Shown here: positions 1 through 64,000 of the stretch, piece by piece | Position numbering within the stretch: the first letter of the stretch is position 1 | Layout of the letters: every line of letters begins with the position of its first letter | Origin: Deltaproteobacteria bacterium | GTDB lineage: Bacteria; Chloroflexota; Dehalococcoidia; Dehalococcoidales; BS750m-G39 | Direction of reading: 5' to 3' | DNA length: 64,000 nt | Assembly (NCBI GenBank): GCA_030603275.1 | Contig: JAUVYB010000001.1 | Span: forward strand, 83,832 to 147,831 | Notes under the pieces: model-generated | What the model was told of the DNA's origin: nothing | Database searches by the model: none | Seen by the model: only the letters and a program-made list of their open reading frames with translations | Position numbers and translations under genes: made by a program

Positions 1-609
1 GGCAAACATAATCGGCATCATCCACAACATCATGGTGGACTGCGATTGCTTACCGGGGTCAGTGGCAGGCGCCATAACCATCTTCTGCTGCACCCACATC
101 GTTCCCCCCACCAGCAGCGCCAGAAATATATCGCCGGTAGCCAGGTTCAACCAGAGGAAATGATTCTCCAGCGGCAGCGTGGTATACACTATTGGCCAGG
201 AATAAAGAAAACCAGATAGACCCACCAGATTCTCCGGTATTACCGCCAGCACCCGCATTATTGACTGGAACAGGGCTATCCAGATAGGCATCTGGACTAC
301 CAGGGGCAGCAGGCACCCGGCCGGGCTTACCCCCGATTCTTTAAAGAGCCTCATCTGCTCTCTAGCCAGCTTGTCCTTTTCCTTGGCATACTTCTTCTGA
401 AGCTCGGCAATCTTGGGCTGGAGGTCCTGCATCGCCTTGGAGGCGCGGACCTGTTTCATGGTGAGGGGGAACATCACGCCGTTAACCGCAAGAGTCAGCA
501 CAATAATCGCCACCCCAAAGTTGTTGAACAGATAACTAGTCAGCACAATGAGGGTGTTTATCATTGGCTGCATGGCGATTAAATTCCAGATTTCCCCGAT
601 GAATTCCAC
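1..609 (-). CDS. yidC: Membrane protein insertase YidC/Oxa1 (partial, runs off window start; likely GTG start)
   Basis: Reverse-strand translation VEFIGEIWNLIAMQPMINTLIVLTSYLFNNFGVAIIVLTLAVNGVMFPLTMKQVRASKAMQDLQPKIAELQKKYAKEKDKL... is typical of YidC; next to yidD/rnpA/rpmH. Confidence 0.93.
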   Translation of the reverse strand, partial: MEFIGEIWNLIAMQPMINTLIVLTSYLFNNFGVAIIVLTLAVNGVMFPLTMKQVRASKAMQDLQPKIAELQKKYAKEKDKLAREQMRLFKESGVSPAGCLLPLVVQMPIWIALFQSIMRVLAVIPENLVGLSGFLYSWPIVYTTLPLENHFLWLNLATGDIFLALLVGGTMWVQQKMVMAPATDPGKQSQSTMMLWMMPIMFA

Positions 610-628
610 TAAAACCAGACCTCGCTTA

Positions 629-1795
629 CTACTTAATGGTCAGATTCCACAAGTTCGCCCCGGAATCGATATTCAGGGCGTAAAGGTTTTGCTCCTGGCT
701 GTAAATATAGATAACGCCGTCACCGGCGCAAAGCGGGGCGTACACCGCTTCCCCAATATCAGCTAATAAAGTTTCTTGATTGTTAGCCGCATCTATAGCG
801 TATATTTCGCCCTTTTCCGTGGCGACAATAACCCTGCCATCAACCAGAACCGGCCAGGAATAAATTACACTTCCCAGGTCAACTGCGGCTAATTCCTGCC
901 CGTTTTCCGCTCCCAGGGCATAAACCTTACCGTCAAAACAGCCTGCATAGATGGTACCGTTATAAGCCACCGCCTTAGTCCAGAACCATTTCTCCGCCGG
1001 GAATTGCCACTTCAGGTGGCCACTGGCCGCATCCAGGGCATAAAAATTCCGGTCAAAGGAGCCGATATAAACCGTATCGTTATAAACCAGCGGGGTAGAG
1101 ACAATAGCCCCCTCCACCAGATACTCCCACTGCTTAGTGCCATCAATTGCGCTCAGGGCATAGAGCTTCTTATCAAAGCAGCCGATGTACAACGTTTCGC
1201 CGCTAACGGCCGGGGTTGCCCAGATTTTATCCCCGAGGGGAACCTCCCACTGCTTATCACCGGTCTCAGCATCCAGGGCATAGACCTTACCATCGGCATC
1301 GCCAAAATAAACCCTGTCTAAGGCTAGGGTAACGCCCCCGACAATCGGCTCCAGGCTGCCCTCACGGGGGTATACCCACCTCACCGCCCCAGAATCGATA
1401 TTAATGGCGTAAATCTTGCCGTTGTATCCGCCAACATAGACCAGGCTCCCGGCCACTGCCGGACTGCCATAGATAGCGGCTGGTGTCGATGACTGCGAAC
1501 AGCCGAAACCACCGCTCGACCTTTTGCCTTCCAGGGGGATCTCCCAGAAGCGGGTGCCATTGGCGGCACTCAACGCCACCAGCTTACTGTCCACGGCTGC
1601 AGGAGTACAACCAAAGCCACCGGCCTGCTTTACCGACGGAGCCAAAAATAGGGTGCCATCGGCTACTACCCCCCCGGAACCGCCCTCGGGGGAAGTCTTA
1701 GTGCCGATACAGCCCAAAACGGTTAGCCCCACCAGTAGCAAGACAACCAGCAGACTAACCTTACCTATCACTACGGTATTATTTCTAATCCTCAC
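629..1795 (-). CDS. PQQ-binding-like beta-propeller repeat lipoprotein (BamB-like)
   Basis: Signal peptide with lipobox-like LTVLGC; repeated G.vYa.da.tG..kW blades; 4-bp overlap with yidD. Confidence 0.85.
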
Positions 1796-2022
1796 TTATC
1801 TACTCCTCCAGGATGGGGTACCGGGTCATAACCGCCGGCGTTAAACGGGTGGCAGCGGGCTATCCGCCTGGCTCCCAGCCACACCCCCTTAAACACGCCA
1901 AATCTGGATATAGCCTCATAGGTATATTGAGAACAGGATGGGGTAAAACGACAGTTAGTTGGCATAACCCGGGATAGCGTAGATTGATAAAGTCTAATTA
2001 ACTCTAAGGCAAGCCTTTTCAT
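1792..2022 (-). CDS. yidD: Membrane protein insertion efficiency factor YidD
   Basis: [46 protein letters not shown] is the YidD signature. Confidence 0.95.
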
Positions 2023-2362
2023 ATTTCCTCGTTAATAATCCGGCCCGGGACAACAGACCCTGAACCGATTTGTCCAGACTGGCGAACTCAGCACCGGCGG
2101 CCGGAGAGCGAGCGATGAAGATAATATCCCATCCCGGCTCCAGCGATGCTAACCGCAATATTTCCCTCAGCCGGCGTTTCACCCGGTTTCTCACCACCGC
2201 CCCACCTACCCGCCGCCCCACCGATAAGCCATACCGAGACCAGGTAAGCCCATTAGGCAACGCCTTCATCACCACCTTACCATCCATCCACGAGCTACCT
2301 TTCTCATAAACCACGGCATACTGCTCTGACTTAGTAAGGTATTCTCTTCCCCGCATGGTCAC
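1994..2362 (-). CDS. rnpA: Ribonuclease P protein component
   Basis: [26 protein letters not shown] motif; between rpmH and yidD. Confidence 0.95.
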
Positions 2363-2499
2363 ACCACGGTCAATCGCTTACGTCCCTTAAGCCGCCGGGC
2401 TTTCAAGACAGCTCGCCCGCCTCGGGTACTCATTCTCGCCCGAAAGCCGTGCTCACGCTTCCTGGGAATCTTCTTTGGTTGATAAGTCCTCTTGGGCAC
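2359..2499 (-). CDS. rpmH: 50S ribosomal protein L34 (not in supplied ORF track; GTG start)
   Basis: Manual reverse translation (V/M)[45 protein letters not shown]. Confidence 0.95.
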
Positions 2500-2674
2500 A
2501 ATAACTCCCTGCTAGATTAGAATGATTATACTTCTGCCATCTCTGGGGTGTCAATGCGAGGGGAACCCTATTCAAGGTTACCGCTAAAAACTATCTCCCC
2601 CCTCGAGAAAAAAGCACCGGCGGAAACAATAGTTTTAGGGTGCTTAATGGGGATGAGTTTTTTCCACCGCTAGA

Positions 2675-2977
2675 CTAATCGCGTACTCCAACGCCACCCG
2701 TTTTATGGATATGTGCGGGCACATACGGCAATAAAGCCAGGTGCCTCGCCCTCTTTATCGCCTCCGCCAGGGCACGCTGATGCTTGGCGCAGGTACCGGT
2801 TTTACGGCGGGGCTCAATCTTTCCCCTATCCGATATGTAGCGGCGCAGCTTAACCGGCTCTTTGTAGTCTATCGTCTCTACACTATCCATACAAAAAGAA
2901 CAATGCTTGCGCCTGTGTATATACCTTGACCTACCCCGTCTCCTCCCATCCGGCTCGGCAGAATTTCGTCCAGCCAT
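2675..2977 (-). CDS. rpsR: 30S ribosomal protein S18
   Basis: [60 protein letters not shown]. Confidence 0.95.
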
Positions 2978-3020
2978 AACTAATAAATCACCTAAACCCT
3001 TCTAATAAAATTACCGAACT

Positions 3021-3443
3021 CTAGCCTTCTTCGGGAAATGTAATGTCTTCCGGTTCCGGTTCGGCGTGAGCAACGTCCTCAGCTCCCTCAACGGGAAGAG
3101 GAGCCAATACCTGCTTATCTAGAAAGAGCACCCGGTTAGCTATCACTTCACTTCGCGAGCGCCGCTGTCCATCCTGACCTTCCCAGGTACGAGTACGTAG
3201 CCTGCCCTCAGCGTAAACACGCTGGCCCTTAGCTAAAAACTGGTTGCAATTCTCGGCTAGCCTATTCCAGGCGACCACGGTAAACCACTCCGTCTCCTGC
3301 TTGCGCTCACCCTCAGGGGTAGTATAGACCCAGTTAGTGGCAACACGAAACGAGGTTACCGGATTGCCATTAGGGGTAAAGCGCATCTCGGGGTCAGTAC
3401 CAACATTTCCTATAATCATCACTTTATTCAAGGTCAACATCAC
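3021..3443 (-). CDS. ssb: Single-stranded DNA-binding protein
   Basis: LNKVMIIGNVGTDPEMRFTPNGNPVTSFRVATN OB-fold; between rpsR and rpsF. Confidence 0.95.
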   Translation of the reverse strand: MMLTLNKVMIIGNVGTDPEMRFTPNGNPVTSFRVATNWVYTTPEGERKQETEWFTVVAWNRLAENCNQFLAKGQRVYAEGRLRTRTWEGQDGQRRSRSEVIANRVLFLDKQVLAPLPVEGAEDVAHAEPEPEDITFPEEG

Positions 3444-3498
3444 CCTACCTCCTTCTGCCCTCCTCCGAACCAGCCAAAAACAAACTCTCTATGACTGC

Positions 3499-3822
3499 CT
3501 ACTCAAGATTAATTAATAAATGACGCAGAACATCCTCAGAAATCCGCAGGCTTGCTTCCAGCTGTTTGCTAAATTTGGGCTGCATTTTAAACCGAGTCAA
3601 TACATAACTACCCTCAAGAAAATGCTTTATAGGATAAGCTAGCCTTTTTTTGCCCCATGGCTCAACAGCCGAAACAGTGCCGCCATTGTCAGTAATAAAG
3701 CGACCTACGCCATCAATTATGCCATCGGCAGCCTCGCTGGCCACCTCCGAACTGATAATCACCACCAATTCGTAATCGCGAATCTTCTTATCTTCCTGAA
3801 CTACCATATTCTCCTCTATCAA
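3499..3822 (-). CDS. rpsF: 30S ribosomal protein S6
   Basis: RDYELVVIISSEV...WGKKRLAYPIKHFLEGSYVLTRF; rpsF-ssb-rpsR order. Confidence 0.93.
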   Translation of the reverse strand: MIEENMVVQEDKKIRDYELVVIISSEVASEAADGIIDGVGRFITDNGGTVSAVEPWGKKRLAYPIKHFLEGSYVLTRFKMQPKFSKQLEASLRISEDVLRHLLINLE

Positions 3823-3969
3823 CTTGGTGAGACATTATAACACACAAAAAGAAATACAAACAACACCTCGGATTAACCCACCGCCAGCTTGACACGATAG
3901 CACACCCCTGATAGACTTTGGCTAATAGAGGATTCCACTACTGACCCTTGAACTCTTCACAACACTAAC

Positions 3970-4043
3970 GGCCCCGTGGTGTAGCGGTCTAACATGCCAC
4001 CCTGTCACGGTGGAGATCGGGGGTTCGAATCCCCCCGGGGTCG
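3970..4043 (+). tRNA. tRNA-Asp(GTC)
   Basis: Cloverleaf GGCCCCG...CCACC CTGTCAC GGTGG...CGGGGTC G; anticodon GTC; encoded CCA follows. Confidence 0.95.
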
Positions 4044-4074
4044 CCACTCCCACCATTAAAGCAAAAGCAACCGT

Positions 4075-5562
4075 TTAAGAAATCTTCTTCTCTATATCAC
4101 GGAAGAAGGCCGACCGGAACGGGTCCCACCTGCCCACCAGCCGGTCAAAGGCAGGGGTGGGGGAAGTCTCCTTAAATATCCGGTAGTAGTACAGTTCCTC
4201 CACGGAAGACAGCCAGGGGTTACCCTCTGTCCGGTTGTGTTCTCGGAGTTCCTTTTCGGTAATGTGTTTTGCCGCCATTTTACGCATGATAAAGGCCACC
4301 CCCGACCCCTGGGCAAAGAACCGCTTTGTCTGGTAGATGATATGTTCGGGCAGGGTGTCCTCGAAAGCCTGGCGCAGGACCCACTTGCCGGTCTGTTCCT
4401 CACCGTGAATCTTGCAATTCAGCGGGATCTTCAGGCAGAAGTCCATCACCCTGGCATCGAGAAAGGGGGTGCGGGTCTCTATAGAATTTGCCGCTGCCAG
4501 TCTGTCTAACCTCTGCAGTGCCGTATTGTGGGCGACATGGACAAGCTTGTCCACTATACTGGCTACCTCCTCCGGGTTCTCCCCCTGCTTGAACTGCCCG
4601 TCATACCCGCCAAGAAACTCATCGGCCCCCTCGCCGGTGAAGACGCAACTGGTATACGGCTTAACGAACCGTGCCGCCAGGAAATTGGCAATCGCCCCGT
4701 GCACACAGCTTTCCTCATACATCTCCTGGTGAGAGATGGCCTGGGGCAAAATCTCGTTTATCTCCTTTTCCCCGAACATCAAAATGTGATGCTTAACACC
4801 CAGGTATTTGGTAACATCTTTAGCTAGGGGCAGGTCTTCCCCTTCCTCCATACTCACGGTAAAGGCTTCGATGTCCGGATTTATCTCATGAGCCATGTAG
4901 ATTATGAGGCTGCTGTCCAGCCCGCCGCTCAACAGAACTCCCCCCACCACCCCGTCTTTCATCCGCTTCTCAGTCGCCTCTACCAGCAGTTGGCGTACCA
5001 CCTTCTTGGCCTGCTCATAATCCTCAAAATCGGGGGTTTCCACCTTCTGGCGGGAATAGTCCATAAATCCCAGTTCCTGGGAATAAACATAGCCGGGCGG
5101 AAATTCCTTAACATCGTCGGCAATGCCCGCCAGGCTCTTGGCCTCCGAGGCGAAGCAAAGCTTCCCCCCGCTATGCCCGTAGTAAAGCGGCTTTATGCCG
5201 GCCCAGTCCCGGGCCAGTATCATCTGGCCGCCGTCGGAGATAGCACAGGCGAAGTCCCCGTCTATCCTCTCGGCAAACCGGGCGCCGAATTTATTATATA
5301 GTGACAGCACCGCCTCGGCGTCGGTCTTACCTCCCTTTTCATGATTATACACACGCCCATCGAGCACCACCGCCCTATCGCCTTCGGCAGCGTAGTGTGA
5401 GCCGGGCTTAGAGTCCCCTCCCATATTCAACTCACAGCACCCCAGATTTACCCCCTGCTCCTGATTTATCCATGTCTCGTGGGGACCGCGATGCTTGATT
5501 CTCTCCAGCATACGAGCCAGTTCCCCATCGTCAACACCCTGAATACCGGCAATTCCGGCCAT
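4075..5562 (-). CDS. Asparagine synthase-like (AsnB family) protein with the N-terminal glutaminase Cys replaced by Ala
   Basis: PP-loop LLSGGLDSS, TGEGADEFLGGY, ETRTPFLDARVM, HRGP; N-terminus reads MAGIAGI instead of MCGIAGI (ATG GCC GGA ATT GCC on reverse strand). Confidence 0.88.
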   Translation of the reverse strand: MAGIAGIQGVDDGELARMLERIKHRGPHETWINQEQGVNLGCCELNMGGDSKPGSHYAAEGDRAVVLDGRVYNHEKGGKTDAEAVLSLYNKFGARFAERIDGDFACAISDGGQMILARDWAGIKPLYYGHSGGKLCFASEAKSLAGIADDVKEFPPGYVYSQELGFMDYSRQKVETPDFEDYEQAKKVVRQLLVEATEKRMKDGVVGGVLLSGGLDSSLIIYMAHEINPDIEAFTVSMEEGEDLPLAKDVTKYLGVKHHILMFGEKEINEILPQAISHQEMYEESCVHGAIANFLAARFVKPYTSCVFTGEGADEFLGGYDGQFKQGENPEEVASIVDKLVHVAHNTALQRLDRLAAANSIETRTPFLDARVMDFCLKIPLNCKIHGEEQTGKWVLRQAFEDTLPEHIIYQTKRFFAQGSGVAFIMRKMAAKHITEKELREHNRTEGNPWLSSVEELYYYRIFKETSPTPAFDRLVGRWDPFRSAFFRDIEKKIS

Positions 5563-5594
5563 AGTTCCCCTCCTTTATCCAACCAAACTATAAC

Positions 5595-6287
5595 TCAACT
5601 AGTTTTCGCCTGTTGAAAAGAATCCAGCACCTTGATAGCATGGAAACCGTCCACGCAATAAGCATCGGCGCCTATTTCCTGAGCATACTCATCAGACACC
5701 GCCGCCCCCCCGATGAGAACCTTGACCCTATCCCTTAAGCCGCTGTCCTTCAGAGCTTCGATAACCACCCCCATCTCAGTCATGGTAGTGGTAAGCAGCG
5801 CCGAGAGCCCCAGGTAATCGGGGCTTTCTTTTTTAACAAAATCAACAATCTTTTCCGTAGGCACATCAGTGCCCAGGTCGTTTACCTCGTAGCCCGCCCC
5901 TCTGAGCAGGATGGCGACGATATTCTTGCCGATGTCATGGATATCCCCCTGCACCGTGGCGATGGCGAATTTCCCCTTGGTCTCGACATTGGCCGCTTCC
6001 AGAATCGGCTTGAGAATTTCCATCGCCTCGCCTACCGCCTCCGCCGAAGCCAGCATGTCGGGGATAAAATATTCCTTGCTGGAATATTTCTCCCCCACCA
6101 CCGTCATCCCCGCCGTCAGCGCATTGATTATCTCCTCCAGCAAGATCTTTTTCTCCAGCGCCAAGCGGGTCAGCTCCACCACCCCCGGTGTCCCCGATAG
6201 CTTCTCGTCTATACCTTCCTCATCCTGGTTTTTTCTACCCTGGATAACATTCTCTTTAAGCCGGACAATAATATCGCCTTCAGTCAT
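5595..6287 (-). CDS. Corrinoid protein (MtbC/MttC-like, B12-binding)
   Basis: GDIHDIGKNIVAILLRGAGYEVNDLGTDVP (DxHxxG) and LGLSALLTTTM B12-binding motifs. Confidence 0.93.
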   Translation of the reverse strand: MTEGDIIVRLKENVIQGRKNQDEEGIDEKLSGTPGVVELTRLALEKKILLEEIINALTAGMTVVGEKYSSKEYFIPDMLASAEAVGEAMEILKPILEAANVETKGKFAIATVQGDIHDIGKNIVAILLRGAGYEVNDLGTDVPTEKIVDFVKKESPDYLGLSALLTTTMTEMGVVIEALKDSGLRDRVKVLIGGAAVSDEYAQEIGADAYCVDGFHAIKVLDSFQQAKTS

Positions 6288-6289
6288 TA

Positions 6290-7831
6290 CTACTTCCCTT
6301 CTTTATAAACATTCAGCCTGGGCAACAGGCCGGGAATCTCCTGGAATATTTTTGCCGTGGTATCCGGGTCTATATGCTCCACCGGTTTGGCCAGAAGCTC
6401 GTTCATCCTCTGGTAGGCCAGGGCGAAGACGCTGTCACTCTCCCCATCACCTTCAAAGGGATAGGGCGCCGAGATTTCCCCGCTGCGCATCACCTGACGA
6501 ATATAGCGAATATATAGCTTCTGCGGTGTTTCCACCACTTCTCTTATCTGCTTCATGGTTTCCGCCAGCTCCTGCTGATTAATTCGCGGAGTTTTAAGGA
6601 AAAACTTGAGCATCTGGAAGTGGGCATCGTCCAGGACAGCCTGAAGCAGGCAAAAAACAGCGTTGCAGTCGAGGAGGCCATAGGCACAGTGCAGGAACTG
6701 GGGCCCGCTTAAGGTCACCACGATATCAGAAAATAATCTCTCTATAGATGACTGCTGCCCCGGTATCTTGGTATCGCATACACCGGAGGTGGAATAGTTG
6801 GGTATCTTGTAGAACCGCGCCATCTGAACACAGTCAATGTTATACTGGCTGGTTTCCACCGCACCGTAGGAATCGCCCAGGGTATCCATGCGCGCCATTA
6901 CCGGCACGCTGCCGTACAGCAACGGCGTCCCCTTATTTACCAGTTGGCCCAGGGTTATGCCGGCCAGAACCTCGGCATTTATCTGGGCCATAATGCCCGC
7001 CTCCTTGATAGGAGCCGTTGTCCCCGCCTGCGGGGATGAGGAAACTGCGGTGGGCAGTCCCCTACGGCAGATCTCAATAAAGGCATCGGTGGTATCCTCA
7101 ACGAACTGAAGCGGGCTCTTGACCAGACAGGTAATAAAGGAAATGATGGGATTCTCCTGTAATGCCTCTTTCCCCCCGGCTATCAGCTCGGCCATTCTCA
7201 CCACATTATCCAGCTGCTCCAGCTTGGTCAGCCCCGACATAAAATGCTTGGTGGTGTTATTCAGCGAGGCAAAGAACTTGTTGACGTCCTTATTATCCTC
7301 GGTAATATCTGCGTCCTGAATGTTTACGGTTCGGATGTAGCCGTCCAGTGTCTCCAGGTGCTCGCATACATGTGCCGACTGGCAGAGGTCGGCCACGGTG
7401 GCACGCCGGGGGTGAAACTCCGGCACCTTAATCTCAATACTACGGTCAGATTTCTTGACATAGGCGGGAAAATCTACATCCAGCCAGATATTTGTCTCCG
7501 AGCCGGAGATAAAGTAGACCCTCGGCTCGTCGCCTTTCATTATAAGGGCATTATCCGGGTTTCTAGCGCCCAGTTTGACCGTCTTGGGAGCGCTATCAAG
7601 GGCCTCAATAACCAGTTTTTCCGGTATCTTTATATTCCAGCAGGGATTGTCACCGGAAGAAGTAGTGGTAACCTCAGCACCATTACTGTGAAATATTTCG
7701 GCCGCTTTCTTACTAAAGCAAATCAGGCCGGGGTCAAGGAGAATCTGCAGGGAAGCCCGGTGAATTTGCCGGATCTGCTCATCGGTAATTCTTTCATAGG
7801 GATTAGGAACTAATATTCCTTCTCTGGGCAA
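6290..7831 (-). CDS. Trimethylamine methyltransferase (MttB) superfamily protein, no in-frame UAG
   Basis: MttB-family sequence (ANRF/NKFFASLNNTTKHFMSG, GTPLLYGSVPVMARMDTLG); paired with corrinoid protein gene. Confidence 0.88.
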   Translation of the reverse strand: MPREGILVPNPYERITDEQIRQIHRASLQILLDPGLICFSKKAAEIFHSNGAEVTTTSSGDNPCWNIKIPEKLVIEALDSAPKTVKLGARNPDNALIMKGDEPRVYFISGSETNIWLDVDFPAYVKKSDRSIEIKVPEFHPRRATVADLCQSAHVCEHLETLDGYIRTVNIQDADITEDNKDVNKFFASLNNTTKHFMSGLTKLEQLDNVVRMAELIAGGKEALQENPIISFITCLVKSPLQFVEDTTDAFIEICRRGLPTAVSSSPQAGTTAPIKEAGIMAQINAEVLAGITLGQLVNKGTPLLYGSVPVMARMDTLGDSYGAVETSQYNIDCVQMARFYKIPNYSTSGVCDTKIPGQQSSIERLFSDIVVTLSGPQFLHCAYGLLDCNAVFCLLQAVLDDAHFQMLKFFLKTPRINQQELAETMKQIREVVETPQKLYIRYIRQVMRSGEISAPYPFEGDGESDSVFALAYQRMNELLAKPVEHIDPDTTAKIFQEIPGLLPRLNVYKEGK

Positions 7832-7889
7832 TGTATTCCTCCTCCTGGATTGCCAGCCTGGTAGGCAGGATATTCTGCTGTATCGCTAG

Positions 7890-8573
7890 CTAGGTGGAAG
7901 TTAAAGACTCTATCACCGCCAGCGCCTGAAAACCGTCGGAACCATAGCCATCGGCACCTATACTCTTAGCATACTCCTCCGAGACCGGCGCCCCGCCGAT
8001 AACAACCTTGACCTTATCCCTGAGGCCGCTCTCCTCCAGTGCCTGGATAGTGTCCCTCATGTTAACCATGGTGCTGGTGAGCAGCGCCGACAGCCCCAGG
8101 AATTGGGGGTTCTCTTCCCTCACCGCATTCACGATGCTCTGTGGCTCCATGTCATTTCCCAGATCCTTGACGGTGTAGCCAGCGCCACGGAGTAATATCA
8201 TCACTATATTCTTGCCGATATCGTGGAGGTCTCCTTTTACCGTGGCCAGTAGCACCTTGCCCTTAGGCTTGATGCCGCTCCGGGCTAGGTAAGGCCCCAG
8301 TATTTCCATAGCCACCCCCACCGCCTCGGCTGAAGCCAGCATATCGGGGATGTAGTATTCCTTCTGCTCAAATTTCTGCCCCACCAGGTTCATGGCCTCG
8401 GTCAGCCCTTTATTAATTATATCCCGGACATCCAGACGCTTAGCCAGAGCTTTCTCGATAAGCTCGGTCACTCCGGGCCGGCCTACCAGACCTTCGTCCA
8501 GACCCTCGTCATCCTGGGTCACCCTCCCCTGGATAACGTTCTCCCGAATTAAGCTTATTATATCCTCAGTCAT
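7890..8573 (-). CDS. Corrinoid protein (MtbC/MttC-like), second copy
   Basis: VKGDLHDIGKNIVMILLRGAGYTVKDLGNDM, LGLSALLTSTM. Confidence 0.93.
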   Translation of the reverse strand: MTEDIISLIRENVIQGRVTQDDEGLDEGLVGRPGVTELIEKALAKRLDVRDIINKGLTEAMNLVGQKFEQKEYYIPDMLASAEAVGVAMEILGPYLARSGIKPKGKVLLATVKGDLHDIGKNIVMILLRGAGYTVKDLGNDMEPQSIVNAVREENPQFLGLSALLTSTMVNMRDTIQALEESGLRDKVKVVIGGAPVSEEYAKSIGADGYGSDGFQALAVIESLTST

Positions 8574-8601
8574 TATATATTCCCCTAATTACCAGTCTAT
8601 C

Positions 8602-10041
8602 TCAATCCACGATGCCTTTTATCTCTGAGAGTATATCTTGTCTTACTGCGGTGGGCAACTGGTATTTATGCTCCGCGATAAGCCGCTTCACTATTTCACC
8701 CGCTGTCTGCCAGGTAGCTTTACCCCCCCTGGCCTCCCACTTCTCCCGGCTGTTCCGGTCGCTTAAAGAAGGCTGGTAATGCTCGCGACGCATAAAGCGT
8801 CTGGTATGCTTGGCGGCGACGAAATTACCCCCCGGCCCCACCTCCTTGATGAGGTCAAAGGCAAGGGTATCATCGTTGACCTTAATACCGTCAACCGCCC
8901 TCATAACCATGCCCAGTATCTCGTTATCAATAACGAACTTCTCGTAACACGCCGTCAGGGCAAAATCCATCATCCCGGCGGCATCGTGGATAAAATTGGC
9001 GCCGGCCAGGGCGCAGAGGAGATTACTTATCGCCGACTCATAGCCGCTCTGGGCATCCAGCACTTTAGAATCGGTCATACCGCCGGTAGCGTAGAAGGGA
9101 AGATGATAAAACTGCGCCATCTGGGCACCGGCCGCGTTTAACATCCCCATCTCCACCGAACCGGCCAGATACTTAAGGTCTCTGAGGTCGGTGTTGGTCG
9201 CCACCGAGCCGAATATAACCGGTGTCCCCGGCTTAACTATCTGGGTGAGCATAACCCCCATTAGCGAGTCCGCCGTCTGAATCACCAGGTTACCGGCAAG
9301 CGTTACCGGCGAGGTCGCCCCGCACAATGGCTCAGCCGGACATACCAGAGGGATACCCCTCTTAGCAATCTCAATTACCAGGTCACCGTAATTGGCGTCC
9401 ATCTTAAGGGGGCTTATACTGCAGGCTATCATGGAAATGAGGGGGCGCTTGAGCAGTTTTTCGGCGGAACCAGCCGCAATCTCCGCCATCCGTAGCACCT
9501 GTTTAATCCCGTCCAGGGTATAAACCCCTCCCATGATGTGCTTGGTGGTATTGTCCAAACCGGCAAAGAATCGATTTGCATCAATCTGCTCTATTGGAAG
9601 CTCATTGGGATAGGTGGGCAGCATAAAAAGATGGATATTATCCAGGCGGTTAACCAGCCTGGCGATGCGCTTCAGGTCTTCCAGGGTAGCCGGCCGCGTC
9701 TGCTTGCTAGCCGGCTCATAGATATAGAGGGCGGTTCCCCCCGTCCCGGTATAGACCCGGTTTCCGCCCAGGAGCACGTCATGCTTCTCTTCCTGACCGC
9801 AGAGCCTGACCTCGGGCGGCGCCGTCCCTATCAGCTCCATGGCTTTCGCCTGAGGCAGGCGCACCCGCCGCTCCTCCCTATCCACCCGGGCTCCAGCCTT
9901 TTCAAAGAGCTGAAGGGCTTTCTCCGAGTTTACCTCAAACCCTACCTCCTCAACCACCGCCATTACCGTCTGGTCTATCTTGGCTATGGACTCTTCAGTT
10001 AGAGGCTGGTAACTACCACCGGCTAATCCTTTACGAATCAT
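8602..10041 (-). CDS. Trimethylamine methyltransferase (MttB) superfamily protein, second copy, no in-frame UAG
   Basis: FFAGLDNTTKHIMGG, GTPVIFGSVATNTDLRDLKYLAGSVEMGMLNAAGAQMAQFY typical of MttB family. Confidence 0.9.
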   Translation of the reverse strand: MIRKGLAGGSYQPLTEESIAKIDQTVMAVVEEVGFEVNSEKALQLFEKAGARVDREERRVRLPQAKAMELIGTAPPEVRLCGQEEKHDVLLGGNRVYTGTGGTALYIYEPASKQTRPATLEDLKRIARLVNRLDNIHLFMLPTYPNELPIEQIDANRFFAGLDNTTKHIMGGVYTLDGIKQVLRMAEIAAGSAEKLLKRPLISMIACSISPLKMDANYGDLVIEIAKRGIPLVCPAEPLCGATSPVTLAGNLVIQTADSLMGVMLTQIVKPGTPVIFGSVATNTDLRDLKYLAGSVEMGMLNAAGAQMAQFYHLPFYATGGMTDSKVLDAQSGYESAISNLLCALAGANFIHDAAGMMDFALTACYEKFVIDNEILGMVMRAVDGIKVNDDTLAFDLIKEVGPGGNFVAAKHTRRFMRREHYQPSLSDRNSREKWEARGGKATWQTAGEIVKRLIAEHKYQLPTAVRQDILSEIKGIVD

Positions 10042-10050
10042 AACTGGATT

Positions 10051-10749
10051 CTATCTTCTACCTACACAATCACGTTTTTCGCAGGTCGGGCAAGGGTTAT
10101 AGCTCTCCACCTTATCGGCAGGACCAATACCAATAATACCCGATATCGACTTCTGCGGAATCATCAAGCAGCCATCGGTTAAACGAACACCGGCAGTATC
10201 GCTACCCATCGCCCGGAAGACCATCCTCTGCTGGCTAACTCTCCAATCGCAATAGCCGGGGCTGAAACGCTGGCTTATACCCAGCCCATCAGCCTCCGCC
10301 TCCTTGCCCACAATATCCTGCACAACGTGGGCTAAGGTCTCAGCCGCATCCGAGCCTATGGCATCCAGCACTGCGGCCTGGACCATAAGCCCATCTCCAG
10401 ACAGTTGATGGACTACTTCCCCCAGACGACCACCTACGGTAAGCACGAACACGGCAACCTTCTGGCATCGCTCCAGCAACCGGGCAATAACATTACTCCG
10501 GAAGATAACCGAACCCTCGATAAATACCCGCGAACCCCGCACCGAATTGATATCCCTGATAACATACGAATATGACGGTTCAACAAGGTGGCAAATGTTA
10601 TCGGCATACTCCCTTACCAGAGACTCAACCCGCGCCGACGGCACACCATCGGTGCCGTAGCCCATACGGTTAAATACCTGTTCGGTATCAATATCAAACT
10701 CGTTTCTTATAGACGACGTAGACATATTTCGCTCCCTTTGCTTTATCAA
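10051..10749 (-). CDS. Vitamin B12-dependent methionine synthase activation-domain-like protein
   Basis: RFSPGYCDWRVSQQRMVF and IGIGPADKVESYNPCPTCEKRDC resemble MetH activation-domain (SAM-binding) proteins; head of methyltransferase operon. Confidence 0.75.
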   Translation of the reverse strand: MIKQRERNMSTSSIRNEFDIDTEQVFNRMGYGTDGVPSARVESLVREYADNICHLVEPSYSYVIRDINSVRGSRVFIEGSVIFRSNVIARLLERCQKVAVFVLTVGGRLGEVVHQLSGDGLMVQAAVLDAIGSDAAETLAHVVQDIVGKEAEADGLGISQRFSPGYCDWRVSQQRMVFRAMGSDTAGVRLTDGCLMIPQKSISGIIGIGPADKVESYNPCPTCEKRDCVGRR

Positions 10750-11176
10750 GTTCTGGCAAGTATCAAAAAGACAGGCCAGTAAATAAACAAGAGTTAATTA
10801 ATGAAAAATCAGGCGTGACAAGGAAGGCTTAGCGGGTTTAGGGTTTAAATTGGGGAGACACTAACAAGCCCTTTCACTATGGACGGGCTTATCACTCAAA
10901 AGTCAGTTTGAGGATAGAAAGTAAAGATAAAGTCCGCAACCAGTAGGTTATCTGCCTTCCCTTATAAATTTCTGCCACAGCCGAACCTCCCAGTTAAATC
11001 GGTCTTTGTCCATATTACACCATCAGCTCTCCTTTGTCCAGTGGCGGTTCGGGCACCTGTCGATATTTACTCATTGCCGGTTCCCGCACCCGTCCCCAGA
11101 TGACGATAGACCGGGCCAGCGAATCGATACTGGCCGCCTCGCCCTCGGTATCTTTGCGGAAACTACCAGATAATGC

Positions 11177-11205
11177 TTGACAACACGGGAGGAATGCGAT
11201 ATCAT
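11177..11205 (+). promoter_or_regulatory. Sigma-70-type promoter, TTGACA-N17-TATCAT
   Basis: TTGACA 11177-11182, 17-nt spacer, TATCAT 11200-11205; upstream of DUF134-led cluster. Confidence 0.7.
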
Positions 11206-11232
11206 TATTATGGTCTTATGCTCATAATAATG
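11203..11232. promoter_or_regulatory. Perfect inverted repeat CATTATTATG-N10-CATAATAATG (candidate operator)
   Basis: 10-bp arms at 11203-11212 and 11223-11232, overlapping -10/+1 of the promoter. Confidence 0.7.
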
Positions 11233-11287
11233 TCGTAACTTCTATATATTAATGAGCATTGGAATGAAACGCTGAGGTCAGAGATTT

Positions 11288-11764
11288 ATGGGAAGACAAC
11301 CGCGGTGGCGCCGGGTAGACTTTCTACCACAGGTAACCTACTTCAAGCCTGCTGGCGTGCCCCTGGCTCATCTTAAGGAAGTGCGGCTCTCTATTGAGGA
11401 GGCTGAGGCGATCCGGCTGAAGGATATAGAGGGTCTTGATCAGAAGGACTGCGCTCAGAAGATGAGGGTGTCACGCCCTACCTTTGCCCGCATACTGCTC
11501 TCAGTACGGCAGAAGATGGCTGATGCCCTGCTCAACGGAAAGGCGATGAGAATCGAAGGCGGGAACTATGAGATGGCAGTGCGCCGCTTCCGCTGCAGCA
11601 ACGGTCACGAGTGGGAAGTCCCTTTCGAAGTAATGATAAAGGAGCCGCCGGAGCTTTGCCCTACCTGTAGTACGCCAGACATCATGGTACTCCGGCCCTG
11701 GAGGCCCGGCTGGGGTATGGGAGGCCGGGGCAGGCGGGTAGGGGGTAAGCCGTGGCAGCAGTAG
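11288..11764 (+). CDS. DUF134 (UPF0251) family DNA-binding protein with C-terminal zinc-ribbon-like extension
   Basis: SIEEAEAIRLKDIEGLDQKDCAQKMRVSRPTFARIL HTH of DUF134; C-terminal FRCSNGHEW...CPTC. Confidence 0.85.
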   Translation: MGRQPRWRRVDFLPQVTYFKPAGVPLAHLKEVRLSIEEAEAIRLKDIEGLDQKDCAQKMRVSRPTFARILLSVRQKMADALLNGKAMRIEGGNYEMAVRRFRCSNGHEWEVPFEVMIKEPPELCPTCSTPDIMVLRPWRPGWGMGGRGRRVGGKPWQQ

Positions 11765-12492
11765 CAAGTATGAAAATCCTTGAGGATTTGATATCAGCGC
11801 TGAACACGGAGGCGAAGGTGAGGGACATTCGCATGGGTCTCTTTCACACCGCGGTTTTGACTCGTAACTGCGGGCTGGCGGCGACACTCCCCCGTGATGC
11901 CCTCCAGCAGGAACAGCCGTCGGTCAGAGAGCCGGGGCACCTCGTTGACAAAGAAGCGCTGGCACTTGCCAGGATGGCCTATTCAGAGAGCTTACTTCAA
12001 GCAGCCATCGGCATGGCAGCGATTAACTCGCTGCTTGAGGTTAATGATGGGGAGTGCCTGGAACTCAATGCCGGCGACCTCATTGCCGAGAAGGGAAAGG
12101 GTAAGAAAGTGGCCATTGTGGGGCATTTTCCCTTTATTCCCAGGCTGCGGGAGATAGTAAAGGAACTTTGGGTGATTGAGAAAAACCAGCGTGAGGGCGA
12201 CTTCCCCGAGGTTGAGGCAGAAAATCTTATCCCTCAGGCCGACGTTGTCGGCATAACCGGCACTGCTTTTACCAACCACAGTATTGAGGGGCTGCTCAGG
12301 CTATGCCGCCCTGAAGCCTATGTGGTCATACTCGGGGACACCGCTCCCCTCTCCCCAGTTCTCTTTGACTATGGTATTGATGCCATATCCGGCACCAAGG
12401 TGATCGACCCGGAGCTGGCTCTGCGCTTCGTGAGCCAGGGAGCAACCTATCGGCAGATTAAAGGAATTCGCAAGCTAACTATGGTGAACTAG
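11752..12492 (+). CDS. DUF364/DUF4213 family protein (putative heavy-metal chelation domain); start may be ATG 11770
   Basis: AAINSLL...GKKVAIVGHFPFIPRLRE...LIPQADVVGITGTAFTNHSIEGLL typical of DUF4213-DUF364 proteins. Confidence 0.78.
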   Translation: MAAVASMKILEDLISALNTEAKVRDIRMGLFHTAVLTRNCGLAATLPRDALQQEQPSVREPGHLVDKEALALARMAYSESLLQAAIGMAAINSLLEVNDGECLELNAGDLIAEKGKGKKVAIVGHFPFIPRLREIVKELWVIEKNQREGDFPEVEAENLIPQADVVGITGTAFTNHSIEGLLRLCRPEAYVVILGDTAPLSPVLFDYGIDAISGTKVIDPELALRFVSQGATYRQIKGIRKLTMVN

Positions 12493-12512
12493 CTGCGGAA
12501 GGAGGTAAAAAT

Positions 12513-12857
12513 ATGTATAACAGATCAGGACGAGGCAGAGGTTTTGGACGAGGTTCGGGCGGTGGTATGGGCTTCGGTTTCCGGGGCGCCTCCCCTCCCT
12601 GGCCATATGTAGGCCTGGGTAGAGGAGGCTTACCCAGATGCGGTTACTTCTTTAGTGGCGCCGGTGCGTCGGCACCGTGGCCATATCAACCACCAATCTT
12701 CCCCCCGGGAATGCCAGCTACTCCTGGGTATGAGCCATATGCGCCCGAGATGACCAAAGATGAGGAACTCAACTACCTGAAGGACCAAGCGGAGGCAATA
12801 AAGGGTCAACTGGGGGAGATTGATTCCAGGATGCATGACCTGGAAGCTGAAAAGTAA
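12513..12857 (+). CDS. DUF5320-like protein, Gly/Arg/Phe-rich with C-terminal coiled coil
   Basis: RGRGFGRGSGGGMGFGFRG N-terminus; MTKDEELNYLKDQAEAIKGQLGEIDSRMHDLEAE C-terminus. Confidence 0.65.
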   Translation: MYNRSGRGRGFGRGSGGGMGFGFRGASPPWPYVGLGRGGLPRCGYFFSGAGASAPWPYQPPIFPPGMPATPGYEPYAPEMTKDEELNYLKDQAEAIKGQLGEIDSRMHDLEAEK

Positions 12858-12892
12858 AACACAGATAACGCATGAAGTAAAGGAGGTGCATT

Positions 12893-13177
12893 ATGCCAGG
12901 ATTTGATGGTACTGGCCCTCGTGGGATGGGCCCAATGACTGGAGGCGGCAGAGGTTTCTGCGCTATCCCACTACGCTCAGGGCGGCCGGCATACGCCGGG
13001 ACGCGATTCTACAGGCCATACACCCCTCCCTACCAAGGGGCGTATAGTTTCGGGCCCTTTGCTCCGGGAATGACCCGTGAGCAGGAGTTAGAATCCTTAA
13101 AAAACGAGTCCCAAGCCCTGAGGGATGGGCTTAAGGAACTGGAAACAAGAATAGCGCAACTATCAGCGAGCAAATGA
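12893..13177 (+). CDS. DUF5320 family protein
   Basis: MPGFDGTGPRGMGPMTGGGRGFC N-terminal signature and MTREQELESLKNESQALRDGLKELETRIAQL tail. Confidence 0.75.
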   Translation: MPGFDGTGPRGMGPMTGGGRGFCAIPLRSGRPAYAGTRFYRPYTPPYQGAYSFGPFAPGMTREQELESLKNESQALRDGLKELETRIAQLSASK

Positions 13178-13191
13178 AATAAGGAGGAGAT

Positions 13192-13818
13192 ATGAAGATT
13201 GCGATTACAGCTACCGGCTCCACCCTTGATGCTGAGGTAGACCCGCGGTTCGGGCGGTGCCAGTATTTTATCATTGCCGACCCGCAAACGATGGAGTTCG
13301 AGGCGGTGGATAACTCCAGTGCCATGGCGGCAGGCGGAGCCGGTATCGCGGCTGCCCAGATGATTGCCGATAAAGGTATAGAGGCAGTCCTAACCGGCAA
13401 CTGTGGCCCCAATGCTCATCAGGTGCTATCCGCTGCCGGGATCCAGGTGATAACCGGCGTTTCCGGGAAGATAAAGGATGCCGTCGAAGGCTACCGGGCC
13501 GGTAAGTTCAAGACGAGCTCCCAGCCCAATGTGCCCGACCACTTTGGTATGGGTGCTGACCCCGGTATGGGTGCTGACCCCGGTATGGGCGGAGGTATGG
13601 GTAGAGGTATGGGCGGTGGCATGGGTAGAGGTATGGGCGGTGGCATGGGCGGAGGTATGGGCATGGGGTCTGGCATGACCCCACCTGTAAGCCAAGCTCC
13701 CCAGCAACAAAACCCGGAGCAGGAGCTAGAGATGCTCAAAGCCCATTCACAGGCACTGGCTCAACAGCTAACCGATATCCAACGGCAGATTGACGAGCTA
13801 AAGAAAAAGAAAAAATAG
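13192..13818 (+). CDS. NifX/NifB-family (dinitrogenase FeMo-cofactor/ORP-like) protein fused to GMG repeats and a DUF5320-like coiled-coil tail
   Basis: MKIAITATGSTLDAEVDPRFGRCQYFIIADPQTMEFEAVDN...GNCGPNA; then GMGRGMGGGMG repeats; EQELEMLKAHSQALAQQLTDIQRQIDELKKK. Confidence 0.85.
   Translation: MKIAITATGSTLDAEVDPRFGRCQYFIIADPQTMEFEAVDNSSAMAAGGAGIAAAQMIADKGIEAVLTGNCGPNAHQVLSAAGIQVITGVSGKIKDAVEGYRAGKFKTSSQPNVPDHFGMGADPGMGADPGMGGGMGRGMGGGMGRGMGGGMGGGMGMGSGMTPPVSQAPQQQNPEQELEMLKAHSQALAQQLTDIQRQIDELKKKKK
13544..13672 (+). repeat. In-frame short tandem repeat (GGTATGGGY GGW/AGA units) encoding GMG(R/G)
   Basis: Reiterated ggtatgggcggaggtatgggtagaggtatgggc seen directly. Confidence 0.85.
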
Positions 13819-13841
13819 AGAAAAATACCGGAGGTGTAACC

Positions 13842-14063
13842 ATGCCTAGAGGAGACGGAACCGGACCTCCCGGGGGCGGCGGCCAAGGTACAGGAAGAGG
13901 TTCAGGCAGGGGTGCCGGCAGGATGAGAGGCACCCGACCCGGAGCAGGTCCGGGCGGGGACTGCGTATGCCCCAACTGCGGAGCGAGAGCCCCGCACCGA
14001 GTAGGGACACCCTGCTACAATATTAGTTGCCCCAAGTGCGGGGCAAAGATGGCCAGAGGCTAG
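13842..14063 (+). CDS. Small Gly-rich zinc-ribbon protein
   Basis: MPRGDGTGPPGGGG...CVCPNCGARAPHRVGTPCYNISCPKCGAKMARG; RBS; stop abuts next ATG. Confidence 0.7.
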   Translation: MPRGDGTGPPGGGGQGTGRGSGRGAGRMRGTRPGAGPGGDCVCPNCGARAPHRVGTPCYNISCPKCGAKMARG

Positions 14064-14906
14064 ATGATTATATCTGTTGCCAGCGGTAAAGGCGGGACGG
14101 GCAAGACGCTGGTATCCACCAGCCTTGCCCTTTCCCTAAAAGATAGCCATAAAGTCATGCTTCTAGACTGCGACGTCGAGGAGCCAAATGCCCATGTCTT
14201 TCTAAAGCCAGCGATTGCCAGCAGTGAAGCGGTTTCCATCCCGGTGCCAAAGGTAGATGAAACCAAGTGTACTCACTGCGGTGAGTGCGCCGAGGTCTGC
14301 GCCTATAACGCCATTGCAGTGACCAAGCAAAAGGTGCTCATCTTCCCCGAGCTCTGCCACGGCTGTGGCGCCTGTAGCTATCTCTGCCCGGAGAAGGCTA
14401 TATCAGAAGAGCCCCGGGAAATAGGCGTGGTGGAGTGGGGGCAAGCGGATGGCCTGGAGTTTGTTCACGGCAAGCTCACCGTCGGCGAGGCAATGGCGCC
14501 ACCGATTATCAGGAAGGTGAGAGAGCATTTCAATAGCGATGGCGTAGTTATCGTTGATATCCCGCCGGGAACGTCCTGCCCTGTGGTGGAGGCAATCAAG
14601 GATAGCGACTTCTGTCTCCTGGTAACCGAGCCGACGCCATTCGGGCTTAACGACCTTGTCCTTGCCGTGGAAACGGTGAGGGAGCTCAACATACCCTGTG
14701 GTATTGTCCTCAACCGCGCCGGTGTCGGCGATGCCGGGGTAGAAGAATACTGTCGCAAAGAGAACATACCCATTTTGCTCACCATACCCCTGGATACCGA
14801 GATTGCCCGCCTGTACTCTAATGGAGTGCCACTGGTTGAGGGTATGCCGGAGTGGAAGGATAGCTTCCGTAAGCTTTTTAATAGGATTAAAGGAAATAGT
14901 AGATGA
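14064..14906 (+). CDS. MinD-superfamily P-loop ATPase with inserted 2x[4Fe-4S] ferredoxin domain
   Basis: SGKGGTGKTLVS deviant Walker A; CTHCGECAEVC and CHGCGACSYLCP. Confidence 0.92.
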   Translation: MIISVASGKGGTGKTLVSTSLALSLKDSHKVMLLDCDVEEPNAHVFLKPAIASSEAVSIPVPKVDETKCTHCGECAEVCAYNAIAVTKQKVLIFPELCHGCGACSYLCPEKAISEEPREIGVVEWGQADGLEFVHGKLTVGEAMAPPIIRKVREHFNSDGVVIVDIPPGTSCPVVEAIKDSDFCLLVTEPTPFGLNDLVLAVETVRELNIPCGIVLNRAGVGDAGVEEYCRKENIPILLTIPLDTEIARLYSNGVPLVEGMPEWKDSFRKLFNRIKGNSR

Positions 14907-15766
14907 AAGAAATCGTAGTCTTAAGCGGTAAAGGGGGCACCGGCAAGACCAGCGTTGTTGGCTCGCTGGCGGCTCTAGCAGAAAGAAAAGTGCTTGCCGA
15001 CTGCGATGTGGATGCTGCTGACCTCCACCTTCTGCTCAGCCCTTCGGTGAAACAGGAAACCGAGTTCTGGAGCGGGCAGGTAGCCCAAATTGACCCGGAC
15101 AAATGCACCCAGTGCGGCCTGTGCCAGGACCTGTGCCGCTTCGATGCCATCAGGGATTTTGAAGTTGACCCCGTCTCCTGTGAAGGCTGCGGCTTTTGCT
15201 TCCATATCTGCCCGGATGAAGCGATAACCGTGAAAGAAAATCTCTCGGGCCACTGGTTTATCTCTGATACCAAGTATGGCCCTCTGGTGCATGCCAGGCT
15301 GGGAATCGCCCAGGAGAACTCAGGGAAACTGGTAGCCCAGGTGAGGCAGCAGGCAAGAAAAGTTGCCGAGGAGCGGAATCTAGGCTATATTATAAGCGAC
15401 GGCCCGCCGGGTATCGGCTGCCCGGTAATCTCATCCCTGTCCGGAACCAGCCTGGCGCTACTGGTCACTGAACCCACACTTTCGGGAATGCACGACCTGG
15501 ACAGAGTCCTGGACGTGTGCCGGCATTTTGACATCCCGGCCCTGGTATGTATCAATAAGTACGATATTAATGAGGAAAACAGTCGCCAGATTGAAAGTCA
15601 CTGCCTCAGCCAGGGAATAGAGGTGGTCGGGAGGATTCCCTTTGATAATGTGGTCACCGAATCAATCGTCAAAGGGATACCGGTAGTCGAATATTCCAGC
15701 GGCATTGTCACCCGGGAGATAGAAAAAATGTGGCAAAATATCTCGGAACGGTTAGCCAGGAACTAA
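14903..15766 (+). CDS. MinD-superfamily P-loop ATPase with inserted ferredoxin domain, second copy
   Basis: LSGKGGTGKTSVVG; CTQCGLCQDLC, CEGCGFCFHICP. Confidence 0.92.
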   Translation: MKEIVVLSGKGGTGKTSVVGSLAALAERKVLADCDVDAADLHLLLSPSVKQETEFWSGQVAQIDPDKCTQCGLCQDLCRFDAIRDFEVDPVSCEGCGFCFHICPDEAITVKENLSGHWFISDTKYGPLVHARLGIAQENSGKLVAQVRQQARKVAEERNLGYIISDGPPGIGCPVISSLSGTSLALLVTEPTLSGMHDLDRVLDVCRHFDIPALVCINKYDINEENSRQIESHCLSQGIEVVGRIPFDNVVTESIVKGIPVVEYSSGIVTREIEKMWQNISERLARN

Positions 15767-15796
15767 GGGGGTATAGAAGCCGGAGGGCTTGAGTAG

Positions 15797-16180
15797 ATGG
15801 CTATGGAGAAGCTGGCAAAAGAATTTATGGCGCAAAAGAGGTTCGCCCTGGTTGGCGCCACCAGCAACACCAGCAAGAACGGCTACCGGATATTTAAGAA
15901 CCTGAGCCGCCGCGGCTATGAGGTCTACCCGGTAAATCCGGGTCTTCAGGAACTGGAGGGGGTTGAATGTTATCATAGTCTGGCTGACATTCCGGTCAGG
16001 GTTGATGTGGTTGACTTTGTGGTGCCGCCCCAGGTGACCGAGGCCATTCTTAAGGAGTGCAAACGACTGGGGCTGGATCGCATATGGCTCCAACCCGGCT
16101 CCGAAAGCGAGGCGGCCATCGCCTTCTGCCATGAGAACAAGCTAAAGGTGGTTCATGACATCTGCGTGATGTCGAACTAA
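15797..16180 (+). CDS. CoA-binding domain protein (YccU/YneT-like)
   Basis: FALVGATSNTSKNGYRIFKNLSRRGYEVYPVNPG...IWLQPGSESE. Confidence 0.85.
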   Translation: MAMEKLAKEFMAQKRFALVGATSNTSKNGYRIFKNLSRRGYEVYPVNPGLQELEGVECYHSLADIPVRVDVVDFVVPPQVTEAILKECKRLGLDRIWLQPGSESEAAIAFCHENKLKVVHDICVMSN

Positions 16181-16202
16181 ACCAGTAGATTGGGAGGTTA
16201 CT

Positions 16203-16541
16203 ATGAGATATGCAGTACCGGTAAGCGGCGGGGTTTTATCGCCGCACTTTGGTCATTGTGAACATTTTGCCCTGATAGACGTTGACGAAGATAAAAAGGA
16301 AATAACCAGCAAAGAGCTTGTCCCTCCACCGGGGCACGAACCGGGCGTGCTTCCGCAATGGCTGGCTGAGCAGGGCGTCTCCTTTGTGATTGCCGGCGGC
16401 ATGGGCTCCCGTGCCCAGAGTCTTTTCCAGCAAAACAACATTGGGGTTATCATCGGTACCATGGAAAACGACCCCGAGAAGGCGGTGCTGAGCTACCTTG
16501 ATGGCAAACTGGCTACCGGGGATAACATTTGTGACCACTAG
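16203..16541 (+). CDS. NifX/NifB-family (dinitrogenase FeMo-cofactor/ORP-like) protein
   Basis: YAVPVSGGVLSPHFGHCEHFALIDVDEDKKEI...LPQWLAEQGVSFVIAGGMGSRA. Confidence 0.88.
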   Translation: MRYAVPVSGGVLSPHFGHCEHFALIDVDEDKKEITSKELVPPPGHEPGVLPQWLAEQGVSFVIAGGMGSRAQSLFQQNNIGVIIGTMENDPEKAVLSYLDGKLATGDNICDH

Positions 16542-16565
16542 GTCGCTAGACGGAGGACAGATTTT

Positions 16566-17570
16566 ATGTTAAATGAGGATCAGATAAAGCAGAGCCTCGA
16601 GGCTGTACTGGTGCCTGATGTCAGGCGCAGTATAGTCGGGCTGAATCTCGTCCGCGAGATTACTGTCTCTGATGGCAAGGTCAAGGTCAACCTGGCCTCA
16701 GCGGCACTGAGTGAAAGTGCCCAGGACTGGGTCAGTACCAAAGCCAGGGAAGTTATTGGAAAGCTACCTGAAGTCAAAGAGGTAACGGTAGAATTCAGCG
16801 AGGCAAAACCATCCGAGGTGAACAAAATCAGTTATATTATCGCCGTTATGAGCGGTAAGGGTGGCGTGGGCAAGTCACTGGTGGCCGGCCTCAGCGCCGT
16901 TTCCCTTAAGCGGCAGGGCTACGAGGTCGGCATTCTGGATGCCGATATAACCGGCCCCAGCATACCCAAGATGTTTGGCATCAATGACCGGCCCACCGGC
17001 AGCGCTAGCGGCATTCTACCGGTACTGTCCAGATCAGGTATTGAGGTAATGTCCATTAATCTTCTCCTGCCCAGCGAGGATGACGCCGTCATCTGGCGGG
17101 GTCCCCTGATTGCCAACACTATCAAGCAGTTCGGTGAAGACGTGCTCTGGGGCAAGCTGGACTATCTGATCATAGACCTGCCTCCGGGTACTGCGGACGC
17201 TCCGCTCACGGTGATGCAGTCCTTCCCGATTTCGGGGGTAATTATTGTTTTTACGCCGCAGGACCTGGTCGAGATGATAGTTAAAAAGGCAGTAAACATG
17301 ACTCAGAAGATGGGGAAACGAATTCTGGGCGTAGTGGAGAACATGAGCTACCTCTATGTGCCGGAAATAGACAAGAAGATTGAAATCTTTGGTAAAAGCC
17401 GGGCGGAACAGATGGCCAGCACCGCCGGTGCACCGTTACTGGGGCAGTTGCCGATAGACCCGGAACTGGCCAAGCTCTGTGACGAGGGCGGCATAGAACG
17501 CTATAACGGTGAGATTATGACTACCCTGGGTAAGGCCATAAATCAGGCTATATCAGCCAAGGTCAAATGA
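16566..17570 (+). CDS. Mrp/NBP35-family Fe-S cluster carrier ATPase with N-terminal DUF59/MIP18-type domain
   Basis: MSGKGGVGKSLVAGLSAVSLKRQGYEVGILDADITGPSIPKMFG; LIIDLPPGTADAPLT. Confidence 0.92.
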   Translation: MLNEDQIKQSLEAVLVPDVRRSIVGLNLVREITVSDGKVKVNLASAALSESAQDWVSTKAREVIGKLPEVKEVTVEFSEAKPSEVNKISYIIAVMSGKGGVGKSLVAGLSAVSLKRQGYEVGILDADITGPSIPKMFGINDRPTGSASGILPVLSRSGIEVMSINLLLPSEDDAVIWRGPLIANTIKQFGEDVLWGKLDYLIIDLPPGTADAPLTVMQSFPISGVIIVFTPQDLVEMIVKKAVNMTQKMGKRILGVVENMSYLYVPEIDKKIEIFGKSRAEQMASTAGAPLLGQLPIDPELAKLCDEGGIERYNGEIMTTLGKAINQAISAKVK

Positions 17571-17586
17571 GATAGGAGCGAAGGCA

Positions 17587-18045
17587 ATGTCTTCATCATG
17601 GGAGCAGTTTGAGGAACTGGTTAAGCAGGAAATGAGAAAGGTATACTCAGAAGCCGCCATCGAGCACGGCATGAACCCGAGAAACCTGGGAGAACTGGAG
17701 GATGCCGATGGCTTTGCTAAAGTGATCGGCCCCTGCGGTGATACCATGGAGATATGGCTCAAGGTAAAGGACGGTACTATTGCCCAGGCCACCTTTTTAA
17801 CTGACGGCTGTGGAACGTCCATCGCCTCAGGCAGCATGACTACCGAGATGGCCAAGGGGAAAAGCATTGCTGAAGCCCGGAAGATAAGCCGGGAGAATGT
17901 CCTGAATGCCCTGGGAGGGCTACCCCAGGAAAGCGAACACTGCGCCCTTCTGGCTGCCAATACGCTAAAAGAAGCTATAAAAGACTATTTGGCAATGAAG
18001 AAAGAACCGTGGAAGAAAGCCTACCACAAACATATTGGCCACTAG
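17587..18045 (+). CDS. Iron-sulfur cluster assembly scaffold (NifU_N/IscU-like)
   Basis: Three conserved Cys contexts: GPCGDTMEIWL, DGCGTSIASGSMTTE, SEHCALLAANTL. Confidence 0.9.
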   Translation: MSSSWEQFEELVKQEMRKVYSEAAIEHGMNPRNLGELEDADGFAKVIGPCGDTMEIWLKVKDGTIAQATFLTDGCGTSIASGSMTTEMAKGKSIAEARKISRENVLNALGGLPQESEHCALLAANTLKEAIKDYLAMKKEPWKKAYHKHIGH

Positions 18046-18057
18046 AGGTGCAGCGCA

Positions 18058-18828
18058 GTGGCTAATTCTATTATCTATGGCCCGGTTCCATCCTGGAGGC
18101 TGGGCAGGTCACTAGGTATCGATCTCCTGTCTACCAAGGGAAAGACATGCTCATTTGATTGTGTCTATTGCCAGTTGGGGATGACGGTTCACCCCGAGGT
18201 GGAACGTAAAGAGTTTGTCAGCCTGGATAGGCTTGCCCGAGAGTTGAAAGCAGTAGAAGGTATTGCCGCCGATTATGCTACCTTCTCCGGGATGGGTGAG
18301 CCGAGCTTGGCATCCAACCTTGGCGAGGCAATAAAGCTGGTGAAATCAACCCTAAAACTACCGGCGGCGGTTCTTACTAATTCTTCCTTAATACCCAGAG
18401 AAGACGTACGCCACGAGCTTGCCCTGGCTGATGTGGTTGTAGCCAAGGTTGATGCGCCGACTGAGGAGATTTTTCGTAAAATCAACCGTCCTATCGGAAG
18501 TCAAACACTGGCTGGAATCCTGAAAGCGCTTCAACTCTTCAGAGAAGAGTACCATGGGAAGCTCGCTCTCCAGATGATGTTCGTTGAGGCAAACAAGGAC
18601 TACGCTGCGGGCATGGCAGAAATAGCCGGGCAGCTTTCTCCCGATGAAGTACAAATAAATACGCCTCTGCGTCCCTGTGGCGTGAGTCCATTGTCACCTG
18701 AGGATTTAGCTGCTATAGAGCGGGAATTCAGCAATTTTCAGAATGTGTTTACGGTATATGGGGCATTAAAGCCGGAGGTTATGCCGTTTGATTTAGCGGA
18801 AACACTACGGCGCCGCCCCAAGCTCTAG
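18058..18828 (+). CDS. Radical SAM protein, COG0731-like (GTG start)
   Basis: IIYGPVPSWRLGRSLGIDLLSTKGKTCSFDCVYCQLG (CxxxCxxC). Confidence 0.88.
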   Translation: MANSIIYGPVPSWRLGRSLGIDLLSTKGKTCSFDCVYCQLGMTVHPEVERKEFVSLDRLARELKAVEGIAADYATFSGMGEPSLASNLGEAIKLVKSTLKLPAAVLTNSSLIPREDVRHELALADVVVAKVDAPTEEIFRKINRPIGSQTLAGILKALQLFREEYHGKLALQMMFVEANKDYAAGMAEIAGQLSPDEVQINTPLRPCGVSPLSPEDLAAIEREFSNFQNVFTVYGALKPEVMPFDLAETLRRRPKL

Positions 18829-18966
18829 CAGCCTTGTATGGCCGGGGCATATTGCTCATATTAGCAGACCCCTGGCAGATATCAGGGATTAGACTGTTTA
18901 TTGGACTAATAACGCGGAATATTGGGAAGTGTATTTAATGTTGAAATATCAGGCGCTTAGGCCGGG

Positions 18967-19317
18967 TTGAGGAGTATGAACACCAGCACTAAGGATAAAA
19001 TAAGAAGAATCTATAAAGCTCTGCCCAGGATGAATTGCGGGCGCTGCGGATTCGAGAGTTGCGGGAAGTTTGCCCGGGCTGTCGCCGAGGGGAGAGCTTC
19101 GCCTTTCGGTTGCTGGCAGGACCCATGGGCAGGTTACACCATAAGTGAAATTGTCGGACTGAAGGTACCGGCATACCGTTACGGATTGCAGCCTGCTTCC
19201 CTTCCCAAGCCGGGGATTGGTGCTTCACCAGGGGCCCTGGGACAGGAGATACGGAGGCTATCCAAGCACGTGGATGATATCCTGGTCAGGATTGAAAAAC
19301 TGAGAGCAGGGGTGTAA
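18967..19317 (+). CDS. Small protein with [4Fe-4S] domain (Fe4S family)
   Basis: LPRMNCGRCGFESCGKFARAVAEGRASPFGC; start may be the ATG at 18976. Confidence 0.7.
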   Translation: MRSMNTSTKDKIRRIYKALPRMNCGRCGFESCGKFARAVAEGRASPFGCWQDPWAGYTISEIVGLKVPAYRYGLQPASLPKPGIGASPGALGQEIRRLSKHVDDILVRIEKLRAGV

Positions 19318-19610
19318 TGGGGCAAGCAAGGGGGAAGCAAATGAGGATTTGCATTATAGGCACTGGTGATGCTGGCGCCACGGCAGCAAACCAAATCCGC
19401 CGCCTGGATGGCGAGGCGCAGATTGACACCTTCAGTCGAAGAGCCGAGCTTGGTATCCCCCCATGCGAGATGCCTCTGGTCATTGGCGGAGATATTGCCA
19501 GCAGAATGCCGCTCGTCAAACTGGTGCAGATTGATGGCTGCCACTCACCCCATGTCCAGGAAGACCATCTGGCGGTGCCAATGCACCGTTTGATAGATAA
19601 GCTAGGCTGA
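19317..19610 (+). pseudogene. Remnant of an FAD/NAD(P)-dependent (CoA-disulfide reductase-like) oxidoreductase, internally deleted
   Basis: Rossmann start MRICIIGTGDAGATAANQIRRLD...PPCEMPLVIGGDIAS, then only ~30 further residues. Confidence 0.55.
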
Positions 19611-19771
19611 AGGCTTGCCCGTAATGTGATCCCCGGCGTTAGCAACACGTATATTAACTACAGCCCCCCCCAGACTAAGAAAAGACCTTATTCGCTATTC
19701 CCCGCTGAGGCTTATCAGTAAAAAAAGAACCGCCCAGGCAGGGGAGAAACCCGCCCAGGCGGGGGAGAATC

Positions 19772-20129
19772 TGGTGGAGACGGGGGAGAGTCGAACTCCC
19801 CGTCCAAGAGAAGCTGCCCAGAATATACTACAAGCTTAGTCAGCACTTTAATCTCGCCGGGCTAACCTCCGCTGACCGAGTTTAAGCCAGGCCAGTCGAT
19901 ATCTCTTTCACCACCCTTATCAACATCAGGATGGCGGCACCTCAATTTAACGTCGCCCGCTCCCAACCCATTGAGGACAGGTCAGGCTGAGCGCACAACC
20001 TATATTTAACTAGGCTGCGTAAGCGAATTCAGGTTCGCCAATTGTTTTTTTCCGCCGGTTTTATGAGGTTAGCGGCACCTCAGCTTGCAATCCTGTAACC
20101 TACTTCCCCTGTCGAACCCGCGCGTCCCC
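19772..20129 (-). ncRNA. ssrA: tmRNA (tag likely GEPEFAYAA)
   Basis: 5' GGGGACGCGCGGGTTCGACAGG, 3' GGACGGGGAGTTCGACTCTCCCCCGTCTCCACCA; acceptor GGGGACG/CGTCTCC; tag ORF at 20010-20039; next to smpB. Confidence 0.93.
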
Positions 20130-20156
20130 CTGTTCAATTGTTAAAGTCCAGACCAG

Positions 20157-20621
20157 CTACCTCCTCCCCACATTCCGCCCCTTAATAGCCCGATCAATCT
20201 CCCTCTCCGTCTCACGGCGGGCTATAGCTTGCCGCTTATCATAAAGCTTTTTACCCCTGGCCAAGGCCACCTCGACCTTTGCCAAGCTACCCTTAATATA
20301 TAGCCTTAGGGGAAGCAAAGTAAAGCCCCTCTCCTGCACCTTGCCGGTAAGGCTGGCAATCTGCTTGCGATGAAGCAGCAGCTTTCGGGGTCGGGTTGGC
20401 TGGTGACTCATATAGCTGCCGGCGTCATAGCGGGCTATGTGAGCATTCAGCAGCCACAATTCCCCGGCCTCAGGTTTTACATAGGCATCAGCCAGGCTTA
20501 CCCTGCCGGCCCTGATGGATTTTATCTCGGTGCCGGTAAGGACGATGCCGGCTTCCATGCTATCGCCGATATGGTAATTATGATATGCCTTCCGGTTAGT
20601 AGCTGATGTCTTTATGGTCAC
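20157..20621 (-). CDS. smpB: SsrA-binding protein
   Basis: NRKAYHNYHIGDSMEAGIVLTGTEIKSIRAGRVSLADAYV; GKKLYDKRQAIARRETEREI. Confidence 0.96.
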   Translation of the reverse strand: MTIKTSATNRKAYHNYHIGDSMEAGIVLTGTEIKSIRAGRVSLADAYVKPEAGELWLLNAHIARYDAGSYMSHQPTRPRKLLLHRKQIASLTGKVQERGFTLLPLRLYIKGSLAKVEVALARGKKLYDKRQAIARRETEREIDRAIKGRNVGRR

Positions 20622-20745
20622 TATTAATTATATCACACGCAATTGAGATTGTTTATCAAGCTATATTGTTGCCAACGAGCCAGTATGCTATACTGTTAAA
20701 CTGACTATAAATGCTAGCTTAATAGCTAAGAAAGGGGTTAAAAGC

Positions 20746-21546
20746 TTGCCAAATACTACTACTATCAAGGAGCTTTTAGAAGCCGGGGCGCACTTCGGGC
20801 ACCAGACCAGCCGCTGGCACCCGGCGATGAAGAGATACATCTTCACCAAGCGCAACGGCATTCACATCATTGACCTGGAACAAACCACGGCCATGCTCGA
20901 CAAAGCCTGCAACTTTATTCAGCAGATAGCCGCCGAAGGCGGCACCGTCCTCTTTGTCGGCACCAAAAAGCAGGCCCAGGAGTCAATAGAACTGGAGGCA
21001 CAGCGCTGCGGCATGTTCTACGTTAACCAGCGCTGGCTGGGAGGGGTGCTGACCAACTTTGCCACCATCCAGTCCCGCATAGACTACCTGGTCCGCCTGG
21101 AAGACCAGCAATCCAGGGGAGAATTTGAGCGCCTGCCTAAAAAGGAAGCGATGAAGCTGGGGGAGAAAATTCAGCGTCTCAACCGGAATATGGGCGGTTT
21201 TAAGGAGATGACCAAGCTGCCGGATGCCCTCTTTATTGTCGACCCCATCAAAGAAAAGATTGCCCTGGCCGAAGCCAAACGGGTGGGAATCCCGGTGGTA
21301 GCCATAGTTGATACCAACTGCAACCCGGCCAATATTGACCACCCCATTCCCGCCAACGACGATGCCATCAGAGCCCTCAAGCTGATATGCAGTAAAATCG
21401 CCGATGCCGTCATCGAGGGCAAGACCGGCGATGCGACGGCTATGGAAGAGGGCATTACGCTGCCGGAGGGCATGGAAATCGGCAAACCGCTTATTTTCAC
21501 GCCTGACGATGAAGCCAAGGACGAAGCCAAGAAGGAGGAAGCTTGA
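20746..21546 (+). CDS. rpsB: 30S ribosomal protein S2 (TTG start)
   Basis: [41 protein letters not shown]. Confidence 0.96.
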
Positions 21547-22049
21547 ACGTCACGGCAGCCATGGTAAAGGAGCTAAGAAACCAGTCAGGCGCCGGCATTA
21601 TGCAGTGCCGCAAGGCTCTCATGGAATCCGATGGAGATAACGGAAAAGCGCTTGAGATTTTAAAGCAACAGAGTCTATTCAAGGCGGCTAAAAAGGCGGA
21701 GCGCCCGACTGCTGAAGGCTTAATTGAAACCTATATCCACACCGCCGGTCGGGTGGGCGCCATGGTTGAGCTAAACTGCGAGACCGATTTTGTCGCCCGC
21801 ACCGACGAGTTCAAGCAGCTGGCTCACCACCTGGCAATGCAGGTAGCCGCCATGAACCCAAAGTTCATCACCGAGGAAGAGTACAAGCCGGAAACTGAGG
21901 ACGAACCCCAAAACGCCTGCCTGCTGCTTCAAGCCGATATCAAGGAACCGGATAAGACGATAAAGGAAATTATTATCGAAACCATCGCCAGGACAGGGGA
22001 AAATATCAAAGTAAGCCGGTTTATACGATTCGAACTAGGCGAACAATAA
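21543..22049 (+). CDS. tsf: Elongation factor Ts (short form)
   Basis: [41 protein letters not shown]. Confidence 0.95.
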
Positions 22050-22783
22050 TGGCAAAAATAAGCGCCGCCAAATACAAGCGCGTCCTGCTCAAACTCAGCG
22101 GTGAAGCCTTCAGTGGCGGAGCCTCCTATGGCATTGATCCCGCTACCCTGGCCAAGGTAGCCAGGCAGATTAAGCAGGTGATAGAAATGGGGGTAGGTGT
22201 CGGCATTGTGGTTGGTGGCGGCAACATCTGGCGCGGGGCTAAGGCGGAGGCAAAGGGCATGGACCGGGTCACCGCCGACTATGCCGGGATGCTGGCCACG
22301 GTAATAAACGCCCTGGCTCTCCAGGATTCTCTGGAGAGAGAAGGCGTAACCACCAGAACTCAGTCAGCCATAGGCATTCAGGAGGTAGCCGAACCCTATA
22401 TCCGGCGCCGCGCTATTCGCCACCTGGAGAAAGGCAGGGTTGTTATCTTCGCCGGTGGCACCGGCAACCCCTACATGACCACTGATACCGCCTCAGCGCT
22501 GCGAGCCATAGAGATTGAGGCTGAGGTACTGCTTATGACCAAGCACAATGTCGATGGCATCTACAACGCCGACCCCCTCAAAGACCGCAGCGCCAGGAAG
22601 TTTGACAAGCTCAGCCATCTTGAAGCGCTCAATATGCGTCTGGAGGTAATGGATGCCACCGCCCTCTCCCTCTGTCTGGAAAACAAGCTGCCGATAATTG
22701 TCTTCGACCTCCAGACTCCCCAAAGCCTGGAACTGGCGGTATCCGGTGAAAAGATAGGCACCCTGGTCAACAGCGGGAGCTAA
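22049..22783 (+). CDS. pyrH: UMP kinase
   Basis: [42 protein letters not shown]. Confidence 0.96.
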
Positions 22784-22784
22784 C

Positions 22785-23342
22785 ATGGTCAATCAAGCTC
22801 TATGGAATATCGAGGAAAAGATGAAAGCCTCAGCCGGGGGCTTGAAGGTAGAGCTGGCCAGCATCCGCACCGGGCACGCCTCGCCGGCCTTAATTGAACA
22901 CATCAAGGTAGACTATGCCGGCGTTCCCACCCCCCTCAACCAGATAGCCGCTATCTCCGCCCCCGAAGCCAGTCTCATCGTCATCCAGCCGTGGGACCGG
23001 AACACCATACCCAACATAGAGAAGGCAATCCTCAAGTCTGACCTGGGGCTAAATCCGGTATCCAGCGGCAATTTACTTCGGTTGAACCTGCCCCCTTTAA
23101 GTGAAGAGCGGCGGCAGGAGCTGACCAGGACGGTGCGAAAGCGGGGGGAGGAGAGGAAGATAGCCGTACGCAACCTCCGGCATGAGGCGATGGGTGAGTT
23201 AAAGGAGCTGGAGAAAAACAAGGAGATATCACAGGACGAGCATAAGCGCGCCCTGGAGCAACTGCAGAAGCTTACCGACGGCTTCATCGCCGAAATCGAG
23301 CAGATAGCCCGGAATAAAGAAGCCGAACTCATGGAGGTCTAG
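22785..23342 (+). CDS. frr: Ribosome recycling factor
   Basis: ELASIRTGHASPALIEHIKVDYAGVPTPLNQIAAIS. Confidence 0.96.
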   Translation: MVNQALWNIEEKMKASAGGLKVELASIRTGHASPALIEHIKVDYAGVPTPLNQIAAISAPEASLIVIQPWDRNTIPNIEKAILKSDLGLNPVSSGNLLRLNLPPLSEERRQELTRTVRKRGEERKIAVRNLRHEAMGELKELEKNKEISQDEHKRALEQLQKLTDGFIAEIEQIARNKEAELMEV

Positions 23343-23392
23343 CCGGCTACACGCCGGGGGCGATTGGCTCGTACCCCGATTATTCAGTTAGT

Positions 23393-24124
23393 ATGAGTGG
23401 TAAAATGGCAGCTACCCAGCCGACGGAGAAAAAACTTACTCGCCCGCCCGACCACGTAGCCATTATTATGGACGGTAATGGCCGGTGGGCAAAACAGCAC
23501 AACCTGCCCCGGTTCGAGGGGCACCAGGCGGGGGTGGAGAATATGTACTCGGCCATCGAGTATTTCAGCCAGCTCAAGGTGAAGTACCTCACCCTCTACG
23601 GTTTTTCCACGGAAAACTGGAACCGCCCGGAAGAGGAGATTAACGGCCTGCTCGAACTGTTGCGAGAGGTAATAGACGAGGAGGCCCTCAAGCTTCACCG
23701 CAAGGGGGTCAGAATTCGCCACCTGGGGCAACCCGAGCGGCTCCCCCGGAATCTACAGATAGCCATAAACAAAATTGTAGACCTGACCAAAAACAACACC
23801 GGGCTGAATTTTAGCTTCGCCTTTAACTATGGAGGGCGCACCGAGATTGTCGACGCCGTCCGCCGCCTTATCGCCGAAGGCATACCGGCGGAAAAAATCG
23901 ATGAAAAATTGTTCAGCCGCTATCTCTACACCACTGATTTACCCGAAGTAGACCTGGTCATCCGCACCGGCGGCGAACTCCGCATCAGCAACTTTCTCAT
24001 CTGGCAGGCGGCCTACAGCGAATACTACTTCACTGATGTTCTATGGCCCGACTTTGATAAGAAAGAGATTGACCAGGCACTGCTGGCCTACAGCCAGAGG
24101 CAGAGGCGCTTCGGCGGATTATAA
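23393..24124 (+). CDS. uppS: Isoprenyl (undecaprenyl) diphosphate synthase
   Basis: HVAIIMDGNGRWAKQ; LTLYGFSTENWNRP; DLVIRTGGELRISNFLIWQAAYSE. Confidence 0.95.
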   Translation: MSGKMAATQPTEKKLTRPPDHVAIIMDGNGRWAKQHNLPRFEGHQAGVENMYSAIEYFSQLKVKYLTLYGFSTENWNRPEEEINGLLELLREVIDEEALKLHRKGVRIRHLGQPERLPRNLQIAINKIVDLTKNNTGLNFSFAFNYGGRTEIVDAVRRLIAEGIPAEKIDEKLFSRYLYTTDLPEVDLVIRTGGELRISNFLIWQAAYSEYYFTDVLWPDFDKKEIDQALLAYSQRQRRFGGL

Positions 24125-24131
24125 TTAAAGC

Positions 24132-24941
24132 ATGCTAAAGCAAAGGGTTATCACCGGGCTGTGGGGTATTCCCCTCTTAATCGCCGCCGTCTGGTTTTCA
24201 AGGCCAGACTATTTTTTCCCCTGGTTCACCATCCTGGTAGCTATCTTGGGACTGCTGGCAGTCTATGAATTCTATAAAATAGTGGCCGGAAAGGTGCCGC
24301 CGCTCATCTACTTCGGGCTTGTCTGGACGCTGCTATTTATCATCAGCCCCCACTACAGCTATGCCCCCACCCTGCCAATACTCCTGACCTCAGCCGTGGT
24401 GTTCTCCCTGCTCTGGCTGCTGGTGCGCCCCAAGAAAGAAGGAGCTTTTCTGGGCTGGGCGTGGACCATAGCCGGCATTGTCTATATCGGCTGGCTGCTG
24501 AGCCACCTGGTAGCATTAAGAGGTCTGGATGACGGCCGCAACTGGGTATTCCTGGCTCTGCTGGTTAACTTCGGCTCGGACACCGCCGCCTATTTCACCG
24601 GCCGGGCGCTGGGACGGCACAAACTGGCCCCCAATATCAGCCCCGGCAAGACCTGGGAAGGAACGATAGCCGGTATTCTGGGGGCTATTATCATCAGCCT
24701 GCTGTTTATTATACCCTCGCCGCTCAGCCTGCCCCTCGGTTACGGGCAGGCAATACTACTCGGCTTACTTATCAGTGTCTTTGGCCAGCTCGGCGACCTC
24801 GTCGAATCCCTGCTCAAGCGCAATATGGGGGCAAAGGACTCCGGCAGGCTGTTTCCCGGCCACGGCGGGGCCCTGGACAGGATAGACAGCGTTGTCTTTG
24901 CCGGCGTGGTAGTATACTATTACGTTATATGGGTGATATAA
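24132..24941 (+). CDS. cdsA: Phosphatidate cytidylyltransferase
   Basis: Multi-TM; SPGKTWEGTIAG; GDLVESLLKRNMGAKDSGRLFPGHGGALDRIDS. Confidence 0.95.
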   Translation: MLKQRVITGLWGIPLLIAAVWFSRPDYFFPWFTILVAILGLLAVYEFYKIVAGKVPPLIYFGLVWTLLFIISPHYSYAPTLPILLTSAVVFSLLWLLVRPKKEGAFLGWAWTIAGIVYIGWLLSHLVALRGLDDGRNWVFLALLVNFGSDTAAYFTGRALGRHKLAPNISPGKTWEGTIAGILGAIIISLLFIIPSPLSLPLGYGQAILLGLLISVFGQLGDLVESLLKRNMGAKDSGRLFPGHGGALDRIDSVVFAGVVVYYYVIWVI

Positions 24942-26062
24942 AACGGGTAGCCGTTCTCGGTTCAACCGGCTCCATCGGCCGTCAAACACTGGAAGTAATC
25001 GGCGCCCTGCCCCACCACTTTAGCGTCATCGGGCTGGCCGCCGGCCGGAACACCGCTTTACTAGCCAGACAAATAAGCCAGTTCCAGCCCAGGTTTGTCC
25101 ACTCCCAGGATAACACCCCCCCCACCAGCGCTAAATACGAGTTTCTATCGCTGGAAGAAATGGCCAGCCACCCCGAAGTAGACATCGTGGTCATGGCCAC
25201 CTCGGGGAAATGGGGGCTAAAGCCGACACTGGCGGCGGTAAAAGCCGGCAAGCGGGTTGCCCTGGCCAATAAGGAATCGCTGGTCATGGCCGGAGAGATT
25301 ATCACCCGGGAGGCCAGGCTAAGCGGGGCGCAAATCAGGCCCGTGGACAGCGAACACAGCGCCGTCTGGCAGTGCCTGGAGGGTGAAAAACAAAAGGCGG
25401 CACGGATTATCCTCACCGCCTCTGGGGGTCCCTTCCTCCACTATTCCATACCCCAACTGACCAAAGTCACCCCGGAGCAGGCACTTAAACACCCCTCATG
25501 GCGGATGGGGCAAAAGGTCACCATTGACTCGGCCACATTGATGAACAAGGGGCTGGAGGTAATCGAAGCCCGCTGGCTCTTTGACATGGCCTTCGATAAT
25601 ATCAGGATTCTGGTCCACCCCCAGAGCATCATCCACTCTATGGTTGAGTTTGCCGACGGCTCGGTAAAAGCCCAACTGGGTCAGCCCGACATGCGCCTGC
25701 CCATTCAGTACGCCCTCACCTACCCGGAGCGACTGGAAAACCCCCGGCTCCCCCGGCTCGACTGGGACAACATCAAAGAGCTTAACTTTGAGCCTCCCGA
25801 TTTTGACAGCTTCCCCTGCCTCAAGCTGGCTATAGAGGCGGGTAAGAAGGGCGGAACCTATCCGGCGGTGCTCTGCGCCGCCGATGAAACCGCCGTTGAA
25901 CTCTTCTTATCCAAAGACATTAAATTCACCGATATCGCCCGGCTGGTCGGGCAGGCGGTAGAGGAGCATAAATCCACCGCCCACCCCACCCTAGAGGAAA
26001 TTCTGGCGGCTGATACTCAAGTCAGAGAAAAGGTTAAAGAGATGGCCGGTGATAACCTGTGA
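24929..26062 (+). CDS. dxr: 1-deoxy-D-xylulose-5-phosphate reductoisomerase
   Basis: VLGSTGSIGRQTLEVI; LANKESLVMAG; PVDSEHSAVWQCL. Confidence 0.96.
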   Translation: MGDIKRVAVLGSTGSIGRQTLEVIGALPHHFSVIGLAAGRNTALLARQISQFQPRFVHSQDNTPPTSAKYEFLSLEEMASHPEVDIVVMATSGKWGLKPTLAAVKAGKRVALANKESLVMAGEIITREARLSGAQIRPVDSEHSAVWQCLEGEKQKAARIILTASGGPFLHYSIPQLTKVTPEQALKHPSWRMGQKVTIDSATLMNKGLEVIEARWLFDMAFDNIRILVHPQSIIHSMVEFADGSVKAQLGQPDMRLPIQYALTYPERLENPRLPRLDWDNIKELNFEPPDFDSFPCLKLAIEAGKKGGTYPAVLCAADETAVELFLSKDIKFTDIARLVGQAVEEHKSTAHPTLEEILAADTQVREKVKEMAGDNL

Positions 26063-27123
26063 GCATGATAATCACCATATTAATCTTCCTCGGCATCCTG
26101 GCGGTGCTCATCCTCGCCCACGAGCTGGGGCACTTCGCCACGGCTAAAGCCTTCGGCGTAAGGGTGGACGAATTCGGCCTGGGCTTCCCTCCCCGCTTAA
26201 TCGGGATAAAAAGGGGGGAAACGACATATTCACTCAACGCCGTACCGCTGGGCGGCTTTACCAAAATGGCCGGCGAGGAAGACCCCGACGTGCCCAGAAG
26301 CCTGGCCAGCAAGAGTGTCGGCGCCAGGGTGATAGTTCTCAGCGCCGGCTCAATAATGAATTTCCTGCTGCCCGTACTGCTGTTTTCCATCGCCTTCATG
26401 GTCCCCCACAATGTGGTCACCGGCGATGTGGTAGTGGAAGAAGTAGCCCCAAATTCACCGGCGGCGGCAGCCGGCATTGAGACCGGGGATATTATCCTCA
26501 GCCTTAATGATAAGCCGGTGAATAGTATCGGCGACCTGAGCACCTATACCCAGCTTAAGCTGGGTCAAGAGGTCAACCTGGCGGTCAGGCACAGCGACGC
26601 CACGTTAGAGGAATTGCAGCTGATACCCCGGTGGAAGCCTCCGCCGGGTGAGGGGGCGATGGGTATTACCATCAGCATGCCGGATGCGGTTATTATCAGC
26701 CAGAGCTACCCCTTCTGGGAAGCGATACCCATGGGCGTCAGTGAATGTATAGAGACCTTTATCATCTTCAAGAACGAGATATTAAAGTGGTTTATCGGGG
26801 CTACCCCTGTTCAACTAACCGGGCCGGTGGGCATCGCCCAGCTGACGGGAGAGGTAGCCAAAGCCGGGCTTAGCCCGCTCTTACTATTTGCCGGCTTTAT
26901 CAGCATAAACCTGGCTATCATCAATATCCTCCCCCTCCCCGCCCTGGACGGGGGCAGAATCGTGTTTGTCCTGCTGGGGTGGGTACGGCGGGGCAAGCGC
27001 ATTTCTCCCAAGACAGAAGGGCTGGTGCATGCCATCGGCTTCGCCCTGCTGATAGCCGCCATGATAGCCCTTACCTACCAGGATATTATCCGCATTATAG
27101 CCGGGGAGAGCTTAATACCATGA
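26059..27123 (+). CDS. rseP: RIP (site-2) zinc metalloprotease, single PDZ
   Basis: LAHELGHFATAKAFGVRVDEFGLGFPPR; NILPLPALDGGRI. Confidence 0.94.
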   Translation: MSMIITILIFLGILAVLILAHELGHFATAKAFGVRVDEFGLGFPPRLIGIKRGETTYSLNAVPLGGFTKMAGEEDPDVPRSLASKSVGARVIVLSAGSIMNFLLPVLLFSIAFMVPHNVVTGDVVVEEVAPNSPAAAAGIETGDIILSLNDKPVNSIGDLSTYTQLKLGQEVNLAVRHSDATLEELQLIPRWKPPPGEGAMGITISMPDAVIISQSYPFWEAIPMGVSECIETFIIFKNEILKWFIGATPVQLTGPVGIAQLTGEVAKAGLSPLLLFAGFISINLAIINILPLPALDGGRIVFVLLGWVRRGKRISPKTEGLVHAIGFALLIAAMIALTYQDIIRIIAGESLIP

Positions 27124-27178
27124 ACCGGCAAGGGCTTAACCCAATATCGGGAAAGTTAGGGTGCTAAAAGGGAGTCAA

Positions 27179-27260
27179 AGAGGGGCTTCGCCCCTCTTTA
27201 AAAAATTACCTTCCCCCTTTCCTTGATAGGAGAGGGGGATACAGGGGGTGAGGTAGATAA
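27179..27260 (+). repeat. Dispersed intergenic repeat, family A (copy 1); includes terminator-like hairpin and ispG RBS
   Basis: agaggggcttcgcccctctttaaaaaatt...gagagggggatacagggggtgaggtagataa; near-copy at 28961. Confidence 0.8.
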
Positions 27261-27264
27261 AGCC

Positions 27265-28311
27265 ATGAAACCACGGCGAAAATCTAAACCGATTCAAATC
27301 GGCGGGGTAACCGTCGGCGGTGACGCCCCTATCGTGGTGCAGTCCATGACCAATACCGATACCCGCGATGTCAGGGCAACCATTAACCAGATAAAGGAGC
27401 TTGAGGACTGCGACTGCGAGCTGGTACGGCTAGCCGTGCCCGATATGGAAGCCGCCGAGGCAATATCACCCATCAAAAAGGGCGTTACCATCCCCATCAT
27501 CGCCGATATTCACTTCGACTACCGCCTGGCCCTGACGGCGCTGGTGGCCGGGGTTGACGGATTACGCCTGAACCCGGGCAATATCGGGGAGCCGGAGAAG
27601 GTTAAAAAAGTAGCCTCCGCCGCTAAAGAACGGGGTGTCCCTATCCGCATCGGGGTAAACGCCGGCAGCCTGCCCAAGCCCAAGAACCCCAGGCTCTCTA
27701 TCGCCGGGCAGATGGTAGCGGCGGCTCTGGAGCAGGTAAAACTGCTGGAAAGCTTAGAATTCGACCTTATAAAAGTCTCGCTCAAGGCCTTTGACGTGCC
27801 CACCACCATCGAGGCCTACCAGAAAATTGCCCCCAGGATTCCCTATCCCCTGCACATCGGCATTACCGAAGCCGGCCCCCCCCGCACCGGCATTATCCGC
27901 AGCACGGTGGGCATCAGCACCCTCTTGTATCTGGGCATCGGCGATACTATACGGGTTTCGCTTACCGCCCACCCCCGGGAAGAGGTCATCGCCGGCTACG
28001 AAATCCTCAAGAGCCTTAATCTGCGCCAGCACGGCCCAATACTGGTCAGCTGCCCCTCCTGCGGCCGGGCTGAGGTTGATATTGTGAAATTAGCTGAAGC
28101 AGTAGAGAAGGAATTATTAAAAATCACCAAACCGATAAAAGTTGCCGTGATGGGCTGTATTGTCAACGGCCCCGGTGAAGCCCGGGACGCCGATATCGGC
28201 ATCGCCTGCGGCAAGGGCAGAGCCGTCTTATTTAAGAAGGGCAAGAAAATTAAGATTATAGAAGAAAAGGACTTTATAAAGGCATTGATGGCGGAGGTGG
28301 AGGGGCTTTAA
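27265..28311 (+). CDS. ispG: 4-hydroxy-3-methylbut-2-en-1-yl diphosphate synthase (ATG 27265 preferred over ORF-track start 27223)
   Basis: KPIQIGGVTVGGDAPIVVQSMTNTDTRDV; CPSCGRAEVD; MGCIVNGPGEA; upstream part of the ORF lies in repeat. Confidence 0.95.
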   Translation: MKPRRKSKPIQIGGVTVGGDAPIVVQSMTNTDTRDVRATINQIKELEDCDCELVRLAVPDMEAAEAISPIKKGVTIPIIADIHFDYRLALTALVAGVDGLRLNPGNIGEPEKVKKVASAAKERGVPIRIGVNAGSLPKPKNPRLSIAGQMVAAALEQVKLLESLEFDLIKVSLKAFDVPTTIEAYQKIAPRIPYPLHIGITEAGPPRTGIIRSTVGISTLLYLGIGDTIRVSLTAHPREEVIAGYEILKSLNLRQHGPILVSCPSCGRAEVDIVKLAEAVEKELLKITKPIKVAVMGCIVNGPGEARDADIGIACGKGRAVLFKKGKKIKIIEEKDFIKALMAEVEGL

Positions 28312-28329
28312 GGATAGAAGGAGGGACAT

Positions 28330-28950
28330 ATGGAAGAAAGCACAGAAACAATCATAGAGCAATTTGTGGATTATCTGTTGCCTGAATTAACTCCCTATGA
28401 GTCATCTCTATACATGTATTTATTTCGTAATTCACTTTTGAGAAACGGAACTAATGAGATTAGGATTGGTAAGTGGACTATTATAGACGGGTTTTGTAAA
28501 GGGTCAAGAGGAGGAGGTACAAGTTATGCTCACGTTTCGAAAATGTTAGCAAGTCTTGAGCAAAAAGGGTGTGTCAAGGTTGGTGATACGGATAGGCTTG
28601 GAACTCTCTATGTAGTCATTCTACCAAAAGATATTCCTTTAGTAGCTAAAAAGATAGCTAGTAATATGCCCGCAAAGGCTGAAGAAGACTATTTTACCAA
28701 TCAAGATAAAAGACGTGAACTATTCGAGAGGGATAAATGGATTTGTCAGTATTGTGGAGAAAAAGTTAGCCAACAGAACGCCACACTAGATCACTTTATC
28801 CCGAGAAGTAAAGGCGGAGATGACAGTAAAGAGAATCTAAGGACTTGCTGTCTATTGTGTAACAGTATAAAGTCTGGGAAAACTTACGAAGAGGCAACAC
28901 CGTTTTTACTGAAAAGCATCCAAGAACGAAGAGCCAGGTCTGTTAAATAG
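28330..28950 (+). CDS. HNH endonuclease with N-terminal winged-helix-like domain
   Basis: RDKWICQYCGEKVSQQNATLDHFIPRSKGGDDSKENLRTCCLLCNSIKSGKT. Confidence 0.85.
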   Translation: MEESTETIIEQFVDYLLPELTPYESSLYMYLFRNSLLRNGTNEIRIGKWTIIDGFCKGSRGGGTSYAHVSKMLASLEQKGCVKVGDTDRLGTLYVVILPKDIPLVAKKIASNMPAKAEEDYFTNQDKRRELFERDKWICQYCGEKVSQQNATLDHFIPRSKGGDDSKENLRTCCLLCNSIKSGKTYEEATPFLLKSIQERRARSVK

Positions 28951-28960
28951 GGAAGCCTGA

Positions 28961-29040
28961 AGGGGCGTTAGCCCCTTTTTTAAAAAATCCCTCCCCCTCT
29001 CCTTTGAAGGAGAGGGGGACACAGGGGGTGAGGTAGATAA
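28961..29040 (+). repeat. Dispersed intergenic repeat, family A (copy 2)
   Basis: aggggcgttagcccctttttttaaaaaatccctccccctctcc...gagagggggacacagggggtgaggtagataa. Confidence 0.8.
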
Positions 29041-29148
29041 AAAACTCTAAAACCACTGGAATAAACCCGCCCGATATGATTTAATATCGGGGAGTTCTTT
29101 GACTCCCCACAAAAAAGAGAAATAAGTTAGCAGGATTTTTCAAAAGCT

Positions 29149-30873
29149 ATGCGCGTATCAAAATTATTCGGTAAGACACAAAAAGAGACGCCCGCCGAGG
29201 CGGAAACGGCCAGCCACCGGCTGCTGCTGAGGGCTGGTATGATTAACCAGGTAGCCGCCGGCGTCTACTCCTACCTGCCGCTGGGATTACGGGTGCTCAA
29301 GAAGATAGCCGGTATCATCCGCGACGAGATGGACAAAGCCGGCGGGCAGGAGTTGATGATGCCCGTCCTCCAACCCCTGGAGCTGTGGCAGGAAACGGGC
29401 AGGGACAAGGCTTTCGGCAGGGGGCTTTTCACCCTCTCCGACCGCCGGGAGCGCAGGCTGGTGCTGGGCCCCACCCACGAAGAGGTCGTTACCCGGCTGG
29501 TCGGCCACAATGTCCAGAGCTACCGCGATTTACCCCTGTTGCTGTATCAAATCCAGGCCAAGTTCCGCGATGAGCCCCGCCCCCGGGGCGGCCTGATACG
29601 GATCCGCGAATTCTCCATGAAAGACCTCTACAGCTTTGACACCGATGAAGAGGGCCTGGATAAAAGCTATAAAAAGATGCTCCAGGCGTATAAGAATATC
29701 TATACCCGCTGCGGCCTGCCCAGCCTGCAGGTTGAAGCCGACAGCGGCGCCATCGGCGGCAAGGACTCCCACGAGTTCATGGTCGTCACCGAGGACGGTG
29801 AAGACGAGGTTATCTACTGCGAAAAATGTAAATACGCCGCCAACGTGGAGAAAGCCCAGAGCGTCAAGGGCAGGGTAGAGGGGGGAGAGCCTTTACCCAG
29901 AGAAGAAGTAGCCACGCCCGGCGCCGGCTCCATCGAAGAGGTGGCCGGTTTCTTTAAAATACCCCCGAGCCATACCCTCAAAGCGGTGTTCTACATCGCC
30001 GACGGCAAGCTGGTCTTCATCGTCGTCAGGGGGGACATTGAGGTAAACGAGGTCAAGCTCAAGAACGCACTGGGCTGCACCGACCTCCGTTTCGCCACCG
30101 AGGACGAGGTTACCCAGGCCGGTATCGTTGCCGGCGCCGCCTCCCCAATCGGTATAAAGGGCTTAAAGATTATCGCCGATGACTCTATAACCTCGGGGAC
30201 AAACTTTGTCGCCGGCGCCAATAAACCGGAAACCCACCTTAAAAACGTCAACTACCCCAGGGACTTTAAAGCCGACCTGGTGACCGATATCGCCCAGGCC
30301 CACGCCGGTGAGGAGTGCCCCCGCTGCGGCGGCAAGCTGTCATCCACCCGCGGTATTGAGGTGGGGCATGTCTTCAAGCTGGGCACCTTCCTGAGTGAAA
30401 AACTGGGCGCCCTCTTCATTGATGCCGACGGAGCATCACACCCCATCATCATGGGGTGCTACGGCATCGGCCTTGACCGCCTGCTGGCGGCGGCCATAGA
30501 GCTGCACCACGACGATAAAGGTATTACCTGGCCCATCTCTATCGCCCCTTATCACATCTATCTCTGCGCCCTGCATACGGAAGACCCCGATGTAGCCGCC
30601 GCCGCCGAGAAGGCCTATAACGATCTGGAGGCGCAGGGCTTAGAAGTGCTCTTCGACGACCGAGCGGAATCACCGGGGGTAAAGTTCAACGATGCCGACC
30701 TGCTGGGGATACCCATCCGGGTTACCATCAGCCCCAGAACTCTGGAGAAAAACAGCGCCGAAATCAAGAAGCGCTCGGAAAAAGAAGCCCGGCTGGTACC
30801 GCTGGAGGGAATAAGCTCAAAGCTTACAGAGCTTGTTAGCCAGGGTTTATCCGGGTTGTCTAATCCGGTTTGA
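29149..30873 (+). CDS. proS: Proline--tRNA ligase (bacterial type with editing insertion)
   Basis: RVSKLFGKTQKETPAEAETASHRLLLRAGMINQVAAGVYSYLPLGLRVL; GPTHEEVVTRL; FRDEPRPRGGLIRIREFSMKDLYSF. Confidence 0.96.
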   Translation: MRVSKLFGKTQKETPAEAETASHRLLLRAGMINQVAAGVYSYLPLGLRVLKKIAGIIRDEMDKAGGQELMMPVLQPLELWQETGRDKAFGRGLFTLSDRRERRLVLGPTHEEVVTRLVGHNVQSYRDLPLLLYQIQAKFRDEPRPRGGLIRIREFSMKDLYSFDTDEEGLDKSYKKMLQAYKNIYTRCGLPSLQVEADSGAIGGKDSHEFMVVTEDGEDEVIYCEKCKYAANVEKAQSVKGRVEGGEPLPREEVATPGAGSIEEVAGFFKIPPSHTLKAVFYIADGKLVFIVVRGDIEVNEVKLKNALGCTDLRFATEDEVTQAGIVAGAASPIGIKGLKIIADDSITSGTNFVAGANKPETHLKNVNYPRDFKADLVTDIAQAHAGEECPRCGGKLSSTRGIEVGHVFKLGTFLSEKLGALFIDADGASHPIIMGCYGIGLDRLLAAAIELHHDDKGITWPISIAPYHIYLCALHTEDPDVAAAAEKAYNDLEAQGLEVLFDDRAESPGVKFNDADLLGIPIRVTISPRTLEKNSAEIKKRSEKEARLVPLEGISSKLTELVSQGLSGLSNPV

Positions 30874-31693
30874 CAGCATAAACCTTCATGCTCAGAACCG
30901 AATTGGCGTACTCTGCCAGTCTTTCCGGCGGTATTTGTGAATCCTTGATTATTGCCGTGGGGCCACTGGCCATGCTGTCGACGGGATAGAATACCTCATC
31001 AACTATCCTGACCCCTTGAAATCCGGCTTCTTTAACAGCCTCTATATAGTCGTCCTTCATTATAGCTCCGGAAAGGCAGCCGATATACCCCGCGATAGAG
31101 TTCTTTATGGACTCCGGAAGCTCCGTCAGAACAACTATATCCGAGACCATCAGCCTGCCACCCGGTTTCAGCACCCTGAATGTTTCCTTAAAAGCCCTTA
31201 CTTTGTCGGGCACAAGATTGATAACACAGTTTGAGATGACCACGTCAACCGCATTATCAGCCACCGGTAGATTCTCAATCTCTCCAAGCCGGAACTCAAC
31301 ATTGGCGTAGTCGCCCTGCCGGGCGTTTTCTCTCGCCTTCTCAATCATCTCCGGCGTCATATCCACGCCGATGACTCTGCCCTTATCACCAACCTTATTT
31401 GCCGCCAGAAAACAATCCAGCCCCGCCCCGGAACCGAGGTCGAGAACGGTCTCACCCCCCCTTAAAGAGGCGAGAGCCACCGGGTTGCCGCAGCCGAGAC
31501 CCAGATTAGCGCCCCCGGGAATATTATCAAGTTCTTCATCTGTATAGCCAATACTCCTGCTGATGTCCTGGGCTGTATTAGCGCCTCCACAGCACGGTTT
31601 TGCCGGGCCGCAACAGGAGCTGCCCTGTTTGGCAATTTGGGCATAGCCATCTCTTACCACTTTCTTGATTTCTGTCTCTTTCACTTCAGGCAC
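30860..31693 (-). CDS. arsM: Arsenite S-adenosylmethyltransferase-like
   Basis: SSCCGPAKPCCGG; IPGGANLGLGCGNPVALASLRGGETVLDLGSGAGLDCFLAA; ISNCVINLVPDK. Confidence 0.92.
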   Translation of the reverse strand: MPEVKETEIKKVVRDGYAQIAKQGSSCCGPAKPCCGGANTAQDISRSIGYTDEELDNIPGGANLGLGCGNPVALASLRGGETVLDLGSGAGLDCFLAANKVGDKGRVIGVDMTPEMIEKARENARQGDYANVEFRLGEIENLPVADNAVDVVISNCVINLVPDKVRAFKETFRVLKPGGRLMVSDIVVLTELPESIKNSIAGYIGCLSGAIMKDDYIEAVKEAGFQGVRIVDEVFYPVDSMASGPTAIIKDSQIPPERLAEYANSVLSMKVYAVKPD

Positions 31694-31700
31694 TCCCCTT

Positions 31701-31973
31701 TTATTTTTGTAATATCTCTCCCATTAGCGGCCCGAGCATGTCCCTCACCATATCGGTGAGATCTTCCACTTTAATCAAAGAAATACAACACACTTCCCCA
31801 TCTTTTTCCCAACTGGTAACCGCTAATTTATCACCGGCGCGGATGTTTGCCTTTTCCCTCATCCCTTTGGGTAACACCATCTGACCGCGCTCATCTACGC
31901 TTACCACAGCTTCAACCTTGCAGCAACCCTTACCCATCGGCAGACAATATGCGTCCTTTTCTTTTTTGGCCAT
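31701..31973 (-). CDS. AbrB/MazE/SpoVT-family DNA-binding protein, HgcAB-associated (HgcC)-like
   Basis: CLPMGKGCCKVEAVVSVDERGQMVLPKGMREKANIRAGDKLAVTSWEKDGEVCCISLIKVE; swapped-hairpin AbrB motif, Cys-rich. Confidence 0.75.
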   Translation of the reverse strand: MAKKEKDAYCLPMGKGCCKVEAVVSVDERGQMVLPKGMREKANIRAGDKLAVTSWEKDGEVCCISLIKVEDLTDMVRDMLGPLMGEILQK

Positions 31974-32004
31974 ATTCTATTGCCTCACTGATTTTGCTGA
32001 AAAT

Positions 32005-32046
32005 TCAGTATATACTGACTTTACAACACAAAACCCGGCTTGTCAA
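32005..32046 (-). promoter_or_regulatory. Promoter TTGACA-N17-TAAAGT with palindrome TCAGTATATACTGA at the predicted transcription start
   Basis: Reverse strand: -35 at 32041-32046, -10 at 32018-32023, perfect 14-bp palindrome 32005-32018; upstream of AbrB-arsM. Confidence 0.65.
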
Positions 32047-32108
32047 GGGCTAGTTTTCTACCCCACCCCATTTTATATCTTAACCCACCCACCAACCCTT
32101 TAAGGTAA

Positions 32109-32243
32109 AGAGGGGTTACACCCCTCTTAAACTCCCTGTCAGGTTGCCACCCCTTATCCCCCCACCCCCAAAGCGAGGGATTAAGGGCACAGCCCTGTAG
32201 GGTGGGAGGGTGGGAAGAAAGACAACTTTTAAAAATGGGCGGG
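32109..32243. repeat. Composite dispersed repeat: family-A-like hairpin plus family-B element with G-quadruplex motif GGGTGGGAGGGTGGG (32200-32214)
   Basis: agaggggttacacccctctta; aaagcgagggattaagggcacagccctgtagggtgggagggtgggaagaaa matches 60181-60230. Confidence 0.75.
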
Positions 32244-32265
32244 GGATAGGCCACTAACTGAAGAG

Positions 32266-34671
32266 TCAGCCCCTCAGCGTAGCGCCCAGCTCTTTGGACA
32301 GCTTATCTATGATTTTCTGCTGAACCTTGTTAGCCGCTTCATCAGTTAAAGTTTTAGTTGAGGACTGGAAGGTAATTCTATAGGCCAGCGATTTTTTGTC
32401 CGCCGGCAGTTTCCCGCCGGTATACAGGTCAAAGAGGGCAACCCGGGTCACCAGGGGAAAGCCGGTCATAACATCCATCACCTGTCGGTGAGTCACGCTT
32501 AAGCCAACCACCAGGGCAATATCCCTGACCACCGCCGGAAAGCGCGAAATCGGCTGGAATAATTTATGCTCAAGGGTAAAAGGTAAAATTTCGGTCAGGT
32601 TAATCTCAAAGAGACAGGCCTTCTCAGAAAGGTCAAAGGTCTCGATTACTTTATGGTGCAGCTCCCCGACCACGCCCAGTTTTTTACCCCCGACAACTAT
32701 AGCCGCCTGTTTAGCCGGGTTTAAGCTCTCGTCATCTGCCGGCTTGAAATCGGCTTCCACCCCTAAATGATGGAGCAACCCCTCAACCACCCCCTTGGCG
32801 TCAAAAAAGTCCACCGGTTCATCCCCGCCGTGCCAGGACTCGTCGAATCTGGGGCCGGCCAGCAGACCGCAGAGCATCTCCGGTTCATCGGGCAGGTCAT
32901 TCGGCCGCCGCTGGTACACCCTCCCCAGCTCAAAGAGCCTGATGCCGCCCTCTTCATGCCTCCGGTTTGCCTCCAGCGCCGCCAGCAGGTTAGCCCGCAA
33001 ACTGGGGCGAAGATACTCCTGCTCGGTACTCATCGGCCTCACCACCCGCAGAGGCTCCGGCTCCAGGGGGTGTGGTTGGGGCAAGAGCTTATTCATCAAA
33101 TCCAGGCTGGTCAGGGAATAGGTAATTACCTCATAAAAGCCGTAGCCGGCAAGGTCGCGCCTTACCTCCTGCTTGAAACCGATGATAGGCGCCGGGTTCT
33201 GCCGGGGCACCTCCCCACCGGGCATGGTCACCGGAATCCGGTCATAGCCGATAACACGGGCGACCTCCTCCACCAGGTCCTCCGCCAGACCGATGTCGCT
33301 CCGCCAGTAGGGTGCAATGGCTTTAACCTCCGAAGCCGATTTCGCCTCCTGACAGTCAAAGCCCAGAGAAGCCAGCGCTGTTTTTATCTGCCCAAGGCTG
33401 AAATCAACCCCCAGCAGGCGCTTCACCTCCCCCGTCGAAAGCAGGATGGGCTCCGGCTCCTGCTTGCCGGGATAGACATCAACTATACCTTTAGCGGCCT
33501 TGCCATCGGCTAACTCGATAATCAACCTGGTAGCCCGCCTGAGCGCCGGTACCGTCAACTCAGGGCTGATGCCCCGCTCAAAGCGCATCCGGGCCTCGCT
33601 GGGCAAGCCCAGGGTATAACCGGTATGATAGATGCTCGGCGGATTAAAATTAGCCGCTTCCAGCACGATGGCGGTGGTCCGCCCGGTCATCTCGCTGTCA
33701 GCCCCACCCATCACCCCGGCGACGGCCACCGCCCGCTCAGCGTCGGCAATAACCAGCATATCAGGGGAAAGGGGCCTCTTCGCCCCGTCCAGGGTGACCA
33801 GGACCTCACCCTCTTCCGCCCGCCGCACGATAATCTTCCGGCCCCTGACCCGGTTATAGTCAAAGGCGTGTAACGGCTCGCCGTACTCCAGCATGACAAA
33901 GTTGGTAACATCCACCACGTTATTTATCGGGCGCATGCCGCCCGCCAGAAGCCGCTGCTGCAACCAGTGGGGGGAGGGGGCTATCTTTACACCGGTAATC
34001 AGGCTGGCGCTGTAGCGGGGGCACAGGTCGGGGGCGGTAATATCAATTGAAATCTGCTCCTCTATGGGAGCCCCCGTTTCATCGTAGCTAATATCGGGGA
34101 GGCGCACCTTCTGCCCGGTCAGGGCGGCGACCTCCCTGGCGATGCCGATTACCGACAGGCAATCGGGGCGGTTGGGGGTTACATCCAGGTCAAAGATAAC
34201 ATCGCCCATAAAATCAGCCAGCGGGGTGCCAACTTTAGCTTCGGCGGCTAAAACCATGATGTCCTGGTGGTAATCAGAGATGCCCAGCTCTCTCTCCGAA
34301 CACACCATGCCATTGGAGGCCACCCCCCGAATATTGGCCGCCTCCAGCTGAACTATCTGGCCGCTGTGCCCGTCGATAAGCCGGGCGCCGACGCGGGCAA
34401 AGGCAACCTTATCGCCCACCTTGAGATTAGGCGCCCCGCAGACCACGGTCTGCTGCTCGGTGCCCAGGTCAACGATAGGCAGCTTAAGGCGGTCGGCATT
34501 GGGGTGGGGGTTAATGGCTAAAATCTGCCCGACAACGATGCCTTCCCAGTTACCGCCGATAACCTGCCACCCCTTGGCCTCGGTGCCGGCCATGGTCAAT
34601 TTATCGGCCAGCTCAGCCGGGGATAAGTCTATATCCACATATTGCTCGAGCCACTTCAGTGAGACCTTCAT
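32266..34671 (-). CDS. pheT: Phenylalanine--tRNA ligase subunit beta
   Basis: MKVSLKWLEQYVDIDLSPAELADKLTMAGTEAKG; EMTGRTTAIVLEAANFNPPSI; C-terminal FDX-ACB. Confidence 0.96.
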   Translation of the reverse strand: MKVSLKWLEQYVDIDLSPAELADKLTMAGTEAKGWQVIGGNWEGIVVGQILAINPHPNADRLKLPIVDLGTEQQTVVCGAPNLKVGDKVAFARVGARLIDGHSGQIVQLEAANIRGVASNGMVCSERELGISDYHQDIMVLAAEAKVGTPLADFMGDVIFDLDVTPNRPDCLSVIGIAREVAALTGQKVRLPDISYDETGAPIEEQISIDITAPDLCPRYSASLITGVKIAPSPHWLQQRLLAGGMRPINNVVDVTNFVMLEYGEPLHAFDYNRVRGRKIIVRRAEEGEVLVTLDGAKRPLSPDMLVIADAERAVAVAGVMGGADSEMTGRTTAIVLEAANFNPPSIYHTGYTLGLPSEARMRFERGISPELTVPALRRATRLIIELADGKAAKGIVDVYPGKQEPEPILLSTGEVKRLLGVDFSLGQIKTALASLGFDCQEAKSASEVKAIAPYWRSDIGLAEDLVEEVARVIGYDRIPVTMPGGEVPRQNPAPIIGFKQEVRRDLAGYGFYEVITYSLTSLDLMNKLLPQPHPLEPEPLRVVRPMSTEQEYLRPSLRANLLAALEANRRHEEGGIRLFELGRVYQRRPNDLPDEPEMLCGLLAGPRFDESWHGGDEPVDFFDAKGVVEGLLHHLGVEADFKPADDESLNPAKQAAIVVGGKKLGVVGELHHKVIETFDLSEKACLFEINLTEILPFTLEHKLFQPISRFPAVVRDIALVVGLSVTHRQVMDVMTGFPLVTRVALFDLYTGGKLPADKKSLAYRITFQSSTKTLTDEAANKVQQKIIDKLSKELGATLRG

Positions 34672-34681
34672 TCTTTTGCCT

Positions 34682-35725
34682 TTAGAACTGCCTTAAAAAT
34701 CTAAGGTCGCTGCCGTAGAGCAACCTGATATCATCAATACCGTAGCGGAGCATGGGCAGGCGGTCTATGCCCATGCCAAAGGCGAAGCTGGTATATTCCC
34801 TGGGGTCAATGCCGCTCCGCTCCAGCACCCGGGGATGGGTCATGCCCGCCCCCAGTACCTCAATCCAGCCGCTGTTACCGCAGAGCCGGCAGCCGGTGCC
34901 GCCGCAGACCAGGCACTCTATAGCCATCTCAACGCCCGGCTCAACAAAGGGGAAATAGTCACAGCGGAAGCGCACCTTTCTGTCTTCGCCGAAGAAACGG
35001 CGGGCAAACTCATAAAGCGTCCCCTTCAAATCAGCCATGGTGATATTTTTATCCACCGCCAGGCCGTCAATCTGATGGAACATGGGGACATGGGTAACAT
35101 CACTGGCCTCGTAGCGGTAGACCTTGCCCGGCATAACCACCCTTATCGGAGGCGGCATCTGCTCCATAACCCTGGTATCCACGGCGGTGGTGTGGGTGCG
35201 CAGCAGCATATTTCTCTCGCCCTTTTCGGTCTCGGCGTCAACCCAGAGGGTAGCCATGCTGTCACGGGCCGGGTGGTGGCGGGTTATGTTTAATGCCTCA
35301 AAATTATAGTAGTCCCACTCTACCTCCGGCCCCTCCACCACCTGAAAGCCCATGGAGACGAATATGTCACATATTTCGGTTACAGTCTGGGTGAGGGGAT
35401 GCAGACGGCCTGTGGGGAAATGACGTCCGGGCAGGGTAATATCTATACCCTCCTCCCCGGCGCTGGCCAGCTTCGCCTGCTTGAGAAGCCGGGCTTTTTG
35501 CTCCAGGCTCTCCTCCAGGCCGGTTTTAATCTGGTTAGACAGAGCGCCCACCTGCCTCCTCTCCTCGATGGGTAATTTAGCCAGGCCGCGCAGTATGCTG
35601 GTTAGCTGGCTCTTCTTACCCAGGTAGCGGACCCGCCAGGCTTCCAGGTCTTTGGCCTGGCTAACGGCCCCCAGCTCCTTGAGGGCGCTTGATTTTAGCT
35701 CTTTTAGCTGCTTTATCATCTCCAT
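34682..35725 (-). CDS. pheS: Phenylalanine--tRNA ligase subunit alpha
   Basis: [63 protein letters not shown]. Confidence 0.96.
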
Positions 35726-35774
35726 ATCTTGGGCAGATTATAGGTTATAAGCTAGGGACGGGTCAAGGAAGTTA

Positions 35775-35861
35775 TCAACCTCACCCCCTGTATCCCCCTC
35801 TCCAATCTTGGAGAAGGGGAGGATTTTTTTAAGAAGAGGGGGCTTTGCCCCCTCTTAAACA
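35775..35861 (-). repeat. Dispersed intergenic repeat, family A (copy 3, inverted)
   Basis: ttatcaacctcaccccctgtatccccctctcc...ttttttaagaagagggggctttgccccctctta is the inverse of copies 1 and 2. Confidence 0.78.
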
Positions 35862-35954
35862 CCCACTCACTCTCAACTTACCATAACGCTAAAAACAAAT
35901 CCCCGTAGCTAGCCACGCCTGAATTGTTTCCCCCATTTTTTTTAGTGCTGTTTT

Positions 35955-36287
35955 TGTCGCCTCCCCTTTTCCCCACCCCCCCCAAGACGAAATTAATAGA
36001 AGTATCACTTCTGTAGGGCGGGTGGGTGGGAAGCAATACGCACTCTAAAAATCAGACTAGGCCTCCCCTTCTCCCCCCACCCAAAATAGATTTTGATATA
36101 TCCAATCCGCCAAACTTTGAAATTACCCCCTAAATAAGGAAGTCCTAGAAGCGCAGCTTATAAGGGCGGGAGGGTGGGACGTAAAACAACCGAAAAAAAC
36201 GGGGTGGGGGAAATAAGAGAGCCTAAGAAAGGTCTCACCTCTTTCGGGAGGGTGGGACGTAAAACACCGGTTAAAAACGGGGGATGA
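35955..36287. repeat. Tandem cluster of about three family-B repeats with G-quadruplex motifs (36016-36030, 36164-36178; three-run version 36246-36256)
   Basis: tagggcgggtgggtgggaag, taagggcgggagggtgggacgtaaaac, ttcgggagggtgggacgtaaaac. Confidence 0.75.
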
Positions 36288-36290
36288 AAC

Positions 36291-36320
36291 AAAAAGGGGG
36301 GCGTTAGCCCCCCTCTCTAA
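36291..36320 (-). terminator. Intrinsic terminator downstream of infC-rpmI-rplT
   Basis: GGGGGGC-GTTA-GCCCCCC (36296-36313); on minus strand the stem is followed by a T run. Confidence 0.7.
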
Positions 36321-36338
36321 AAAGCTTTATCCTGATAA

Positions 36339-36698
36339 TTAGTTCTGTAGCTGGCCTTTAGCCGTGGTTACCAGGCTGGCAAAGGCCTCAGGCTCCCTGA
36401 CCGCCATATCGGCCAGCATCTTGCGGTCTATTTCAACCCCCGACTTCTTCAAGCCGTAGATAAACTGGCCGTAGCTAAGACCCTGGGCCCGGCTGGCGGC
36501 GTTAACCCGCACAATCCACAGCCGCCTCATATCGCCCTTCCGCTCCCGGCGGTGAGCATAGGCATAGCTCAGGGCATGAAGCATAGACTCGTGAGCCCGC
36601 TTATAAAGGGAATGCCGGGTCGCCCGGTGCCCCTTGGTCAGGGCCAGCACTTTTTTATGTCGCTTATGGGTAGTTAAACCTCTCTTTATTCTGGCCAA
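36339..36698 (-). CDS. rplT: 50S ribosomal protein L20
   Basis: [59 protein letters not shown]. Confidence 0.96.
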
Positions 36699-36710
36699 GA
36701 TATCACCCCT

Positions 36711-36914
36711 CTACTTTACCCCGTAAGGTATAAGCCTCTTTATCCTGGTGCGGTCACTGGGATGCAGTGGTATAGTCTCATCAAATAGACCCTTGCTCCG
36801 CTTCGACTTGCGGCGGCGCAGATGGCTCTTGCCACCCTTCATCCGCATAATTTTGCCGCTACCGGTGATATGGAAGCGGCTCTTGGCCCCTTTATGAGTT
36901 TTTAATTTAGGCAC
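36711..36914 (-). CDS. rpmI: 50S ribosomal protein L35
   Basis: MPKLKTHKGAKSRFHITGSGKIMRMKGGKSHLRRRKSKRSK. Confidence 0.96.
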   Translation of the reverse strand: MPKLKTHKGAKSRFHITGSGKIMRMKGGKSHLRRRKSKRSKGLFDETIPLHPSDRTRIKRLIPYGVK

Positions 36915-36926
36915 GTTAAGACTCCG

Positions 36927-37559
36927 CTATTTCCCCTCTTTTTTAGCTTCGGTTTTAGTTTCGGTTTTAGCTTCGGCTTTAGCCTCGGTTTTAGTTTCGG
37001 CTTTAGCCTCTGTTTTAGCTTCAGTTTTAGCTTCTGTCTTTACCTTCTGGGCAGTCAACGGCAAGAGGATAACGTTCATGTTCCTCTCCTCTATCAACGG
37101 TTGCCGGGCAATCGCCGCCGCCCCCGCTAGCTGCTCTGTCATCCTCTGAATCAATTTCCAGCCAAGCTCGGGGTGGGTAATTTCGCGCCCCCTGAACCTC
37201 ACCGTCACCTTAACCCTGTCCCCCCCGCCCAGCAGTTTTTTGGCCATCCTGACCTTGGACTCGAAATCGTGGCTACCAATCTTGGGTCGCAGCCTGACCT
37301 CTCTAAGCAGGGAAACCTTCTGGCCCTTCCTCTGCTCACGCTCTTTCTTGGCCTGCTCATACCTGTACTTGCCATAGTCAAGCAGGCGACAGACCGGGGG
37401 TACTGCGGTAGGGGCAACCTCAACCAGGTCAAGATCATGTTTCCTAGCCATCTCCCGCGCCTGGAGTATAGGCATAATACCCAACTGCTCACCCTTCTCC
37501 CCCACCAGACGGATTTCTCTGGCTATAATACCCTGGTTAATCCGTAGTGATTTAGCTAT
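36927..37559 (-). CDS. infC: Translation initiation factor IF-3; ORF extended to a probable AUA start; Lys/Glu/Ala/Thr repeat tail
   Basis: In-frame upstream sequence IAKSLRINQGIIAREIRLVGEKGEQLGIMP; GGAGGT 9 nt before ATA; no ATG/GTG/TTG between in-frame TGA and GTG 37505. Confidence 0.85.
   Translation of the reverse strand: MAKSLRINQGIIAREIRLVGEKGEQLGIMPILQAREMARKHDLDLVEVAPTAVPPVCRLLDYGKYRYEQAKKEREQRKGQKVSLLREVRLRPKIGSHDFESKVRMAKKLLGGGDRVKVTVRFRGREITHPELGWKLIQRMTEQLAGAAAIARQPLIEERNMNVILLPLTAQKVKTEAKTEAKTEAKAETKTEAKAEAKTETKTEAKKEGK
36930..37046 (-). repeat. ~12-bp imperfect tandem repeat (TTTTAGCTTCGG on plus strand) in the 3' end of infC
   Basis: ttttagcttcggttttagtttcggttttagcttcggctttagcctcgg... 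Confidence 0.85.
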
Positions 37560-37634
37560 GTCCTGTTTACCTCCACGGAGCCCGAGTCAGGTTACGACCA
37601 CAAACTATAGCATAACCCCTCAAAGCCAGTCAAG

Positions 37635-39401
37635 TTACAGTTTCAACTCCTGGGTCCGGCTTGCCATAGCTTGCTTAACGCCCTGCTTAAAGCTATCCGG
37701 AGACTGGGCAGCCATCTGTTCGCCGGTGCGCAGGCGGACGGAAACGTTAGACTCAGCCTCCTCCCTGTCACCGACCACCAGCATATAAGGAATCTTATTC
37801 AGCTGCGCCTGCCGGATTTTGAGGTTCACCCTCTCCGAGCGGCCGTCGACCTCCACCCGCACCCCGTCGGCTTTAAACTCAGCCTCCAGCTTACGGGCGT
37901 AGTCCAGGTGGCGGTCGGCCACCGGAATAATCATCGCCTGAACCGGCGCCAGCCATACCGGGAAGGCGCCCCCGTAGTGCTCCACCAGCGAAGCCAGAAA
38001 GCGTTCCATGCTCCCCAGCACGGTGCGGTGCACCATGGCTACCATATGCTCCTTGCCATCCTCACCGATATAGTTGACGTCAAAGCGCTGGGGAAGGTTA
38101 AAATCAACCTGGACGGTGGGGCCCTGCCAGTCCCTGCCCAGGGCATCCTCAATCTTGGTATCTATCTTGGGCCCGTAGAAGACGCCCTCTCCCGGGTCAA
38201 CCTCATAGGTAATCCCGGAACTCTCAAGGGCTTTACGCAGAATCTCCGTAGCCTCCTCCCAGACATCAAGGGCGCCGGCGTATTTCTCGGGCCGGGTAGA
38301 TAGCAAAACCTTTCGATTGGTAAAACCAAAGGTCTCCATCATAAAGCGGGTCAGCTCCAGGACCCCGACTACCTCCTCTTCCAGCTGGTCAAAGCGGCAG
38401 AAAATATGGGCGTCGTCCTGGGTAAACCCCCTCACCCGGGACAGACCATGCAGCACCCCGGAGCGCTCATAGCGATAGACCGTGCCCAGCTCGGCGTAGC
38501 GCAGCGGCAGCTCCCGGTAGCTGCGCTGGCTGGTCTTATAAATCAGGATATGCCCCAGGCAGTTCATCGGTCTAATAACATACTCCTGCCCATCTACGTC
38601 CATAGGGCTGTACATGCTCTCACGGTAAAAGTCCCAGTGGCCGCTGGTCTGCCACAAATCCCGCTTGGCGATGTGGGGGGTATATATCAGGTCGTAGCCA
38701 CGCTTGATATGCTCGTCCTTCCAGAAATCCTCAATGACACGGCGTATCACCGACCCCCTGGGGTGCCAGTGAACCAGCCCCGGCCCCGCCTCCTCATGAA
38801 TACTGAACAGGTCAAGCTCCCGGCCCAGCTTGCGGTGGTCGCGTTTGGCCGCCTCATCAAGCCTTGTAAGGTGCTCCTCCAGGGCTTCTTTAGTATCAAA
38901 GGCAACACCGTATACCCGCTGCAACATGGGGCGGTGCTCGTCCCCCCGCCAGTAGGCGCCGGCGATACTGACCAGCTTGAAGGCCTTTATCTCGCCGGTA
39001 GCGCCAACATGGGGCCCCCGGCACAAATCAAGGAAGTCTCCCTGCCGGTACAGCCCCACCTTCTCATCGGGTATCTCCTCGATTAGCTCCAGCTTATACG
39101 GCTGGGCGGCAAACAGCGAACGGGCCTCCTTCTTGGAGACATCCTCCCGGCTAAAGGGAAGGTTGGCGGCGATTATCTCCTTCATCTTGGCCTCGATAAC
39201 CGGCAAATCGTCCATGGTCAGCGAGCGGGGCAGCTCAAAGTCGTAGTAAAAGCCGTCCCGGACAGCCGGGCCGATGCCGAACCTGGCATCGGGGAAGATA
39301 GACTGCACCGCCTCAGCCAGGACATGGGATGCGGAATGCCGCATTGTCTCCAGCTTATCACTATCGGCTACTTTCGGCAGTTTAGCAGAAGCCATGGTCA
39401 A
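37635..39401 (-). CDS. thrS: Threonine--tRNA ligase (lacks TGS domain in this ORF)
   Basis: MRHSASHVLAEAVQSIFPDARFGIGPAVRDGFYYDF; RPMNCLGHILIYK; RSGVLHGLSRVRGFTQDDAHIFC. Confidence 0.96.
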   Translation of the reverse strand: MTMASAKLPKVADSDKLETMRHSASHVLAEAVQSIFPDARFGIGPAVRDGFYYDFELPRSLTMDDLPVIEAKMKEIIAANLPFSREDVSKKEARSLFAAQPYKLELIEEIPDEKVGLYRQGDFLDLCRGPHVGATGEIKAFKLVSIAGAYWRGDEHRPMLQRVYGVAFDTKEALEEHLTRLDEAAKRDHRKLGRELDLFSIHEEAGPGLVHWHPRGSVIRRVIEDFWKDEHIKRGYDLIYTPHIAKRDLWQTSGHWDFYRESMYSPMDVDGQEYVIRPMNCLGHILIYKTSQRSYRELPLRYAELGTVYRYERSGVLHGLSRVRGFTQDDAHIFCRFDQLEEEVVGVLELTRFMMETFGFTNRKVLLSTRPEKYAGALDVWEEATEILRKALESSGITYEVDPGEGVFYGPKIDTKIEDALGRDWQGPTVQVDFNLPQRFDVNYIGEDGKEHMVAMVHRTVLGSMERFLASLVEHYGGAFPVWLAPVQAMIIPVADRHLDYARKLEAEFKADGVRVEVDGRSERVNLKIRQAQLNKIPYMLVVGDREEAESNVSVRLRTGEQMAAQSPDSFKQGVKQAMASRTQELKL

Positions 39402-39519
39402 AATCCTCTCGATATTGGGAAAACCACTTGATTATACCAGCTAACAAATTATATCAGCTAGCAGTGGTATGCGCAATTGACCGGGCGATACTGTTGACGG
39501 CTGGCGTATATAAGGCCAC

Positions 39520-40371
39520 CTACTGCAGCTTCTGTCGCTGCCGGTAGGCATCAATATAACGCCGGGCGCGCTTATCCTGTGCCAGCACCAGGTCGGCGGC
39601 CAGAACGATGGGACGGACCTTGGCCACATTAACGATGAGGCTGGTGGCACCGGCGGCAATAACCACCGACATAAAGGCGTAGTTGATTAAATCGCGGTCG
39701 GGCAGACCAAAGGAGATGTTGCTCACCCCCAGGGTCATGTTCACCCCCAGCTCGGCCTTAACCCGCTGGATAGTTTCCAGGGTCACCTGCCCCGATTCAG
39801 TATCGGCACCCACGGCAAAAGCCAGGCAATCAATCACTATGTCCTCGGGAGGGATGCCTATCTTTCCCGCCCGCTCCACTATCTTGTGGGCTATTGCCAC
39901 TCGCCGGTCGGCGCCGGCGGGGATACCCTCGTCGTCCTGGGTCAGACCGACAACGGCGGCTCCATATTCCTTGATGACGGGTAAAACCTTGGCCAGGGAA
40001 TGCTCCTCGCCGCTGACCGAGTTGACCAGGGGCTTACCCTTATAGACCTTGAGCGCCGCCACCAGGGCATCGGAATTAGAGCTGTCGATACACAGGGGCG
40101 CGTCCACGGCTTTCATGGCGATCTTCACCGCCCTGGGCAGCATGTCTACCTCGTCCACGCCGAAGGCGCCGACGTTGACATCAATAATATCGGCGCCGGC
40201 TTCAACCTGGGCTTTAGCCTCACTGCCGATAATCTCCAGCTCGCCCGCTTTCAACGCCTCGGATAGCTTCTTTCGGCCGCTGGGGTTAATCCGCTCCCCG
40301 ATAAGCACGGTGGGCCGCCCGTCACCGATGATTACTTCTTTACCAGCGCTGGTTATCTTGGTCTCCATCAA
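39520..40371 (-). CDS. Methyltetrahydrofolate:corrinoid methyltransferase / pterin-binding family (AcsE/MtgA-like)
   Basis: LIGERINPSGRKKLSEALKAGE; GADIIDVNVGAFGVDEVDMLPRAV; LGVSNISFGLPDRDLINYAFM. Confidence 0.88.
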   Translation of the reverse strand: MMETKITSAGKEVIIGDGRPTVLIGERINPSGRKKLSEALKAGELEIIGSEAKAQVEAGADIIDVNVGAFGVDEVDMLPRAVKIAMKAVDAPLCIDSSNSDALVAALKVYKGKPLVNSVSGEEHSLAKVLPVIKEYGAAVVGLTQDDEGIPAGADRRVAIAHKIVERAGKIGIPPEDIVIDCLAFAVGADTESGQVTLETIQRVKAELGVNMTLGVSNISFGLPDRDLINYAFMSVVIAAGATSLIVNVAKVRPIVLAADLVLAQDKRARRYIDAYRQRQKLQ

Positions 40372-40411
40372 TCCTTCTCCTTAAATTACATCAACTATTA
40401 CGTTACATCAA

Positions 40412-42016
40412 CTATTTAGTATCCTTATATGTCCCCTTCCAGAACTTATCCCTCAGCTCACGCTTCAAAATCTTGCCCGCAGGGTTCTTGGGCAGGGCAT
40501 CAACAAACTCCACCGACTTAGGCGACTTATAACCGGCCAGGCTCTTTTTGCAGAAAGCGATAAGCTCCTCGGCGGTAGCTTTTTCCCCCTTCTTGGTGGT
40601 TATCACAGCGTGAACCTTCTCCACCCAGTACTCGTCGGGGATGCCGATGACCGCCGCCTCCATAACCGCCGGATGCTGGTAGAGAACCTCCTCCACCTCC
40701 CGGGGATAGACATTCTCTCCGCCGGTGATAATCAAATCCTTCTTCCGGTCGACGATATAGATATAGCCCTCCTCATCATAATAGCCGATATCGCCGGTAT
40801 GGAGCCAGCCCTTAACGAGGTTAGCCTTGGTATCCTCGGGCTTGTGCCAGTACTCAACCATGACCAGCTTGCTGCGCACTATTATCTCACCCACCTCACC
40901 GGGCCCGACATCTTTATCCTTATCATCAACAATCCTCACCTGCACCCCGATATCCGGCCGCCCCGCAGACGCCAGCTTCTTCTGTTCTTTCTCCGGTTTA
41001 TCCAGAACATTATGATCGTCTTTGTTCAGGTGAGAGATAGCGGGGCCACTCTCGCTCTGCCCGTACCCCTGGGCGATAATAGGCCCGAAAACCTTCATCC
41101 CCCTCCTCAGTACCTCCTGGGGCATGGGTGAGGCGCCGTACCAGAGGAACTTCAATGAGCTAATGTCATACTTCTTCAGGTCGGGCAGGTTAAGCATGGC
41201 TACCAGGTGGGTGGGCACAAAGTCCATATGGGTCGCCTTCTCATCCTGGATAATTTTAAGCGTGGTAGCCGCATCGAAGAACTTGACGATGATATTGCAG
41301 CCGGCGGTGTAGAGGGTGGAGCGGAAATGGGTATTGCCGGCGATATGGAAGAGAGGCGTTATCTGCACCCGCTTGTCCCCGGGCTGTAAGCTCATATCTA
41401 TAACCAGTGTCTTGGCATCTTCTATAAAGCGCTGTTGAGTATAGAGAGCGCCACGGGGCATACCGGTAGTGCCGCTGGTATAAATTATGCAGACGGGGTC
41501 ATCCTCGTCTACCTGCACGTCAGGCTCGTCGCCGGGGTATGATTTCAGCAGGTCGTCATGAGCTATCATATCGGGGCCGGCGCTCTCCAGAGAGATAAAG
41601 TTCTTAATCTTGGGCAGCTTATCCCTTATGGAACTGGCCACCTCGAATAACTCCGGCCCGACAAAAAGGGTATTGGCTTCCGAATAGTTGATAATATACT
41701 CCAGCTCATTCGCCTGCAGGCGGGGATTAAAAGGCGAGGCAATGAATCCCCCCTTCATCGACGTCCCGTATATCTCGGCAAACTGCAGACAGCTCCAGGA
41801 TAGAACGCCAATCACATCCCCCTGCTTCACCCCCATCTTATGCAGTGCGTGAATCAGCTTGTTGATCCTGGTATTAAACTCGGAGTAGGTTACCCTGGTA
41901 TCTCCATAGACAAAGGCTTCCTGGTCGGGATAAAGAAGCGCATTTCTATAGATGATATCGGCCCAGGTACCAACTTTATACCGGGATAGTTCCTTAAGTA
42001 GCAGACGTTCCGACAT
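40412..42016 (-). CDS. Acyl-CoA synthetase (AMP-forming), long-chain fatty-acid ligase-like
   Basis: CIIYTSGTTGMPRGALYTQ; GWLHTGDIGYYDEEGYIYIVDRKKDLIITGGENVYPREVEE; PKNPAGKILKRELR. Confidence 0.93.
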   Translation of the reverse strand: MSERLLLKELSRYKVGTWADIIYRNALLYPDQEAFVYGDTRVTYSEFNTRINKLIHALHKMGVKQGDVIGVLSWSCLQFAEIYGTSMKGGFIASPFNPRLQANELEYIINYSEANTLFVGPELFEVASSIRDKLPKIKNFISLESAGPDMIAHDDLLKSYPGDEPDVQVDEDDPVCIIYTSGTTGMPRGALYTQQRFIEDAKTLVIDMSLQPGDKRVQITPLFHIAGNTHFRSTLYTAGCNIIVKFFDAATTLKIIQDEKATHMDFVPTHLVAMLNLPDLKKYDISSLKFLWYGASPMPQEVLRRGMKVFGPIIAQGYGQSESGPAISHLNKDDHNVLDKPEKEQKKLASAGRPDIGVQVRIVDDKDKDVGPGEVGEIIVRSKLVMVEYWHKPEDTKANLVKGWLHTGDIGYYDEEGYIYIVDRKKDLIITGGENVYPREVEEVLYQHPAVMEAAVIGIPDEYWVEKVHAVITTKKGEKATAEELIAFCKKSLAGYKSPKSVEFVDALPKNPAGKILKRELRDKFWKGTYKDTK

Positions 42017-42118
42017 AACCCATTACCTCCTTAAAGCAATAACTCTGGCTTTACCAGCTCCTCTATGGTAAAACTGGCGACAAGGGAATATTTTACCCCA
42101 GAGCGAAAACCGGACTGG

Positions 42119-42190
42119 AGCGGGAGACGAGGCTCGAACTCGCGACCCTCTGCTTGGGAAGCAGATGCTCTACCACTGAGCTACTCCCGC
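42119..42190 (-). tRNA. tRNA-Gly(CCC)
   Basis: GCGGGAGTAGCTCAGTGGTAGAGCATCTGCTTCCCAAGCAGAGGGTCGCGAGTTCGAGCCTCGTCTCCCGCT; loop TTCCCAA; encoded CCA. Confidence 0.95.
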
Positions 42191-42256
42191 CAAATTAAAC
42201 TACAGGCAAATTTTACGTCAAAATGAACGAAAAAACAAGCCGGACACCGCTGGAGG

Positions 42257-42946
42257 CTACGGTAACGGCGGCAGCCATTTAGGCGGGATAGGCAGGTTCT
42301 CACTGGCGGTCAGCCAGAAATACTCATCGATAAACCTGGCCAGTGACTTCTGGCAACTGTAGCTAATATAACCCAGCTTCTCGGAAAGGAAGGCCTCGGG
42401 CGAACCGGAAAGTCCTTGAGCCTCAAAGTCACTGGTAACCTCCCGCGCATGCTGCTGGGTAAGAACCAGCCAATCAATATAGTCATCAGCTTCATCACGC
42501 AGACTGAAGTTTTCGGCTATTCTCCCATCGAGGATAACAAAAAGAGAGTCATTAAGCACGTGAGCAATCTTGGTTATTCCGGTCACCCAGAGCCCGTCAA
42601 TGCTACCCAGCCCCTGGTAAATTTCCTTTATACTTTTAAGCAAACTCTTATTCGATAAATCACAATCAAGCAGACTGACTCCCTTAAGGTTAGAGGTACA
42701 GCTACGCAGCCTGATTATCTCCGCCAGCACGTTGCCGCCCCTCGTCCCCACCGGCAACCGCAACCCGAGGCTATTAACGAAACCGGAGATGACCTTAGCC
42801 TCAAATTCAGGATAGGAGACATCCCACGGTGTTTCTCTAATTTTAGAGATAAACTCACCGTCCCCGAAAAGCCTCACGTACCTTCTATCCTTGTTCGATT
42901 GGTAGTAATGAAACAGTGCTGCCCAGCCCAGGTCGCTGAATTTCAC
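42257..42946 (-). CDS. Hypothetical protein
   Basis: Open 229-aa ORF, no recognised motif. Confidence 0.55.
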   Translation of the reverse strand: MKFSDLGWAALFHYYQSNKDRRYVRLFGDGEFISKIRETPWDVSYPEFEAKVISGFVNSLGLRLPVGTRGGNVLAEIIRLRSCTSNLKGVSLLDCDLSNKSLLKSIKEIYQGLGSIDGLWVTGITKIAHVLNDSLFVILDGRIAENFSLRDEADDYIDWLVLTQQHAREVTSDFEAQGLSGSPEAFLSEKLGYISYSCQKSLARFIDEYFWLTASENLPIPPKWLPPLP

Positions 42947-43147
42947 ATTAATCCTCCCAATACCTCTCTTAAGCTCCGGTCGGAGCTATTAAATCACCAA
43001 AAGCTGATTATATCAATAGTTGCCTTACTGCTTTAAAAGTAAAACCATCCCTTACTAAATCACTACACCAATATTACCATTCACCTATTTACACTCGCCT
43101 TATCCTGTGAACTATAATGTAAGAGGGGATACCATAGGGGTAGTGCC

Positions 43148-44068
43148 ATGGCTAAAAACAATAAAGGAAATGGCGTCGTCGAGCTGTGGGGGCACGAATT
43201 CAAGAAGGCGGCGGAGGGGTTGGACAGGGCAGAGGTAGTGTCCTTTGTCACCGAGCTCATAAAAAAGAACGAGACCCTCCTCAAGCGCGCCGATCATCTC
43301 GCGTCGCTGACCAAGCTCGCCGAAAAGACAATCATTGACGCTGACACCGTAGCCAAACAGGTCCAGGGTGAAGCCGAAGAGCAGGCAAAGGCTGAGGCCA
43401 AAAAGATTTTAGCCGGGGCGGAAGAACAGGCTCAAAAAATAATCGAGGAAAAGAGAGCCGAAGCTTTAGCCAAGGCTAACCGGGAAGCGGAGACCATCAA
43501 GGCTAAGGCTCAACAGCAGGCGGAAAGAATGCTGGAGGAAAGAATAAGGGAGATTCAACCAGAACTTAAGGATAACGCCAAAACTCTATATGAAGAGCTT
43601 CTCAATCAACTGGAAAACCTCAAGAAGCAGGTGGTGATATTTGAAGAAGAGTTGGACCATAAGCTGTCTCAGCCTCCGGCAGAGACCGGCAAGGCAACTA
43701 TAGCAGCCGGCAAAGCCGATAACGACTTCCTGGAACTACTTCAGCCTGTTGAAGAACCCGGCAAAGATGAACCGGAATGGGAACTGGAAGTATTGCCCCC
43801 TATAGACCTGACTCAAATACTGGACATCATAAACCATCTTGATAGCTTACCCCAGGTGGTAAGAACCGAGCTTATACCCCACATGGATAAGCCCACAATC
43901 ATGGTGTTCCTGCGCCAACCGATAGAACTGGTTGATATACTTTCGACGCTGCCGCAGGTAGCCAATGTCACCGAAGACACAACCGGGGGCGCCGGCGCCG
44001 AGGGTAAACCGAGAAAGGCTCAAATAGAGCTCCCCAGACAAACCGTAATCCAGCAAAGTAATAACTAG
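43148..44068 (+). CDS. Coiled-coil protein with DivIVA-like N-terminus
   Basis: LWGHEFKKAAEGLDRAEVVSFVTELIKKNETLLKRADHLASLTKLAEKTI; long Ala/Glu/Lys coiled coil. Confidence 0.6.
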   Translation: MAKNNKGNGVVELWGHEFKKAAEGLDRAEVVSFVTELIKKNETLLKRADHLASLTKLAEKTIIDADTVAKQVQGEAEEQAKAEAKKILAGAEEQAQKIIEEKRAEALAKANREAETIKAKAQQQAERMLEERIREIQPELKDNAKTLYEELLNQLENLKKQVVIFEEELDHKLSQPPAETGKATIAAGKADNDFLELLQPVEEPGKDEPEWELEVLPPIDLTQILDIINHLDSLPQVVRTELIPHMDKPTIMVFLRQPIELVDILSTLPQVANVTEDTTGGAGAEGKPRKAQIELPRQTVIQQSNN

Positions 44069-44115
44069 AAAGCACGATTACCGCCGCAAAGGGAGCGTGC
44101 CTCGTTAAAATATTA

Positions 44116-44174
44116 AGTGGAGCCGGGGTGCCAACAGGCAGAACTTTTGAACTGGTTTTCAGCCTGACTATTAT
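44116..44174 (+). repeat. ~58-bp repeat, copy 1 (upstream of GH26/BcsA module)
   Basis: aagtggagccggggtgccaacaggcagaacttttgaactggttttcagcctgactatt; diverged copy near 48028. Confidence 0.6.
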
Positions 44175-44442
44175 ACACCCTGGCTCTCGTCATTTAACAC
44201 CCTGGCTCTGGCCGCAGACAAATCTACCGACAAATAGCGGGGCCTGCGACTCGCCGCAACACCAGAAGTCAGGTGGATATTGCTTTCTTCCCTGGAACAA
44301 CAGCTTCCCAGCTCCTTCCGGCGGATAAGAAATGATGTTATCCACAGCGTATCCTCTCAGGTGTTCGCATTGGAATACGTGTGCCTGAACGTGGTATAAT
44401 TGCCTGTTGTCCGTTTTTAACTGGAAGGCATGCTAAACTAAT

Positions 44443-45603
44443 ATGAAGGTTTTGCTGATGCTGGTTATATTGATGCCTCTTGGAATGGCTGCCTGCACTG
44501 TTCACCCGGAAGAGACGGCTATCCCTTCGCTGGCGCGCCTCGAACCCGCCAGCGGCACCTATTACGGTGTGCATCTTGACTGGGAGCAGGATACCGCAGC
44601 CGCTTATAATCAGCGCCTCGGGGTGCCGGCGGCGGTCTATGTCGCCTTCTTCCCGTTTCCTTTCAGCGAGACCGACAAGGCTAATGTCGATGCTTTCATC
44701 GGGCAGGTAGCCGCAGAAGAAGGCATGGCCCTGATCACCCTGCAACCGGAATCGGGCCTGGACAGGGTTACGGCCGCCGTGGCTTATGACTTTGCCGGGC
44801 TTATGGCGGAATATAACCAGAGCGGTGTTCCTGTCTTTGTCCGCTTTGCCCACGAAATGAACGGCTCCTGGTATTCATGGGGCCAGCAACCGACAGACTA
44901 CATACGAGCCTTCCGCACGCTGGCTGAGGCAATTCACCAGCGCACAGCTCTCAGCGCCATGCTCTGGGCGCCCAACTATGGCGGCGGCTACCCATTTGCC
45001 GCTGGACGTTATGAAGCCTCTCCTCAAAGCAGTGATTTTCATCTCCTGGATACTAACCAGGACGGCCACCTTGATATGAGTGACGATATGTACGCCCCTT
45101 ACTACCCTGGTGACGATGCCGTCGACTGGGTAGGCATGTCGGTGTACCACTGGGGCAGCCAGTATCCCTGGGGCGAAAATGAGATTCCCGAAGCGGGCAA
45201 GTTCACTACCCAGATTACCGGCGCCTATATTGGCTTAGATAGCGACCACCGGCCGGTGCCGGACTTCTATCAGACCTACGTGGAAAAACATGGAAAGCCA
45301 ATGGCTATCCCGGAGACGGCGGCTCTCTATAACCCGGACCTCGGAGGCGATACCGAACTGGATATCAAGCAGGCCTGGTGGTGGCAGGTGTTCAGCGCCG
45401 AGGTGGCCGAGGATGTCCCCGGAATCAAGATGATTAGCTGGTTTGAAGCGCGCAAATACGAAAGCGAGGTCGGCACTACCCTCGATTGGACGGTTACCTC
45501 TAACCCGGTGCTGCTCCAGGCCTACCTGGATGACCTGCCCCGCTCGCGTTTGCTCTTTGCCACCAACCTCCCCGATTTTTCCCCGGCGGGGAACCAGAAA
45601 TGA
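44443..45603 (+). CDS. GH26-family glycoside hydrolase (beta-mannanase-like) lipoprotein
   Basis: Lipobox GMAAC; VFVRFAHEMNGSWYSWG; MLWAPNY; KPMAIPETA; DTNQDGHLDMSDD Ca-binding-like loop. Confidence 0.82.
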   Translation: MKVLLMLVILMPLGMAACTVHPEETAIPSLARLEPASGTYYGVHLDWEQDTAAAYNQRLGVPAAVYVAFFPFPFSETDKANVDAFIGQVAAEEGMALITLQPESGLDRVTAAVAYDFAGLMAEYNQSGVPVFVRFAHEMNGSWYSWGQQPTDYIRAFRTLAEAIHQRTALSAMLWAPNYGGGYPFAAGRYEASPQSSDFHLLDTNQDGHLDMSDDMYAPYYPGDDAVDWVGMSVYHWGSQYPWGENEIPEAGKFTTQITGAYIGLDSDHRPVPDFYQTYVEKHGKPMAIPETAALYNPDLGGDTELDIKQAWWWQVFSAEVAEDVPGIKMISWFEARKYESEVGTTLDWTVTSNPVLLQAYLDDLPRSRLLFATNLPDFSPAGNQK

Positions 45604-45628
45604 ATGGAATAATGAGAGGACGCAAATA

Positions 45629-47632
45629 ATGCATCCGGCAATAATCGCCGCTATTGCGGGCCTGGCCACGGTGTTCGCCCTGTGGTTAGCCCTGGCGGTT
45701 GAAAGGTGGACATGGGGTAAACCATCCCGTTACCCCGAAGATAGTGCCGCATATCACAAAATACGCCGACCCCCCAGATATCCTGAGTTCCTGGTCAGGG
45801 GAATGGTTATCGTTGCTGCCGCCTTTACCCTGTACTACCTTGTTTGGCGGCTATCCATCTTTAATCCTGACGCAATGTGGTTCTCCTGGCTACTGTGGGC
45901 AGCCGAAGCCTACGGTTTTGTAACCTTTCTACTTTTCGCTTTTATGACCTGGAAGCTGGTTCACCCGGAAACACCACCGCCCCGGGAAGGCATCTCGGTG
46001 GATATCATGGTGCCCACCTACGGCGAGCCGCTCGATGTCCTGCGGGCGACGCTGGTCGGCTGCAGCCATACAAGCTATCCCCACCAGACCTTTGTCCTGG
46101 ACGATGCCGGACGCCCTGAGGTAAAAGCCCTGGCCGCAGAACTGGGCTGCATTTATATCAGTCGTCCCACCCACGAGGGAGCCAAGGCGGGAAATCTGAA
46201 CTATGCCCTTAAACAGACCGGCGGACAGCTGGTGGCAGTCCTCGATGCTGACCATGTACCCCTCCCCGAATTCCTCGATAATACCATCGGCTTCTTTAGT
46301 GATAGCTCGGTGGCGGTGGTACAGGGCCCGCAGCTATTCTATAACCTCGATTCCTTCCAGCACGAGCGTTCATCTTGGCACGAACAGCGGGTTTTCTATC
46401 ATACCATCATGCCGGGCAAGAATCGCACCGGTTCCGCCTTCTGGTGTGGCAGCCCCGCCGTATTGCGGCGCTCAGCGCTCGAAGCCATTGGCGGAGTCGC
46501 CCAAGAGACGGTAACGGAAGACCTGCATACCACCATCAGGCTGGTCAGGCACGGTTACCGCGTTGTTTACACCAAACAGCCGCTGGCGGTGGGGCTCTCG
46601 CCAGCGACGATTGACGAATATCTCGGCCAGCGCTTTCGCTGGGGACAGGGGGCAATGCAGGTTCTGCGTAGCAAGGATAGCCCGCTACGGGCTTCAGGGC
46701 TGACCATCTCTCAGCGTATCAATTTCCTGGCTTCGACCATAACCTATTTTGACGGTTTACAGCTACTGGCCTTGCTGGCAATACCGGTGATTACCCTTCT
46801 CTTCGGCATACTGCCGGTGAGTACCTTTGGCTGGGGGTTTGTTGCCCGCTTAGCGCCCTACCTGGCATTGACTTTTCTGGCGAACACACTTCTCGGGCGG
46901 GGCACCTATAACCTGTGGTATATTGAACGCTACAGCCTGCTCAGAGCCTTTACTTTTGCAGCAACACTACCGACACTGCTCACCGGACGCGCCCGCCCCT
47001 TTCGGGTCACCAGGAAGGGAGACGATATTAACCCGGCGCCACCCTGGCGCCAGGTCTTGCCCCACCTCATCACCATTGGATTATGCTTCATCGCGGCTGT
47101 AGTCGGTGTTCTCCACATCATCCATCCGTTCTGGTATCAGCCGCAGCCGACGGTGTTAGCTGTGGTCATCGGTTGGACCGTGTTGAACGCCGTGCTGCTC
47201 AGCGTGGGTGTAGACCGTCTTCTCAGTGTTAGCCGCCGGTCAAGATATCGCTTCCCCATCATTACTGAAATCAGCTGGCATCTGTCTGGGGAGAAGGACT
47301 GGCGTATCGGGCACTCGGTCAACCTGAGTGCCAGCGGTATGAGCTTTGAACACAGCGGCCCCCGGTTGCGCATGGGTGACAAGCTTGAGGTTAGCATTGG
47401 CTTTGCCGTTACCGGTGCCGGAGATACGCCCCCGGCGGAAGGCGAATCCCGTATTCTGCTTACCGGGCGTGTCGTTGGTACTTATCAGCCCCGGTCCGGT
47501 GATGCCCAACGGGTGGGGCTGACCATTATTAGCTTTGATAGCAGCGCCGGTGCTAATAACTATAGCTATCTGTTGCATAACCCGGCCAATTTGCTCCGCG
47601 GCGAGCAGATTTTCCTTCCCCCAAAGGATTAG
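45629..47632 (+). CDS. BcsA-like family 2 glycosyltransferase with C-terminal PilZ domain (ATG 45629 preferred over 45443)
   Basis: VDIMVPTYGEPLDVL, VLDADHVP, VTEDLHT, GQRFRWGQGAMQ; PilZ motif RRSRYRFP...NLSASGM. Confidence 0.88.
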   Translation: MHPAIIAAIAGLATVFALWLALAVERWTWGKPSRYPEDSAAYHKIRRPPRYPEFLVRGMVIVAAAFTLYYLVWRLSIFNPDAMWFSWLLWAAEAYGFVTFLLFAFMTWKLVHPETPPPREGISVDIMVPTYGEPLDVLRATLVGCSHTSYPHQTFVLDDAGRPEVKALAAELGCIYISRPTHEGAKAGNLNYALKQTGGQLVAVLDADHVPLPEFLDNTIGFFSDSSVAVVQGPQLFYNLDSFQHERSSWHEQRVFYHTIMPGKNRTGSAFWCGSPAVLRRSALEAIGGVAQETVTEDLHTTIRLVRHGYRVVYTKQPLAVGLSPATIDEYLGQRFRWGQGAMQVLRSKDSPLRASGLTISQRINFLASTITYFDGLQLLALLAIPVITLLFGILPVSTFGWGFVARLAPYLALTFLANTLLGRGTYNLWYIERYSLLRAFTFAATLPTLLTGRARPFRVTRKGDDINPAPPWRQVLPHLITIGLCFIAAVVGVLHIIHPFWYQPQPTVLAVVIGWTVLNAVLLSVGVDRLLSVSRRSRYRFPIITEISWHLSGEKDWRIGHSVNLSASGMSFEHSGPRLRMGDKLEVSIGFAVTGAGDTPPAEGESRILLTGRVVGTYQPRSGDAQRVGLTIISFDSSAGANNYSYLLHNPANLLRGEQIFLPPKD

Positions 47633-47748
47633 CGTGCCGGAGAGCTTTCATTGCTGATACCTGTTAAACATTCCGGCGTTTTGTTATCCGTCCTGATTTA
47701 ATGCCTGCCCTGAAGCCATAGCTTGACCGCCGATTCCCGGTAACGATA

Positions 47749-47777
47749 TTGACAACTACTCTCAATAGGCATATACC
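47749..47777 (+). promoter_or_regulatory. Sigma-70-type promoter TTGACA-N17-TATACC
   Basis: TTGACA 47749-47754, TATACC 47772-47777. Confidence 0.45.
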
Positions 47778-47809
47778 TAGGGCAATAATTATCAGGGGGC
47801 GTAGCATCA

Positions 47810-47941
47810 GTGCGATGCAAGAGTTGCGGGCATGATAATCCCCCCGAAGCGCGTTTCTGCGCTAATTGTGGTTCCAGTTTGCCGACTACTATTGAGCAGC
47901 CTGCTCCGGCGGATTTTTCTCCGGTATCCGGGGGAAGTTAG
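47810..47941 (+). CDS. Short zinc-ribbon ORF (GTG start, 43 aa), possibly truncated
   Basis: VRCKSCGHDNPPEARFCANCGSSLPTTIEQPAPADFSPVSGGS*. Confidence 0.5.
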   Translation: MRCKSCGHDNPPEARFCANCGSSLPTTIEQPAPADFSPVSGGS

Positions 47942-48027
47942 CCTTTAAAACTACCCAAAAGGCCCGAAAATTGTCCTGCCGGCTTCTAAGCGGCGGGGCG
48001 TTGGTGAAGAAGATAGTAGTTGAAAAA

Positions 48028-48086
48028 AGTGGAGATAGGGTGACAATAGGCAGAACTTTGGAACTTACCTTTAGTCTCGCTATTTA
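48028..48086 (+). repeat. ~58-bp repeat, copy 2 (downstream of GH26/BcsA module)
   Basis: aagtggagatagggtgacaataggcagaactttggaacttacctttagtctcgctatt. Confidence 0.6.
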
Positions 48087-48140
48087 ACCCAACTTCCACT
48101 AAAACTTATTAATCGATGTAAACGCCTTCCTGCCAAACCA

Positions 48141-48851
48141 TTATTTAATACGGGGAATCCGGGTTACAGTTTTGCTCCAGATGAACTCCTTGATCTTTTC
48201 ATCCGATCTGAACTTCCCCATATCGTAATGTTCATAATGAACAATTTCGGCCAGCTCTCTGCGGAAGGAAGCCCGCTCTCTTACCGGACGAAGTGCCTTA
48301 TCACTTTTCTCCTTTTCCTCATCAGGATACCCCAGTGGTACAATATGGTCAACGGTATATACATCAGGAATCCCTAACAACTTCCTAATTTGTACTTCTC
48401 GTAACTCAGTCTGCATTGTAGCCCAGGCCGTAGCCAGGCCGAAGCTTGCTGCGGCTAGTTGTAGAGTATAAATAGAAATAGCCAAACTCTGACGTAAGAG
48501 AACTTCTCCTGGGAGATGAACAGGGTATGTCTCTTGCAACCGTCGATCACCACAGACTATGATGAGGACTGGCGCAGTAGATAAATGAGGTTGGACTGCT
48601 ACTGCCCAATACATAGTTGGGTCGGCTTTTCGTATTTTTTTGTATCCCGATGTAATGCTCTGCGTTATGCTCTTCTTTGTCGCAACATCTTGAACTACTA
48701 CAAATTCCCATGGCTGCGAGTTCCCGGCAGAAGGTGAATGTCTAGCTGCTTCAAGCACCTTCTCCAGAATTTCCTTCGGTACTGGATCGGATTTAAACCT
48801 GCGGAAGCTCCTCCTCTTCTTAACAAGTTCAAGGAAATCGTCATAATTCAT
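48141..48851 (-). CDS. Nitroreductase family protein
   Basis: LVKKRRSFRRFKSDPVPKEILEKVLEAARHSPSAGNSQPWEFVVVQD. Confidence 0.92.
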   Translation of the reverse strand: MNYDDFLELVKKRRSFRRFKSDPVPKEILEKVLEAARHSPSAGNSQPWEFVVVQDVATKKSITQSITSGYKKIRKADPTMYWAVAVQPHLSTAPVLIIVCGDRRLQETYPVHLPGEVLLRQSLAISIYTLQLAAASFGLATAWATMQTELREVQIRKLLGIPDVYTVDHIVPLGYPDEEKEKSDKALRPVRERASFRRELAEIVHYEHYDMGKFRSDEKIKEFIWSKTVTRIPRIK

Positions 48852-49239
48852 AGCAACTCCTATCTTCTAAATAGTTGGTAAGAGTTAAGGTCATCCAATA
48901 CCTGAGGAAACTGGAAATAGTTTAACCAAGTATATAATAACCTAAACCACCATGTACATTTTACAATATATAGTGAAGAGACCCTCTTTGCAAATGCCAG
49001 CACAAACTTCCCAGTAAGAAAGATTGCCATGACCAAATCCGAGGAGCTTTGGTTTCCTTAAGATTTATGACGCGATTTATTGCTTACTGCAACACGGTAC
49101 GTCTCTTTGTCGCCTAAGTAGTAACATTGTAGCGGTATGTTAAGCGTTTTTGGTGGAAGTTTTGAGAAACAGGTCTCAATGAGGGCAACTTGAACTAATG
49201 TTCAGGGGGAAACGAGGCCACCTGGCTTGGGTGGATTGG

Positions 49240-49312
49240 TGGAGATAGGGGGATTCGAACCCCCGACCTCTGCCATGCGAAGGCAGCGCTCTCCCGATTG
49301 AGCTATATCCCC
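49240..49312 (-). tRNA. tRNA-Ala(CGC)
   Basis: GGGGATATAGCTCAATCGGGAGAGCGCTGCCTTCGCATGGCAGAGGTCGGGGGTTCGAATCCCCCTATCTCCA; loop TTCGCAT; encoded CCA. Confidence 0.95.
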
Positions 49313-49383
49313 ACCTACAGCCAGAATTATAGCATATACCTTCCTTGTCAGCCATCAGCATTGTTGCTATACTGAAATTTGCC

Positions 49384-50847
49384 ATGGAATACGAAACCAT
49401 CATCGGGCTGGAGGTTCACGCCCAGCTTTTAACTAAGAGCAAGATGTACTGCCGCTGCAGCACCGCTTATGCCAGTGCCCCACCCAACACCCATGTCTGC
49501 CCGGTCTGCCTGGGGATGCCCGGGGTACTGCCCACCATCAACCAGCAGGCGGTAGAATTCACCGTGATGACGGCCCTGGCCCTCAACTGCACCATCTCCG
49601 ATTACACCAAGTTCGACCGCAAAAACTACCCCTACCCGGACCTGATGAAAGGCTACCAGATTTCCCAGTACGATGCCCCTATCGGCCATGATGGCTGGCT
49701 TAACATTGAGGTCGACGGCAAAAAGAGGAAGGCGGGTATAACCCGCGTCCACCTTGAGGAAGACGTGGCCAAGCTGCTCCACCGCACTCCCAAAAACGAG
49801 GAGTCCTACAGCCTGGTAGATGTCAACCGCTCCGGGGTGCCGCTGATGGAGGTTGTCGGCGAGCCCGACCTGCGCTCCCCCGAAGAAGCCAGGCAGTACC
49901 TGATAAAGCTGCGGACCATCCTCCAGTACCTCGGCGTGTCCACCGGCAATATGGAGGAGGGCAGCTTCCGCTGCGACGCCAACATCAGCATCCGCCCGAT
50001 GGGGAGCGCCGATACTTTAGCCAAGGCCGAGATTAAAAATATGAACAGCTTTAGAGCCGTCTACCTCGCCCTGGAACATGAAGCCCGGAGACAGAGAAAG
50101 CGGGCCGACGAGGGCAAAAAACTGCCCCAGGAAACGAGGGGGTGGGTGGAGGCCAAGGGGATAACGGTTGCCCAGCGCAGCAAGGAGTATGCCCATGACT
50201 ACCGCTACTTTCCCGAACCCGACCTCCCCCCGCTGGTGCTCAAGCCGGAGTGGGTAGAAGAGATAAGGGCAAAGCTGCCCGAGCTTCCCGAAGCCAGGCG
50301 CGACCGCTTAATGGCCGAATACGGCCTGCCTGCCTATGACGCCAACCTCATTACCGGCTCTAAAGACATGGCCGACTATTTTGAAGACTGCCTCAAAGGG
50401 TCCAGAGCCGAACCGGCTCAAGCCAGGGAACTAAGCAAGTGGCTTTTGGGAGAAACCAGCCGCATAATGAATGTTTACAGTATCGATATAAACGAGTTTA
50501 AGAAAAAAGTAAGGCCTGAAAATTTTACCGGGTTGCTAGCCTTAGAGTCGAGTAATGCCGTTAACACTGCCAGTGCTAAATTTGTGCTTGAGGAAATGTT
50601 TAATAGCGCTAGAACTGCTCAAGAGATTATTAACGAGAAAGGGCTTACCCAGATAAGCGATACCCGGCAGCTTGAAGAAACCGTGCTTGACGTGATAAAC
50701 TCTAATGTTCAGGCGGTAGCCGATTATAAGGCAGGCAAGCAGCAATCGCTTAAGTTCCTGATGGGGCAGGTAATGAGGGCTACCGGAGGCCGGGCTAACC
50801 CCAAGCTGGTAATTGAATTACTGGGGAAGAAGTTAGGGGAAGGTTGA
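49384..50847 (+). CDS. gatB: Asp-tRNA(Asn)/Glu-tRNA(Gln) amidotransferase subunit B (ATG 49384 preferred)
   Basis: YETIIGLEVHAQLLTKSKMYCRCSTAY...HVCPVCLGMPG. Confidence 0.96.
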   Translation: MEYETIIGLEVHAQLLTKSKMYCRCSTAYASAPPNTHVCPVCLGMPGVLPTINQQAVEFTVMTALALNCTISDYTKFDRKNYPYPDLMKGYQISQYDAPIGHDGWLNIEVDGKKRKAGITRVHLEEDVAKLLHRTPKNEESYSLVDVNRSGVPLMEVVGEPDLRSPEEARQYLIKLRTILQYLGVSTGNMEEGSFRCDANISIRPMGSADTLAKAEIKNMNSFRAVYLALEHEARRQRKRADEGKKLPQETRGWVEAKGITVAQRSKEYAHDYRYFPEPDLPPLVLKPEWVEEIRAKLPELPEARRDRLMAEYGLPAYDANLITGSKDMADYFEDCLKGSRAEPAQARELSKWLLGETSRIMNVYSIDINEFKKKVRPENFTGLLALESSNAVNTASAKFVLEEMFNSARTAQEIINEKGLTQISDTRQLEETVLDVINSNVQAVADYKAGKQQSLKFLMGQVMRATGGRANPKLVIELLGKKLGEG

Positions 50848-50848
50848 A

Positions 50849-51070
50849 ATGCAGACCTATCTCAATATAGCACAGATAATACTATCCACGGCCCTGATAA
50901 TAGCCGTTCTGCTGCAGGTTAAAGGCGGCGGGCTGGGGGGTATCTTCGGTCAGGCGGACTCCGTCTACCGGACCAAGCGGGGAGCGGAAAAAACCCTGTT
51001 TCAACTGACCATCGTCTTAGTTGTATTATTTATTGTCCTCTCTATAGTTGCTCTCAGAGTCGGCCAGTAA
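50849..51070 (+). CDS. secG: Preprotein translocase subunit SecG
   Basis: LLQVKGGGLGGIFGQADSVYRTKRGAEKTLFQLT. Confidence 0.92.
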   Translation: MQTYLNIAQIILSTALIIAVLLQVKGGGLGGIFGQADSVYRTKRGAEKTLFQLTIVLVVLFIVLSIVALRVGQ

Positions 51071-51157
51071 CTAAACGGCAATGGCTCCCATAATAATTTT
51101 AACCACCATTAAATTATACCTGTTTAACCGAATAGCCATGGCTCATAAGGAGGAGAG

Positions 51158-52051
51158 GTGAAGCTGAAAGTATGGTTTCTCGAAACCAGGCCGCAGTTCC
51201 TGCTTCTTTCAGTGGTGCTGTCTTTCCTCGGTATAAGCATCGCCTGGTATGGCGGTTACTTCCATCTCGGCTACGCCCTGCTCACCTTTCTGGGGCTGCT
51301 GCTGTGCCACATCAGTGTCAATGTCCTCAACGACTACTTTGACTATAAAAGCGGGATAGACCTGGCCACCAGGCGCACACCTTTTAGCGGCGGCAGTGGC
51401 ATCCTGCCTGCCTCCCTGCTCAAGCCCAGGCAGGTGCTCTGGTTCGGGCTAATCTCCCTAATGCTGGCGGTGCCCATCGGCGTCTACTTCGTTCTCGCCC
51501 GGGGCTGGGGTCTGCTGCCCCTCCTGATACTCGGTGCCCTGTGCACGGTTATCTATACCCCGCTGCTGACCAAAGTGGGGTTCCCGGAGTGGGCTCCCGG
51601 GGCGGGGATGGGAACCCTGCCGGTTCTGGGGGCTTACTTCATTCAGACCACGGTTTATACCTTCCCGGCGGTTATTGCCGCCATACCCTCGGGTCTCCTG
51701 GTGTTTAATCTGCTCCTGCTCAATGAATTCCCCGACGTAGAAGCCGATAAGAAAGCAGGCCGGAAAACGACGCCCATCCTCATCGGCAAAACAAGGGCAT
51801 GGATAGTCTATTCCGCCCTGACGGTGGCGGTCTATCTGTGGATAATCGGCTGGGTGATAGCCGGCATAATGCCCGCCTTCTCTCTGCTCGCCCTGCTCAC
51901 CCTCCCCTTGGCCATCAAGGCAATCCGGGGCAGCCGTAAGCACGAGGATATGAACCGGCTGGTGCCGGCCATGGCTAACAACGTTCAGGTCGTCCTGCTG
52001 ACCCAGTTCCTGCTGGGCGTCGGCTATATTCTGGGGAGGGTCTTCGGTTGA
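51158..52051 (+). CDS. UbiA-family prenyltransferase (MenA-like)
   Basis: NVLNDYFDYKSGID; NEFPDVEADKKAGRKTTPILIGK; multi-TM. Confidence 0.88.
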   Translation: MKLKVWFLETRPQFLLLSVVLSFLGISIAWYGGYFHLGYALLTFLGLLLCHISVNVLNDYFDYKSGIDLATRRTPFSGGSGILPASLLKPRQVLWFGLISLMLAVPIGVYFVLARGWGLLPLLILGALCTVIYTPLLTKVGFPEWAPGAGMGTLPVLGAYFIQTTVYTFPAVIAAIPSGLLVFNLLLLNEFPDVEADKKAGRKTTPILIGKTRAWIVYSALTVAVYLWIIGWVIAGIMPAFSLLALLTLPLAIKAIRGSRKHEDMNRLVPAMANNVQVVLLTQFLLGVGYILGRVFG

Positions 52052-53757
52052 CACCGGTCGACCTGGTCTTACTTCACCCCCCCAGCGTCTATGACTTCCG
52101 TGAGAAGGCCATTCTCTACGGGCCGGTGGCCGACCTGATTCCGTCCTCTTCCATATTTGAGATGTACCCCATCGGCTTTACCAGCATCGCCGAATACCTG
52201 GAAGCCGCCGGCTACCGGGTGCGCATCGTCAACCTGGCGGTGCGGATGCTGAACGATAAAAAATTCGACGCCGAGGCCTTTATCAAGCGGCTGGAGGCGC
52301 CCCTCTTCGGCATTGACCTGCACTGGCTGGTAAGCTCCCACGGGGCTATAGAGGTGGCCAAAATAGTGAAGCGGTGCCACCCCGAAGCTAAAGTAATCTT
52401 CGGCGGCTTTTCCTCGTCCTATTTCTATAAGGAGCTGATGGGCTACCCGGAGGTTGACTACGTGATGAGGGGCGACACCACCGAGGAGCCGCTGCGGCAG
52501 CTTATGGCCTGCCTCAAGCATAAGCGTGAGCCGGAAGAGGTGCCCAATCTGGTCTGGCGCAACGCGCAGGGCGAGGTGCGGGAAAACCCCTTCTCTTATA
52601 TCCCCACCGACCTGAGCCCGGTCATGGTCAGCCACTTTGAAAATACCGTGCGCTCGGTTATCCGCTACCGGGACCTGGCCAGCTATGCCCCGTTCAAGGG
52701 CTGGGCGCAGTACCCCATTACGGCGGTGCTCACCTGCAAGGGCTGTAACGAAAACTGCGTTATCTGCGGCGGCTCCGCCGCCGCCTTCAGGAAGTTCTAC
52801 GGGCGGGATAGGGCTGTCTTCCGCTCCCCGGAAGCGGTGGTTCAGGATATAAAGCAGATTGAGCGCTTCAGCACCGGCCCTATCTTTATCCTGGGCGACC
52901 TGCTCCACGCCGGGGAAGACTACGCCCATGAGGTCCTGCGCCGGCTGGAGAAACTCAGGGTGAAAAACCAGCTGATTTTTGAGCTGTTCAACCCCGCCCC
53001 CCGGGATTTACTGCACCGGATGAGCCGCGCCTGCCCCAACTTCTGCCTGGAAATTTCCCCCGAATCCCATGACCCCAGGGTAAGAAAAGCCTCCGGCAGG
53101 AACTACTCCAACGAAGACCTGGAGCAAACGCTGGCTGATGCTCTTGACGCCGGCTGCGGGCGGCTGGATATTTTCTTTATGATCGGCCTGCCCCGGCAGA
53201 CGCCGAAGTCGGTAATGGATACCGTTGACTACTGCGATTACCTGTTCCAGAAGTTTAACGGCGATAAACGGTTCTCCCCGTTCATCGCCCCCATCTCCCC
53301 CTTCCTCGACCCGGGCAGCCTAGGCTTTGAGCAGCCGGAGCGTCACGGCTACCAGGTCCTGTTCAAAACGCTGGAGGAGCACCGCCGGGCGCTGGTAGCC
53401 CCTTCCTGGAAGTACTCCTTAAACTACGAGACAAGGTGGATGACCCGCCAGCAGATTGTGGACACGGCCTACGAGGCGATACTGCGCTTAAACCGCATGA
53501 GGGCAAAATACTGTGCCATCTCCGTCGAGATGGCCGATATCGGGGAGCAGCGCATCAAGGCGGCCTGGGAGATGGCCAATCACATTGACGGCATTATAGA
53601 CCGGGGCGACTTGAGGGAGCTGCCCATGTTAAAACCGCAGATAGACGAGATAAACGCCTTTCCGGTGGTGGAGAGAAAACAGCTGGAGCTGCCTGTTGGG
53701 CTGGTTAAGCTTAAATTTTTGCGTTCGTTCTGGTTCTGGCTAACCGGAAAGAAGTAG
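52048..53757 (+). CDS. B12-binding-domain radical SAM protein (TTG start)
   Basis: VDLVLLHPPSVYDF; LTCKGCNENCVICGGS (CxxxCxxC); IFFMIGLPRQT. Confidence 0.88.
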   Translation: MTPVDLVLLHPPSVYDFREKAILYGPVADLIPSSSIFEMYPIGFTSIAEYLEAAGYRVRIVNLAVRMLNDKKFDAEAFIKRLEAPLFGIDLHWLVSSHGAIEVAKIVKRCHPEAKVIFGGFSSSYFYKELMGYPEVDYVMRGDTTEEPLRQLMACLKHKREPEEVPNLVWRNAQGEVRENPFSYIPTDLSPVMVSHFENTVRSVIRYRDLASYAPFKGWAQYPITAVLTCKGCNENCVICGGSAAAFRKFYGRDRAVFRSPEAVVQDIKQIERFSTGPIFILGDLLHAGEDYAHEVLRRLEKLRVKNQLIFELFNPAPRDLLHRMSRACPNFCLEISPESHDPRVRKASGRNYSNEDLEQTLADALDAGCGRLDIFFMIGLPRQTPKSVMDTVDYCDYLFQKFNGDKRFSPFIAPISPFLDPGSLGFEQPERHGYQVLFKTLEEHRRALVAPSWKYSLNYETRWMTRQQIVDTAYEAILRLNRMRAKYCAISVEMADIGEQRIKAAWEMANHIDGIIDRGDLRELPMLKPQIDEINAFPVVERKQLELPVGLVKLKFLRSFWFWLTGKK

Positions 53758-53811
53758 CCTTCTTATATATCTTTTCCCAACCCCCCAATCATTTTAATTA
53801 TATTTAAGGTG

Positions 53812-53895
53812 ACCCTATCCCCTTTATCCCCTTCCCCTTGGCAAGGGGAAGGGGAATTATTTTTTTAAGAAGAGGGGGCAAAGCCCCCTCTTAAA
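53812..53895 (+). repeat. Dispersed intergenic repeat, family A (copy 4)
   Basis: ccctatcccctttatccccttccccttggcaaggggaaggggaattatttttttaagaagagggggcaaagccccctcttaaac; two hairpins. Confidence 0.8.
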
Positions 53896-53919
53896 CACCC
53901 CGTTAAATTAGCCAATTGA

Positions 53920-54555
53920 TTATCCGCTATGTTTAATTTCCAGCGAACCTTTTTGACTTTCCCCCCAATCACCAAAGACTACATACGTAATTCTGAGTCT
54001 CGTTGATTTAATAGCAAGCTCTTTACGCCTTCTGAGTCTCAATGTGCCCAGATGTGTATAATTATCTACATAACAAGTGTATTCGGGTTTATCACCACTA
54101 TAAAAAGTAACTACAAAGGTATCAGCACCACCTGATGGTTTTCCGGACAGTCTATCACCCTCTAACTCGCGAATTAGATATTTTTCAAAAATGCTTGGTA
54201 TCTCCAATTGTATTTGATATGTGCTTGCAATCTTATCCCCTTTGTTATATGCAAAAATTGGGATTGTGTGTTCTTCCTGCCCCATATCGATAGACTTCCT
54301 AGTTGTACCACTTTCGTCAAAGGTCAGTTTAAGAAGCGGCCGAGACAGAGACTTGCGAAATTTTGCTGTTGCAAATAGTAAGGAGAAGATTATACCTATG
54401 GTAGCTACCGCACTGAACAGCAGTTGTGCGTTAGCATATTTCAACGAGTCTTCCTGTAATGCAAACGGGCTCCAGAAACATGACCATAGAATCGCGCCAA
54501 GAATTAGGATTACAAAAATTGTGGCAGGCCAATAGTAATTTCGCCAAAAGCTCAT
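53920..54555 (-). CDS. Hypothetical membrane protein
   Basis: Two N-terminal TM segments and a soluble C-terminal domain; AT-rich versus neighbours. Confidence 0.55.
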   Translation of the reverse strand: MSFWRNYYWPATIFVILILGAILWSCFWSPFALQEDSLKYANAQLLFSAVATIGIIFSLLFATAKFRKSLSRPLLKLTFDESGTTRKSIDMGQEEHTIPIFAYNKGDKIASTYQIQLEIPSIFEKYLIRELEGDRLSGKPSGGADTFVVTFYSGDKPEYTCYVDNYTHLGTLRLRRRKELAIKSTRLRITYVVFGDWGESQKGSLEIKHSG

Positions 54556-54574
54556 ATTACACCTCCTAACAAGA

Positions 54575-55969
54575 TTACCGTCTCCGCTCCCAGCGTATCA
54601 CCGTGCCTTCAGGGGTATCCTCAAGGGTTACGCCTAGCTCACTCAACTCTGCCCGTATCTCATCCGCCCGCTGCCAGTTCTTCTCTTTCCGGCATTTCAG
54701 GCGTTCCTCAATAAGACGATTAACCTTTTGTTCAATCTCTTGCTCTGGCTCTCGTATGGTAAGGTCAAAGGGGTCAAGCTTTAAGCCCAGAATATCACGG
54801 GCAAGCTCGGAAATAACGTACCGAGCGCCTATAAAACTAATACCCGCATCACCGGCTTGGTTTACAGCCCTGGCTAAATCAAACAGTACCGCCAGCGCTT
54901 TGGCGGTATTAAAATCATCGTCCATCGCCTCAATAAACTGCTTGCGGTAAGGCTCGGCATCCAGAGCTTCCCCTTTACCCCCGGTTGGGTCATCCCTTGA
55001 AACCACTCGCAGTAATCTCTCTCCTGCGTTTTGTGCCGCCTCCAGCCCCTCCTCGGAGTAGGTCAGCGGGCTGCGGTAGTGGGAGTTTAATATAAAAACA
55101 CGAATAGCGTCGGGGCTGTACTTTGCCAGCGCCTGCTTGATGGTTATCAGGTTGCCCAGGGACTTGCTCATCTTGTCCCCACCCAGCTGCACCAGCCCGT
55201 TATGCAGCCAGTACCTGACAAAGGGTTTCTTGCCGGTAAAGCTCTCGGACTGGGCAATCTCGTTCTCGTGGTGGGGGAAGATCAGGTCCTGCCCCCCGCC
55301 GTGGATGTCCAGGGTATCCCCCAGGTATTTCAAAGACATGGCGCTGCACTCGATATGCCAGCCCGGCCTGCCCTGCCCCCAAGGAGAATCCCAGTACGGC
55401 TCGCCCGGCTTGGTCGCCTTCCAGAGGACAAAATCCATGGGGTCCTCTTTTTCCTCGCTGCCGATGGCGCACTCGCCGGCCATCATATCGTCCAGGCTGC
55501 GGTGGGAGAGCCTGCCGTAGTCAGGGTCGTTCCTCACCCGGAAGTAGACGCTGCCGCCGGCGGGATAGGCGTGCCCCTTATCTATCAGGCCCCCTATCAC
55601 CTCGATGATTTTAGGTATCTCTTCGGTAGCCCTGGGGTAGACATCGGTCTCCGCCCTGACGATATTCAGTGCTTTCATATCTTCGTCAAAGCTGTTGATG
55701 TACTTCTCGGCCAGCTCACTGGGGGCGATGCCCAGTTTATTGGCCCGGTCGATAATCTTGTCGTCGATATCGGTTATATTCTGCACATACCTGACCGTAT
55801 ATTTTTTATAGCGCAGGTAGCGCCGGACGACGTCAAATATGACGTAGCTCATGGCATGGCCGATATGGGCGTCAGCATAGGGGGTAACACCGCAAACGTA
55901 TATCTTTACCTCGTCGCTCTGCGGCGAAAACTCTTCTTTTTTACCGGAGAGGGTATTATATACCTTCAT
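54575..55969 (-). CDS. cysS: Cysteine--tRNA ligase
   Basis: [54 protein letters not shown]. Confidence 0.96.
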
Positions 55970-56619
55970 CTTTCTTTCTTGCCGGTTTCTTTCTTGTCAG
56001 GAGGCCGGCGTTTCTCCAGCCCGGCGATTCTTTTTTCCAGGTCTTCCAGCCTCTCCCCTACCGGGTCGGGCAGCTTCTCCACGGTATCGGTATCGGGGTT
56101 CCTCATCGCCACCACCCGCCCCGGCACCCCGACCACGGTAGCGTTGGGCGGCACCGAGTTTATCACCACCGAGCCGGCGCCGACCTTGGCGTTATCGCCG
56201 ATGGTGATGTCCCCGATAATCTGTGCCCCCACCCCCACCACCACGTTTTTGCCCAGGGTGGGGTGGCGCTTTACGTGCTGCTGGCTGGTCCCGCCCAGGG
56301 TCACCCCCTGGTAGAGGGTAACGTTGTCGCCAATCACCGAGGTCTCGCCGATAACCACCCCCATGCCGTGGTCAACGAAAAAGCCCTCGCCGATTTTAGC
56401 CCCGGGGTGAATCTCGATGCCGGTAAAAAAGCGGCTGCAATGAGAGATAAGCCGGGGCAGCACCGGAACGTGCCACCGGAACAGGGTGTGGGCCAGGCGG
56501 TGGTTTTGGCGGGCATGAAAGCCGGGGTAGGCCAGCAGAATCTCCAGGGTGCTGACCGCCGCCGGGTCATGGTCAAAAGCCGCCTTAATATCTCTTTTTA
56601 TGCTGCTGCAAAGTCCCAT
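55966..56619 (-). CDS. cysE: Serine O-acetyltransferase
   Basis: [42 protein letters not shown] hexapeptide repeats. Confidence 0.95.
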
Positions 56620-56624
56620 TTAAG

Positions 56625-57116
56625 TCAATCTCCGGTTATTAAGACCACGGCCTGAGCCGCTATTCCCTCCCCTTTACCCACAAGCCCCAGGCCGTTAGCG
56701 GTGCTGGCCTTGACGCTTACCCGGTCTACCTCGATACCGAGGGTCTGGCTTAAGCTCTGCCGCATCCGGTCGATGAACCCGGCCAGCTTGGGCTCCTCGG
56801 CGATAACCGTGGCATCGATGTTAACTATCCGCCAGCCCTTGGCGGCCAGCTTTTCCCTCACCTCTTCGAGCAGAATCAAGCTGGAGATATCCTTGTACTG
56901 CGCTTCGCCGGGCGGGAAATGGCCGCCGATGTCACCCAGTGCGGCCGCGCCGAGCAGGGCGTCGATAACGGCATGAGTGAGCACATCGGCGTCACTCCAG
57001 CCGTCAAGACCCTTACCGAAGGGTATCTCCACCCCCCCGATAACGAGCTTCCTCCCCTTGACCAGGGGGTGGGCATCATAGCCAATGCCAACCCGCAGCT
57101 TATTTTCCACGCTCAA
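56625..57116 (-). CDS. ispF: 2-C-methyl-D-erythritol 2,4-cyclodiphosphate synthase
   Basis: RVGIGYDAHPLVKGRKLVIGGVEIPF; GWSDADVLTHAVIDALLGAAALGDIG. Confidence 0.96.
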   Translation of the reverse strand: MSVENKLRVGIGYDAHPLVKGRKLVIGGVEIPFGKGLDGWSDADVLTHAVIDALLGAAALGDIGGHFPPGEAQYKDISSLILLEEVREKLAAKGWRIVNIDATVIAEEPKLAGFIDRMRQSLSQTLGIEVDRVSVKASTANGLGLVGKGEGIAAQAVVLITGD

Positions 57117-57783
57117 GCAGAGCCTCCGCTATTAACAGGTCATCACTGTTGGTTATCTTTATATTATCATAAGAGCCCATATAGAGCTTAACCTTATTGC
57201 CCAGTGCCTCCACCAGCGAGGCATCGTCGGTCACCTCGCCTGCTGCCTTCCGGTAGGCTTTAGAGATTATACCGACACGAAACACCTGCGGAGTCTGCAC
57301 CGCCCATAGATTTTGACGTGGCGGCGTCTGGCGCACTATTCTATCTTCCCCGGCCATCTTAATAGTATCGATGACGGGAACGGCGGCTGCCGCCGCCCCG
57401 GTCTCTTTAGCCGCCTCCAGACCCCGCTCGATTAATTCTTTAGTCACCAGGGGGCGGGCGCCGTCGTGGATTACCACCCAGTCACATTTATCAAGCTGCT
57501 TTAGCCCCGCCGCCACCGAATCCTGCCGCCTTTTCCCCCCGGCGCAGACCTCTATGGGCCTGGACCACTCCTCCCCGCCTATCAGCTTACGGCACTTTTC
57601 CACATTATTTTCACTCACTACCACTACTATCTGGTCAACTGCTTTACAGCTGTCAAAGGCATCAAGCACATAGGAAAGTGCCGGCTTTCCCCCCAATTGG
57701 ACAAAGACCTTATCAACTCCGTTCATCCGCCGGCTCTCCCCGGCGGCAACAATAACTGCGCCCACTTTTTGAGGGTTGTTCAT
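57100..57783 (-). CDS. ispD: 2-C-methyl-D-erythritol 4-phosphate cytidylyltransferase
   Basis: VGAVIVAAGESRRMNGVDKVFVQLGGKPALSYVL; VVIHDGARPLV; QTPQVFR. Confidence 0.95.
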   Translation of the reverse strand: MNNPQKVGAVIVAAGESRRMNGVDKVFVQLGGKPALSYVLDAFDSCKAVDQIVVVVSENNVEKCRKLIGGEEWSRPIEVCAGGKRRQDSVAAGLKQLDKCDWVVIHDGARPLVTKELIERGLEAAKETGAAAAAVPVIDTIKMAGEDRIVRQTPPRQNLWAVQTPQVFRVGIISKAYRKAAGEVTDDASLVEALGNKVKLYMGSYDNIKITNSDDLLIAEALLERGK

Positions 57784-57825
57784 TAATTTCCCATCTTCCT
57801 TTACTGACTTAACAGACTTCTGACT

Positions 57826-58437
57826 CTATGCCCAAGTCGGCGGGCGCTGTAAAATGAATCCATCTGCCCTTTTTACTTTATCCGGGAGAAGACTGTGGGC
57901 AAGCTTCGCCCGACCAATATGCAGATACGCATGAGCCACACCAATGAGTTCAATGGACGAGCGTTTGGGTGGGAAGGCTACAACAACACGTTTTTGCGCA
58001 AATGTATTTTTAATAGACATGACAAGCGGTACCAGGTCACTGTCAGCCGACAACAGTAACGCAGTATCAAATTTATTTTTAGCAGCATCTGAAAACATTT
58101 CTACTGCAATATTCACATCTGTCATCTTTTCATTTGGAACTCGGTCTTTAAACCCACAATGTGGGCACTCACGTGGATTCAGCTGGTACTTCCCATAAAA
58201 TATCTCAAGGTTGGGTAAGGTTTCAAGTGCCTCAAGAAATGTAGACTGCCGCTTTTCCTTGTCTGATGACCCAATGACTCTTGCCGTGAAATATTTGGTC
58301 ATGCTCAACTCTTGATTGAATTTAATGAGATTCTGCACCAGAAGTTGAACGTTAAGCCAATAGAATCGCCGCCAGCCCTTTTCCCTTAAACCGAAATATA
58401 GGTTAAATCCATCTATGTAGGCGATAACTCTATTCAT
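57826..58437 (-). CDS. NYN-domain (PIN-like) protein
   Basis: VIAYIDGFNLYFGLR; KMTDVNIAVEMFSDAAKNKFDTALLLSADSDLVPLV; CPHC. Confidence 0.87.
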   Translation of the reverse strand: MNRVIAYIDGFNLYFGLREKGWRRFYWLNVQLLVQNLIKFNQELSMTKYFTARVIGSSDKEKRQSTFLEALETLPNLEIFYGKYQLNPRECPHCGFKDRVPNEKMTDVNIAVEMFSDAAKNKFDTALLLSADSDLVPLVMSIKNTFAQKRVVVAFPPKRSSIELIGVAHAYLHIGRAKLAHSLLPDKVKRADGFILQRPPTWA

Positions 58438-58481
58438 TGTATCCCCTAATCAATTTTGTTAACCATGGCGTAATAATCATA

Positions 58482-58510
58482 TTGACATTCATTATATTCT
58501 ATGCTAGTAT
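58482..58510 (+). promoter_or_regulatory. Orphan sigma-70-type promoter TTGACA-N17-TAGTAT
   Basis: TTGACA 58482-58487, TAGTAT 58505-58510, 17-nt spacer; no downstream plus-strand ORF. Confidence 0.6.
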
Positions 58511-58516
58511 TACCAT

Positions 58517-58586
58517 ACTACAGCGCCAGTGTGAGTAACACTGGTCCGACGGCCTTCTGTAAATACAGGAGGCCGTTTCTTACTTT
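58517..58586 (+). ncRNA. Candidate small RNA: hairpin CCAGTGT-gagta-ACACTGG then intrinsic terminator
   Basis: 58526-58544 7-bp stem; 58549-58576 12-bp stem with AAAT loop followed by TTTCTTACTTT. Confidence 0.45.
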
Positions 58587-59958
58587 AACTCCTCTTTACC
58601 AGCCCCACCCTTATCGCCTCCCTCAGCGTGCTCACCGGGACAATCTTTATATTTTTAGGATTTGAAATATTAGCTCCGGCCCTGGGCACCAGGCAGCGCT
58701 TGAATCCCAGCCGGGCGGCTTCGGCCACCCTTCGGTCCAGCTGGGAGACGGCTCTCAGCTCACCGCTCAAGCCCACCTCCCCCACCGCCGCCAGCTGCGG
58801 GTCGACGGCAATATCTCTGGCGCTGGAGGCGATGGCCAGGGCAATACCCAAATCAGCCGCCGGCTCGGCGACCTTCAGCCCGCCGGTGACATTGGCGATA
58901 ATATCCTGGTTGCCCAGCCTTAAATTCGCCCTCTTGGTCAGCACGGCGGTAATCAGCAATAAACGCCCGAAGTCAACCCCGTTGGCGGTGCGCCGGGGCA
59001 AGCCAAAAGATGTGGGCGTGGTCAGGGCTTGAATCTCCACCAGCAGGGGACGGCTGCCCTCCAGTGTGGGCACCACCGCCGAGCCGATGGCCTCCCCCCA
59101 CCGCTGGGATAGGAAGGCTTTGGACGGGTTGTCCACCTCCACCAGCCCCTCCTGCTTCATCTCAAAGACGCCCACCTCGTTGGTGGAGCCGAAGCGGTTT
59201 TTCACCCCCCGCAGCAGCCGGTAGGCACTGAAGGGCTCGCCCTCAAGATAGAGAACCACATCAACTATATGCTCCAGTACTCTGGGACCGGCGATAGCGC
59301 CGTCCTTGGTCACATGGCCGGCCACGAAAACGGGCACGGCGCTGGGCTTGGCCCAGTGCATCAGCCTCAGGGTGCACTCCCGCACCTGGCCGATGCTGCC
59401 CGCCCCCGAATCCAGCTCGGGGAGGTAAACCGCCTGTATGGAATCGATGACCACCAGCGACGGGGCCAGTTGCTCCAGGTGGCTCAGGATAGCCCCCAGG
59501 TCGGTTTCGGAAAGCAGGTAAAGCCTCTCCCCGCTTATTCCCAGCCGCTCCGCCCTTAGCCTTATTTGAGATAACGTCTCCTCGCCGGAGACATAGGCAA
59601 CCTTGCCCCCCGCCCCGGCCACCAGAGCCGAAATCTGTAGCAGCAGGGTGGACTTGCCGATACCGGGCTCACCCCCGACGAGCACCAGCGAGCCGGCCAC
59701 CACCCCTCCCCCCAACACCCGGTTCACCTCAGCCATAGGCAGGGGAAGGCGGTCGGAGGAATTAATGGCCACCTGGGATAGCTCGCGGGGCGGGTTTTCC
59801 AGGGCGGAGACGTTAGGCGGAGCCGCCGCGGTCACCCTGGTCTCAGCAAAGGTATTCCACTCCTGGCAGTTAGGGCAGCGCCCCAGCCACTTGAGGCTCT
59901 CCTTGCCGCAGTTCTGGCAGACAAAGATAGTCCTGGCTGATTTATCTGATTTACCCAC
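58585..59958 (-). CDS. radA: DNA repair protein RadA
   Basis: FVCQNCGKESLKWLGRCPNCQEWNTF; LVGGEPGIGKSTLLLQ; LLRGVKNRFGSTNEVGVFEM. Confidence 0.96.
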   Translation of the reverse strand: MGKSDKSARTIFVCQNCGKESLKWLGRCPNCQEWNTFAETRVTAAAPPNVSALENPPRELSQVAINSSDRLPLPMAEVNRVLGGGVVAGSLVLVGGEPGIGKSTLLLQISALVAGAGGKVAYVSGEETLSQIRLRAERLGISGERLYLLSETDLGAILSHLEQLAPSLVVIDSIQAVYLPELDSGAGSIGQVRECTLRLMHWAKPSAVPVFVAGHVTKDGAIAGPRVLEHIVDVVLYLEGEPFSAYRLLRGVKNRFGSTNEVGVFEMKQEGLVEVDNPSKAFLSQRWGEAIGSAVVPTLEGSRPLLVEIQALTTPTSFGLPRRTANGVDFGRLLLITAVLTKRANLRLGNQDIIANVTGGLKVAEPAADLGIALAIASSARDIAVDPQLAAVGEVGLSGELRAVSQLDRRVAEAARLGFKRCLVPRAGANISNPKNIKIVPVSTLREAIRVGLVKRS

Positions 59959-60007
59959 GGAATGACTTTAACTGATTCAGAGGGGTATTTCAAGGGGATT
60001 TAAGGGA

Positions 60008-60132
60008 ACCCTATCCCCTTTATGCACCCTAAAAAATCTTTGATTTTTCAGGGAACCCGCTTTATCCCCTTCCCCTTGCCAAGGGGAAGGGGAATTATTT
60101 TTTAGAAAGAGGGGCTAACGCCCCTCTTAAAC
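60008..60132 (+). repeat. Dispersed intergenic repeat, family A (copy 5, with internal insertion near 60026-60060)
   Basis: ccctatccccttta...tttatccccttccccttgccaaggggaaggggaattattttttagaaagaggggctaacgcccctcttaaact. Confidence 0.78.
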
Positions 60133-60151
60133 TCCCCATTAGATAGGGATT

Positions 60152-60237
60152 TCCCCCTCCCCTTCTCCCCCCTCCCAACAAAACGAGGGGTTAAAGACAC
60201 AGCCCTATAGGGCGGGAGGGTGGGAAGAAAAACCACC
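60152..60237 (+). repeat. Family-B repeat with G-quadruplex motif GGGCGGGAGGGTGGG (60210-60224)
   Basis: ccttctcccccctcccaacaaaacgaggggttaaagacacagccctatagggcgggagggtgggaag. Confidence 0.78.
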
Positions 60238-60238
60238 G

Positions 60239-61414
60239 CTACATAAGCATGCCCAGCAGTATGCCGGCAACTACGGAAGTGGCAACTGCCCCCGCCATAT
60301 TGGGCCCCATGGCATGCATCAGCAGGAAGTTTCTCGGGTTAGCCTCCTGCCCCATCTTCTGCACCACTCTGGCCGACATCGGGATAGCCGATACACCGGC
60401 GGCGCCTATCAGCGGGTTTATCTTTTCCTTGAGGAAGAGGTTGACCAGCTTGGCCGTCCACAGCCCGCCGGCGGTGCCGAAGGCAAAGGCTACTATGGCC
60501 AGCCCGATAATGGCCAGGGTCTGGCCGGTAAGGAATACCGAGGCCGGCATCAGCGCCCCCACCGTTATTCCCAGCAGGAAGGTGAGGACATCGATAAACA
60601 CCCCACCCGCCGCCTGGGCCAGCCTATCGGTAACCCCGCTGACCCGCAGCAGGTTGCCGAACATGAACATGCCGATAAGGGGTACCGACTTGGGCACGAG
60701 CAGGGCGGCGACCAGAAATACAATTATGGGGAAGAGAATCTCCTCCAGCTTGGAGACCTGGCGCAGCTGGGGTTTCATAACTATGGCCCGCTCTTTTTTG
60801 GTGGTCAGCAGCCTTATTATCGGCGGCTGGAGAATAGGCACCAGGGCCATGTAAGAATAGGCTACCAGCGTAATCGGGCCCAGCAGCCGCGGGGCCAGGG
60901 CGGCGGTGAGGAAAACGGTAGGCGGCCCATCGGAGCCGCCGATGATGCCGACACAGGCCGCCTCGTTTACGGTAAACATCCCGGAAACGTAGGCGATGAT
61001 AAATACAATGAAAACACCCAGCTGGGCGGCGGCGCCGAAGAGAAAGGATACGGGACGGGCGATAGTAGGCCTGAAATCGGTCATGGCGCCTACCCCCAGG
61101 AAGATGAGCAGCGGAATTACCTCGGATTCAATCCCGTAGGTGTAGAGAATATTTAATAATCCTATCTCGCCCCTGCCTATGGCCTGTATCAGCCCGCCTA
61201 AAGTCGGCACCTCGGCGGGGAAGCCCTCGGCGGAATACACCATCATGCCGCCGAGGGGAAGATTGACCATAAGGATACCGAAGCCTATCGGCACTAACAA
61301 AATGGGCTCCATCTTCCTGGCGATGCCAAGGTAGATAAGGAGCCCGGCGATTAAGAACATTATAATATTGCCCCAGCTTAATGAGCCGAAGGCGGTTTCG
61401 TAGAGGCCAAACAC
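60239..61414 (-). CDS. Sodium ion-translocating decarboxylase subunit beta (GTG start)
   Basis: FLGVGAMTDFRPTIARP; GIIGGSDGPPTVFLTAALAPRLLGPI; multi-TM. Confidence 0.93.
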   Translation of the reverse strand: MFGLYETAFGSLSWGNIIMFLIAGLLIYLGIARKMEPILLVPIGFGILMVNLPLGGMMVYSAEGFPAEVPTLGGLIQAIGRGEIGLLNILYTYGIESEVIPLLIFLGVGAMTDFRPTIARPVSFLFGAAAQLGVFIVFIIAYVSGMFTVNEAACVGIIGGSDGPPTVFLTAALAPRLLGPITLVAYSYMALVPILQPPIIRLLTTKKERAIVMKPQLRQVSKLEEILFPIIVFLVAALLVPKSVPLIGMFMFGNLLRVSGVTDRLAQAAGGVFIDVLTFLLGITVGALMPASVFLTGQTLAIIGLAIVAFAFGTAGGLWTAKLVNLFLKEKINPLIGAAGVSAIPMSARVVQKMGQEANPRNFLLMHAMGPNMAGAVATSVVAGILLGMLM

Positions 61415-61567
61415 CTACTTATCCTTTGCCGGAGTCTCTTTAGTCCTGGCTCCGGTTTTTTGTATTATCAGTCCCACTATCCAGGCCACCAGGGACAGGA
61501 TGACCAAAACGAGTACGGTCACCCCAAAGCCACCACCGGCAATCCTGGCTATTAAACCCCAGTCCAT
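61415..61567 (-). CDS. OadG-like small membrane subunit (not in ORF track)
   Basis: MDWGLIARIAGGGFGVTVLVLVILSLVAWIVGLIIQKTGARTKETPAKDK*; stop abuts the beta-subunit start. Confidence 0.75.
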   Translation of the reverse strand: MDWGLIARIAGGGFGVTVLVLVILSLVAWIVGLIIQKTGARTKETPAKDK

Positions 61568-61600
61568 AATCTTAAATATCCCTTAAATTTAATAAACCTG

Positions 61601-61822
61601 TCAATATTCAATGATAGCTACTAAATCACCGGCCTCAACCACCTGCCCCACCGCAAGCTCTATCTTGGCAACGGTGCCGGCCACCGGAGCCAGTATCGGA
61701 TTTTCCATCTTCATTGATTCTAACAGGCAGACCACATCCCCCTCACCAACCTTATCCCCCACTTTAACATTCACACTGGTGATTTTACCCGTTATCGGTA
61801 TCTCAATATTCTCCTGTGACAA
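61601..61822 (-). CDS. Biotin/lipoyl attachment-domain carrier protein
   Basis: LLESMKMENPILAPVAGTVAKIELAVGQVVEAGDLVAIIEY (biotinylation motif SMKM). Confidence 0.92.
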   Translation of the reverse strand: MSQENIEIPITGKITSVNVKVGDKVGEGDVVCLLESMKMENPILAPVAGTVAKIELAVGQVVEAGDLVAIIEY

Positions 61823-61985
61823 TTTCTGGTCTCCTTTCTTCTTATCCGCGTCTTTAAGCCTTATCGGCGTCGATTTTACCCGCTATCAAACCCACCGCCA
61901 TCTGGGCAAACTGAAAGGGCGGCTCCGGTATTATCCCGTTGTTCCCGCCCTTTTCATGCAAAAGCTGCCCTGTTAGCCATATGAA

Positions 61986-63998
61986 TTACGCTTTATCGTC
62001 TCCCAGCAATGCTCCCACGGCGGCCATGCCCGGGAAAGGTTGCTCATCTGTTTTCAGCACAATTTCACTATCGGCAACATCAATCAAAGCCTTGGAAACA
62101 TAGCTATTCATTTTTAGATGTTCCAGAAGATCACCGTTGTCCTGGATTATCTTTTCTATATCCGCTTTCAAGTCCTCCGCGCTGTAAACGGTAAGCAGGT
62201 TCTCGGAACTCTCCACGCTGAAGACGCCCTTCAATGCCTTGATAGCGTCCGGGATAGCCGGGGGAATCTCAGTCAGTTCCGCCTCAACCTCAAAAACCTT
62301 GTCAAAGACCTTAAATTCGCTGCGGAGCACCGATTCGGAAAGCTTATCCTCAATCATGTCCTGAATTGCCCGGCGTAAGGGCCTGGCCCCGAAGACCTCA
62401 TCATAGCCCTTCTCCCCCAGGAAATCTTTGGCGGCATCGGTCACCTCCAGTTTTATCTCCTTCTCCGCCAACTGCTTTGAAACCTGGGAAAGCATCAGGT
62501 CAACTATCCTGCGGATATTATCCTTGCTCAGGGAATGGAACACCACCACCCCGTCGATGCGGTTCAAGAACTCGGGGCGGAAGGTCTTCTTCAGCTCATC
62601 AAGCAGCTTCTCCTTCATTTTATCGTAGTCCATCTGCTGGGTCTTGGCCTCATCGTCGCGCAAGGCAAAACCGATAGTGCCGCTCTTCTTTATGAGCTTG
62701 GCGCCGATGTTGCTGGTCATGATGATAATGCAATTGCGGAAATCAACCCGCCGGCCCTTGGCATCAGTCAGGTGTCCGTCGTCAAATATCTGCAAGAGGA
62801 TGTTAAAGACATCCTCGTGGGCCTTCTCAATCTCATCCAGGAGTATGGCGCAATACGACTTGCGCCTCACCGCCTCGGTAAGCTGCCCGCCCTCGTCATA
62901 GCCGACATACCCCGGAGGCGCCCCGACCAGCCGGGCCACGGTATGCCTCTCCATAAACTCGGACATATCCAGCCTTATCAGGGTATCCTCGCTGCCGAAC
63001 ATAAACTCGGCCAGGGCTCTAACCAGCTCCGTCTTACCCACGCCGGTAGGGCCGAGAAAGATGAAATTACCTATGGGGTGCCTCGGGTCTTTGATTCCGG
63101 CCCGGGCCCGCCTAACCGCCCGGGAGATGGTATTAATCGCCTCATCTTGGCCGATAATGCGCTTATGCAGAACTTCTTCCATCTGAAGCAGGCGGCTGGT
63201 CTCGTCAGAAGCCAGCTGCACCACCGGAATGCCGGTCCACATACTAACCACCTCGGCTATATCCTCGGCGGTGACCACCGGCTTCGCCTGCTCCCGCTCC
63301 GTCTGCCAGTCATCCTCCATCTGCTTTATCTTCTCTTCCATCTGGAGCTCACGCTGGCGCAGCTCGGCGGCATACTCGTACTGCTGAGAGGTAAGTGCCG
63401 CTTCTTTGTCCTTCTGCACGCTCTCCTGGGCGCGCCTGGCTTCCTTCAGGGTAACCGGTATCGTCCGGCGTCTAATTCTCACTCTGGACGATGCCTCGTC
63501 AATCAGGTCGATAGCCTTGTCGGGCATAAAGCGGTCGGGAATATACCTGGAAGCTAACGTTGCCGCGGCACTCAGTGCCTCGGCACTTATGGTCAGCTGG
63601 TGATGCTCCTCATAGCGCTCCTTAACCCCGTTCAAGATATCCAGCGTCTCATCTACAGAAGGCTCTTCCACCAAAACGGGCTGGAAGCGCCGCTCCAGGG
63701 CGGCATCACGCTCTACATACTTACGGTAATCATCAAGGGTGGTAGCGCCGATGCACTGCAGCTCACCCCGTGCCAGGGATGGTTTGAGGATATTAGCGGC
63801 ATCAACCGCCCCCTCCGCCGCCCCGGCACCCACCATTGTATGAAATTCATCTATAAACAGCACGCAGTTACCGGCGGCCTTTATCTCATCGACGACCTTC
63901 TTCAACCGCTCCTCGAACTCACCGCGGTACTTTGTACCGGCCACCACCGCCCCCATATCCAGGGTAACAATCCTCTTCCCCTCCAGCGTCTCCGGCAC
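61986..63998 (-). CDS. clpC: ATP-dependent Clp protease ATP-binding subunit ClpC-type (partial, runs off window end)
   Basis: [18 protein letters not shown]-like [53 protein letters not shown]. Confidence 0.93.
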
Positions 63999-64000
63999 TT

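Follow-up and report, generated by a model that had tools for sequence, protein, structure and literature searches.

What does a strict anaerobe gain from a single run of genes that sets two MinD-type ATPases with inserted ferredoxins (Fd-MinD1 and Fd-MinD2) beside two NifX-type proteins, an Mrp ATPase, an IscU paralogue and a radical SAM protein? Within the window (the whole stretch of 64,000 nucleotides that was analysed), from a Dehalococcoidia-like bacterium, 13 plus-strand genes at 11288-18828, separated by intergenic gaps of at most 35 bp, form a conserved operon (Table 1). Its core, the Fd-MinD pair with the NifX-type proteins, probably serves to build or transport iron-sulfur or mixed-metal clusters. 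We judge it fairly probable that this is an extended ORP-type operon whose products use ATP to assemble metal-sulfur clusters, hold them and hand them over. The first-pass annotation had described a plus-strand run of about 14 genes; a run of 13 stands, and nearly all of the listed families were recovered across it by profile searches at Pfam cut-offs, but the 3' end had been set too far downstream. The conserved operon is taken to end at 18828 because a 138-bp gap and a rare FeS-domain (PF04060) gene follow, and then an oxidoreductase remnant. The FeS-domain gene, matched in 2 of 101 loci in the iterated-HMM neighbourhood map, lies outside the conserved core, and the remnant aligns with residues 1-77 and 404-440 only of the FAD oxidoreductase of locus L064. 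Beyond the 3' end, tmRNA and smpB are encoded on the opposite strand. The promoter-like site is a consensus match only, with 10 such sites against 6.7 expected in the scanned stretch. The operon itself contains no dedicated target enzyme.

Table 1. Features of the operon and its flanks, in window coordinates.
Feature	Position	Strand	Remarks
Promoter-like TTGACA-17-TATCAT	11177..11205	+	82 bp 5' of first gene; 11/12 consensus positions
DUF134 HTH protein	11288..11764	+	84 bits; zinc-ribbon-like C-terminal part, cationic Gly-rich end
DUF4213/DUF364 protein, putative heavy-metal chelation	11752..12492	+	64/135 bits
DUF5320-like protein	12513..12857	+	26.0 bits; cationic Gly/Arg-rich N-terminus, C-terminal helix like that of NifXa
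DUF5320 protein	12893..13177	+	58.1 bits, above Pfam cut-off
NifXa (ORP/IssA-type)	13192..13818	+	NifX domain, disordered (GMGR)n linker, 33-residue helix
Small zinc ribbon	13842..14063	+	Cationic Gly/Arg-rich N-terminus
Fd-MinD1 ATPase (Orp3/Orp4-like)	14064..14906	+	CbiA/MinD with 2x4Fe-4S insert
Fd-MinD2 ATPase	14903..15766	+	CbiA/MinD with 2x4Fe-4S insert
CoA-binding-2 protein, accessory	15797..16180	+	CoA_binding_2, 123 bits
NifXb, Di-Nase half of MrpORP	16203..16541	+	NF041136 positions 265-365, 127 bits
Mrp/ApbC-type ATPase	16566..17570	+	FeS_assembly_P (N-terminal) and NUBPL/Mrp, 39/295 bits
IscU/NifU_N paralogue	17587..18045	+	NifU_N, 117 bits
COG0731-like radical SAM protein	18058..18828	+	50 bits; CSFDCVYC, 'GPVPSWRLG' subtype
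FeS-domain (PF04060) protein	18967..19317	+	FeS domain, 43 bits, above Pfam cut-off
FAD-dependent oxidoreductase deletion remnant	19317..19610	+	N-terminus fused to C-terminus, middle deleted

Eight ferredoxin cysteines are invariant in the homologues of both Fd-MinD1 and Fd-MinD2, and a ninth cysteine in switch II (Cys172 and Cys173, respectively) is likewise invariant (99/99 and 96/96), at a position that we take to be that of NifH Cys132. The invariant switch-II cysteine in both ATPases is new here. The predicted structure of Fd-MinD1 is of good confidence (pLDDT 93.4), and its nearest folds are MinD, ApbC, ATPase-type HypB and Cfd1, with NifH and BchL further down. A C-terminal membrane-targeting helix in the two ATPases was considered and rejected: the hydrophobic moment was high (0.69 versus 0.48 and 0.47 when shuffled), but the Mrp control came close to it (0.64 versus 0.43).

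Two operon proteins match the Nitro_FeMo-Co/NifX family of Pfam (89 and 75 bits). The best PDB match of NifXa is D. gigas ORP (2wfb, 77 bits), and NifXb, which bears SPHFGHCE and CDH motifs (the first cysteine of CXHFGHCE being replaced by serine) and a proline-rich PPPGHEPG stretch, together with Mrp corresponds to a split MrpORP; we therefore place the operon in an extended ORP-type system. NifXa, the fold of which is also predicted, has a Gly/Met-rich linker segment of pI 8.6 with few aromatics and a helix at its end, and its tail is DUF5320-like (35.9 bits). This conserved NifX-(GMGR)n-helix protein, with a helix resembling that of DUF5320, is new here. Fusions of NifXa to NifXb occur in loci L085, L098 and L100, and in L058 NifXa carries a zinc ribbon similar to that of the operon as a fusion. 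Two DUF5320-like proteins had been proposed; one is clear, but that at 12513-12857 falls just under the cut-off of 27 bits. The family is present in 49 of the 101 loci.

The Mrp protein matches NF041136 at positions 2-245 (312 bits, cut-off 450), and the CXXC of its P-loop domain is absent, the sequence there being ENMSYLYVPEIDKKIEIFG. The motif is likewise missing from the other Mrps of the order that were examined, including those outside Fd-MinD loci, so that its loss was rejected as a trait specific to the operon; it is an order-wide lineage trait, new here. An association of this loss with IscU lacking the lysine (Fisher p=0.04) was confounded with phylogeny and set aside. The IscU paralogue keeps all cluster ligands (Cys37, Asp39, Cys63, His105 and Cys106, E. 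coli numbering) and forms a branch separate from housekeeping IscU/NifU (98/99). The lysine of LPPVK is serine in the window paralogue and serine, asparagine or histidine in other Dehalococcoidia cluster copies; housekeeping copies have lysine. The presence in many ORP-type loci of this putative scaffold, with ligands kept and the lysine mostly lost, is new here. The earlier remark that no cysteine desulfurase is present is true within the operon, but nifS adjoins a second nifU elsewhere in the genome (G000:C9:71790-73347). As a SufBD protein is also encoded elsewhere, the absence from the operon is unremarkable.

Neighbourhood counts rest on BLAST components in 101 loci, as the iterated-HMM map drifted for low-complexity and ferredoxin-like families, and genome-wide statements rest on family searches. 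The Fd-MinD pair and NifX recur together in Dehalococcoidia, Omnitrophota, Aminicenantes, Nitrospirota, Desulfobacterota, Firmicutes and archaea, often accompanied by an Mrp, IscU or COG0731-like radical SAM gene, and a Bathyarchaeota contig carries the compact run Mrp-NifX-NifX-IscU-MinD1-MinD2-rSAM. Checked across relatives, the genes are co-conserved rather than scattered. In 61 relatives, NifX, Mrp, Fd-MinD1 or the low-scoring NifU type is found no more than 10 kb away from 30 of 36 DUF134 genes, as against 3 of 39 housekeeping nifU genes; module co-occurrence exceeds chance. The Fd-MinD core is patchy (20/61 relatives) and therefore dispensable for general Fe-S assembly. The low-scoring IscU type occurs in only 14 of the 20 genomes with the Fd-MinD pair, and DUF134-NifX-Mrp units also occur apart from the pair. 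These points weigh against the preferred reading, as do the missing target enzyme and the CXXC loss in Mrp. What the analysis shows directly is gene content, co-conservation, residue conservation, domain layout and the predicted folds of Fd-MinD1 and NifXa. The system appears to be widespread among anaerobes.

Of the genes that the first-pass annotation had counted as additions to the ORP set, the scaffold and the radical SAM gene recur with the core across phyla, whereas the DUF364 and CoA-binding genes (12/101 and 7/101 loci) are, like the FeS gene, restricted accessories outside the widely conserved core. The DUF364 protein has relatives with solved structures (3l5o, 3npg), and its gene also lies downstream of two IscU-type genes and one DUF134 gene in L151; the CoA-binding-2 gene adjoins a NifXb-like gene in L143. 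The DUF134 protein, with a C-terminal part of pI 12, is probably the regulator of the operon, and no sigma54 enhancer-binding regulator of the DVU2106 type was noticed among the ORFs at 1-22000. In the literature searched, no paper was found that links DUF134, DUF364 or DUF5320 to an ORP-type system.

A model can be constructed, although each of its catalytic steps, the pairing of the ATPases as a heterodimer, the metal and the protein served are all inferred. Sulfur and iron would be supplied by sulfide or by the cell's housekeeping NifS/NifU/Suf systems, and the dedicated IscU paralogue could nucleate a cluster. NifXa and NifXb may then hold it on their NifX domains, with NifXa docked to its DUF5320 partners via C-terminal helices, while an anionic metal-sulfide unit might be screened by cationic Gly/Arg/Met-rich segments, in the way suggested for IssA. 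Fd-MinD1 and Fd-MinD2 would form an ATP-gated heterodimer, one switch-II cysteine per subunit making an interface metal or cluster site and the inserted ferredoxins supplying electrons, and Mrp, lacking CXXC, may work via its P-loop and FeS_assembly_P domain. The uncommon or heterometal cofactor proposed earlier is unsupported, as the sequence names no metal. A bolder version, which we regard as speculative and unlikely, makes the two ATPases a self-reducing NifH-like heterodimer with a switch-II interface cluster site, building with IscU and NifX a non-standard metal-sulfur cofactor for an enzyme found in bacterial as well as archaeal anaerobes.

An alternate scenario is the storage and mobilisation of thioferrate-like iron sulfide, in which NifXa would be an IssA/IssX-like store, its tail wrapping polymeric iron sulfide that the ATPases load or release. 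The NifX domain with its Gly/Arg/Met-rich disordered linker is kept across phyla, cationic Gly-rich segments occur in several further operon proteins, and Fur-family genes are found in 25 of 101 loci; in the IssA study, thioferrate binding is proposed for the IssA tail, and a Gly-rich clade named 'IssX' is noted (PMC5524996). However, the NifXa linker ends in a DUF5320-like helix and not in a free aromatic tail, many NifX proteins of these clusters are tail-less, and a store would have no need of two Fd-MinD ATPases, IscU and a radical SAM enzyme, so that we consider storage unlikely. The ATPases could instead act in cell division or polar positioning, residing at the pole with metal clusters that sense redox state. 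MinD is indeed among the nearest folds of the Fd-MinD1 model, MrpORP localises to the pole, an amphipathic helix is present at the C-terminus of Orp3/Orp4 (PMC6345978), and a division role was hypothesised for the Desulfovibrio ORP complex (PMC4672049). However, the C-terminal amphipathicity of the Fd-MinD ATPases is no stronger than that of the Mrp control, the genes that keep recurring nearby encode metal-sulfur proteins (IscU, NifX, rSAM and zinc ribbons), and the neighbours that recur in the 101 loci include no identified division gene, which makes this role distinctly improbable.

FeMo-co assembly also uses IscU, NifX and an ATPase, and the operon might by analogy serve a NifB-like pathway towards a large carbide-containing or heterometal cluster, with the radical SAM protein as the carbide or cluster-fusion enzyme. 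ORP-type proteins do bind a Mo-Cu sulfide (PMC6345978), and 31 of 101 loci have a member of the radical SAM family no further than 9 kb from the ATPases. However, the family is missing from most loci, it reaches no named NCBIfam equivalog cut-off, and the window protein was rejected as NifB, having CX3CX2C and few other cysteines (four in all; three to seven in complete family copies) with none of the NifB-like extra K-cluster cysteines; we hold this pathway to be very unlikely. Finally, a divergent MttB/corrinoid/B12-activation gene cluster adjoins the operon at 5.6-10.7 kb, and ferredoxin-ATPases could power the low-potential reduction by which its methyltransferases are reductively activated. 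MttB is, however, not among the recurrent neighbours elsewhere in the 101 loci, and a B12-activation-domain protein is already encoded within the corrinoid cluster itself, leaving such a role scarcely credible.

The preferred reading, cluster assembly and hand-over, can thus be set against known systems. The likeness to the Desulfovibrio ORP locus noted in the first pass is borne out as one co-inherited, anaerobe-type operon: both have paired Fd-MinD ATPases, each with two [4Fe-4S] motifs, a single-domain NifX/ORP protein (the Orp8-like NifXa, here with an extra linker and helix), and Mrp with an MrpORP-type Di-Nase domain. Here, however, there is a single operon, Mrp and Di-Nase are split and CXXC is lost, DUF134 replaces the sigma54 EBP, and IscU, radical SAM, DUF364, DUF5320, zinc-ribbon and CoA-binding genes are added; no gene could be assigned to the [2Fe-2S]-type Orp5, sought without a reference sequence. 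The nearby EBP gene of D. vulgaris is shared by Desulfobulbaceae versions that carry IscU, and EBP genes turn up in 12 loci besides this one; the ones that were looked at belong to Desulfobacterota. With MrpORP (NF041136), NifXb shares HFGHCE...CDH and PPPGHEPG and the adjacent Mrp covers the remaining part of the model, but as two genes, each below the cut-off, and with an Mrp lacking the CXXC at which MrpORP binds its transferable cluster. IssA shares with NifXa a NifX domain and possibly a Gly-rich cationic tail, although the NifXa linker ends in its DUF5320-like helix and the accessible part of the IssA study describes no comparable operon partners (PMC5524996). The operon paralogue shares the NifU_N fold and all ligands with IscU/NifU, but differs in its branch, the lost lysine and the absence of an adjacent desulfurase. 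NifH/CooC/Nbp35-type metal ATPases share the deviant Walker A GKGGTGK and the switch-II cysteine with Fd-MinD, which differs in its inserted 2x4Fe-4S ferredoxin, in having no Mrp CXXC and, as judged by motif spacing, in having no equivalent of NifH Cys97. MrpORP binds Fe-S clusters in both domains and passes a cluster to Orp3/Orp4, and its authors asked whether cluster assembly on it depends on ISC/SUF or runs in parallel (PMC6345978); the dedicated IscU in ORP-type loci of several phyla and the extra ATPase cysteine make that question testable.

The operon, an extended relative of the Desulfovibrio 'orange protein' (ORP) type, is real, widespread and under-described. Carried by a 1.52-Mb genome (93% complete, 50 contigs), it comprises 13 ORFs with intergenic gaps of at most 35 bp and some overlaps, and nearly all gene families named in the first-pass annotation were borne out by Pfam and NCBIfam, the sole weak call being the first DUF5320 protein (26.0 bits against a cut-off of 27). 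The 3' end set there, at 19610, needs correction, as the FeS-domain gene is set off by a gap and the last ORF is a remnant. Since this ORF aligns solely to both ends of an intact FAD oxidoreductase (L064, another genome's locus), it is what is left of an FAD-dependent oxidoreductase, its N- and C-termini joined and >300 middle residues gone; an assembly fault is possible, the source being a MAG. Longer copies of this family lie near several ORP-type loci.

Features of the operon and its surroundings
Feature	Position	Strand	Remark
MttB/corrinoid cluster	5595-10749	-	
MttB-family methyltransferases, two	6290-7831, 8602-10041	-	
Rfam PYLIS_3 match	8979-9078		inside MttB gene
Sigma70-like promoter match	11177-11205		
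Operon, 13 ORFs	11288-18828	+	
FeS-domain protein	18967-19317		138-bp gap before gene; matched in 2/101 loci only
FAD oxidoreductase remnant	19317-19610		aligns to first 77 + last 37 residues of 441-aa L064 protein
tmRNA	19772-20129	-	operon's downstream bound
smpB	20157-20621	-	beside tmRNA gene

Fd-MinD1, the first of two paired ATPases with inserted ferredoxins, has a clear orthologue in 20 of 61 genomes of the order (21 places, one a fragment), with Fd-MinD2 directly after it in nearly all. The best 80 Fd-MinD loci among 84,980 scanned species genomes fall in bacteria (Dehalococcoidia, Aminicenantes, Omnitrophota, WOR-3, Zixibacteria, Spirochaetes, Firmicutes, Nitrospirota, Desulfobacterota, Armatimonadetes) and archaea (Bathyarchaeota, Altiarchaeota, Thermoplasmatales), Dehalococcoidales/Dehalococcoidia MAGs being the closest named matches among them. 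Genes up to 9 kb from Fd-MinD1 were clustered by BLAST across 101 loci, in which Dehalococcoidia are over-represented and a few are one genome under two names (L040, genome G050, and L055, a named MAG, are apparently one locus from two collections, slightly inflating locus counts); the clustering put the NifX family in 95, DUF5320 in 49, IscU in 40, DUF134 in 34, a COG0731-like radical SAM protein in 31, the zinc ribbon in 28, FAD oxidoreductase in 13, DUF364 and a sigma54 EBP in 12 each, and a CoA-binding protein in 7. Outside the window's own gene set were an MBL-fold hydrolase (28), Fur family (25), FmdB-type zinc ribbon (24), SAM methyltransferase (21) and CGGC-type protein (8), clusters without a window member being named by sequence inspection, not HMM search. 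A Bathyarchaeota contig (L124) has the compact order Mrp-NifX-NifX-IscU-MinD1-MinD2-rSAM. Of the 36 DUF134 genes in the 61 relatives, 30 have NifX, Mrp, low-scoring NifU or Fd-MinD1 no more than 10 kb away, compared with just 3 of 39 housekeeping nifU genes. By p values that ignore kinship, genomes with Fd-MinD1 are enriched over those without in NifX (20/20 vs 13/41, p=1e-7), DUF134 (17/20 vs 11/41, p=2e-5) and low-scoring NifU (14/20 vs 10/41, p=9e-4), and show no enrichment in housekeeping nifU (p=0.17). DUF134-NifX-Mrp units also occur without the ATPase pair (L144, which also has IscU, L146, L148, L149), and the operon is therefore modular; L151 reads DUF134-IscU-IscU-DUF364.

Four features are new here. 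One is a dedicated IscU paralogue, which retains every cluster ligand; the genome's nifS-nifU pair is on a different contig. In the cluster copies of Dehalococcoidia, Ser, Asn or His stands in place of the LPPVK Lys; further copies without this Lys come from loci of Nitrospirota, Aminicenantes, Omnitrophota and Desulfobulbaceae, and Lys is retained in copies from Firmicutes, Bathyarchaeota and some Syntrophaceae. In the IscU/NifU tree a 98/99 branch parts housekeeping from most cluster copies; the Lys-bearing cluster copies group with the housekeeping ones, so IscU was probably recruited into ORP-type loci more than once. Another is the layout of NifXa, the ORP/IssA-type protein: NifX, a disordered (GMGR)n stretch and a 33-residue helix (predicted pLDDT about 90) similar to DUF5320 helices, as judged from a Pfam DUF5320 match to its tail and the sequences. 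This layout recurs in Chloroflexota, WOR-3, Aminicenantes, Armatimonadetes and Desulfobacterota. Gly-rich cationic segments (pI 10.8-12) mark DUF134, both DUF5320 proteins and the zinc ribbon. Fusions of NifXa to the zinc ribbon (L058) and to NifXb, the second NifX-type protein (L085, L098, L100), suggest physical partners.

The third is an invariant switch II Cys in both ATPases (99/99 and 96/96 sequences), additional to eight ferredoxin Cys each and seven residues past the Walker B/switch II Asp, the offset at which NifH has Cys132 (Asp125+7); the window Mrp has Asp there. Sequence search found no full-length relative with a solved structure, and the predicted Fd-MinD1 model (pLDDT 93.4) has MinD, ApbC, ATPase-type HypB and Cfd1 as nearest folds, with NifH and BchL lower down the list. 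The last is loss of CXXC from the Mrp. It extends to those Mrps of the order that were examined, whereas relatives from other phyla retain CXXC; no second full-length Mrp was found in the window's genome.

We infer the proposed assembly mechanism from the operon's parts. A division role is possible; however, the partner genes argue for metal-sulfur handling. Heterometal chemistry is possible because ORP binds Mo-Cu sulfide (PMC6345978), although nothing here requires a heterometal. NifB-type extra Cys are absent from the radical SAM proteins. The neighbouring MttB cluster also encodes two corrinoid-type proteins and a B12-activation-domain protein. The MttB ORF matching PYLIS_3 (the pyrrolysine insertion element of mttB) has no in-frame stop, and is thus probably a non-pyrrolysine MttB relative.

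The NCBIfam MrpORP model is split over adjacent genes, matching NifXb at positions 265-365 (127 bits) and Mrp at 2-245 (312 bits), each below the 450-bit cut-off. NifXb retains HFGHCE, a proline-rich stretch and CDH, typical of MrpORP (Pardoux et al., PMC6345978), and the best solved-structure match of NifXa is D. gigas ORP (2wfb). A sigma54 EBP gene is close to several Desulfobacterota versions, as EBP DVU2106 is in D. vulgaris. Identity with the classical D. vulgaris locus, whose genes lie outside the comparison data, rests on these matches. The operon is thus an ORP-type variant, one whose particular residues lend themselves to testing.
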